From positions 1 through 38,444 of the forward strand of contig CAIRTR010000180.1 of the NCBI GenBank assembly GCA_903881565.1: a DNA stretch of 38,444 bases, in the 5' to 3' direction. Both the position numbers and the translations under genes were made by a program. Positions 1-38,444 of the stretch are shown here, piece after piece. The stretch is from Oligoflexia bacterium (GTDB taxonomy: Bacteria > Bdellovibrionota > UBA1018). Positions within the stretch are counted from its first letter, which is position 1, and every line of letters begins with the position of its first letter. The notes under the pieces are model-generated. The model saw only the letters and a list, made by a program, of their open reading frames with translations, did no database searches and was not told where the DNA came from.

Positions 1-270
1 ATGACCACGGCACCTTCGATTCTTCGGGCTTACGCCTTTCAAGTAGGTGATCTTTCGGGGTACCGTCAATACGAAGATAATCGATTCTTCAACGTCATTC
101 TCGAATCGACGACGGAACCCTATATTTACTTCGATCGACAAACTTCTCCCAAAAACAAACGGAGCTGGGCCTCACGACTTCAAACCTATTTGGAGCTCGC
201 ACGCCTGGATAAACGCGAGCGTGAACTCGCGGAGTCAATCCGCGAAGACATTCTCAAGGAGTTCAAATGA
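1..270 (+). CDS. AbiEi-like antitoxin, C-terminal part (probably cut by window edge)
   Basis: The visible 89 residues start with ATG at base 1, but this Met may be internal, because AbiEi-type proteins usually have an N-terminal winged-helix domain that is missing here. The end of the protein (QTYLELARL, then an Arg/Glu-rich helix with AESIREDIL) resembles the C-terminal helix of AbiEi family regulators, which typically read 'vqlYlDL..ggRgeeaAe.lr..il'. In that family the antitoxin represses the operon and counters a nucleotidyltransferase toxin. The stop codon overlaps the next start (ATGA at 267-270), so the two are translationally coupled, which fits an antitoxin-toxin pair. The family call rests on weak similarity plus context. 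Confidence 0.55.
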   Translation: MTTAPSILRAYAFQVGDLSGYRQYEDNRFFNVILESTTEPYIYFDRQTSPKNKRSWASRLQTYLELARLDKRERELAESIREDILKEFK

Positions 271-1154
271 CACGCAATCCAAATGACCAACTCCTTGCCC
301 GTCTCGTCGAGTTCCAGCGTGAGCTTGAGAAAGAAAAAATTCCGCTCATCTTGGGTGGTGGCATGAGTTTGTACGTGAGAATGCAATATCTTCGAGCCGA
401 AGTCTCGGTTCGATATCCGTTTGCGATCGAAACGCGCTCGACCAACGATCTCGATCTTTTCTTGGCTTCGTCGCTGATAGCCGATGCGGAGAAAGTCGAA
501 AAATTACGGGAAATCATTACAAGACTTAGCTACACCGTTGATTCGAATGCCAAGAATTTCCAATTTGTAAAAGAAGTAGAAATCTACGGTAGCCGCCACC
601 AGGTGCGCATTGAACTGCTAGCTGCTCCGCCTACTGAGGCGCAAATGAGCAAGGTCGACGTCAAAGGATTTCGAATCAAGCCTGTGGGGGTCGACAATAT
701 TCATGCTTACCTCACGGCAAGTGCTGGCGGCATTGATATCGGCCTTCTTCAAGTAAACGTTCCTGCCGGCGGTTCTTCGGAGGCCACAATCACAATCCCT
801 TCAGCCTTCAACTATCTCATCCTCAAGCTTCATGCTTTCGATGATCGTAAATCAAAAAAGGACGCAAAAAGCGACGAAGGACGCCACCATGCATACGACA
901 TTTTTGCCACCGTCACGCGAATGAACGAGGACGATTGGAGCAACGCGACCACTCACCTCAAATCACAATCCGGCAGCGACTATCTCCAGCGCGCAATCCA
1001 AATTCAGAAGGACTGCTTTTCGTTCCGCAATGCGATCGGACTTCTGCGCATTCAAGAAAACGAAGCGTACCGCCGCAATCACGCGACCTATGATTTGTAC
1101 CTAGATCAGTTCATCAAAGACATGACGGACCTATTTCAAGGTGGAGGTGCCTGA
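267..1154 (+). CDS. AbiEii-like nucleotidyltransferase (type IV toxin candidate)
   Basis: The 295-residue protein has the nucleotidyltransferase signature of the AbiEii/AbiGii group: a Gly-rich turn (LILGGG, residues 28-32), then TNDLDLFL with the metal-binding Asp residues at 61 and 63. Further on lies a basic/acidic block near residues 190-215 (LKLHAFDDR, KKD, HHAYDIF) that matches the late conserved motif (KL.A..DR..KD..D) of the family. Members transfer nucleotides, in some cases to tRNA acceptor ends, and act as toxins in type IV systems or phage abortive infection. The start is fixed by the ATGA overlap with the upstream gene. Toxicity and target are not shown by the sequence; the length is normal for the family. 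Confidence 0.72.
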   Translation: MTRNPNDQLLARLVEFQRELEKEKIPLILGGGMSLYVRMQYLRAEVSVRYPFAIETRSTNDLDLFLASSLIADAEKVEKLREIITRLSYTVDSNAKNFQFVKEVEIYGSRHQVRIELLAAPPTEAQMSKVDVKGFRIKPVGVDNIHAYLTASAGGIDIGLLQVNVPAGGSSEATITIPSAFNYLILKLHAFDDRKSKKDAKSDEGRHHAYDIFATVTRMNEDDWSNATTHLKSQSGSDYLQRAIQIQKDCFSFRNAIGLLRIQENEAYRRNHATYDLYLDQFIKDMTDLFQGGGA

Positions 1155-1321
1155 AAATGAAAACAACGACATTTCCCTGCATTTCACGGGCTTTCGCGAG
1201 AAATATTTTGCAGCCTTTGCTTTCGCTCTTGAACATCCAAAGCGCCCCGCCTACAATAGGACAGAACGAGCCGCAAGTAGGCGGAATGATTGTGAGTGCG
1301 TCGATTGAGCCAACAAAATCA

Positions 1322-1349
1322 TTGGCACCCTTCTTACCATCTCTATATA
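1322..1349 (+). promoter_or_regulatory. Candidate sigma70 promoter for the FAD oxidoreductase
   Basis: TTGGCA (1322-1327) and TATATA (1344-1349) are separated by 16 bp. The start would be near 1356, giving a leader of only about 10 nt before ATG 1366. No clear ribosome binding site precedes that ATG, which agrees with a very short leader. The rest of 1155-1365 shows no supportable gene. Confidence 0.4.
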
Positions 1350-1365
1350 GTCAAAAGAACAACCT

Positions 1366-2682
1366 ATGCCGCACCTAAATCCCCTCAGCTCTCACGAAAC
1401 AAAAACCACTCGCATTGCCACGCAGCTTCGCGAGCGCACAAGCACACAACCCCTCTCCTTGCGCAAGACCGCCGTTTCGCACATGGTCCCAAAAGCCTTC
1501 GATAAAAAATACAAAGACGAAAAGATCGACATCAGCGATCTGAGCGCGATCCTCGAAATCGATCCCGAAAAGAAGTTTTGCGTCGCCGAACCCGGAGTAA
1601 CCTTCGTCGATCTTGTTAAAGCGACACTCCCTCTGGGCCTGGTTCCCATGACCGTGCCCGAATTCAAAACCATCACCATCGGTGGTGCCGTTGCGGGATG
1701 CTCCATTGAATCCATGTCGTTTCAGTACGGCGGTTTTCATGACAGCTGTTTCGAATACGAGGTCATAACAGCTGACGGTCGCGTGCTTACTTGCACGCCG
1801 GATAACGAACACAGCCTCATTTTTCAGATGATGCACGGGACTTTTGGAACCCTGGGAATCATTTCCAAACTCAAATTTCGACTAGTCCCCGCAAAGCCCT
1901 TCGTCAAAGTGATCTACGAGAAGTATTCACATGTAGAGTCCTACGAGTTGGCGATTCGAAGACACTTCAAAACCCGCGACGTCGACTTCATGGATGGCTT
2001 CGTCCATTCACCAACTTTGTATGTGCTGAATCTGGGCGTCTTCGTGGATCAGGCACCCTATCAGAATCGCTATGATTGGATGAAGATCTACTACCAAACT
2101 ACCGCTACTCGCGACGAAGACTACCTAAGAACCCCTGACTATTTTTTCCGCTACGACCGTGGTGTGACAGGCGTCAGATTCAGCTCCTTTTTTGGACGTC
2201 TATTTTTCGGAAAATTCGCTTCATCTTCGCACATATTGAGGTTGGCCGAAAAAATCCATTGGCTACTCCCTCGCAAGCGCCCTACGGTAACGCTTGATAT
2301 CTTTGTTTCCATTTCAAAGATCAAAACGTTCCTTAAATGGTATGAGCATGAATTTCAACATTTCCCACTCTGGGTGGTTCCGTACAAACGAACACGAGAC
2401 TATGAATGGGCGAATAAATCGTTTTACGAAGCCGCGGGAAGCGACGAACTCTTTGTGGATCTCGCCATCTACGGCATGAAGCAACGTGGCGATAAGAATT
2501 ATTACCGGATCATGGAAGAAAAATTAATGGAAATCGGCGGAATCAAAACACTTATCTCCCACAACTTTTATTCAGAAGAAGAATTCTGGAAAAACTGGAA
2601 CAAACCCAACTACGACCAAGTCAAAGCGATAACGGACCCGAAGGGTATGTTCCGGGATCTCTATCAAAAAACCTGTCGCTAA
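1366..2682 (+). CDS. DHCR24/DIM-like FAD-linked oxidoreductase
   Basis: A 438-residue FAD-binding-4 type flavoprotein. It contains RKTAVSHMVP (about residues 33-42), the AEPGVTFVDLV and TITIGGAVAGCSIES blocks (FAD-contacting region, about 75-120), FHDSCFEYEVITADG and HGTFGTLGIISKLKFRLVPAK. The C-terminal half (YEKY, YYQTT, DYFFRYDRG, FPLWVVPYKR, EEFWKNWNKPNYD) follows the plan of Delta24-sterol reductase (human DHCR24, plant DIM/DWF1) rather than glycolate or lactate oxidases. It lacks the N-terminal membrane anchor of the eukaryotic enzymes. Bacterial homologues are known, but their substrate is generally unassigned; an isoprenoid or sterol-like lipid is a guess from homology. No sterol biosynthesis genes are nearby. 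It is convergent with the next gene, with a 10-bp gap. Confidence 0.8.
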   Translation: MPHLNPLSSHETKTTRIATQLRERTSTQPLSLRKTAVSHMVPKAFDKKYKDEKIDISDLSAILEIDPEKKFCVAEPGVTFVDLVKATLPLGLVPMTVPEFKTITIGGAVAGCSIESMSFQYGGFHDSCFEYEVITADGRVLTCTPDNEHSLIFQMMHGTFGTLGIISKLKFRLVPAKPFVKVIYEKYSHVESYELAIRRHFKTRDVDFMDGFVHSPTLYVLNLGVFVDQAPYQNRYDWMKIYYQTTATRDEDYLRTPDYFFRYDRGVTGVRFSSFFGRLFFGKFASSSHILRLAEKIHWLLPRKRPTVTLDIFVSISKIKTFLKWYEHEFQHFPLWVVPYKRTRDYEWANKSFYEAAGSDELFVDLAIYGMKQRGDKNYYRIMEEKLMEIGGIKTLISHNFYSEEEFWKNWNKPNYDQVKAITDPKGMFRDLYQKTCR

Positions 2683-2692
2683 ATTTCTAGTT

Positions 2693-3139
2693 TTAGTGAG
2701 ATTTAGACTTCTTAATTGAACGCCGCAGAATCGAATCAAGAGATCCCGAACTTATAGAAGAGCCATCTTCAGATCTGCAGAACGTCTGCTCATTGCCCTT
2801 GGAATCTCGACCCGACATAACCGAGTTACCCAGAAGCTCAGTGCAGATGAGCGAACCCGGATTCTGGCCTCCAACGCTTCTTAGTTTTCCGAGATCTTTT
2901 TGATATTTGCCACTTTGAAGATCTTGCATCTGAGAGAGGATTTTGCACTTTGACGCAGGCTTTACCCCAGGATCAGCAAAGCAAACTGCACTGACCCAAG
3001 CCTGAAAATCTGAATCAAGCTGAAACCGCTGCCCTTGATCAGTTCCGAACCGATAAAAGACGCTCTCTGCCGTTGCCCCATAAACCGAGGCCGCAACAAA
3101 CGCCTGAAACAAGGCCAAAAAACCAATCCACACCTTCAT
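2693..3139 (-). CDS. Small secreted Cys-containing protein coupled to the C1 protease
   Basis: A 148-residue protein with an N-terminal signal peptide (MKVWIGFLALFQAFVAASVYGA, cleavage probably near residue 22). The mature part has four Cys, two near residues 53-64 and two in the C-terminal half (NPGSLICTELL and TFCRSEDGS). The second half loosely resembles DUF333-type exported domains (NPA.x.C...G...C...DG), but this is not firm. Its ATG overlaps the stop codon of the upstream papain-like gene by one base (TAATG), so translation is coupled and the products are likely made in fixed ratio. Possible jobs are inhibitor, chaperone or partner of the protease. The C-terminus is Lys/Arg/Ser-rich. 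Confidence 0.7.
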   Translation of the reverse strand: MKVWIGFLALFQAFVAASVYGATAESVFYRFGTDQGQRFQLDSDFQAWVSAVCFADPGVKPASKCKILSQMQDLQSGKYQKDLGKLRSVGGQNPGSLICTELLGNSVMSGRDSKGNEQTFCRSEDGSSISSGSLDSILRRSIKKSKSH

Positions 3140-4584
3140 TATGGTCCTGCCTTTTGCTGCTGGTGAAGCACAGACAGATCAAAGGTATTCTTTGCCAGCG
3201 TATCATCGGGAATCCACAGCTTGCCGCCGTCGCAAAGCGCTCCTTTTTCTCGACACCAATCTTTACCCCAGGAATTTTGAATCAGATACTCCGTTTTACA
3301 GCTGCCATCCGCTGCGCGCGATTTTCGATACCCGATCATTGTAACCGCATGAGCTCCATGCGCGGGATAGTACGCACTGGAACAGCCGCTTCGTGAACCT
3401 TCAGCGCCCGATTCAATATGTTCAAACCGATCATAACTAAAATCGGCGAGGGCCGCAGAACAAAGCGAAATACCAACAGCCTTGCCTTTTCGTAACTGCC
3501 CCAACGCCTGGTCACGATACGCATCCTTTACAAGTCGAAATTCCTCTGCGCTTGAGGATTTGTCCTTGCCCAAAAATGATTTGGGAACAAAGTAATCCAT
3601 GCACGTTGTTCCCTCTGGAATTTTCAGCGCGTCCTTTTCACAGGTGGGAGCGAAGGCTCGCTCGAAGAATTCCTGTGGGCTTAAATCTATGGATTCTCGC
3701 ATCTGAACCAAAATCGCCATTGCCTGCCCGTGTCCAATCCCACCCTGTTTTGAGATTTCCTCAAAGCTTTTGAGGATCGGATCCAGATAACAGACATCCT
3801 GCTCGGTAAGAACGGATTCGTATTTCTTGGGTCCCAAAAGCCAGAACTTCTTTGAAAAAAGTTTTTCTGCTGCTTCGAGGTAGGCTGCACCAATGACCTC
3901 ATCGGTTTGAACGCCACTGACCTTCGATAGCCTCTTTTGTGCCTCACTCTCAATGTAATCCGTCAATTTTTTAAAGGACTGCTTCACCTGCGCCCATTGC
4001 TTCACAGAAGCTTCTTTTTCCGCGCTACCCGGGGGGAAAAACTGCCCCCGTATACTCGCTAGGGCATCCGCCCATTCCCCTAGCGCATCGGTTCCCTTCT
4101 TCTGCAACAGCGGGCTGTAAACATATCCAAGTCTTTCGATCGATACTGATTTTCGGCTACAAATACGTCCCTTTTTTTGTGCAGCTTGGATCGCATCGCA
4201 GACAAACCCTCCCTCAAAGTAGAGAGATTTATCTTTTTCTTTGGCCGACTTCACAAATGCCGTTCCAGAGACGCCAGAAGCACTCGTTCCAATTGCCAAA
4301 TCCAGATACGAAACCGCAGGATGACCAGGGATCACTGACTGAAGCATCAACGAGGCGGTATTGGCGTAACAGACGCCTAGGCCATCTTGGTCTTGCATTT
4401 CTGCTGAAGCGACCGTTCCTCCTGAGGCATCCAGTCGCACAGTCTCCTCTTCGCAAGTTTGGGTTGATGCATTTGCAGGAGCCGCTTCGTCGGCGGTGGC
4501 AAAAGAAAGCATCCCGACCCAGATTAAGGCGGATAGAATACCGATATATTTTGTCGGGGTCCCGGACAAGCCCATCCTACTCAT
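3139..4584 (-). CDS. Secreted papain-like (C1 family) cysteine peptidase
   Basis: 481 residues with a hydrophobic signal segment (about 14-31, ending FATA). The catalytic set of clan CA is visible: the oxyanion Gln at 66 and Cys72 in the motif QDGLGVCYANTAS (papain has CGSCWA; here Trp is Tyr), His412 in GAHAVTMIGY and Asn437 in LIQNSWG. The region between them is about 340 residues, much longer than papain's, so there is a large insertion of unknown fold. It has many Cys, consistent with export. It is the first gene of a two-gene unit with the small secreted protein at 2693. The start could also be Met4 (MGLSGTP), which would hardly change the signal peptide. A role in extracellular or periplasmic proteolysis is inferred. 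Confidence 0.85.
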   Translation of the reverse strand: MSRMGLSGTPTKYIGILSALIWVGMLSFATADEAAPANASTQTCEEETVRLDASGGTVASAEMQDQDGLGVCYANTASLMLQSVIPGHPAVSYLDLAIGTSASGVSGTAFVKSAKEKDKSLYFEGGFVCDAIQAAQKKGRICSRKSVSIERLGYVYSPLLQKKGTDALGEWADALASIRGQFFPPGSAEKEASVKQWAQVKQSFKKLTDYIESEAQKRLSKVSGVQTDEVIGAAYLEAAEKLFSKKFWLLGPKKYESVLTEQDVCYLDPILKSFEEISKQGGIGHGQAMAILVQMRESIDLSPQEFFERAFAPTCEKDALKIPEGTTCMDYFVPKSFLGKDKSSSAEEFRLVKDAYRDQALGQLRKGKAVGISLCSAALADFSYDRFEHIESGAEGSRSGCSSAYYPAHGAHAVTMIGYRKSRAADGSCKTEYLIQNSWGKDWCREKGALCDGGKLWIPDDTLAKNTFDLSVLHQQQKAGP

Positions 4585-4722
4585 TTTACGCAGGTTACAA
4601 ACCTAAGACAAACGAATACTCAGCTCAACAGACCAAGAGTAAAATCATATACATACACGCCAACAAGGAACCTCTTGGAATCGGATTCTAAAAACATTAC
4701 CATTTCAATGAATGGAGTCCCT

Positions 4723-5424
4723 ATGACCGAAATGTCCGATTACCCGAAACTCGAATGTCCCTTTGTTCGAAAAACCTATCCGATCAGCAAAGAAGACTGG
4801 AAAAAGCATGGATCCGAACTTCAACTGCGCACGCCCGAAGTTTACTTGGTCACACCTGAGGTGAGCCCAGGATTTGAATGGGTATTTGAGGACTCCGAAA
4901 CAATCGCGGTCGAAAAACTTGACGGCAGCAATGTCAAAATGAAAATCGAGAACGGACGACTCGTCGCGCTCCAAAACCGAAAAAACATCATCGATCCGCT
5001 TCAAATCGGACACGGCAAGACGTTCATTATTGAGGGTGTCTTTCGAGCCCTCGACAAGGGCTACGACTTCAAGGACGGCGAACACGCGGGCGAGCTCATT
5101 GGACCTAAACTTCAGGGCAATCCCTACCAACTGGATCATCACATCTGGTACCCGTTTGAGAAAACGATTTCCTCACTGAGTTATAAAACGTACCAGGAAC
5201 ACCCCAAGACTTTTGAGAACTTGTCGGAGTGGTTTAGATTATTCCTCAGAAGCCGTTTTTATCAAAAAGAGCGGAAAATCAAATTTGAGGAATCAATTTT
5301 TGCCGAAGGCGCCATTTTTTATAACTTCAAACGAAAAGCAGAAGGCAAAAGCTGGCAGGCGAAACTTCGCCGCAACATGTTTGATTGGTATTACAAAGAC
5401 AAGATTCGAATCGAAGGGATCTAA
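4723..5424 (+). CDS. ATP-dependent RNA ligase family protein
   Basis: 233 residues from ATG 4723, chosen because GGAG (4713-4716) lies 6 nt upstream; an upstream TTG at 4675 and ATG at 4708 lack such a site. The nucleotidyltransferase motifs of RNA/DNA ligases are in order: motif I EKLDGSN with the adenylated Lys at about 65, NGRLVALQNR after it, motif III-like GELIGPKLQGNPY, the HIWYPFE segment, motif IV EGAIFYN and motif V KLRRNMFDWY. The GPKxQGN form resembles small stand-alone RNA ligases of the PF09414 type. Such enzymes seal RNA nicks or repair cut tRNA. There is no kinase/phosphatase partner or CCA-adding gene next to it. It is convergent with the next gene (9-bp gap). Confidence 0.8.
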   Translation: MTEMSDYPKLECPFVRKTYPISKEDWKKHGSELQLRTPEVYLVTPEVSPGFEWVFEDSETIAVEKLDGSNVKMKIENGRLVALQNRKNIIDPLQIGHGKTFIIEGVFRALDKGYDFKDGEHAGELIGPKLQGNPYQLDHHIWYPFEKTISSLSYKTYQEHPKTFENLSEWFRLFLRSRFYQKERKIKFEESIFAEGAIFYNFKRKAEGKSWQAKLRRNMFDWYYKDKIRIEGI

Positions 5425-5433
5425 GCGTAACGA

Positions 5434-6021
5434 TTACTGCGCCAGCCTAAGATTCGCCTGCGCTGTCGCAAATGCGCCCAGCTTCTGCACCACCTGAAGT
5501 GATTCAAGAGAGAGATTTGCGCCGTAAGTCGTCCACTTGGTGGCCACATACTCCAACGTTTCTTGAGAAACGGAGGTCATGCCATCACGAACCATGTCTG
5601 CGCCGATTTGTTCGGCGACGGCATTGATTTCTGGTAATTCGTCCCGAAAAAGAGCCGCCTGTTCAGGCTGGACGTCCAGCTGGCTGACTTGGGCATCACT
5701 CAACGCTCCATAATGAAACGATCCTGCCGTGCCGTCGTCTAAAATAATCAGTCCAAAAAATCCAGCCGCGAGCCCGACTGCTAACGATAGAATCACAAGG
5801 ACCACTTTGGCTGCCGTATTATCCACTTCAACGATACTTAAAACGGTACCACCCACGCCAATAATTGCTCCGCCGCCCAAGAACACCATCGGGATAATGG
5901 TCGCGCCCCCAAATCCACCCGCGAGTGCAGCATGGGATTTTCTAGGCGCTAAAGATGAGGAAATGATCAACGAAGCAGACAAAAAGAGGGAAACACATCG
6001 GACAAATTTTGAATTTCTCAC
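5434..6021 (-). CDS. Exported or inner-membrane protein of unknown function
   Basis: 195 residues not assigned to a family. There is an N-terminal signal sequence (about residues 9-31, ending KSHA), then a Gly-rich hydrophobic segment (about 33-62) and a second hydrophobic segment (about 70-95, KVVLVILSLAVGLAAGFFGLIIL). After these comes a soluble, acidic C-terminal part of about 100 residues (PEQAALFRDELPEINAVAEQ). The layout suggests two membrane helices with the tail on one side of the inner membrane. It lies between convergent RNA ligase and the co-directional M28 peptidase, 33 bp downstream of the latter, so it may be co-transcribed with it. Confidence 0.6.
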   Translation of the reverse strand: MRNSKFVRCVSLFLSASLIISSSLAPRKSHAALAGGFGGATIIPMVFLGGGAIIGVGGTVLSIVEVDNTAAKVVLVILSLAVGLAAGFFGLIILDDGTAGSFHYGALSDAQVSQLDVQPEQAALFRDELPEINAVAEQIGADMVRDGMTSVSQETLEYVATKWTTYGANLSLESLQVVQKLGAFATAQANLRLAQ

Positions 6022-6054
6022 AGGCGGAGGACTTAACTCACTAGACTCGGGGTG

Positions 6055-7308
6055 TCAACTGAATCGTTGCACGACGACCGATCGCGTCAGCTTCTCGATA
6101 AAGTCCATACAATAGACGACTTTGTCCACTTCGAGATTCTCCGGAGTATCCTCAGGTCGATGATAACCCCGAGGCGCCCCATATTTTGGATCGACGCAAA
6201 TCAAGGCCATCGCATCATAACCGTGCGCGAGAAACGCTCCGGCATCCGTGCCCCCCACAGGAATTTCAAATCCTTTAACCTCTTTGAATCGCGGTTCACT
6301 TGCGGCTACCTCCTGCGTGAGCGAAGTAAGCCAGGCAGCAGGCTTCTTCTGGACAACCTCCCCTTCACCTTGAACATAGAGTAAATCGCCCATCGAAAGG
6401 CCATCTAGCGCCAACACGAGGGTTTTCTGAGGATCCCATACGCCTTTCATATCCCGCGCCAAGGCGTCCGCTCCGCCGAGACTCGCTTCTTCACATCCGG
6501 TCGCAATAAAAAGATACTCGACGTCCGGGTGCTTATCGATACTCAAGCGTTTGGCAAGAAGCGGAAGCGCCGCAACTGCGGACAGGTTATCGTTTGCACC
6601 CGGAACGATTTCGTTTCGAATGAATACCTCGAGAGTCCCAAATGCGACCAAGAATGCGGGCACGGTGAGAACAATTTCAAGCCCTAAAACCCAAGGACTC
6701 AAAGGACTCAAGGGAGTCGAAGAAGCGGCCAAAAGCCAGAAAAGATCAATACCAGCAAGGACGAGTAAAGAGATAACAGCGAGTTGAGCCGGACGAGGCT
6801 TAAACGGTCCCTTGGATTTTTCCTCCAAGCGCGCCAACCGCTCCAAGATCACAGGATGAAACGTCAGCCCCGTAAATGCAGCATCAACGTGGGACAAAAA
6901 CGCGATCCGCAGTTTGGGGACACCATGCGCAGGCAGCTTTCCGATCACGTTTCGGGAAGGCTTAAAGGGGAAAAGCCGCCGTAGAAAATATCCCCGCCGA
7001 GTCGATTCAGCCCAATATGAAACCGCCGGAACCAGATGAAAGAAAAACGCCATGACCGGAGCAAAAGGAAACAGCACAGTCCCAAAGAGTCCCAACAGGA
7101 AATGCAGACCGAAATTAGAGTAAAGGTTGTCGCTAAATTTGAAGTCGTGTTGGCTCATCTGGAGACCCGCATCAACCAATTCTTTATGAATAATCACGTG
7201 GGACTTGCGCTCATCCTCACTCGTCGCCTGACGTCGCGGACACTCCCTCACGATACGAGAGACGAGATCACCAATATATTGCTTTTCTTCAACTACGGCT
7301 ATTGACAT
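6055..7308 (-). CDS. M28 family zinc peptidase with membrane segments
   Basis: 417 residues. Zinc-ligand motifs of M28 aminopeptidases are visible in order: SHVDA (His, then Asp), GANDNLSAVA (bridging Asp), GCEEASLGGADAL (catalytic Glu and ligand Glu), ALDGLSMGDL and a C-terminal YHRPEDTPEN (last His). Hydrophobic segments interrupt the domain at about residues 70-95 (FLLGLFGTVLFPFAPVMAFFF) and about 170-230 (VISLLVLAGIDLFWLLAA, LEIVLTVPAFLVAFG), so the enzyme is anchored in the inner membrane with the active site probably outside. No cleavable signal peptide is seen. It could release N-terminal amino acids from peptides in the periplasm; the substrate is unknown. Confidence 0.82.
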   Translation of the reverse strand: MSIAVVEEKQYIGDLVSRIVRECPRRQATSEDERKSHVIIHKELVDAGLQMSQHDFKFSDNLYSNFGLHFLLGLFGTVLFPFAPVMAFFFHLVPAVSYWAESTRRGYFLRRLFPFKPSRNVIGKLPAHGVPKLRIAFLSHVDAAFTGLTFHPVILERLARLEEKSKGPFKPRPAQLAVISLLVLAGIDLFWLLAASSTPLSPLSPWVLGLEIVLTVPAFLVAFGTLEVFIRNEIVPGANDNLSAVAALPLLAKRLSIDKHPDVEYLFIATGCEEASLGGADALARDMKGVWDPQKTLVLALDGLSMGDLLYVQGEGEVVQKKPAAWLTSLTQEVAASEPRFKEVKGFEIPVGGTDAGAFLAHGYDAMALICVDPKYGAPRGYHRPEDTPENLEVDKVVYCMDFIEKLTRSVVVQRFS

Positions 7309-7413
7309 GAGTCCAGCTTAACTCTTCTTAGGATTGAAGATCAACCCCCACGCGGGCAAGCAGCTCTACGTCCAACCCCTACTTCGGGAGGACGCATTCC
7401 GATACTCGGCGGC

Positions 7414-7627
7414 CTAGCGAGTGGCAGAGCCAGCGACTCGGAAGCCGTATTGATTTCGTTGACCATAGATCACAAGAATCTCGCGTCTGTCCTCCCGGTA
7501 AATAGCAGGAAGAATCTTCTTCATTTTAACTTCCGCCGACGCTTTAACGGCACAAGTGTTAGCCAAACTCCGAGAGGGAGGCTGAGCGAAGCAATGCTTG
7601 GATAGGTTCAGGCGTTAACATCGGCAT
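7414..7627 (-). pseudogene. Possible decayed C-terminal part of the small lipoprotein gene
   Basis: Downstream of the 47-residue lipoprotein, two further protein-like stretches follow in successive reading frames. The first (7627 to 7559) reads MPMLTPEPIQALLRSASLSEFG and then stops. The second runs to a stop at 7414 and includes MKKILPAIYREDRREILVIYG, whose ATG at 7524 has a GGCGGA site 8 nt upstream. Each switch is in the same direction (+1), so two small indels could join all three into one lipoprotein of roughly 105 residues. Alternatively the last piece is a real 36-residue gene (7414-7524). Evidence is only that the frames look coding; no homologue is recognised. Confidence 0.3.
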
Positions 7628-7751
7628 AATAACTTCTTGATGTAGCAACGACTGTCGCTGGTGCGGCCGGGTCTGCGGCCTTCTTGGCGCATCCCGCGCC
7701 CAGACTTAGAATCACACCCAAAATCATAATCCCTGATAATACTCGAATCAT
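7608..7751 (-). CDS. Small lipoprotein, 47 residues
   Basis: Below usual ORF length cut-offs but well supported. The ATG at 7751 is preceded by AAGGAGGAG with 7 nt spacing, one of the best ribosome binding sites in the window. The peptide begins MIRVLSGIMILGVILSLGAG followed by Cys21 and AKKAADPAAPATVVA, that is a charged start, a hydrophobic core and a lipobox-like LGAGC, then an Ala/Pro-rich linker typical of lipoproteins. It ends in SYYADVNA and TGA. It is divergent from the Lys/Ala-rich peptide gene at 8068. The short mature part (27 residues) could be the natural product or the remnant of a longer protein (see 7414-7627). Confidence 0.62.
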   Translation of the reverse strand: MIRVLSGIMILGVILSLGAGCAKKAADPAAPATVVATSRSYYADVNA

Positions 7752-8011
7752 ACTTTCTCCTCCTTGGAAAATTCATGAATGAACGAACTGTTTATTTTCT
7801 ATCGGGTCGCCTAAGAGAAGATCGAGATCAATAGACTTTTCATTCCTAACAAGCTGAACTTAGAGAGAAATTGAGCCGGAATAGCACCTCCCATCTCTTC
7901 CCAACCTCCACCACAAACGAAGTGTTGTTTTTTGCGACACTGTAACTTTTCGCAACGCACTGAAATTTTTCACTTTTCTTTATTGCGTCCCCTGCCGATA
8001 GTCCTTACAAC
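7752..8011. other. Divergent intergenic region with repeat-like sequence
   Basis: No gene is seen here; it separates the lipoprotein (minus) and the Lys/Ala-rich peptide (plus). The AT-rich stretch 7925-7980 holds two imperfect copies of a roughly 20-bp unit (TTTTTTGCGACACTGTAAC, then TTTTCGCAACGCACTGAAA), and an inverted pair TTGCG (7932-7936)/CGCAA (7951-7955). This could be an upstream regulatory site for the strongly expressed 8068 gene. Confidence 0.35.
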
Positions 8012-8037
8012 TGGTATATCGAATGATTGTCATTCGA
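8012..8037 (+). promoter_or_regulatory. Extended -10 promoter with perfect palindrome at the likely start
   Basis: TGG-TATATC (8012-8020) matches an extended -10 (TGn plus hexamer); no good -35 is seen, which is common for this promoter type. The palindrome TCGAATGA-TTG-TCATTCGA (8019-8037, 8-bp perfect arms) covers the expected transcription start near 8027. It could be an operator or form a 5' stem in the mRNA. A ribosome binding site AAGGAG follows, 6 nt before ATG 8068. Confidence 0.45.
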
Positions 8038-8067
8038 AAAATTAAACGATTCTTTTAAGGAGAATTT

Positions 8068-8289
8068 ATGAAAAAGCTCGTAATCTTGTTGGCTCTCGTT
8101 TTCTCAATGTCTGCTTTCGCTGAAACTCCTGCTGCTGCTCCTGCTGCTGCTGCGGCTCCAGAAGCTGCTGCTCCTGCTGCTGAAAAAGCGCCTGCTAAAA
8201 AAGCTAAAAAAGCTAAGAAAGCTAAAAAAGCTCACAAAGCTAAAGCTGAAGCTGCTCCTGCTGCTGAAGCCGCACCTGCTGCAAAGTAA
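8068..8289 (+). CDS. Lys/Ala-rich exported small protein
   Basis: 73 residues with a clear signal peptide (MKKLVILLALVFSMSAFA, cleavage after residue 18). The mature 55 residues are of extreme composition: about 29 Ala and 12 Lys, with Pro and Glu, in PAAAPAA-type blocks flanking a core of KKA repeats (about residues 43-60). There is no Cys, Trp or aromatic residue. It should be unfolded or helical and very basic in the middle, able to bind acidic polymers (LPS, teichoic-like glycans, DNA) in the periplasm; this is inference. Codons are nearly all GCT and AAA, the ribosome binding site AAGGAG is strong and a terminator follows, all pointing to high expression. It looks like a histone-H1-like tail, but exported. 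Confidence 0.8.
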   Translation: MKKLVILLALVFSMSAFAETPAAAPAAAAAPEAAAPAAEKAPAKKAKKAKKAKKAHKAKAEAAPAAEAAPAAK

Positions 8290-8315
8290 TTTCTTTTCGA
8301 AATTAAGCTTTAAAA

Positions 8316-8354
8316 GCCCTCAGACGCCCTCAAAAGCCTCTGGGGGTTTTTTTT
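8316..8354 (+). terminator. Rho-independent terminator after the Lys/Ala-rich gene
   Basis: CCCTCAGA (8317-8324) pairs with TCTGGGGG (8339-8346) with one bulge, followed by a run of eight T (8347-8354). It separates the gene at 8068 from the glycosyltransferase operon. Confidence 0.75.
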
Positions 8355-8382
8355 ATCCTCATCCTGCGCTACAGTCTGACTA

Positions 8383-9486
8383 ATGGCCCCAAAGAAAATT
8401 CTCGCAATCAAACTCCGCTCGCTCGGGGATACCGTTCTAATGACCGCAGCGCTCTCGGAGCTGCGACGGGCCTACCCACAAGCTAAAATCCACGTCCTGG
8501 TCATGAGCCGCTGGGCGCCTATTCTCGAAAATCATCCCGCAATCGATCAGATCTGGCCATTTGAGCGCCACCAGGAAAGAACCGCTCGAGCCAAAGCAGT
8601 GGCGCGCACTGCATTCAAGCTGCGCCAAGAGGAGTTTGATTGGGTAATCAACTTTCACGCGAGCCCTTCAAGCGCCCTAATTGCCTTTGGCTGCGGGGCC
8701 AAGGAGCGCTCCGTTCACTTCCATGGACACAAGGACAAGAATAGATACTCTACGGTCACAATCCCTGGAAAGGGACAAGTCAAACCCATCACTGAACGGG
8801 ACGTTGACGCCATTCGAGCGCTTGGAGTGCAATCCCAGGCAGGCGCAATGCCCTCACTCCACCTGATTCCTAGCGAGCGCGAAGAGTGTTGGCCCACACC
8901 AAGGGAGTCGCGGATCTTAGCCCTGGGCCTTGGAGCCAGCCGCCCCACCAAGACCTGGCCTTTGCGTCGTTTCGCGGAGACCGCCGTTCGCTGGTGTAGC
9001 GACGGCGCACACAACATCAATCAGGCTGTCGCGCTTGTAGCCCAAGATGAACCACAATTGAGAGCGGATTTTCTTCGCGCCGCCGAAGAAGCTATCGCGG
9101 CACTTCCGCCTGAAAAACAGGCCGGAGTCAAAGATCGAATCACCGTCTCCTCGACATTGAGCATTCGAAAGATGGCAGCTTTCCTGAGCCAAGCTTCAGC
9201 GTTCTTAGGAAATGACTCGGGCCCCAAGCATGTCGCAGCCGCGGTTGGCACTCCCACCCTCACCCTCTTCGGCCCGGAACACCCTTTTGAGTGGCATCCC
9301 TATTCCCGCGACCAGCACCCGTATTTATTCATAGAGCACCTTGCTTGTCGCAAAGATCACCACCCCGGAATGCCTGAATGGTGCAGTGTTTCCCAGTGTG
9401 TTGAGGAAATGCACCCTTGCATGATTCAAATTTCAGTTGATGAAGTTTTTGCAACCTTACAGAAAATGGTACGGCCCAATTCATGA
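8383..9486 (+). CDS. GT9 family (heptosyltransferase-like) glycosyltransferase
   Basis: 367 residues with the GT9/ADP-heptose:LPS heptosyltransferase plan. The N-terminal Rossmann start is KKILAIKLRSLGDTVLMTAAL (residues 4-24), the core has GLGASRPTKTWPLRRFAE, and the C-terminal nucleotide-sugar site reads FLGNDSGPKHVAAAVGTPTL (about 273-292) and LFGPEHPFEWHPYS. Enzymes of this family add heptose or a related sugar to the LPS inner core at the inner membrane. It is the first of four plus-strand genes joined by overlaps (the next start overlaps its stop in ATGA, 9483-9486). The C-terminus has a small Cys cluster (HLACRKDHH, WCSVSQC, HPC) often seen in this family. Acceptor and donor cannot be told from sequence. 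Confidence 0.87.
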   Translation: MAPKKILAIKLRSLGDTVLMTAALSELRRAYPQAKIHVLVMSRWAPILENHPAIDQIWPFERHQERTARAKAVARTAFKLRQEEFDWVINFHASPSSALIAFGCGAKERSVHFHGHKDKNRYSTVTIPGKGQVKPITERDVDAIRALGVQSQAGAMPSLHLIPSEREECWPTPRESRILALGLGASRPTKTWPLRRFAETAVRWCSDGAHNINQAVALVAQDEPQLRADFLRAAEEAIAALPPEKQAGVKDRITVSSTLSIRKMAAFLSQASAFLGNDSGPKHVAAAVGTPTLTLFGPEHPFEWHPYSRDQHPYLFIEHLACRKDHHPGMPEWCSVSQCVEEMHPCMIQISVDEVFATLQKMVRPNS

Positions 9487-10262
9487 CAGCATCCCATCCC
9501 CTTAAAGTTTCGGCCCTCATTCTTACTAAAAACGAAGAGCAACATATTGCCCGTTGCCTTGAATCTCTTTCCTGGGCGGATGAAATTCTGGTCGTTGATG
9601 CGCAAAGCACGGACACCACCCGAGACATCTGCCTGAATCGAGACAGACCCTGGAGCGACAAAATTCATTTTCTAGAGCGCCCATGGAGTGGATTCAAAGA
9701 TCAGCGAAACTTTTCACTGCAAGAGGCCGAAAATGACTGGGTCCTCATCGTCGATTCCGACGAAGCCTGCTCACCCGAGCTTGCGGCCAAGATTCGGGCA
9801 CTGCTCAATAATCCCGGCGGCCCCCCCGCTCGCGCCTACAAAGTGCGCCGAATCGAATATTTTTTAGGGAAACCGATTCATTTTGGCATCTGGAATCCGA
9901 GCTACCAAGATCGCTTTTTCCATCGGGCAGGCGTGAAATACATTAACGACATCCACGAATATCCCGTATTCCCCACGCCCCCCCAAGAGATTCACGAGCC
10001 CCTTCATCATTCTCCAAATTTTTCCACAGACCGATTTTTGGAAAAAATGAATACCTACACTTCCATTGAAGCGAAGGATCGTGTCACTCAAGGACAAAGA
10101 ACAAACGCTTTTCGCTTGGTCACCGCCTTTCCCGCCATGTTTCTCAAGAACTACTTTTACTACGGCGCCTACAAAGACGGAATTCACGGGCTCGTCATCT
10201 CACTGCTTGAAGGCGTGTCGCGCGTGGTTCGTCACATAAAAATATGGCAGAACACACGGTAA
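9483..10262 (+). CDS. GT2 glycosyltransferase, WaaE/KdtX-like
   Basis: 259 residues. It opens with the GT2 nucleotide-binding motif ALILTKNEEQHIARCLESL (residues 11-29) and WADEILVVDAQSTDTT, has the DxD-like metal site DSDE (91-94), and follows with FLGKPIHFGIWNPSYQDRFFHR as in the WaaE group that adds a glucose or other hexose to LPS inner core. A hydrophobic/aromatic C-terminal segment (AFPAMFLKNYFYYGAYKDGIHG) may associate with the membrane. The start overlaps the GT9 stop by 4 nt and the end overlaps the next start by 19 nt, so it is in the same operon. Confidence 0.85.
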   Translation: MTASHPLKVSALILTKNEEQHIARCLESLSWADEILVVDAQSTDTTRDICLNRDRPWSDKIHFLERPWSGFKDQRNFSLQEAENDWVLIVDSDEACSPELAAKIRALLNNPGGPPARAYKVRRIEYFLGKPIHFGIWNPSYQDRFFHRAGVKYINDIHEYPVFPTPPQEIHEPLHHSPNFSTDRFLEKMNTYTSIEAKDRVTQGQRTNAFRLVTAFPAMFLKNYFYYGAYKDGIHGLVISLLEGVSRVVRHIKIWQNTR

Positions 10263-11200
10263 GCTCTCCCATTCATCCCAAAATCTCCGGCTTCACGCTG
10301 ATCCGAAACGGTGTGGAATTTGATTTCCCTTTTTTGGAATCTCTGCTCTCGCTCCTTCCCCTGGTTGACGAACTCATTATCAACGTGGGCCGCGGCACAG
10401 ATAAAACTCTCGCCATACTCGAAGAATTCGCGCGAGCAGAAGGGTGCGGGAAAATTCAAATCTTCGAAAGCACCTGGCCTCTTGATGACCCGAAAAAAAA
10501 ACGCGACGGCTGCATTCTGTCGGAGCAAACTAACTTGGCGCTTGATCGATGCACAGGAGATTGGTGCATTTATCTTCAAGCCGACGAGGTTCTGCACGAA
10601 AAAGAACACAATAAGATTCGGCAAGCGATTCTTCGCCACCATGGCAACCCTGGGATTGAAGGACTTGTTTTCGACTATTTTCACTTCTACGGATCTTATG
10701 AAGTGATCCAACACTCGCGCAGCGTTTATCGCAAAGAGGTTCGTGCGATTCGAAAATGCTCAGGCGCGCGAAGCGTGGGCGATGCCCAAAGTTTTCGCAA
10801 ACAAGAAGGCAGCAAACTGATGGTCGCTCAAGCCGATGCCCACATTTTTCACTACGGCTGGGTTCGCACCCCAGAGGCGATGCGGGAGAAGACCTTTTTC
10901 ATGGATCAGCTTTATCATGGAGATCCAACCACCGAGGCACAACAAACCCGAACACCTTATACAGGCGACAACTACCGCTACAAACGGATCATCGGACTTA
11001 AACAATTCGACGGTAGCCATCCAGAAGTCATGCGTGAGCGAATACAGAAAAAGGGCTGGCATTGGGACCTGGAGAAGTCGCCCAGAGTATGGACTGTTTC
11101 GGATTTAAAGAAGATTATTTTAAATTTTGTGGAATCTGTAACGGGCAAGCGACTGTTTGAATATCGAAGCTATCGCCTCCGGAAGAACCAACCTTCATGA
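10244..11200 (+). CDS. GT2-like glycosyltransferase
   Basis: 318 residues, start ATG 10244 within the previous gene (19-nt overlap) as no other Met precedes the conserved part. The N-terminus keeps the GT-A fold pattern but is degenerate: KISGFTLIRNGVEFDFPFLESL, DELIINVGRGTDKTL, and QADE (112-115) takes the place of the DxD motif. A later FHYGWVRTPEAMREK block is typical of unclassified GT2-like proteins found in LPS gene clusters. There is a basic C-terminus (YRSYRLRKNQPS). The gene overlaps the next in ATGA (11197-11200). Donor and acceptor unknown; activity is likely but the altered DxD is worth noting. Confidence 0.75.
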   Translation: MAEHTVSSPIHPKISGFTLIRNGVEFDFPFLESLLSLLPLVDELIINVGRGTDKTLAILEEFARAEGCGKIQIFESTWPLDDPKKKRDGCILSEQTNLALDRCTGDWCIYLQADEVLHEKEHNKIRQAILRHHGNPGIEGLVFDYFHFYGSYEVIQHSRSVYRKEVRAIRKCSGARSVGDAQSFRKQEGSKLMVAQADAHIFHYGWVRTPEAMREKTFFMDQLYHGDPTTEAQQTRTPYTGDNYRYKRIIGLKQFDGSHPEVMRERIQKKGWHWDLEKSPRVWTVSDLKKIILNFVESVTGKRLFEYRSYRLRKNQPS

Positions 11201-12030
11201 GTACCGGATTGGATGCTAGCCTCTTTGTCACGACCTACGAGATGCCGCAACAGCTTGCCTTGGTGTGCGCGGGGCTCGAGAGGCAAACTGCGAGAAATTT
11301 TGAGATCTTTTTTTGTGATGATGGGTCTGGGGATGAGACAAAGGCCCTGATTACGGCATTGTCTGAACGAATAAGAAGAGCAGCGGGAATCTCCGTCCAT
11401 CACCTTTGGCAGGAAAACAAAGGCTTTCGCAAATGCCGAATCTTAAACGAAGCCCTCCGGCAAGCCATGGGCCGAGTGTGCGTATTCTTGGATGGCGACT
11501 GCATTCCGCACCCCAAATATGTGGCGGATCATTTACGCGAGCAAGAAGAAGGCCGCTTCTTGGCGGGGCGACGGGTTGAGCTTGGACCCAAAATTAGTTC
11601 GTGGCTAACACCAGACCTTATTCGAGAAGGGTTTCTGGATTTACCAGGACCTCGAATTCTTTGGAGTGCCCAAACAGGGGATCTTGAGTTTTTGAATCGA
11701 TTCCTGCGTATCCCTTCGAATCGTCTAAGAGCACTCGTGAAAATGGACCGAATTGCGGACCTCAAAGGCTGCAACTATTCAGTGTCACGCAAGGATCTCC
11801 TCGCTATCAACGGGTTTGATGAAGAGTACGAAGGCTACGGACGAGAAGACACCGATGTGGAGTTGCGACTCAACAATCTGGGGCTAAAAATAAAATCCCT
11901 CAAAGGTCTCGCGCTTGAGTACCACGTCTGGCACCCTAGGCGTGAATTCACGCCGGTCAATGATGACCGTTTGGAGCAGTTAAAGACTTCGGGCAGGATT
12001 CGATGCGAAAAGGGCGTAAATCTACCCTAA
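11197..12030 (+). CDS. GT2 glycosyltransferase with galactosyltransferase-like C-terminal domain
   Basis: 277 residues. Motifs: SLFVTTYEMPQQLALVCAGLERQ (N-terminal GT-A start), FFCDDGSGDET (39-47), FLDGDCIPHP with DGD at 99-101 as the metal site, and a C-terminal GCNYSVSRKDLLAINGFDE followed by GYGREDTDVELRLNN, which is the Glyco_transf_7C signature (acceptor-binding ED motif). It is the last gene of the four-gene glycan operon. Its 3' end overlaps the convergent ugd gene by 9 bp, so no terminator fits between them. Confidence 0.85.
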   Translation: MSTGLDASLFVTTYEMPQQLALVCAGLERQTARNFEIFFCDDGSGDETKALITALSERIRRAAGISVHHLWQENKGFRKCRILNEALRQAMGRVCVFLDGDCIPHPKYVADHLREQEEGRFLAGRRVELGPKISSWLTPDLIREGFLDLPGPRILWSAQTGDLEFLNRFLRIPSNRLRALVKMDRIADLKGCNYSVSRKDLLAINGFDEEYEGYGREDTDVELRLNNLGLKIKSLKGLALEYHVWHPRREFTPVNDDRLEQLKTSGRIRCEKGVNLP

Positions 12031-13350
12031 ATTCGCGTTTCCTCGCCCAATCCCAAAATAAGTGAAACCCTTCGCCTTCATCACTTTTGGATCGTAAATA
12101 TTGCGACCATCAAAGATCACGCGACCTTTGAGCTTCTTACCCAATTTGTCGAGATCAGGATTCTTGAACTCGTTCCACTCAGTCACGAGCAACATCGCAT
12201 CCGCGCCGTCGGCAGCATCATACATGGACTCCGTCCAGGTCACGCGATCTTCGAGAATCTTTTTACCGTGCTCCATCGCGACTGGATCGAAAGTGCGAAC
12301 CTTTGCACCAGCTTTGAGCAACTCTTCCATGATCGTAAGCGCAGGAGCCTCACGGATATCATCCGTGTTTGGCTTAAACGCCACGCCCAAAACCGCAAAG
12401 GTCTTTCCTTTAAGATCGCTTCCAAAATGGGCCTTCACCTTTTTCACCAATACTTGCTTTTGGCGTGCATTGGCTTCTTCAGCCGCGTCGATAATCGAAA
12501 GATCCACGTTAAGGTTTCTTCCCGTATGCAAAAGCGCCTGCACATCTTTAGGGAAGCAAGAACCGCCGTAACCCGCGCCCGCGTACAAAAAGTGTTTTCC
12601 GATGCGGGAATCAGTCGCCATCCCTTTACGAATCGCCTCAACATCCCCACCCGTCGCGTCGCAAAGATGCGAAAGCTCGTTCATGAAACTGATACGAGTG
12701 GCGAGAAACGAATTACACGCATATTTGGTGATCTCGGCAGAGATGGGATCCATCCAAATAATGGGGTTTCCCTGGCGCACGAAGGGAGCATAGAGCTCGA
12801 CCATTTTTTCATAAATTTCTTTTTTATGAGTTCCAATCACGACTCGCTCTGGCTTTAAGAAGTCATCCAATGCGTCGCCTTCTTTTAAAAACTCTGGGTT
12901 ACTCACCACGTCCACGGGCTGCGAGGTCTTTGCGGCAATCCAGCCAGCCACCGTCTTGTGCGATCCGATTGGGACCGTGGACTTATTCACGACAATCCGG
13001 TGACCCGTTTTTGCAGCCTCCATCGCGGCGCCCACTTCTTCAGAAGCCGCCCTCAAGTATTGAAGATTCGAGGTCCCGTCTTCATTCGGAGGGGTTCCTA
13101 CCGCCAAAAATACAATTTCAGATTCTTTGACCGCGTCGGGCGTAGAAGTCGTGAAAAACAACCGGCCTTCTTTTACGCTTCGCTCAACCAGGACATCAAG
13201 GCCTGGCTCATAGATCGGCAACACGCCCTTTTTAAGTCCTTCGATTTTCGTGGGATCGTTATCGACGCAATAAACGGTATGTCCGGCATCCGCAAAACAA
13301 GTTCCAGCCACCAAACCCACATATCCCGTTCCAATAACTGCAACTCGCAT
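12022..13350 (-). CDS. ugd: UDP-glucose 6-dehydrogenase
   Basis: 442 residues from ATG 13350, chosen because GGAGG lies 7 nt upstream; the TTG two codons earlier is too close to that site. It oxidises UDP-glucose twice with NAD+ to UDP-glucuronate. Seen: the NAD-binding GTGYVGLVAGTCFAD (7-21), VGTPPNEDG (85-92), NKSTVPIGS (122-130), NPEFLKEGDALDD (151-163) and the catalytic Cys265 in GAGYGGSCFPKDV. The C-terminal domain begins with GVAFKPNTDDIREAP. The product can feed glucuronic acid-containing polysaccharide or LPS, fitting the surrounding glycosyltransferases. It faces both glycan runs: convergent with 11197-12030 and divergent, by only 34 bp, from 13385. Confidence 0.95.
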   Translation of the reverse strand: MRVAVIGTGYVGLVAGTCFADAGHTVYCVDNDPTKIEGLKKGVLPIYEPGLDVLVERSVKEGRLFFTTSTPDAVKESEIVFLAVGTPPNEDGTSNLQYLRAASEEVGAAMEAAKTGHRIVVNKSTVPIGSHKTVAGWIAAKTSQPVDVVSNPEFLKEGDALDDFLKPERVVIGTHKKEIYEKMVELYAPFVRQGNPIIWMDPISAEITKYACNSFLATRISFMNELSHLCDATGGDVEAIRKGMATDSRIGKHFLYAGAGYGGSCFPKDVQALLHTGRNLNVDLSIIDAAEEANARQKQVLVKKVKAHFGSDLKGKTFAVLGVAFKPNTDDIREAPALTIMEELLKAGAKVRTFDPVAMEHGKKILEDRVTWTESMYDAADGADAMLLVTEWNEFKNPDLDKLGKKLKGRVIFDGRNIYDPKVMKAKGFTYFGIGRGNANLG

Positions 13351-13384
13351 CGCCAATCCTCCTCAAATATGTTAGCACTAAAGC

Positions 13385-14179
13385 GTGAACCCCACGCCAT
13401 ACCCCATCACAGTTACGATTATCACGCTGAATGAAGAAAAAACCATTGCTTCGGCCATTCAAAGTGTTCAATGGGCCGACGAAATCTTGATTGTCGACTC
13501 CGGCAGTACCGATCAAACAGTTGAGATCGCAAAAAAACTGGGGGCTCGAGTGATCTATAACCCATGGCCGGGATATGGGAAACAAAAGAATTTCGCCCAA
13601 AACCAGGCCCAAAACGATTGGGTTCTCAATATTGATGGAGACGAGCGGATCCCTCCGGAGCTAGCCGCCGAAATTCAATCCACACTGCGCCAAGTCACTA
13701 CTAAAACCCTGGGTTTCGAGGACCTTTGTGCGATGAGTTTTCCACGAAAGACATTCTATTTAGGTCGCTGGATTCGCCACGGCGGATGGTACCCCAACGT
13801 TCTCACGCGCCTCGGGAACCGCAAAACCTGTCAGTGGAGCGAGCCGCAGGTCCACGAAGAGCTCGTCGTTCAAGGCCGCACGCTTCGACTCCAGAACGCC
13901 CTTGAGCATTTTGGATTTCCAAGCATTCACCACCAAATCTTGACCAACCTCCGATTCTCAAAACTGGGATCAGAGGATCTCCACCGCCGAGGCGCCTCTG
14001 GAGGCCTCCTAAAGCTTTTGCTTAAACCTTTAGGGAAATTCATTGAGACCTTTTTCCTCAAGTTTGGATTCCTGGATGGACTCCCCGGGTTCATCATATC
14101 CATCAATGCGGCCCACAGCATGTTTCTCAAACATGCCTTCTTATTGGAGCCCAAAATAAGGAACAAACATCAACCATGA
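13385..14179 (+). CDS. GT2 glycosyltransferase, WaaE/KdtX-like (second copy)
   Basis: 264 residues from a GTG start; no better start lies before the conserved PITVTIITLNEEKTIASAIQSVQWADEILIVDSGSTDQT part. DGDE (84-87) is the metal motif; FPRKTFYLGRWIRHGGWYPN and the C-terminal KFIETFFLKFGFLDGLPGFIIS follow, the latter a probable membrane-associated segment. It is related to the gene at 9483 and both resemble LPS core transferases. Its stop overlaps the next start (ATGA, 14176-14179). The 34-bp gap to divergent ugd is too short for two full promoters, so its promoter must lie partly inside ugd. Confidence 0.83.
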   Translation: MNPTPYPITVTIITLNEEKTIASAIQSVQWADEILIVDSGSTDQTVEIAKKLGARVIYNPWPGYGKQKNFAQNQAQNDWVLNIDGDERIPPELAAEIQSTLRQVTTKTLGFEDLCAMSFPRKTFYLGRWIRHGGWYPNVLTRLGNRKTCQWSEPQVHEELVVQGRTLRLQNALEHFGFPSIHHQILTNLRFSKLGSEDLHRRGASGGLLKLLLKPLGKFIETFFLKFGFLDGLPGFIISINAAHSMFLKHAFLLEPKIRNKHQP

Positions 14180-14859
14180 AAATCCTCATCATCGACAACA
14201 ATATTGACCGAGACTCTTGGAGCGCCCCGAGCCTTGCTCGTTTTGCGCGCAAAGTGCCAGGGGCGATCCTAAGTATCAGGCGGGCGCCCAGCGACGACCT
14301 CCCTCGAGACGCCCTGGCCTTTGATCGAATCGTTCTTTCGGGCTCGCGCACCTCTGCGATGGACGAGGCACCCTGGATTGACCACCTCATTGAATTCCTC
14401 CAAAAGGGCATGAATGCCGGAAAGCCTATCTTAGGGGTGTGCTATGGTCATCAAATTTTGGCACGTGCTCTTGGAGGAAAAGAAGCCGTCCGAAAAGCCG
14501 CTCAAGGGGAGTTTGGCTGGACTGCCATCAAGGTACATCGACCGAACCCCCTGATGAAGGGACTTGCTGAGTCCTTTTATTCGTTTTCCTCGCATCACGA
14601 CGAAGTTTGTGCGCTTCCCAAGGGCTTGAAACCGCTAGCATCCTCAGAAGGCTGCGAGGTCCAAGGCTTTCAGTTGGAGGATAAGCCCATCTTCGGAATC
14701 CAGTTCCATCCCGAGAAAACCCTTGAAGACGGCAATCGCATTTATGACATTATTGGAAAAGCCTACCCATCCATCCCCCTCATTAACTCTAAAAGAAGTA
14801 AAGAACTTTATGATCCCAGCGTAGGTGACACTTTATTTGCTAACTTTTTTAGCCTATGA
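14176..14859 (+). CDS. Class I glutamine amidotransferase (GMP synthase GATase-like)
   Basis: 227 residues with the triad glutaminase pattern: nucleophile Cys89 in GKPILGVCYGHQIL, and the His/Glu pair in FGIQFHPEKTLEDG (about residues 177-185). The oxyanion region reads IVLSGSRTSAMDEAPW. It lacks a synthetase domain, so like other free-standing proteins of this group it may hydrolyse gamma-glutamyl compounds or supply ammonia to an unknown partner. It overlaps the upstream glycosyltransferase by 4 nt and is followed after 9 bp by a membrane protein, so it is embedded in a glycan operon. A role in amino-sugar formation or glycan amidation is a guess from context. Confidence 0.8.
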   Translation: MKILIIDNNIDRDSWSAPSLARFARKVPGAILSIRRAPSDDLPRDALAFDRIVLSGSRTSAMDEAPWIDHLIEFLQKGMNAGKPILGVCYGHQILARALGGKEAVRKAAQGEFGWTAIKVHRPNPLMKGLAESFYSFSSHHDEVCALPKGLKPLASSEGCEVQGFQLEDKPIFGIQFHPEKTLEDGNRIYDIIGKAYPSIPLINSKRSKELYDPSVGDTLFANFFSL

Positions 14860-14868
14860 ATAAGAGAC

Positions 14869-15876
14869 ATGGAAAAAAAGCTGAAATCCAAAATCAAACT
14901 CGTTCTTAAACTCGCCTTCGTCTGCGGGCTTCTCTTTTTCCTGGCCAAGAATGGATTTATTTCCATGCAGCACACGGGAGAAGCTTTTGGACGCTGGGAC
15001 AAAATGGTTCCCGCCTTTTTGGGATTAGCAGTAACCCTCGTCTTAGGGGTCACGCGGTGGCAAATTCTTCTGCGCGCGCAAAATATCCAATTGAGTTGGG
15101 GTAAGATTTTTCAGATCGCGCTCATCGGAAACTTTTTTAATATCGCTCTTCCGGGCGCCGTCAGTGGAGACTTCGTCAAGGCGTTCTATATTGGAAACGA
15201 AATCCAAGGGAAGCGCGCCTGGGCTTTCGGCACCATTCTTTTTGACCGCGTGGCAGGACTCTCCGCTCTCGTAATTCTCTCCGCGGGCGCTCTAACCCTG
15301 GGACTGAAGAACTTCTACGGCACCTCGCTTTACTCGGCGATTCATCTTTTTGTCGTTGTGGCTGCGATCTGTGTTTTATCCTTCTTTGCCTATCTGTTCT
15401 TAGTACGAGAACATCACGATCCCGTATTGAGAATTTTGAGGGCTGCCGAGAAAAAATTTGTAAAGCTGGGTTCGTTCGCTCGCATCTATGAAGGACTGCG
15501 CGCCTTCCATAATCACCGCCTCGCTGTCATCGCAACCTTGCTTTTATCAGTGCTCATCCACCTTATCGTTGGGTGGATTTTCTTGACGTTCGCCGAGGCC
15601 CTCGGTGACGTCAATCTCAGCCTCCTTTCCGTCTATGTCGTTTTCCCCTTAGGCCTTTTAATCGTCGCGATTCCCGTCGCACCGGCCGGAATCGGGACCG
15701 GCCATGCCGGCTACTCCTTTCTTTTTGGGCTCATCGGATCTCAGCGCGGTGCCGACGTCTTTACTCTTTTCGCTTTAGCAAACATGATTTTTGGCGGCAT
15801 TGGGGGCCTTATTTATCTTCAGTTCAAAGCCAAATCACCCAAACTTGACCTCTCTCACGCGACTGAAAACTCGTAA
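14869..15876 (+). CDS. Lysylphosphatidylglycerol synthase TM-region (UPF0104) membrane protein
   Basis: 335 residues, mostly hydrophobic, with about seven to eight membrane spans. Conserved pieces of the LPG_synthase_TM family are present: GNFFNIALPGAVSGDFVKAFYI (about 82-103), then FDRVAGLSALVIL, and near the end PAGIGTGHAGYSFLFGLIG. The family includes the flippase half of MprF and YbhN-like proteins of unclear function, often near glycosyltransferases. There is no aminoacyl-transferase domain, so it is not a full MprF. It is probably co-transcribed with the glutaminase and the glycosyltransferase upstream and may move a lipid-linked product. Confidence 0.82.
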   Translation: MEKKLKSKIKLVLKLAFVCGLLFFLAKNGFISMQHTGEAFGRWDKMVPAFLGLAVTLVLGVTRWQILLRAQNIQLSWGKIFQIALIGNFFNIALPGAVSGDFVKAFYIGNEIQGKRAWAFGTILFDRVAGLSALVILSAGALTLGLKNFYGTSLYSAIHLFVVVAAICVLSFFAYLFLVREHHDPVLRILRAAEKKFVKLGSFARIYEGLRAFHNHRLAVIATLLLSVLIHLIVGWIFLTFAEALGDVNLSLLSVYVVFPLGLLIVAIPVAPAGIGTGHAGYSFLFGLIGSQRGADVFTLFALANMIFGGIGGLIYLQFKAKSPKLDLSHATENS

Positions 15877-15909
15877 CCGAGCTGGCACGGTTCTGGCTGA
15901 TGTGGGCGA

Positions 15910-16959
15910 GTGCTTGAACTTCGCCCCTTTCAAAAACAGGTCTTAGCTTTACTTCAATCGCCAGGGCATGTGCTTGCCATCGCTCCCACAGGTTCCGGAA
16001 AGAGCCTCATCATTGAACGACGCGCTCAGCGTGGGGGCACTCGCACACTCCTGATCTCCCCTTTGGTTGCCCTCTCAAGACAGCACGCAACAAAACTAGC
16101 TGCAGCCGGGCTTAAAGTTCAATCAGGGAGGCCCGCCGCCCCCGATTCGGACGTCTGGATACTCTCTCCCGAATCACTCACCCACTCCACGGTGATTGAA
16201 GAACTTCGCCGATGGAGGCCCAACTTTCTTGCCGTCGATGAATGCCATTGTCTCTGGGAATGGGGCCAGAGCTTTCGACCGGCTTTTCTGGAGGTTCCTT
16301 CGCTGATCAAAAGATTCAAGATCCAAACCAGTCTCTGGCTTACTGCGACCCTCCCCGCCCCCGCTCTCGCACAACTGGAGAAACTCGTTGAGGAGCCGCT
16401 AAAAAAAGTAGGGAGCTTTGCACTTCCCGAAAACCTCGATCTGCATGTTTCGAAAGTACCCTGGCTTGATCGAACTCAGCTTGCGCTGGATTGGACGCGC
16501 GCACGAAAGGGCTGTGGCATTATTTTTGTACAAACCCGAAAACTCGCAGAGAGCTTATGCCGCCTCTTTCAAGCTTCGGGAAAAAGAGCACTCGTCTATC
16601 ACGCAGGACTTTCGAAAGAAGAGCGCCTGAATCTCGAAATACTAATCAATCGCGGCGTATTTGATCTCGTCGTTGCAACCTCCGCCTTCGGAATGGGAAT
16701 GGATAATCCCCATCTTCGCTGGTGTTTACTGTGGCAAACTCCAGCCTCGCTCTTGGCTCTCGCACAAGCCGTAGGACGTGTAGGACGCTCAGAATTGGGA
16801 GAGGCTTTGATCTTTTGGGATGAGCAGGATTTTGAAAATAACGAATGGATTGCGCTTAATTCAGCAGAAAAAAGAAGGGATCTTGAAAACGTTTTAGCGT
16901 TTCTTACTTCACTCAAATCACCCCGCGAATCACTGACTCGGTTTTTTCTGCCTGACTGA
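15910..16959 (+). CDS. Short RecQ-like DExH helicase core
   Basis: 349 residues from GTG 15910. RecQ-type motifs: RPFQKQVL (motif 0), Walker A APTGSGKS (25-32), PLVALSRQ (Ia), VDECHCLWEWGQSFRP (DECH instead of DEAH, 109-124, with the RecQ aromatic-rich loop), TATLP (III), FVQTRKLAE (IV), ATSAFGMGMDNP (V) and QAVGRVGRSE (VI). The protein ends in SPRESLTRFFLPD, at the place where RecQ enzymes begin the zinc-binding Cys cluster; no RQC or HRDC domain follows, and a Ser stands where the first Cys would be. It is therefore a 3'-5' helicase core only. It sits last in the glycan run, 33 bp after the membrane protein; the link may be only positional. Confidence 0.83.
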   Translation: MLELRPFQKQVLALLQSPGHVLAIAPTGSGKSLIIERRAQRGGTRTLLISPLVALSRQHATKLAAAGLKVQSGRPAAPDSDVWILSPESLTHSTVIEELRRWRPNFLAVDECHCLWEWGQSFRPAFLEVPSLIKRFKIQTSLWLTATLPAPALAQLEKLVEEPLKKVGSFALPENLDLHVSKVPWLDRTQLALDWTRARKGCGIIFVQTRKLAESLCRLFQASGKRALVYHAGLSKEERLNLEILINRGVFDLVVATSAFGMGMDNPHLRWCLLWQTPASLLALAQAVGRVGRSELGEALIFWDEQDFENNEWIALNSAEKRRDLENVLAFLTSLKSPRESLTRFFLPD

Positions 16960-17178
16960 TCGCAAAAGACCGCCAAAAATCCGACAATTCAGGAAAATTT
17001 TACACGAATGCAATTCCGAGTCTTTCGTTTTTTCATGTTTTTTTGCTCGCACCATTGCCAGCGGAGAGTTTCATGATACGATTTATTATAAACCTGAAGT
17101 ACCAAAGCGAAGTCAGTTTCACCATGGTTGGTTTTTCTGATTTCGTTAAAAAAGTAGCGCCACTCATGGAGGAGCCGC

Positions 17179-18393
17179 ATGCGCAAAATAACGAAACTGA
17201 TCTTGTCGTGTCTTATTCTTCCGTTCATTTTATCGGGGGTATCGCGTGCCGACGATGCGTCTACTCCCAAGCCGCAAAAAGAGTGGACGTTCCTAGTCTA
17301 CCTTAATGGGAACAACAATCTGGATTCCTATGGTGCGCTTAACATTAACCAAATGGAAAAAGTAGGCTCCTCAGACGATTTAAATATCGTCGTGCAGTGG
17401 GCGAGTTACGCGAAAAAGAAGGTGAACCGCCTCTATGTTCAAAAGGACAACAACACGAATGCCGTCACCTCTCCCGTCGTTCAAAGCATGGGCACGGTCG
17501 ATATGGGAGATTATCGAAGCTTAGTCGAATTCGTTCGATGGGGCGTGGAAAACTATCCCGCCAAGCACTACATGATTGACGTTTGGGATCACGGCGGTGG
17601 TTGGCATCTTCAAAACCAAAGAGCCGGCGGAATCCACACCAACGACATCAGCTGGGATGATATTTCCGGACACTTTATTTCTACCGTTCAGTTAGGAATA
17701 GCCATGGCTGAATCCGCGAAAATCATTGGTCACAAAGTGGATCTCTATTCGAGCGATGCCTGCTTAATGGCCATGGTTGAAGTCGCCACCGAAATGTCCG
17801 AATCCGTCGAATATTTCGCCGGTTCACAAGAGACCGAGCCAGGAGCAGGATGGCCCTATGACACCTTCTTACAAGCTTGGGCACGAAATCCAAAAGCGGG
17901 CGCTGCCGAAGTCGGCAAGTACCTCAGCGAAGAATATGTCAAATCCTATCAAGGGGGATCCAACGGAAACAGTGATGTGACCTTCTCGGTTTACAACATG
18001 GCTCACTTGGGGGAACTCAACCAAGCCATCACCGCCTTTGGTGCTGACTTGCAGAAACTCAACTCAGCGGAGCGAACGAAGGTCATTGCGGCTGCAAGTG
18101 GTACGCAAGATTTTGCTTATGCTGATTACGGCGACTTGATGGACTTTGTGACCTTGCTTAAAAAGGCTGACGTCAAATCTATCGAGCCTACGTCGCTTGC
18201 AGGGATTGAAAGCTCATTGAAGAACTTTGTGTCAACCAACACGGTAACACCAGGCTTTCAGCGAGCATCGGGTGTATCGATTTGGCTGCCAAGCTCCAAG
18301 TACGAGTACAGCACCTATTCGAAGCGCTATGAGGCACTAAACTTTTCGAGCACCACCAAATGGGGTGATGCTTTGAAGTTCTTGTTACAATAG
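17179..18393 (+). CDS. Secreted clostripain-like (C11 family) cysteine peptidase
   Basis: 404 residues with a signal peptide (MRKITKLILSCLILPFILSG, cleavage near SRA at residue 24). Clan CD catalytic residues are seen: His138 in DVWDHGGGW and Cys195 in LYSSDACLMAMVEVA. The start of the domain, WTFLVYLNGNNNLDSYG (36-52), is typical of the family, which cleaves after Arg or related residues. The ribosome binding site GGAGGAG (17168-17174) is 4 nt before ATG, fixing the start. A strong terminator follows, and the 219 bp before it hold no clear gene, so it is a single-gene unit. It is likely a periplasmic or extracellular protease. Confidence 0.88.
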   Translation: MRKITKLILSCLILPFILSGVSRADDASTPKPQKEWTFLVYLNGNNNLDSYGALNINQMEKVGSSDDLNIVVQWASYAKKKVNRLYVQKDNNTNAVTSPVVQSMGTVDMGDYRSLVEFVRWGVENYPAKHYMIDVWDHGGGWHLQNQRAGGIHTNDISWDDISGHFISTVQLGIAMAESAKIIGHKVDLYSSDACLMAMVEVATEMSESVEYFAGSQETEPGAGWPYDTFLQAWARNPKAGAAEVGKYLSEEYVKSYQGGSNGNSDVTFSVYNMAHLGELNQAITAFGADLQKLNSAERTKVIAAASGTQDFAYADYGDLMDFVTLLKKADVKSIEPTSLAGIESSLKNFVSTNTVTPGFQRASGVSIWLPSSKYEYSTYSKRYEALNFSSTTKWGDALKFLLQ

Positions 18394-18445
18394 CTGATTC
18401 GCCCAAACCTGACAGGTTTAGGCTCTAGTTAGAAATCAAAAACAG

Positions 18446-18481
18446 AGGCCCGCCTCGTTCATTTCGAGTCGGGCCTTTTTT
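18446..18481 (+). terminator. Strong terminator after the C11 peptidase
   Basis: AGGCCCG (18446-18452) pairs with CGGGCCT (18470-18476), CTCG with CGAG inside, one C/T mismatch between, followed by a T run. A smaller perfect hairpin AAACCT-GAC-AGGTTT (18405-18419) lies between the stop codon and this site. Confidence 0.88.
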
Positions 18482-18495
18482 ATGTGCTTTTCTGC

Positions 18496-18522
18496 TTGCG
18501 TAACGCCATGCAGCGATATATG
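18496..18522 (+). promoter_or_regulatory. Weak promoter candidate for the barrel protein
   Basis: TTGCGT (18496-18501) and TATATG (18517-18522) with a 15-bp spacer, shorter than ideal. It lies between the terminator and the start at 18563. Confidence 0.3.
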
Positions 18523-18562
18523 ACTCATGCGATCAATCATTTCGAAATCGACAGGAGTACCT

Positions 18563-19309
18563 ATGAAATTCAGTTTATTGGCTATTTTAGCGCTCGTTTC
18601 CAGCATCCCCGCTTTCGCAAGCAGCGATCCAATGATTGAAATCGATGCGAGCATCGACACCCGATTCGACTCTCCCTACACGGACGGAAGCGAATGGAAG
18701 GTGGTCCCAACCTACTCTGCAACCATCGGCGCAAAGCTCAACTTTTTAATGATCGAAGCTGAGGCTGAATTTACAGCCCACAAAGAAGATAGCGTCAATT
18801 TTGAAATGCGTGGATCCGCAGGCATTCTCTTTTTGAAACTTCATGAAATCTACGTCCGAACGGGCGGAGAGCGCGGCGAACAAAAAAGAGCGACACTAGG
18901 CCTAGGGGGAACCTTTCCACTTCCCCTTAACTTAGGAAAAGTAAGCGCAAGTCTCGGCGCCCTGGGCGTGCTATGGCAACGTCCCGAAGGCGCAGATCAA
19001 AAAATGTTCGCCTTCTACGCTGGCGGAACGATGTACATGCATGTTTGGAGATTTCAAAACGAACTGCGTGTTGCCTACTACGCAACACCAAGTTTTAATT
19101 TCGATGCAGGACAAGCCCTCTCCTCCGGCGGAAAAAGTGTTGTGAGTGGTTGGGCCAACGGACTCATCGCTTCTGATAAGCTTTACTTCCAAGCGATCAA
19201 ACTCCCCCTCATTACCCTTGGGCCTGAACTTCGCGCTGAAGTTGAGCAGCTTCCTGATGGAACAGAGTGGCTGGTCACTGCGGGTGTTGGCGGAACGCTG
19301 GGATTCTAG
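18563..19309 (+). CDS. Outer-membrane beta-barrel protein (unknown function)
   Basis: 248 residues from ATG 18563, set by AGGAG 5 nt upstream; the earlier ATG at 18527 would spoil the signal peptide MKFSLLAILALVSSIPAFA (1-19). The mature part alternates polar and hydrophobic residues (for example YSATIGAKLNFLMIEAEAEF, ATLGLGGTFPLPLNL) and ends in GVGGTLGF, with a terminal Phe as expected for proteins inserted by the BAM complex. About eight to ten strands seem possible. It is not assigned to a known family. It is convergent with DUF2461 (6-bp gap). Confidence 0.68.
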   Translation: MKFSLLAILALVSSIPAFASSDPMIEIDASIDTRFDSPYTDGSEWKVVPTYSATIGAKLNFLMIEAEAEFTAHKEDSVNFEMRGSAGILFLKLHEIYVRTGGERGEQKRATLGLGGTFPLPLNLGKVSASLGALGVLWQRPEGADQKMFAFYAGGTMYMHVWRFQNELRVAYYATPSFNFDAGQALSSGGKSVVSGWANGLIASDKLYFQAIKLPLITLGPELRAEVEQLPDGTEWLVTAGVGGTLGF

Positions 19310-19315
19310 AACGCT

Positions 19316-20128
19316 CTAAAAATCTGGCGTTCGCAGCCTGTGCTTGAGCACGTCTAATTGATCGGCGAGTTCGCTTGTATTCATCGGTTTGGGTTTAGAC
19401 GTCAAGCCTCGGATTGCCTTATCCAAAAGTGCATTAAGCCTTAGAACTTGGCGCCAGTCTCGCTCCACGAACTGGGCGAATTTTGGAGATGCGAATTCTT
19501 TACGTGTATACGATCTCCAGACGAAAAATGCCTGAAGTCTGATCCAATCCATGCGGGGATGTGCGGGATCAAAACCACGAGGAATCCGTGAAGAGATCCT
19601 CTCGTCTGAGAAACCACCCTTAAAGCATTTCGAGAACTCTTTAGAGGCGAAAAGCTTGTCGAGCTCCTGCACAAACGCAGGACTCTCCCCAATCGCATGC
19701 CTGATCGCCTTTACTTGGCGCGAGGACGGCATATAAAGCCCGCCAGCGACCAGGACGCTATCTTTTGTGTCTTCTGGGTTCATGAGAAAAAAGAGGCTGG
19801 GATTGCGCTCAAAACGCGACTCCGCAGGACGCGCGGCCGAGTAAGTCATCCAATCCCGATAGAGCGAACCTCCGCGCTCTTTTACACGGTTTGAAGGGCG
19901 TTTGATTCGACCGATCCCCTTTTGGGGAAAGTGGTAGAGCGGCGCAAGGGGTCCGAGGTTTGATTTCAGATGCTGCGCCAGGTGCTTTAGGGGGTTCGCG
20001 AGCAGCGTTTCGTACTCACCGCGATTCTTTTCTAGCCAATTTGGGTTCTTCTGACGACCTGCTTTCTCGAGGAACGTGAGGGTTTGTGAGGAGAAGTGTG
20101 GAGGTTTGAGTGTGGTTTTTGTTTTCAT
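19316..20128 (-). CDS. DUF2461 family protein
   Basis: 270 residues, cytoplasmic. Near the N-terminus FSSQTLTFLEKAGRQKNPNWLEKNRGEYE matches the DUF2461 start (F.....FL..L..NN...WF..nr..Y). Later GGSLYRDWMTYSAARPAESRFERNPSLFFLMNP and VAGGLYMPSSRQVKAIRHAI (about 87-145) fit the family, which has no proven function. It follows the MazF-like toxin by 9 bp on the same strand, with AGGG 8 nt before its ATG, so it is probably the third gene of that operon. Whether it modifies the toxin system is unknown. Confidence 0.75.
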   Translation of the reverse strand: MKTKTTLKPPHFSSQTLTFLEKAGRQKNPNWLEKNRGEYETLLANPLKHLAQHLKSNLGPLAPLYHFPQKGIGRIKRPSNRVKERGGSLYRDWMTYSAARPAESRFERNPSLFFLMNPEDTKDSVLVAGGLYMPSSRQVKAIRHAIGESPAFVQELDKLFASKEFSKCFKGGFSDERISSRIPRGFDPAHPRMDWIRLQAFFVWRSYTRKEFASPKFAQFVERDWRQVLRLNALLDKAIRGLTSKPKPMNTSELADQLDVLKHRLRTPDF

Positions 20129-20137
20129 GAAGTTACC

Positions 20138-20476
20138 CTAACTTAATGAAAACGTTTTTTTGAAAGCATCAATCACTTGAGAAGCGTCCTTTGGGCCAAG
20201 ACGGCCAGCGCGCTCCAAGAGGAGTCCATTATCCAGGGTGAACATTTTCATTCTTACTACGCAATCCTTATGAAGACCGGCCTCGGCGAGGCTCGAAACG
20301 GGGACGTCAAAATGCCATTTGCTTTTGTGTGCGCTTGTGATCATGAGAAGGACGCTATTTTCATTGCTCTTGTTGAAGCTTTTACTGGAAATCACCAATG
20401 CCTTTCTCTTTTTCGATTTCGGCAAATCACTGAACGGAAACGGGACAACAACTACATCGAACTGTTCACAGATCAT
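20138..20476 (-). CDS. MazF/PemK-like endoribonuclease toxin
   Basis: 112 residues from ATG 20476; an upstream GTG (20521) would add 15 residues inside the antitoxin gene and lacks a reason. FDVVVVPFPFSDLPKSKKRKALVIS (about 6-30) is the MazF/PemK N-terminal strand set, followed by LLMITSA and a C-terminal VVRMKMFTLDNGLLLERAGRLG. Such toxins cut mRNA at short sites. The usual Arg-Pro of 'KxRPALVIS' is Arg-Lys here, which may alter the active site or just reflect a divergent branch. The start overlaps the antitoxin end by 11 nt. DUF2461 follows after 9 bp. Confidence 0.8.
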   Translation of the reverse strand: MICEQFDVVVVPFPFSDLPKSKKRKALVISSKSFNKSNENSVLLMITSAHKSKWHFDVPVSSLAEAGLHKDCVVRMKMFTLDNGLLLERAGRLGPKDASQVIDAFKKTFSLS

Positions 20477-20687
20477 CGTCTTCACTGCCTTTCCATTCGG
20501 ACAAGGTAGATTCGATCGCACGCGACCATTCCAAATCTACTTTTTGGAGCTTTCGAACGCGGACCACATTATCTGACTCAATCTCATAAAAAAGGAGGTC
20601 ACCGTCGTGGAGTTCTAATGATTTTCTAACCTCGGACGGGATGGTCGTTTGTCCTTTGGCTGTAAGCCGACTAGTAAGGGGCTTCAT
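20466..20687 (-). CDS. AbrB/MazE/PrlF-type antitoxin
   Basis: 73 residues. SRLTAKGQTTIPSEVRKSL (about 6-24) and HDGDLLFYEI form the SpoVT-AbrB swapped-hairpin DNA-binding fold; the acidic C-terminus (EWKGSEDDDL) would bind the toxin. GGAGG lies 9 nt before ATG 20687. As in other modules the antitoxin comes first and would repress its own promoter, for which a palindromic site is visible right upstream (20688-20717). Confidence 0.85.
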   Translation of the reverse strand: MKPLTSRLTAKGQTTIPSEVRKSLELHDGDLLFYEIESDNVVRVRKLQKVDLEWSRAIESTLSEWKGSEDDDL

Positions 20688-20739
20688 ATATCCTTACCTC
20701 CTTACATGTAAGGATATCCTACACCAGGACTCGCGTCAA
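20688..20739 (-). promoter_or_regulatory. Autoregulated promoter/operator of the MazEF-like operon
   Basis: On the minus strand TTGACG (20739-20734), a 17-bp spacer and TATCCT (20716-20711) form a near-ideal sigma70 promoter, start near 20704. Perfect 10-bp arms ATATCCTTAC (20688-20697) and GTAAGGATAT (20708-20717) flank it; one arm covers the -10, the other the ribosome binding region and touches the start codon. A nested palindrome CTTACATGTAAG (20701-20712) and a third CCTTAC half-site give several binding positions for the AbrB-type antitoxin. Confidence 0.8.
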
Positions 20740-20857
20740 GTAATGAAAAGCAAGGAGAAGTCTAGCACTTGCTGAGTTTCAAAGATCTATCTGATGAGCA
20801 CACAAGCTCCTACGGCAACCAAGAGTTTGAGACCCGGTAGAACTCTTTCCTCCACGC

Positions 20858-20877
20858 TTTGGGTGCCCAAATATGAT
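20858..20877 (+). promoter_or_regulatory. Candidate operator/-10 for the DUF433 pair
   Basis: TTTGGG-TG-CCCAAA (20858-20871) is a perfect palindrome that abuts TATGAT (20872-20877), a possible -10 box, 23 bp before ATG 20900. No good -35 is seen. The place fits an operator for autoregulation of the toxin-antitoxin pair. The stretch 20740-20857 shows nothing else. Confidence 0.45.
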
Positions 20878-20899
20878 ATCCTGCTCAGGGAGGTTGATC

Positions 20900-21169
20900 A
20901 TGGCGCAAGATCACGAACAGGACCCCATTCGGGCATACAAGAATTACCACTGGATCGTTTGGCACCCCGACCTGCTGGGTGGCAAGCCAACCATAAAAGG
21001 CACTCGGATCTCCGTTTCCCAGGTGCTTGGACTAATGAGCAAGGGTGTCACAGCTGAAGGCTTGGCCGAAGACTATGAGGGGTTCCCGAAAGAGTGCATC
21101 CCAGAACTCTTACAATTCGCCTCTGAGCAGGCAGCAAAACCCTTGGAACCCTCTGATGTGGCTGCTTGA
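20900..21169 (+). CDS. DUF433 antitoxin-type protein
   Basis: 89 residues from ATG 20900, set by GGGAGG (20888-20893) 6 nt upstream. The DUF433 pattern is clear: HPDLLGGKPTIKGTRISVSQVLGLMSKGVTAEGLAEDY (about 21-58), a small helical DNA-binding domain. DUF433 proteins are commonly the antitoxin of a PIN-like DUF5615 toxin, and the next gene is exactly that, with a 14-nt overlap. The gene itself is intact although its toxin is frameshifted. Confidence 0.85.
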   Translation: MAQDHEQDPIRAYKNYHWIVWHPDLLGGKPTIKGTRISVSQVLGLMSKGVTAEGLAEDYEGFPKECIPELLQFASEQAAKPLEPSDVAA

Positions 21170-21535
21170 TCACAATGTTCCACGCCAAGTCCACCATGTT
21201 TTAAACGATCTGGGCATCCGGAACGCCACAACCAAGCATCTTGGCTGGGAAAATCTGAAAAATGGCGTACTTACCAAAACCGCCTACGATGCTGGAATTC
21301 GCTGCATTTTGACTCTTGACCGGCTTTTTCATGACGACGCCTCGACGCCTCGAATGTCCTCAAGGCTTGTCCGGATCTCACCTTGGTCCTGCTTACATTA
21401 GGGCAAGACAGCGGACCTGTTTTCGCTGCGAAATTTCTTGAGTCTTGGCAAACCGCACCAATCCACTTGCGGCCCGGATGTCTAGTTGAGTGGCCCGCGA
21501 ATAACCCAATCAATGATCCGCTAGCAATCAAGTAA
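21156..21535 (+). pseudogene. DUF5615 PIN-like toxin, frameshifted by 8-bp tandem duplication
   Basis: From ATG 21156 the frame reads MWLLDHNVPRQVHHVL, then GWENLKNGVLTKTAYDAGIR and CILTLDRLFHDDAS. These are hallmarks of DUF5615/Mut7-C PIN-like RNases: LLDxN and the L..D pair. At 21336-21351 the 8-mer GACGCCTC occurs twice in tandem and throws the frame off; as written the protein ends after 81 residues. Removing one copy joins HDDAS directly to NVLKACPDLTLVLLTLGQDSG and continues to a stop at 21533-21535, giving a full 123-residue toxin with a family-like C-terminus (VFAAKFLESWQ). The toxin is therefore off in this copy, either dead or switchable. Confidence 0.85.
21336..21351 (+). repeat. 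Tandem duplication of GACGCCTC inside the toxin gene
   Basis: Two perfect adjacent copies (21336-21343 and 21344-21351), the second followed by GA as in the first, so slippage can add or remove a unit. Eight bp is not a multiple of three; one copy restores the downstream frame. Confidence 0.95.
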
Positions 21536-21624
21536 CCGGGCCGGTGATCACAATTTTGGAAATAAATCACTGGATTTACGACCATCTAGATCTCAAGAAA
21601 AGCGGGCTATCTCTCAAACAAAAA

Positions 21625-21951
21625 TCAAGGAGCCGTATAAGCCACACAAGCCGCAGCCACGACGTAGCAATTATAAGTCGAAGGACCGATGAAGTTCATC
21701 GTCGAATAGGGATAGAGACCGCAGTTGCCCGTGCAATAAATGTAAGGTGCATAGGTGAAACTTGCGCCGTTGTAGGGATTCATGCAGGTGTATTCGTATT
21801 GAATTCCTGCAACACCAAATCCATACCCGGTCGCATTTGGAACTGAACAAATAAAATTAGGACCCACACTCACTGCACCTTGAAATACCGAAGCATTAGC
21901 GGCGCTGGCGAGAGCCAAAATAAGAGCGAAAGCAACGAATACTGATTTCAT
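21625..21951 (-). CDS. Small exported Cys/Tyr-rich protein
   Basis: 108 residues with a signal peptide (MKSVFVAFALILALASAANA, 1-20). The mature part has six Cys (FICSV, YTCMN, YCTGNCG, YNCYV, ACVAY) that could form three disulfides, many Tyr, Gly and Asn, and almost no charge. No family is recognised. The start is fixed by AAGGGG 7 nt upstream of the ATG. That site is part of a small hairpin (21960-21972). It is convergent with the frameshifted toxin. It may be a surface or periplasmic structural protein. Confidence 0.65.
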   Translation of the reverse strand: MKSVFVAFALILALASAANASVFQGAVSVGPNFICSVPNATGYGFGVAGIQYEYTCMNPYNGASFTYAPYIYCTGNCGLYPYSTMNFIGPSTYNCYVVAAACVAYTAP

Positions 21952-21959
21952 AATAATAC

Positions 21960-21972
21960 CCCTTTTGAAGGG
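21960..21972 (-). promoter_or_regulatory. Hairpin that covers the ribosome binding site of the Cys/Tyr-rich gene
   Basis: On the minus strand CCCTT-CAA-AAGGG, with the AAGGG(G) being the ribosome binding site 7-8 nt before ATG 21951. A 5-bp perfect stem can hide the site. Confidence 0.45.
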
Positions 21973-22000
21973 CTGCTTTTAATTCAACGCAAAGCGAAAT

Positions 22001-22423
22001 TCAAGCATTTAAATAAGCACAGGCTGCGATCCATTCAGGAGTCGGGCTCACAATCTTGCGGAGTTTGAGGTCAAAAAGGGCGTATTTGAATTCCGCCGAA
22101 CAATACTTCGTTCCCTGGGCATCTTCAATCCACTGCGAAATTCGCCCAATCTTCCCCTCAAATGAAGGAAACTGAGTCTTTACAACGACTTCCTGGCGCA
22201 AAACAAGTTCCCGATGAAACCGAATATTGGCCTCCAAGATCACCGGCCCCAGCCCAACCTCTTTGATCTTCCCAAGGCCAAAGCCCCCCCGGGTAATGAT
22301 CTCCCAGCGCGCTTCTTCAAAAAGCTCGAGGTAAGTCGCGTTATTAACATGCCCAAAGGTGTCGAGATGAGCCTCCAAAATCATTAGAGGATAAGTAGCG
22401 ACCTTGAGCTCGGTGCTACCCAA
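22001..22423 (-). CDS. Hotdog-fold acyl-CoA thioesterase (YbgC/FadM-like)
   Basis: 140 residues. The hotdog active-site block HLDTFGHVNNATYLELFEEARWE (about 19-41) is characteristic of 4-hydroxybenzoyl-CoA thioesterase-like enzymes, with the catalytic Asp in DTFGHVNN. Later strands (ANIRFHRELVLRQEVVVKTQ, KYCSAEFKYALFDLK) match. It hydrolyses acyl-CoA, substrate unknown. Its start overlaps the end of the upstream M29 peptidase gene by 8 nt, so the two are co-translated; a functional link is not obvious. Confidence 0.87.
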   Translation of the reverse strand: MGSTELKVATYPLMILEAHLDTFGHVNNATYLELFEEARWEIITRGGFGLGKIKEVGLGPVILEANIRFHRELVLRQEVVVKTQFPSFEGKIGRISQWIEDAQGTKYCSAEFKYALFDLKLRKIVSPTPEWIAACAYLNA

Positions 22424-23528
22424 AGTTCAGCGCCTTCAATTCATCAACAATAAATACGCCATTTTTGCGCACAAGCTTGCCGTCAAAGTAAAGCTCACCG
22501 CCCCCATGTGACTCCCGCTGAATCAACACAAGATCCCAATGAACAGAAGACTTGTTACCGTTGTCACACTCGTCATAACTATTGCCCGGAGTGAGATGAA
22601 TCGAGCCTTTGATCTTCTCATCAAAAAGAGTGTCGTTCATCGGTTCCAGAATATAGGGGTTCACACCGATCGCAAACTCGCCAAAATAACGAGCGCCCTC
22701 ATCCATGTTGAAAATCTCATCTAACTCCTTTTGAAAGGCGGGAGCGGTCGCGCGAATGATTTTTCCATCTTTGACTTCAAGACGAATGTCCCGAAACAAA
22801 AGACCCCGATTAAGAGACGTCGTATTATAAGTGATAAATCCATTCACCGAATTCTTCACGGGTGCGGTAAAAACCTCCCCATCCGGAATATTAATACGTC
22901 CATCACACTTAATGGCAGGCAAACCTTTGATCGAAAACTCGATATCGGTTCCTGGCGAAACAATCCGCACGCGATCCGTTTTTTGCATCAACGCAACCAG
23001 GGGATCCATCGCGCGCGACATTTCGGCATAGTCAAAACAACAAACCTGAAAATAGAAATCCTCAAACTTCTCCTGACTCATTCGCGCCATCGTCGCTAGT
23101 GCCGCTACCGGGTAACGCAAAACCACCCAGCGTTTTTTGAGGCGCGTCTTCATATGAACTTCGCTCTGGTAAATTTCGTCCTTAAGCTTGCGCTGCTCAG
23201 ACGAGAGATCACTCATGTCGTAAGGGTTATTTCCGCCCCGAACACCGACATAGCAATCAACGCGCTCCATGATTTGGCGATGAAAATCTGAAAACTTCTT
23301 GTGCTGCTCCAGGCTCGCGCCCGAGAAAAAAGCCTTTGCAAAGTTATCATCAAAGCCATGCCAAAAAGGCACGCCACCTTTAAGCGTCCCCAAGCGAACA
23401 ATCTCTTGCCCTAAGACTCGGGTCTCTGGCCCAATCATGTCTACATAGAAGACTTCGCCCTTTTTTAGGTCCCAGGCGTAATTAACGATGTTGCCAGCTA
23501 GCTCAGTAATTCGTGGATCGATTTTCAT
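22416..23528 (-). CDS. M29 family aminopeptidase (AmpS/AmpT-like)
   Basis: 370 residues, no signal peptide, so cytoplasmic. M29 features: the N-terminal part with KKGEVFYVDM and FFSGASLEQ, the Asp/Glu-rich middle (DGRINIPDGEVFTAPV with metal-ligand Glu), GEFAIGVNP and HLTPGNSY, and SSVHWDLVL (His and Asp ligands near 340). These enzymes take single residues from peptide N-termini and use two metal ions. It is the first gene of a pair with the thioesterase. The ribosome binding site GAGGG is within a hairpin (23536-23549). Confidence 0.88.
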   Translation of the reverse strand: MKIDPRITELAGNIVNYAWDLKKGEVFYVDMIGPETRVLGQEIVRLGTLKGGVPFWHGFDDNFAKAFFSGASLEQHKKFSDFHRQIMERVDCYVGVRGGNNPYDMSDLSSEQRKLKDEIYQSEVHMKTRLKKRWVVLRYPVAALATMARMSQEKFEDFYFQVCCFDYAEMSRAMDPLVALMQKTDRVRIVSPGTDIEFSIKGLPAIKCDGRINIPDGEVFTAPVKNSVNGFITYNTTSLNRGLLFRDIRLEVKDGKIIRATAPAFQKELDEIFNMDEGARYFGEFAIGVNPYILEPMNDTLFDEKIKGSIHLTPGNSYDECDNGNKSSVHWDLVLIQRESHGGGELYFDGKLVRKNGVFIVDELKALNFG

Positions 23529-23535
23529 GGATTAT

Positions 23536-23549
23536 CCCTCGTTTGAGGG
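23536..23549 (-). promoter_or_regulatory. Hairpin that covers the ribosome binding site of the M29 peptidase
   Basis: Minus strand CCCTC-AAAC-GAGGG, 7 nt before ATG 23528. GAGGG is the only ribosome binding site seen, so a 5-bp stem would block it. There is no T run, so it is not a terminator for the upstream subtilase. Confidence 0.45.
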
Positions 23550-23568
23550 GTCATCCTAACAAAAACTT

Positions 23569-25209
23569 TTAGAGATACTCAAGGTAATCGATCAAAAATC
23601 CCCATTTTCCGCTCGAATCCTCAGAGACGGATTCGACCATGATAATGTCTCCTTCGACCGGAGCGCTATAAGCATTGCGCTGAGATCCGGTGACTCGATC
23701 AGCCACGAGCCCAGTGATATTTTGGACATCAACAAAGGCTTGACCAGGCTCCAAGTCGAGCTTCTTAAAATGAACTCGGATAAAATGAGCCCCCGGGATC
23801 TGAAGGGCCACACGGTCATGGTGCCCTCCCTCAAACGGATGCTCAGACTCAATCGTGCGCTCGAACCTTTTCCAGGGCTGAACCAGCTTAGGAGGAATGT
23901 GATGAGTCAATGCGTTCCATACATTGAGGCGCCCCCCGGCAATGGTTTTCCATTGCAACGAAGGGATCGGATCCACCGTTTCCATGAGGCGATTCTTAAC
24001 TTCAAGGTAGGTTAAATTAGGCTCCACCGACAAAAGGAGTGCTGCCGCGCCAGAAACATGGGGACAGGCCATACTTGTTCCCCCTTTTAGCTGATAAGAA
24101 TTTCCAGGAAAAGTACTCATAATCGCGTCCCCAGGCGCCCCTAAGTGCACTGTGCGGAGACCATAATTTGACCAATGAGGAAGCGAATCTAAATTGTCAG
24201 TCGCCGAAACAGAAAGCACATTCTTCGTGGTGAGCGCAGCAGGAAAGAATCCACCGAGCACGGTGTTGATTCCGTCATTTCCTGCAGCAGAAACAACCAA
24301 AATTCCGGCCTTTTCTGCGCCCTCAATCGCTTCTTCTAGCGCCTGAGAATAGATGTAACTTCCCCAAGAATTTGAGATGATTTGAACATGCATCTTCGTT
24401 GCGTATTTAATCGCCTCTATCGCCGCACTCAAAGGACCGCTTCCTTCGGATGAAATAAATTTCAAAGGTAGGAGAGAAACCTGCCAATTTACCCCAGCAA
24501 TCCCTTTTGAGTTCCCGCCAGCCGCGCCAATAATCCCAGCGCAATGAGTTCCATGCCCGCGGTCATCCATTGGGCTATTGTTGTTTGTGATAAAATTCCA
24601 CCCGTGAATGTCGTCGATAAATCCATTCTGATCGTCGTCTAATCCATTGCCACCAATCTCTTTTTGATTTGTATAGAGATTTGCGACAAGATCTTCATGC
24701 TCCAGATCGATACCGGAATCAATGACAGCCACAACAACATTTCGACTTCCCGTGGTGAGCCCCCAGGCTTTCAAAGCTCCAATGTCTGCCCCCAGCGTTC
24801 CCATTTGTCCTTCGCCATTATCCTGCCCGGTATTCTGAAGACTCCAACTCTTGGTGAAGAGTGAGTCATTGGGGATATTCGGGATATTTCCGGGCACTTC
24901 TGTATCGTAGTAGAGAATATTGGGCTCTGCATATTCAATTTCGGGAAGCTTTCCCAAAACCCGAATAACTTCTGTAGCACTCTTCTTCGAGCCGACTTTG
25001 ACGAGCGCAAAACGAGCATCAGTCTGAAACGGCTCAACAACAACCTTTGAATCTAGACGCGCGCTCACGCCCGCAGTCAACTGAGAGAAGTTGCGCAGAG
25101 TTGTTTTGAATTTGACGACATATTCACCGGGTACATAATCCAGCCTGGATGCGTAACTGGGATTTGAGAAAAACACAAAGAGACCGAATAGAAAATGTAA
25201 TGTCTTCAT
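23569..25209 (-). CDS. Secreted subtilisin-like (S8) serine protease
   Basis: 546 residues: signal peptide (1-20), I9-type propeptide (about 24-100, VPGEYVVKFKTTL to EIEYAEPNILYY), then the catalytic domain with Asp164 (AVIDSGIDLEHEDL), His219 (RGHGTHCAGIIGA), oxyanion Asn311 (SAAGNDG) and Ser379 (GGTSMACPHVSGAA). A C-terminal extension of about 110 residues after the domain (about 435-546, with HFIRVHFKKLDLEPG and an ending LIDYLEYL) looks like a beta-sandwich P-domain-like module. The enzyme would be exported and self-activated. No clear ribosome binding site precedes ATG 25209. It follows a terminator on the same strand, so it has its own promoter. Confidence 0.93.
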   Translation of the reverse strand: MKTLHFLFGLFVFFSNPSYASRLDYVPGEYVVKFKTTLRNFSQLTAGVSARLDSKVVVEPFQTDARFALVKVGSKKSATEVIRVLGKLPEIEYAEPNILYYDTEVPGNIPNIPNDSLFTKSWSLQNTGQDNGEGQMGTLGADIGALKAWGLTTGSRNVVVAVIDSGIDLEHEDLVANLYTNQKEIGGNGLDDDQNGFIDDIHGWNFITNNNSPMDDRGHGTHCAGIIGAAGGNSKGIAGVNWQVSLLPLKFISSEGSGPLSAAIEAIKYATKMHVQIISNSWGSYIYSQALEEAIEGAEKAGILVVSAAGNDGINTVLGGFFPAALTTKNVLSVSATDNLDSLPHWSNYGLRTVHLGAPGDAIMSTFPGNSYQLKGGTSMACPHVSGAAALLLSVEPNLTYLEVKNRLMETVDPIPSLQWKTIAGGRLNVWNALTHHIPPKLVQPWKRFERTIESEHPFEGGHHDRVALQIPGAHFIRVHFKKLDLEPGQAFVDVQNITGLVADRVTGSQRNAYSAPVEGDIIMVESVSEDSSGKWGFLIDYLEYL

Positions 25210-25257
25210 AGAGGTCTACTGTAGTTCAAGCAAGCAGCTAGTTCAAACTCAGAAATA

Positions 25258-25304
25258 CAAAAAGACCCCAATGGCGTTCGCATTTCTGCTCGGCCACGGG
25301 GTCT
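25258..25304 (-). terminator. Terminator after the OmpA-domain lipoprotein gene
   Basis: Minus strand AGACCCC (25304-25298) pairs with GGGGTCT (25269-25263), extended by GTGGC/GCCAT, followed by T residues (25263-25259). It ends the OMP-OmpA unit and separates it from the subtilase. Confidence 0.78.
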
Positions 25305-25331
25305 GAAAATCACGAACAAATCAGCCTAAAC

Positions 25332-25898
25332 TCAGCCTGTCGACATTGACTCTAACTTCAGTTCCACTCGTCTATTTTGGAATCGACCTTCGGTCGTTGC
25401 ATTGGAGGCGATCGGCATGCTCATCCCATGCCCCATGGCTACAATTTGCTCATCTTTGGTGCCATGTTGTTTTAGCAACGCTGTTACCGCATCAGCTCTC
25501 CGAATCGAGAGTTCCTCGTTATACTTCGCATTTCCCACGCTATCCGTGAAACCATCCAAACGAATCTTTTCGCTCGGGTTTTTTGCAAGCAATTCCGCAA
25601 TGCTTTTCACGGCCTCTTGCGTTTTCGATGTTAGCTCTGCACTATTGAAGTCAAAATGAATCTTGCCACCTAGTTCCGCTAGGAGTTCTTGGAGCCTTTT
25701 CATTTCCATATCTTTTGCGGCCATTGCATCTGAGTTTTCAACTTGGGCGATTAGGGCCGGCTGCGCAGGGGTCTCAACCTGAGCTACGGGCGGAGGCGGC
25801 GGCACCGCCTCTTCCATCGGGCGTGTCATCACACACGCACTCATAGCGACACCTATCGCAGCACATTCAGCCATAAACAGTACTTTACTAGTTTTCAT
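25332..25898 (-). CDS. OmpA-domain lipoprotein (Pal-like)
   Basis: 188 residues. The N-terminus has a hydrophobic core ending in VAMSAC, so Cys22 is a likely lipid-modified residue. A Pro/Val-rich linker (VPPPPPVAQVETPAQPA) follows, then a short helix and the OmpA peptidoglycan-binding domain (about 80-185): IHFDFNSAEL, IRLDGFTDSVGNAKYNEELS, RRADAV, MGHGMSMP and RFQNRRVELKLE. The Asp and Arg that bind diaminopimelate are present. It should tether the outer membrane to peptidoglycan. It lies 30 bp after a barrel protein gene on the same strand; the two likely act together. A terminator follows. Confidence 0.88.
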   Translation of the reverse strand: MKTSKVLFMAECAAIGVAMSACVMTRPMEEAVPPPPPVAQVETPAQPALIAQVENSDAMAAKDMEMKRLQELLAELGGKIHFDFNSAELTSKTQEAVKSIAELLAKNPSEKIRLDGFTDSVGNAKYNEELSIRRADAVTALLKQHGTKDEQIVAMGHGMSMPIASNATTEGRFQNRRVELKLESMSTG

Positions 25899-25923
25899 AT
25901 TTCATTCCTTTCCTTGTTAACCT

Positions 25924-25937
25924 ATGGGTTAACCCAT
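25924..25937. repeat. Perfect palindrome over the stop codon of the barrel gene
   Basis: ATGGGTTAACCCAT is a 14-bp perfect palindrome that includes the last codons (Met, Gly, stop) of the upstream gene. A second GTTAACC/GGTTAAC pair overlaps it (25916-25932), so alternative stem-loops are possible between the two genes. Confidence 0.6.
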
Positions 25938-26591
25938 GAAAATGCCGAGTCCAATGGTTCCCGTAAAAAGGTTCTTTCCTGGAGTAAGCGTAACGTCTGG
26001 GCGCAAATTCAAGGCGAGGTTTTTTCCAAGAGCAATATCTAAATCCCCGCCCACGTTTGGAAAGTATTTCCAAACTGAGCCGGACGTATCTGATCCAGAA
26101 CCAAGAGCTAAGGAACTTGGAACCGATCGATAAATAAAGTTTCCACCTCCGCGAGCAGAGACGCGCAAATACTCCGTAAATGCGTATCCGACCTTAATAT
26201 CGGTCGGAATAATCACGAGATTCGCGCTTGCCCGCCCGGTAGGACTAGTGGAATTTCCGCCGACAAAGTTCGCATCGGTATCCCCCACATGTGAATAGAC
26301 AAAACCCGTACTCGGCCCAAAGTACCAAGCATGAATCGTCTTATCGACAAACGGAAGCAGATTCATCTCACCGACTATTCCCAGAGCCAAACGACTGGTC
26401 CTTTGTCCAGACGCATCGGTAAAGGCGATTGCACCAGCCTCGGGCTTAAGCGAATACGTCTCTTCGCGTAGCAGCCCTTTGGTCACTTCTTTGGCTTCGG
26501 CCGAAGTCGTAGGCGACATCGGCTCCTCCGCCCAAGCGAGCGACCCAGTCGCCAAAGCGGTCAGCATTAATCCTAAAGCAAATTTGCACAT
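25929..26591 (-). CDS. Outer-membrane beta-barrel protein
   Basis: 220 residues with a signal peptide (MCKFALGLMLTALATGSLAWA, 1-21) and a barrel-like body: alternating strands (LALGIVGEMNLLPFVDKTIHAWYFGPSTGFVYSH broken by turns; DIKVGYAFTEYLRVSARGGGNFIY; DIALGKNLALNLRPDVTL) and a C-terminal GTIGLGIFMG. It resembles small OmpW/OprF-type barrels but is not assigned. It forms a unit with the OmpA-domain lipoprotein. ATG 26591 is preceded by AAGGAG (8 nt), which sits in a hairpin. Confidence 0.7.
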   Translation of the reverse strand: MCKFALGLMLTALATGSLAWAEEPMSPTTSAEAKEVTKGLLREETYSLKPEAGAIAFTDASGQRTSRLALGIVGEMNLLPFVDKTIHAWYFGPSTGFVYSHVGDTDANFVGGNSTSPTGRASANLVIIPTDIKVGYAFTEYLRVSARGGGNFIYRSVPSSLALGSGSDTSGSVWKYFPNVGGDLDIALGKNLALNLRPDVTLTPGKNLFTGTIGLGIFMG

Positions 26592-26599
26592 AATCAGTT

Positions 26600-26617
26600 C
26601 TCCTTTTGTGCAAGGAG
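26600..26617 (-). promoter_or_regulatory. Hairpin that covers the ribosome binding site of the barrel gene
   Basis: Minus strand CTCCTT-GCACAA-AAGGAG: a perfect 6-bp stem, one strand of which is the ribosome binding site AAGGAG 8 nt before ATG 26591, the other its exact complement. Confidence 0.55.
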
Positions 26618-26641
26618 GTGATGCATGTGCTGTTCCGTTAT

Positions 26642-27586
26642 TTATGACTCATGCGAATGCCGATGTTGGCTGTCCGGATAGTGAGCATGAGAGTGTTTTA
26701 GCTCTCCGTGGGTATGCTCATGTTCATGATGTTCACCGTAGAGAGTCCAAACACCTGCAACCATAATGGCCGAACCGATCCATTCAAAGACTGAAGGTTT
26801 ATCTCCCAAAAGTAAAAGCGAAAAAAGCATTCCCAAGAAGGGACCGGTCGCAAAATAGGTACTTGTTCTCGAAGCCCCCATCAATCGAAGAGCCAAAATA
26901 AACAGCACCAAACTCAGCCCGTAACTCACTGCCCCTATCCCCAATGCAATCCCAGCAGAATTGATGCTGTGAATCCTCTCGCCAAGCGAAAATCCAAAAC
27001 AAATATTAAAAATCCCCGCAAGCGCACCCTTTACCCCCGCAAGAAGCGATGGGGCGAGATCCTCAACCTCTCGAGTGAGGTTGTTATCCAATCCCCAAAA
27101 AAGACAGGCCCCGACAATATATAATGAAGCACGAGACAACGAAAAATCCGAAAGCTGAACTCCCATCACGATAGCCCCAACAAGGAGGAGGACTTTCCCC
27201 CCCCAGACTCGCCAGCCTATATGCTCTCTAAAGAGGAGCCATGCGATAACCGTGGTCGCGACGGTTTCTAAATTGAGCAATCCAGAGACTTCGAACGCTG
27301 TCCCCGTGCGCAGGCCGTAAGTAAAAAAAACGGGCGCAATAACTCCCCCTGATACAATCGCCCCAAGAAGTTTCCACTTCTGCACCGAAGTTAATGTCCG
27401 CAGCTCACCAAGAATGGGTTGCACACGAATGATTCGATAGCCCAGCAGTCCAATTCCGGAGCCGAGATACAGAAGGCCAGCCAACAAAACTGGGGGCACA
27501 CTCCCTCCACTTGCTTTGATCAAGACTGGAGAGACACCAAAAGCTGCTGCCGCTAGAATAGCGATAAGTGGGGCGGATAGCTGCAT
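26642..27586 (-). CDS. EamA/DMT-family transporter with His-rich tail
   Basis: 314 residues with two five-helix EamA repeats (about 1-140 and 150-280), including the typical LLNLETVATTVIAWLLFREH and ASRTSTYFATGPFLGMLFSLLLL segments. The last 31 residues, after the last membrane span, contain 11 His in pairs spaced by Glu, Thr or Ser (EHHEHEHTHG, KHSHAHY, HRHSHES), a pattern that binds Zn, Ni or Co. This suggests metal or metal-linked substrate export, unlike ordinary amino-acid or metabolite DMT carriers. It starts 16 bp after the tRNA-Val 3' end with no terminator between, so it may be read from the rpo operon. No ribosome binding site is clear. Confidence 0.85.
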   Translation of the reverse strand: MQLSAPLIAILAAAAFGVSPVLIKASGGSVPPVLLAGLLYLGSGIGLLGYRIIRVQPILGELRTLTSVQKWKLLGAIVSGGVIAPVFFTYGLRTGTAFEVSGLLNLETVATTVIAWLLFREHIGWRVWGGKVLLLVGAIVMGVQLSDFSLSRASLYIVGACLFWGLDNNLTREVEDLAPSLLAGVKGALAGIFNICFGFSLGERIHSINSAGIALGIGAVSYGLSLVLFILALRLMGASRTSTYFATGPFLGMLFSLLLLGDKPSVFEWIGSAIMVAGVWTLYGEHHEHEHTHGELKHSHAHYPDSQHRHSHES

Positions 27587-27602
27587 TTGTAACGAGGGTT
27601 TA

Positions 27603-27677
27603 TGGTGGGCGATGCAGGGATTGAACCTGCGACCTTGGCCGTGTAAAGACCCTGCTCTACCGCTGAGCTAATCGCCC
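27603..27677 (-). tRNA. tRNA-Val (anticodon TAC)
   Basis: 75 nt including encoded CCA. Acceptor GGGCGAT/ATCGCCC pairs fully; D arm GCTC/GAGC; anticodon loop TTTACAC with TAC (reads GUA, GUG and relatives); T arm GCAGG-TTCAATC-CCTGC. The anticodon stem GGGTC/GGCCA has one G-A mismatch at its base pair nearest the D arm and one G-T wobble. It begins 7 bp after the rpoC stop and points the same way. Confidence 0.92.
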
Positions 27678-27684
27678 CAACCAA

Positions 27685-30600
27685 TTATATAGAAGCTACT
27701 GCTTCAACAGCCGGAGACTGCTCAATCATCACTTCATCTTCAACCACTTTGGCTTGAAGCTGCTTGTAATGTGGCAAGCCTGTTCCAGCAGGAATCAAGC
27801 GACCCATGATTACGTTTTCTTTCAGACCGCGCAGGTAATCGACTCGGCCTGCAATGCTGGCCTCGGTGAGAACCTTCGTCGTTTCTTGGAACGAAGCTGC
27901 GGAAATGAAACTATCCGTACTCAAAGACGCTTTTGTGATCCCAAGCAACATCGGTTCAGCCATAGCGGGAGCACCGCCGGCCTGCATGATCTTCTGATTT
28001 TCAGCATCAAAAGCCATTTTTTCGATCTGCTCGCCTGGAAGGAACGTTGCGGAATCGCCGACATCCTTGATCTTCACCTTGCGCAACATCTGGCGCACGA
28101 TGGTTTCAATGTGCTTGTCGTTGATCTTCACACCCTGCAAACGATAGACTTCTTGCACTTCATCTACCAGATACTTGGCCAGGGCCTTTTCGCCCAAAAC
28201 TCGCAAAATATCGTGTGGATTAATAGGTCCGTCCATCAAAGGCTCTCCGGCTTTCACGAAGTCACCTTCGTTTACAGCCAAGTGGCGACCTTTACCGATG
28301 AGATATTCTTTTTTCTCACCAGCTTCAGGAGTCACTTCAACTTTACGTTTGCCCTTGGTATCTTTACCGAAGGAAACGATCCCGTCGATTTCGCTGATCA
28401 CAGCTGCATCTTTAGGTTTACGTGCTTCGAAGAGTTCGGCAACGCGAGGGAGACCCCCGGTAATATCCTTGGTCTTTGTCGTCTCGCGATGGATCTTAGC
28501 GATGATATCACCGCCCTTGATCTGATCCCCATCATTCACGATAAGGTTGGCACCCATTGGCAGCATGTAACGAGCGACTCGATTGGTTCCTTCAATTTTA
28601 AGGACATTGCCGGCACCATCGGTTACCAGAAGCTTCGGACGCTTGTCACTGGCTTTGGATTCCACAATAACCTTGTGGGAAAGACCCGTCACACTGTCGA
28701 ACTGCTCTTGCATCGTCAAACCTTCTTCGATGTCTTCGAAACGAATGACACCCGAAGCTTCAGTTACGATCGGTGTAGAATAAGGATCCCACTCAGCAAT
28801 CAACTTCGCTTTGTCAATCGCATCGCCATCGCGAACAACGAGTTTCGCCCCATAGACGATAGAATACTTTTCTCGCTCGCGTCCGTTAGAATCCAAGATC
28901 GCCAGTTCCCCGTTTCGATTCATGACGGTCAGGAAGCCTTCTTTGTTAACAACCGTATTAAGGTTGATGAACTTGACCTTCCCTTTTGTTTTCGACTCAA
29001 GGCTAGACTGTTCTGCGCGTCGTGAAGCAGTACCACCGATGTGGAAGGTACGCATCGTAAGCTGGGTTCCAGGTTCACCGATAGACTGAGCGGCAATAAC
29101 GCCGACCGCCTCACCGTTATTAACCATGCGTCCGCGTGCGAGATCGCGGCCGTAACAAAGGCTGCAAATCCCCTTCTTGGACTGACACGTCAACACCGAG
29201 CGAATCCGGACGCGATCAATGCCTGTCTCGTCGAGCTTCTTGACAAGATCTTCAGTGATTTCTTGATTTGCTTCGACGATCGTTTCGTTTGTCACGGGAT
29301 CAATCACTTCATCCAAGGTCACACGACCCAAGATCCGATCGCCCATCTTCTCGATAACTTCGCCACCTTCAATCAAAGCACTTACGTACAAGCCATCAAG
29401 CGCTCCGCAATCTGGCTCCGTCACGATCACGTCTTGAGAGACATCAACGAGTCGTCGAGTCAAATATCCGGAGTTAGCGGTCTTGAGAGCGGTATCGGCC
29501 AATCCCTTACGTGCTCCGTGTGTAGACACGAAGTATTGCAACACTGAGAGACCTTCGCGGAAGTTAGCAACGATCGGAGTTTCGATAATCTCACCAGAAG
29601 GCTTTGCCATCAAACCTCGCATACCTGCGAGCTGACGAATCTGAGCATTACTACCTCGGGCGCCCGAATCAGCCATCATGAAGATCGAGTTAAAGGCTGG
29701 GCCAGTAACTTGAGCATCTTTATTGGCGTGATTAGGTTTCCAACCCACTGGCGCCTTGAAAGTCTGAACAGACAACTGCTTCATCATGGCCGAAGCAATT
29801 TGTTCAGAGGTCTGGGCCCAAATGTCGATAACTTTATTATAACGTTCGCCGTCCGTAATAAGTCCTTCGATATACTGATTTTCGATTTCATGAACTTGGG
29901 CGTAGGCCTGATCCAAGAACGCCTTCTTCTCATTGGGCATGGACATGTCATGAATGGAAATAGAAATTCCAGCTCTCATGGCTTGTTTGAAGCCTGTTTG
30001 CATCAAATGATCGGCCAAAAGAACGGTCTTCTTGTTTCCCGTCAAACGATAACAAGTGTCAATCAACTCAGCGAGATCCTTTTTACCTAACACTTTGTTA
30101 TAGGCAGAAAATGGAATCTCCTCTGGAACAATCTCGGACAACAACACGCGTCCAACAGTCGTTTCGTAAAGTTTTCCAGATACACGGGCGCGAATCTTGG
30201 TTTGAAGACCCACAACGCCCGTATCGTAAGCAAAATGAACTTCTGCAGGACTCGAGAAGGACTTCCCTTCTCCCTTCCCATAAGGACGTTCGCGGGTCAT
30301 ATAATAGAGACCCAAAACGATGTCCTGACTTGGAACAATAATTGGCTTCCCATGAGCGGGCGACAAAATATTGTTGGTCGACATCATGAGAACGCGGGCT
30401 TCAATCTGCGCTTCAATCGAAAGCGGAACGTGCACCGCCATCTGGTCACCGTCGAAGTCGGCATTGAAAGCCGCACAAACGAGGGGATGCAACTGGATTG
30501 CTTTTCCTTCGATCAGGACAGGTTCGAATGCCTGAATACCAAGACGGTGCAAAGTAGGTGCACGGTTCAACATCACCGGATGTTCGCGCACTACTTCCTC

Positions 30601-31836
30601 GAGAATATCCCAGACTTCTTGGCGCTGTTTTTCGACCATTTTCTTCGCAGACTTGATAGTCGTGACATAGCCGTATTCAGAAAGTTTATTGTAAATAAAG
30701 GGTTTGAAGAGCTCAAGTGCCATCACTTTGGGCAATCCGCATTGATGAAGCTTCAACTCAGGACCCACGACGATAACGGAACGACCGGAGTAATCGACGC
30801 GCTTTCCAAGCAAGTTCTGTCTGAAGCGACCTTGCTTACCCTTAAGCATGTCGGAGAGAGAACGAAGCGGGCGTTTATTGGGGCCCGTAAAGGTCTTGCC
30901 GCGTCTACCATTATCAAAAAGGGCATCCACAGATTCCTGAAGCATCCGCTTTTCGTTTCGGATAATGATTTCGGGTGCGTTCAATTCCATCAAACGTTTC
31001 AAACGATTGTTACGATTGATAACTCGACGGTACAAATCATTAAGATCTGACGTTGCGAATCGGCCACCGTCCAGCGGGACAAGAGGGCGCAATTCGGGTG
31101 GAATCACAGGAATCACATCCAACATCATCCACTCAGGCTTATTCGTAACGCTGACTTTCAGCGCTTCAACGACTTTCAAACGCTTTGAAAGCTTCGTGCG
31201 TTGAGCTTCAGAGTTTGTCTGCTTCAAATCCCGGCGAAGTTGTCGAGATAGGAGTTCAACATCAACCTTCTTGAGAATGTCCCGAATCGCTTCTCCACCC
31301 ATGGCTGCCGTGAAGGTGAAACCCTCTTTAACCATCTGAGTGTATTTTTCTTCGGAAACGACAGAATTTTCTTCAAGCCCGCTATTGCCTGGATCCAAGA
31401 CGAGATAGGCTTCGCAATAGAGAACTTTTTCCAGATCCTTCAGAGTAATATCCAACAACGCTCCGATGCGCGAAGGCAAGGAACGCAAGAACCAGATGTG
31501 TGCGACTGGGGTCGACAATTCGATATGTCCCAACCGTTCACGGCGTACTTTCGACTGAATAACTTCAACGCCGCACTTCTCACATACGACGCCTCGGTGC
31601 TTCATCCGCTTGTACTTACCGCAGTTGCACTCATAATCCTTGATAGGTCCAAAGATCTTGGCACAGAACAAACCATCACGCTCTGGTTTAAATGTCCTGT
31701 AATTGATCGTCTCGGGTTTCTTTACTTCCCCAAACGACCACTCCCGAATTTTTTCGGGAGAGGCCAAGGAAATTCGAATTCCTGTAAAGCTCAGTGGATC
31801 TTTTGGTTTGTCGAAAAAGTTTAGAAGGTCTTTCAT
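27685..31836 (-). CDS. rpoC: RNA polymerase beta-prime subunit
   Basis: 1383 residues, a normal length for the proteobacterial type without large insertions. Seen: the N-terminal zinc site ([22 protein letters not shown]), the catalytic [12 protein letters not shown] with three Asp for magnesium, the second Cys set ([18 protein letters not shown]), and [11 protein letters not shown] near the trigger-loop region. It forms the clamp and catalytic centre with the beta subunit. It is the last protein gene of rplKAJL-rpoBC; the gap to rpoB is 62 bp. AGGG stands about 10 nt before ATG 31836. tRNA-Val follows immediately. Confidence 0.99.
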
Positions 31837-31898
31837 TGTTAGCCCTCGCCTTAATTAATCAAGAATAACTGTTTTGTAACTTGTAACACGCTTGCAGC

Positions 31899-34800
31899 CT
31901 AGTGAACGTCTGCCTGAGCACCCTTATCATCTTCAATCAATTCAACGTTCAGAGCCAAACTCTGAAGTTCCTTGACCAAAACGTTAAAGGATTCGGGAAG
32001 TCCCGGCTCCAACAACTGCTCACCCTTCACAATCGCTTCATACATGCGATTACGACCGGTAACATCATCGGATTTAACCGTGAGGAACTCCTGAAGTGCG
32101 TAAGCGGCGCCATAAGCCTCGAGCGCCCAAACTTCCATCTCTCCCAAGCGCTGGCCCCCGAACTGTGCCTTGCCCCCCAGCGGTTGCTGAGTCACAAGAC
32201 TGTACGGACCAATGCTACGAGCATGAATTTTTTCTTCAACGAGATGGTGCAACTTCAACATATACATCACACCGATGGTGACTTCTTCAGCGAACGGATC
32301 GCCTGTCACACCATCGAACAATGTAGTCTGTCCACGAAGAGGCAGCTGGGCTACTTTGAGCATCTTTTCAATATCATTTTCCGACGCGCCATCAAAGACA
32401 GGGGTCGAAACATGAATACCTTTTCTCAAATGCGAGGCCATCTTCTTCACGTCGTCATCAGAAGCCTTATCAAGATACTTATCAACTTCAGGGTTGGAAT
32501 AAGTGTCTTTGAGAACCTTTCGGAGCTTCTCGCCATTGAAATTTTCCATGTAGGCGTTGACGCGCTCACCAATTCCGTGCGCGGCCCAACCCAAGGTCAC
32601 TTCAAGCAACTGTCCGATATTCATTCGTGAAGGAACGCCCAATGGATTCAAGACCATGTCCACAGAGGAACCGTTGGCCATGAAGGGCATATCTTCCATG
32701 GGCAGAATGCGGCTGACCACACCCTTGTTACCATGTCGACCTGCCATCTTATCGCCCACTTGCAAACGACGTTTGATTGCGATCTGAACCTTGACCATCT
32801 TGATCACGCCTGGAGCAAGCTCGTCACCACGTTTCAATTTGTCCGTCTTGTCTTTGAACACATAGCGAACAGCTTCGATCTTCTCTTTGGCCGTTTTCAT
32901 AACCAAGGTTACTTCTTGCTCAAGCTCATCCTTCACGGGAATGAAGCCCAACAATTCAAACGGAATCAGAGAAAGAGTGTCCCGATCAAGCTTCTGCGCC
33001 TTCTTCAACAGCTCTTCTGAACCATCTTCTGAAAGCAATTTGCCAGTCGTGGAAGCCCCTTCGAGCGATTTAGCAATCTTATTGAAAGCAGACTGCCGAA
33101 TTGCCTCAATTTCGATCTTCTCATCGCGACGAATCGTTGCGATGTGCTCTTCAAGAATCGCAGTAGTACGCTCATCAGGCTCAGTCCCTTCGCGAGCAAA
33201 CACTTGCGCATTGATAACAATCCCTTGAACACCCGAGGGTACCCGAAGAGAGGTATCACGCACGTCGCCGGCTTTTTCGCCGAAGATCGCACGCAAAAGC
33301 TTTTCCTCAGGTGATAACTGGGTCTCACCTTTTGGAGTCACTTTACCTACGAGAATATCACCAGGCTTCACTTCAGCGCCAATGCGTATAATCCCGCTAC
33401 TATCCAAATCCTTCAGCGCTTCTTCGCCGACATTTGGGATATCTCGAGTAACATCTTCTTTACCAAGCTTGGTATCTCGAGCGACACATTCAAACTCTTC
33501 GATATGAATCGAAGTGAAAGTATCTTCTTTGATAATTCGCTCAGAAATCAAAATCGAGTCTTCGAAATTGTAGCCACCCCAAGGCATGAACGCTATGAGG
33601 ATGTTTTGCCCCAACGCCAACTCACCGGCATCGGTTCCTGGTCCGTCAGCCAAAACGTCTCCCGCCTTAACCTGGTCTCCAATATGAACAACAGGTCTTT
33701 GCGTAATACAGGTATTTTGGTTGGAACGCTGATACTTCGTTAGATTATAAATATCGACATCTGATCCAACTTCATCCGTTTTGAGCGCCGCTCGCCTCAC
33801 GACAATCTTGGTCCCGTCGACCATGACGATTTCACCGTCATATTTCGAAAGAATGATCTGTCCCGAGTCGCGAGCCACAATGCGTTCAATCCCGGTTCCT
33901 ACGAAAGGAGCCGAAGTCCGAATCAAAGGCACTGCCTGACGTTGCATGTTCGAACCCATCAAGGCTCGGTTAGCATCGTCGTGCTCGAGGAAAGGGATCA
34001 AAGACGCCGCGATCGAGACCAACTGGTTCGGCGAGACATCCATGAGCTCGACTTCGTCTGGATTGACGAGAGCAAAATCCCCTTTTCGTCGAGCAGAGAC
34101 GAAATCGGAAGGCAACTTGCCAGTTCGCAGAGACTCAGGGGTCACCTGAGCGATAACCTTGTTCTCCTCTTCAGTCGCAGTGAAGAACTTAAGATCCGCA
34201 CCGATCTTACGACCCGTTACAACGTGGTAAGGAGTTTCGATAAAACCGAAATCATTCACACGAGCATAGGTTGAAAGACTCGCAATTAAACCAATGTTTG
34301 GACCTTCAGGAGTTTCAATCGGACAAATACGACCATAGTGAGTGTTGTGAACGTCACGAACTTCAAAGCCAGCTCGTTCACGGGTCAAACCGCCCGGTCC
34401 AAGAGCTGAGAGTCTTCGCTTGTGCGTTACTTCAGACAATGGATTGGTTTGATCCATAAACTGAGAAAGCTGACTCGATCCAAAGAACTCTTTCACGACC
34501 GCAGCCACTGGCTTTTGGTTGATCAAATCATGGGGCATGAGCGTTTCAACTTCTTGAATGCTCATACGTTCTTTAATGGCTCGTTCCATACGTACCAAGC
34601 CGATACGATATTGATTCTCGATCAACTCACCGACAGCACGGACACGGCGGTTACCGAGGTGATCGATATCATCGATCGTGCCTCTGCCATTATTGAGCTC
34701 GCAAAGGTAAAACATTGTCGCAAGAATATCTTCTTTGGTCAGAATCGAACTCTCGGCTGAAGTCGTATTCTCAGGAAACTTATAATTCAACTTCAATCGC

Positions 34801-36029
34801 CCTACCTTCGAGAGGTCATAACGATCAGGATTGAAAAATAGGTTTTCGAAAAGCTGTTTTGCAGCCTCAACAGTTGGGGGATCCCCTGGGCGCATACGCT
34901 TATAGATTTCGATTAACGCCTCTTCAGGACTAGAAACCTTATCAATAACCAGCGTTTCGCGAATAAAAGGACCATAGGTAAGATTATCGGTGAAAATGAC
35001 CTTCACCTCTCTCACACCACGCACTTTAAGTTCTTCTATTTTCTTTTCACTTAATTCATCGTTACACTCAAGAAGTACTTCGCCCGTCTTTTCGTCAACG
35101 ACATCTTCCGACGAAACTCGACCGAAAACAGCCTCTAAAGGAACTTCAAAGCGCTTAATTCCTGCGTCCTGAATTTTCTTGATAACAGCTTTAGTAAATT
35201 TACGATTCTTTCGTACAATGACTTCTTCAGTCTTCGGATCTAGAATATCTTCTTCAGCTCGTTGTCCCGAAAGAATTTCAAGATCAACAGCTTTGTAATA
35301 CTTTCCATCTTTATCAAAAGAAAGTTTCTCAGCACGATAGAAATAATTCAGAATTTCATGAGGAGACATTCCCATTGCACGCAAAACAATCGTGGCAGGC
35401 AGCTTGCGCTTGCGATCGATACGAGCATGGACAATATCCTTGTGATCGAACTCAAAATCCAACCATGATCCACGATGAGGAATAACTCGTGCAGAATAAA
35501 GGATCTTGCCGCTGGAGTGAGTCTTCCCTTGATCGTGATCAAAGATGACCCCAGGAGAACGATGGAGCTGACTCACGATAACGCGCTCAGTTCCGTTAAT
35601 AATGAACGAACCCGCTTCAGTCATCAGCGGGATTTCACCCATATAAACTTCTTGCTCTTTGATGTCTCGAATATTGCGAGTTCCCGTTTCCTCTTCAACA
35701 TCGTAAACCACGAGTCGAACAGTGATCTTCAAAGGTGCGGCGAAGGTCATCCCCCTCTGGCGGCACTCACCAACATCGTACTTAGGTTTCTCGAGAACGT
35801 AGCTTTCGAACTCAAGTGAAGCCGTACGATTGAAGTCCTCAATCGGAAACACAGACTTAAACACGGCCTGTAGGCCGGAATCATCCCTTTTACTAGGGAG
35901 AACATCAGCCTGCAGAAACTTCTCGTAGCTCTTGCGTTGGAGTTCAATAAGATTAGGAATCTCCACAGGAGAACTAATTTTAGAAAAATCTTTTCGAATA
36001 CGGCGGTTTTCAGCGAACAAAGACGCCAT
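31899..36029 (-). CDS. rpoB: RNA polymerase beta subunit
   Basis: 1376 residues. The rifampicin-binding region reads [21 protein letters not shown] and LSALGPGG, with the Asp, His and Ser residues of the sensitive type kept and only a Thr for Asn change next to them, so no classic resistance change is seen. [17 protein letters not shown] and later [25 protein letters not shown] and the C-terminal [24 protein letters not shown] are conserved. It catalyses RNA synthesis with RpoC. GAGGAG stands 5 nt before ATG 36029. Confidence 0.99.
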
Positions 36030-36093
36030 GCCTGCTCCTCACGTGCAGAGTTGCACAGGATAAGATAAAACAACAAAAGGCGCCACTGCACCC

Positions 36094-36119
36094 CCACCAT
36101 TCTTTTTTCAAGACGGTGG
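36094..36119 (-). promoter_or_regulatory. Stem-loop between rplL and rpoB
   Basis: Minus strand CCACC-(G)TCTT...AAGA-GGTGG with an A-rich loop, no T run. The place corresponds to the rplL-rpoB attenuator/processing region of other bacteria. Confidence 0.45.
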
Positions 36120-36173
36120 AGGCACAGTAAACGCACCGAACCAGACGTGTAATGAGAACTGGGAAGATCTCGA

Positions 36174-36554
36174 TCACTTGATCTCGACCTTGGCTCCCTC
36201 AGCTTCAAGCTTTTTCTTCATGGCTTCAGCGTCAGCCTTGTTTACGCCTTCTTTCAAGGTCTTAGGGGCTCCTTCAACAAGATCCTTAGCTTCTTTCAAG
36301 CCAAGACCTGTGATTGCGCGCACTTCCTTGATGACGTTGATCTTCTTGTCGCCAGCGGCGGAAAGAACGACGGTGAATTCCGTCTTTGCTTCAGCAACAG
36401 CTGCCGAAGCGCCTGGAGCAGCCGCCATAGCGACAGGAGCCGCAGCGGAAACACCAAACTTACCTTCTAAATCCTTCACGAGCTGCGAAAGCTCGAGAAC
36501 TGACATGTTTTCGATAAACGAAATAACATTTTCCTTATTAATAGCCGTACTCAT
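36174..36554 (-). CDS. rplL: Ribosomal protein L7/L12
   Basis: 126 residues: N-terminal dimerisation helix ([23 protein letters not shown]), an Ala-rich hinge (about 35-55) and the C-terminal domain that binds translation factors ([39 protein letters not shown]). It forms the ribosome stalk with L10. AAGAGG is about 9 nt before ATG. It is followed by a 144-bp gap to rpoB that contains a stem-loop. Confidence 0.98.
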
Positions 36555-36646
36555 TGTTCTACCTCTTCACTTCTGGTTCAAATTGTGCCGCAAAACCTTC
36601 TTGGTCCACGACCCCTTTTCCCCCAAGTTTCCTTAGGGTGTGCTAC

Positions 36647-36669
36647 CCGAGGGCCATCCGGACCCTCGG
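36647..36669 (-). promoter_or_regulatory. Stem-loop between rplJ and rplL
   Basis: CCGAGGG (36647-36653) and CCCTCGG (36663-36669), perfect 7-bp arms with a 9-nt loop in the 129-bp gap. There is no T run; it may be a processing or partial stop site that sets L10:L12 ratio. Confidence 0.45.
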
Positions 36670-36683
36670 CACCAAACTAAAAA

Positions 36684-37223
36684 TTATGCTTCTGGATTTG
36701 CTTTCTTTTCCCCAATCGCCGACAAAACGGTGACCAAGGCGCGAGGGACAGCGGCCAACACTCCCACGAAGTTCGTGATCGGCGCATTCATTGTTCCCAA
36801 CAGCTTTGCAAGAAGAACTTCACGGCTCGGTAGATTTGCCAATGCTTCAATATCAGCAACCACCAACCGCTTAGCCCCCATGAGACCATCTTTAAGCTTC
36901 AGGGCTTCGTTTTCTTTGGCGAACTTGTGTATGATCTTGGCAGACGCTGCGGCATCATTATTTGCAAAAGCAACAAGTGTGGGGCCCACTGTTTCATCGA
37001 GCAACTGCTTCGCTGACTCACCAAGCGCGCCGTCTTTCGTTACCAAGCGAGCGATATTGTTCTTAAGTACCTTAACTTCAGTCTTTTGGGTGCGAAGAGC
37101 GCGACGTAGATCATCCGCTTGTGTTGCGGTCAATCCCTTAAAGTCTGCGAAAAAAGCCACCTGAGCTTTTGTGAATCTTGCTCTTAGGTCATCTGCTAAT
37201 TGTGTTTTTTCAGTACGATTCAT
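36684..37223 (-). CDS. rplJ: Ribosomal protein L10
   Basis: 179 residues with the L10 pattern: KAQVAFFADFKGLTATQADDLRRALR (about 18-45), VLKNNIARL, and VGPTLVAFAN; the C-terminal helix that carries L12 dimers is present (LAKLLGTMNAPITNFVGVLAAVPRALVTVLSAIGEKK). It is the second component of the stalk. The upstream gap to rplA is only 41 bp, so a long autoregulatory L10 leader is not visible here. AGAGG is 10 nt before ATG. Confidence 0.98.
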   Translation of the reverse strand: MNRTEKTQLADDLRARFTKAQVAFFADFKGLTATQADDLRRALRTQKTEVKVLKNNIARLVTKDGALGESAKQLLDETVGPTLVAFANNDAAASAKIIHKFAKENEALKLKDGLMGAKRLVVADIEALANLPSREVLLAKLLGTMNAPITNFVGVLAAVPRALVTVLSAIGEKKANPEA

Positions 37224-37264
37224 GGTTGTTAAACCTCTCTATTTGAAAACCGATAAATAAATTC

Positions 37265-38002
37265 TTAGGCGAGCCCCGAAGCAACCAATGCACTGGATGG
37301 ATCAACTGCGATTCCAGGACTCATGGTTGTTGAAACGGTAATGTTTTTGAGATAGCTCCCCTTGCTGGTAGGGGGCTTTGCTCGCATAATAGCGGACATC
37401 AGGGCCACGAAATTCTCCTGAAGCTTGGCAGCGCCAAAGGACTTCTTACCAATGGCAACATGAATAATCCCGGCCTTTTCAGTTCGATATTCTACCTTAC
37501 CCAACTTTTGCTCTTTAACTGCTTTGGCTAAGTCAAAAGTGACAGTACCCAGCTTCGGATTCGGCATCAAGCCGCGAGGCCCGAGAATTTTACCGATTTT
37601 CGATACTGCAACCATCATATCAGGGGTCGCAATCATCTTATCGAACTCCATCCAACCACCGGTGATCTTTTCGATCAGGTCATCGGCTCCTACAAAATCA
37701 GCGCCTGCTGCTTGAGCTTCCTTTGCCTTCTCACCTTTCGCCAGAACAGCAACCCGAACAGATTTACCAATACCGTTCGGAAGAACGATAGCTCCGCGAA
37801 CCATTTGGTCAGAGTGCTTTGGGTCAACGCCGAGGCAGAAAACCGCTTCAACGGTCTCATCAAATTTGGCGTAGGCAATAGCCGGAATAAGGCCAAAAGC
37901 CTCTTCGACGGAATATATCTTGCCTTCTTCTATTTTTCCCAATGAGGAAAAGTACTTTTTTCCATGGTGGCCCAGACGTTTCTTTTTTTCTGTCTCGCTC
38001 AT
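37265..38002 (-). CDS. rplA: Ribosomal protein L1
   Basis: 245 residues from ATG 38002; the ATG ten codons earlier is rejected because GGGAG lies 6 nt before 38002 and the usual L1 N-terminus is Lys-rich ([16 protein letters not shown]). The signature [19 protein letters not shown] and the C-terminal [22 protein letters not shown] are present. It binds the L1 stalk of 23S rRNA and, in other bacteria, represses its own operon. Confidence 0.98.
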
Positions 38003-38066
38003 CTTTATCTCCCGTGGTGCATGCGTCAGCAAGGCTGACTCCCACTTATTTGAAATCTATTTAAAA

Positions 38067-38444
38067 CTAATCTTCGACCGTAATGCCAGAGCTCCGTGCG
38101 GTGCCTGCGATTGTTCGCATCGCGGCCTCAACACTGCCCGCATTGAGATCCGGCATTTTGAGTTTCGCAATCTCTTCAACCTGCTTGCGAGTCACCTTGC
38201 CGACCTTCTTCTTATTAGGTTCGCCTGAACCTTTTTCGATTTTTGCTGCCTTTAGGAGCAATACCGAAGCAGGGGGCGTTTTTGTAATAAATGTGAACGA
38301 ACGATCTGAATAGACCGTGATGATCACAGGAATTATAACACCTTTTTGGTCCTGAGTTTTTGCGTTAAACGCCTTACAAAACTCCATGATGTTAACGCCA
38401 CGTTGACCGAGCGCTGGACCAACTGGAGGAGCTGGGTTTGCCTG
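38067..38444 (-). CDS. rplK: Ribosomal protein L11, N-terminus cut by window edge
   Basis: 126 codons are visible; the frame is open to base 38444, so the first roughly 15-20 residues lie outside. The N-terminal part reads [28 protein letters not shown] (split over the edge side), typical of L11; then [14 protein letters not shown] and the C-terminal rRNA-binding domain [20 protein letters not shown] and [20 protein letters not shown]. An internal ATG at 38387 is not the start. It is the first gene seen in the rplKAJL-rpoBC unit; 64 bp separate it from rplA. Confidence 0.97.

Follow-up and report, generated by a model that had tools for sequence, protein, structure and literature searches.

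Why should the gene that encodes a small exported protein with four cysteines begin on the last base of the stop codon of an exported papain-like protease, and what might the one protein do to the other? The pair in question lies in a 38,444 nt stretch of DNA from an Oligoflexia bacterium of the phylum Bdellovibrionota, the whole of which is called the window here. The small protein is very probably a dedicated partner of the protease. That it is an exported inhibitor, by which the cell protects itself from its own enzyme, is a reading to which our analysis gives roughly even chances.

The gene pair in the window

The features of the pair are collected in Table 1. Both open reading frames were found where the original prediction had placed a C1 protease stop overlapping a four-Cys gene start, with the protease stop TAA at 3141-3139, the ATG of P0002 at 3139-3137 and its stop at 2695-2693 (ORF calls, minus strand); 5 nt separate the SD-like AGGCAGGA (3152-3145) from that ATG. 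The residues that had been named, Cys72 and His412 in P0001 and four Cys in P0002 (53, 65, 99 and 121), are all present, as are Gln66 and Asn437. The two-gene unit is isolated, with a convergent neighbour on its left (1366-2682, plus strand, FAD-binding) and a divergent one on its right (4723-5424, plus strand, with an RNA-ligase match under the cut-off).

Table 1. Positions of the protease gene, the partner gene and their elements within the window
Feature	Position	Strand	Basis
C1 (papain-like) cysteine protease P0001, 481 aa, predicted exported	3139..4584	minus	PF00112 at 21.6 bits, conserved residues, model
Four-Cys partner protein P0002, 148 aa, predicted exported	2693..3139	minus	ORF, alignment, model
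TAATG junction, one base common to protease stop and partner start	3137..3141	minus	sequence
SD-like AGGCAGGA of the partner gene, within the protease gene	3145..3152	minus	sequence
Catalytic Cys72 codon	4369..4371	minus	conserved alongside Gln66, His412 and Asn437
Export signal at the protease N-terminus, hydrophobic, at about residues 13-32, cleavage estimated	4489..4548	minus	sequence, model helix 13-25, hydropathy
Insert modelled as helices, at about residues 148-311, between the catalytic Cys72 and His412	3652..4143	minus	model; papain-core alignment 45-477
DUF333-like C-terminal half of the partner, approximate	2747..2872	minus	family-level PF03891 matches; P0002 alone without a match

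Protease and small partner are both predicted to be exported, as had been proposed, because the N-termini of P0001, P0002 and their families are hydrophobic: by hydropathy this holds for 78 of 89 small proteins and for 68 of 76 proteases, while among their internal stretches the counts are 0 of 54 and 2 of 76, respectively.

Elsewhere in the window, an NTP_transf_8-type nucleotidyltransferase gene with a sub-threshold AbiEii match lies between two short ORFs (267-1378, plus strand), and with them is possibly a toxin-antitoxin-like unit. On the minus strand, ORFs of 1383 and 1376 aa follow one another at 27685-36029.

The protease

The sole Pfam match of P0001 is Peptidase_C1 (PF00112), its 21.6 bits standing against a cut-off of 20.7, and 15 of 76 relatives match the same family at E<=0.001; a profile of 36 relatives retrieved solved papain-type enzymes, the best of them a 'cysteine protease' (3ois, 2.5e-10). 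The catalytic order Gln-Cys-His-Asn is kept (Gln66, Cys72, His412, Asn437). When the window's own protease was aligned with 75 of 92 other protease ORFs (17 were omitted by hand), Gln66 and Cys72 proved invariant in all 76 and His412 and Asn437 at least 90% conserved. Among the paired proteases the Gln and the Cys are each found in 62 of 62, the His in 61 and the Asn in 59, all exceptions save one Asp being gaps, while Cys 44, 142, 315 and 375 are present in 52, 51, 62 and 61 of the same 62.

Over residues 45-477 the structural model of P0001 (pLDDT 81, pTM 0.83) aligns with proteins of papain fold, the best of them at Z 19.7 and rmsd 2.9 over 210 aligned residues and cathepsin S at Z 19.3. 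Foldseek places a bacterial dipeptidyl aminopeptidase and bleomycin hydrolase first, with aminopeptidase C among the top rows and Lpg2622 in the top ten, at low TM-scores. By its residues, modelled fold and Pfam match P0001 is a C1 (papain) protease, and it is predicted to be proteolytically active. It resembles papain, bleomycin hydrolase and aminopeptidase C in its catalytic Gln, Cys, His and Asn and in its model fold; it differs from C1 enzymes in apparently having no room for an N-terminal propeptide, in a Tyr for Trp after the Cys, and in a helical insert of variable size.

The first of these differences follows from the structure alignment, in most rows of which residue 1 or 2 of the mature enzyme matches P0001 residue 45. 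With residue 45 as the mature start and the signal estimated to end near residue 32, about a dozen residues are left, so an N-terminal pro-domain could scarcely be accommodated and P0001 presumably has none. The missing propeptide is not peculiar to pairs, because unpaired proteases have a similarly placed active Cys: the start of the active-Cys motif could be read in 10 of 12 unpaired loci (L087-L099), and it lies at 47-86 in nine of them and at 241 in L095.

The other two differences had been singled out in the original prediction. The Tyr beside the active Cys is indeed there, but as an oddity of P0001 it must be given up, since Tyr is what the family usually has at that position (51 of 62 paired and 11 of 14 unpaired proteases). 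The long insert between Cys72 and His412 is likewise real, but its description as being of unknown fold does not stand: the whole-protein model resolves it into helices (about 148-311) within a papain core, and the Cys-His spacing of 340 falls inside the family range of 216-550 (n=76). In papain the same stretch is shorter, at 134.

The four-Cys protein

P0002 alone matches no Pfam family, DUF333 (PF03891) included, and a weak match to T_cell_tran_alt lay under the cut-off and was treated as noise. By BLAST, 17 of 58 related genomes contain relatives of it, at 28 places in all, the window's place counted. None of the four Cys varies among the 89 aligned small-protein members (89 of 90, a 267-aa ORF with an over-extended start being omitted). 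At the level of the family, PF03891 is matched by 19 of the 28 members at E<=1 and by 39 of the 89 at E<=0.001 (best 1.7e-16), and the C-terminal half shares with DUF333 the pattern NPxS..C...G...C...DGS. P0002 is probably a disulfide-bonded protein in which an added N-terminal half precedes a DUF333-like half.

In the reverse direction, the small-protein profile was searched against 349 genomes from the phylum to which Ca. Nitrotoga belongs, which we take to be Pseudomonadota, and gave 15 matches, over profile positions 54-131 (the DUF333 half) only; all ten that were scanned are DUF333 over the Pfam cut-off. The 15 ORFs are 76-150 aa long, and by eye 11 have a lipobox-like start and 12 an EW motif. 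Such a start occurs in 1 of 89 small proteins of the window's family, which is distinguished from DUF333 of the other phylum by its added N-terminal half and two more Cys. As the matches cover the DUF333 half only, the full four-Cys protein goes unseen outside the window's phylum in this one other-phylum sample. Nor is there a convincing C1-like gene in the 1.5 kb flanks of the 15 loci, the one match (E=0.55) being to a 67-aa ORF. Three distant C1 genes retrieved by a scan of genome contigs, from Ca. Nitrotoga, a Betaproteobacteria MAG and a Rhodobacteraceae MAG, have no small gene at E<0.1 in their flanks, and their whole genomes have no profile match. A search of a plasmid collection with one small protein (L043) gave no match.

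The model of P0002 (pLDDT 90, pTM 0.78) is mixed alpha/beta and has no clear solved look-alike: Foldseek returned no PDB row at E<=0.001, and the best VIA match reached Z 2.8. Hence no inhibitor fold backs the inhibitor claim, and absence from these fold-match lists rules out no family. Among the papers listed, titles and the openings of abstracts give no description of this protease-partner pair and no such role for DUF333. A released DUF333 protein appears as a listed entry in PMC12502724; PMC10318531 was discarded as a DUF333 source, its available text concerning DUF3335, and the available part of PMC12546842 mentions neither cysteine nor papain nor DUF333.

Linkage across the phylum

In the window's order, all 29 small-protein places adjoin a C1-like protease. 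This count covers the window and 40 regions of relatives, 13 of which were centred on protease matches without a listed small gene, with L094 among them giving another pair. In the rest of the phylum a C1-like gene adjoins 57 of 61 small-protein places, in 60 regions around the strongest small-protein matches (chosen nearly by E-value among the matches listed, a few being skipped); a 58th pair can be recognized by eye at L180, where a truncated papain-type start (profile E=2) stands at the contig end, and a C1-like neighbour is absent at L142, L143 and L160. On a recount over both strong sets, the largest distance between small gene and C1 gene is 182 nt. The window's genome (4.6 Mb) held 20 protease candidates at first look, five of which were scored, and from that density chance adjacency would be expected at about 1% or less. 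Recurrence of the pair in relatives had been put forward as a check on the original prediction, and it is found both within the order and beyond it; together with the co-diversification described below, such nearly constant adjacency in the strong sets gives strong support to the idea of a partner.

The arrangement of the two genes is more variable than their association. Over 90 places the protease comes first in 52 and the small gene in 32, with 2 divergent and 4 without a profile match. The 84 same-strand pairs, with starts taken as the most upstream possible, overlap by 4 bases in 28 and have a gap or overlap <=25 in 67, while the 1-base overlap seen in the window recurs in only 6. A TAATG junction is therefore rejected as a general rule, and fixed-ratio synthesis through it, as first suggested, does not hold in general, the overlap being so infrequent and the small gene so often leading. 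An ORF carrying both parts was not found among 90 small and 107 protease ORFs. Other arrangements include a second pair in the window's own genome (L074:5253-6715; G000:C146), whose small gene is intact and whose protease frame is split into two ORFs; two or three tandem C1 genes ahead of one small gene (L162:547-3262 and L164:1-3562); and a small gene flanked by two C1 genes (L153, L170 and L182).

Weaker small-protein matches are less often linked, in 14 of 20 regions and 9 of 20 regions of two hand-picked samples. An adjacent C1 gene is missing in the first at L201, L203, L204, L209 and L212, and L210 has no called small gene; in the second, seven regions (L260-L266) belong to a separate family, L250 and L253 have no C1 gene, and the C1 gene stands two genes off both in L251 and in L267, the latter being the same place as L204.

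Counted from the protease, linkage is much looser. Of 42 distinct protease places, at least 20 have a small gene, among the matches listed, no more than 1.5 kb away. The original prediction had held that absence of the small gene beside homologous proteases would speak against a partner, and such absence is what the other 22 places present among the matches listed, the rest being paired. The protease profile, scored on at most about five candidates per genome, is found in at least 243 of 339 genomes of the phylum and the small-protein profile in at least 126. With 20 of 42 protease places having a small gene, as against 86 of 90 small-protein places having a protease, it appears to be the small gene that depends on the protease and not the reverse.

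Co-diversification

Distance matrices of protease and small protein correlate at r=0.64 over 81 of the 86 pairs, those with a protease ORF of at least 330 aa, whereas random pairing gave r of at most 0.095 in 1000 shuffles. Shuffling paralogues within genomes is the more demanding comparison, with a mean of 0.53 and a maximum of 0.63; none of 2000 such shuffles reached 0.64, by a margin that is small over the best of them and that draws on only 12 genomes with more than one pair. When nearest neighbours are compared instead, the signal is weak, with agreement in 35% as against 29% for shuffles. The trend is for each small protein to go with its own protease.

Small genes without a C1 neighbour

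With L180 and the family of L260-L266 set aside, 11 distinct small-protein places have no adjacent C1-like gene (L142, L143, L160, L201, L203, L204, L209, L212, L250, L251 and L253). At four of them an HExxH protein is encoded directly upstream on the same strand (HEARH in L203, HELFH in L212, HELLH in L204/L267 and HEYLH in L251). By eye all four have an export signal; none has a Pfam match over the cut-off, the best sub-threshold one being to a metallopeptidase-toxin (0.014, L251). HExxH is not rare, occurring in other genes of the same regions too (L254, L257-L259 and L261). L204/L267, L251 and L212 look like one cluster type, composed of an HExxH protein, a four-Cys small protein and a protein of ~670 aa (L251:314-5827, L267:1612-7080, L212:195-4922), and on the far side of the HExxH gene both L251 and L267 have a divergent C1 gene. 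In L203 (2663-4634) the four-Cys small gene follows that of a 488-aa HEARH protein without a Pfam or PDB sequence match. A different neighbour is seen in L142 (2980-4297), where the small gene lies 7 bp before a convergent trypsin-like gene (Trypsin_2), and in its relative L143 (3111-5901), where the trypsin-like gene (Trypsin_2) is farther away. As partners of small proteins, the HExxH and trypsin-like neighbours are suggestive only.

The separate family of L260-L266 is an exported protein of ~145-180 aa in a fixed context within one genus, matched mostly over its C-terminal half; one scanned member has a sub-threshold DUF333 match, and there is no protease profile match nearby.

Known pairs of protease and small protein

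An exported protease with a small linked protein is a type of pairing already known, to which a DUF333-derived partner family would be new. In the available part of PMC3462683, Bacteroides C10 proteases have exported staphostatin-like Bfi and Bti proteins encoded up- or downstream across short gaps, with btiB situated between two protease genes. The window resembles them in having an exported papain-like protease adjoining a small exported protein; however, C10 enzymes have a propeptide region and Bfi/Bti are predicted to be mainly beta-sheet and staphostatin-like (PMC3462683), whereas the window's partner is DUF333-like, has four invariant Cys and is a putative inhibitor. Staphopain-staphostatin and SpeB-Spi likewise have protease and small partner coded and transcribed together, but by the same account those inhibitors are thought to be cytoplasmic (PMC3462683), while both products of the window are predicted to be exported. 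P0002 thus shares with staphostatin and Spi a gene beside a papain-fold protease and, on its predicted export, not their cytoplasmic location. From what is available of PMC4686830, Bd3460 of Bdellovibrio is a periplasmic inhibitor co-transcribed with an endopeptidase. The Bd3459/Bd0816-Bd3460 system, that of a predatory bacterium, is like the window's pair in joining an exported hydrolase to a co-encoded periplasmic inhibitor (putative in the window), and differs in that its target is a peptidoglycan DD-endopeptidase and its inhibitor fold is ankyrin-based (PMC4686830).

What the partner may do

We hypothesize that the two-gene unit yields two exported proteins, one of them a papain-fold protease whose catalytic residues are intact. 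Its catalytic domain would begin almost at the end of the signal peptide, leaving no N-terminal pro-domain to silence it; staphopain and SpeB enzymes, by comparison, have propeptides. On the reading that we favour, the small partner would bind the protease in the periplasm and keep it in check until release or export, and the cell would in this way be spared digestion by its own enzyme. Binding, inhibition and periplasmic action are all steps that we infer. A dedicated regulator would fit the near-constant linkage, its persistence in either gene order, the conservation of the active sites and the apparent lack of a pro-domain, and the HExxH neighbours are a mild argument against an inhibitor specific to papain-like enzymes.

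Much of this evidence could also be read in favour of a folding helper dedicated to the protease. As a propeptide in trans, or steric chaperone, it would be what the pro-domain-less enzyme requires for folding and disulfide formation in the periplasm. The protease has little room for a propeptide of its own, its linkage to the small gene is tight, and its Cys 44, 142, 315 and 375 are conserved. That 22 of 42 protease places lack a listed partner, on the other hand, suggests that the fold can probably form alone, a mild argument against an obligate foldase, and we regard such a helper as unlikely. The same shortage weighs on a subunit with a structural or targeting role in a secreted enzyme complex, serving as an adaptor to substrate or surface, because about half of the protease places do without the partner among the matches listed; in addition, none of the 90 small and 107 protease ORFs fuses the two parts. 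Predicted export of both proteins and their co-diversification would agree with a subunit, and the appearance of the same small family after an HExxH protein in one cluster type would suit a general adaptor, yet on balance we find this role quite improbable.

Short gene overlaps are common in bacterial operons, and the looser linkage of the weaker small-protein matches is what one might see if this were an ordinary operon of two unrelated exported proteins. Such an operon would, however, have to accommodate adjacency at all 29 places in the window's order and at 57 of 61 beyond it, with either gene leading, co-diversification exceeding that of the within-genome shuffles, and 15 DUF333 genes of another phylum without a C1-like neighbour, and we consider it very improbable indeed. 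Dedicated partnership is the reading that we retain, with inhibition as its candidate function.

Implications for DUF333 and the phylum

DUF333 is in Pfam a domain of unknown function. That a DUF333-derived protein recurs beside an exported protease makes that function accessible to assays of binding and inhibition, and would give the domain its first testable role. It is tempting to speculate, tentatively and with more doubt than confidence, that the DUF333-derived four-Cys proteins are new exported peptidase regulators, dedicated in this phylum to exported proteases that are chiefly papain-like, with some beside putative zinc (HExxH) and perhaps trypsin-like peptidases, and by extension that DUF333 lipoproteins elsewhere regulate peptidases of the envelope. 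If the partner is an inhibitor, an exported cysteine-protease inhibitor without a clear solved look-alike would have been found, and this in Bdellovibrionota, a phylum in which self-protection from secreted hydrolases has been studied, as far as the available part of the source goes, for one endopeptidase system (PMC4686830).
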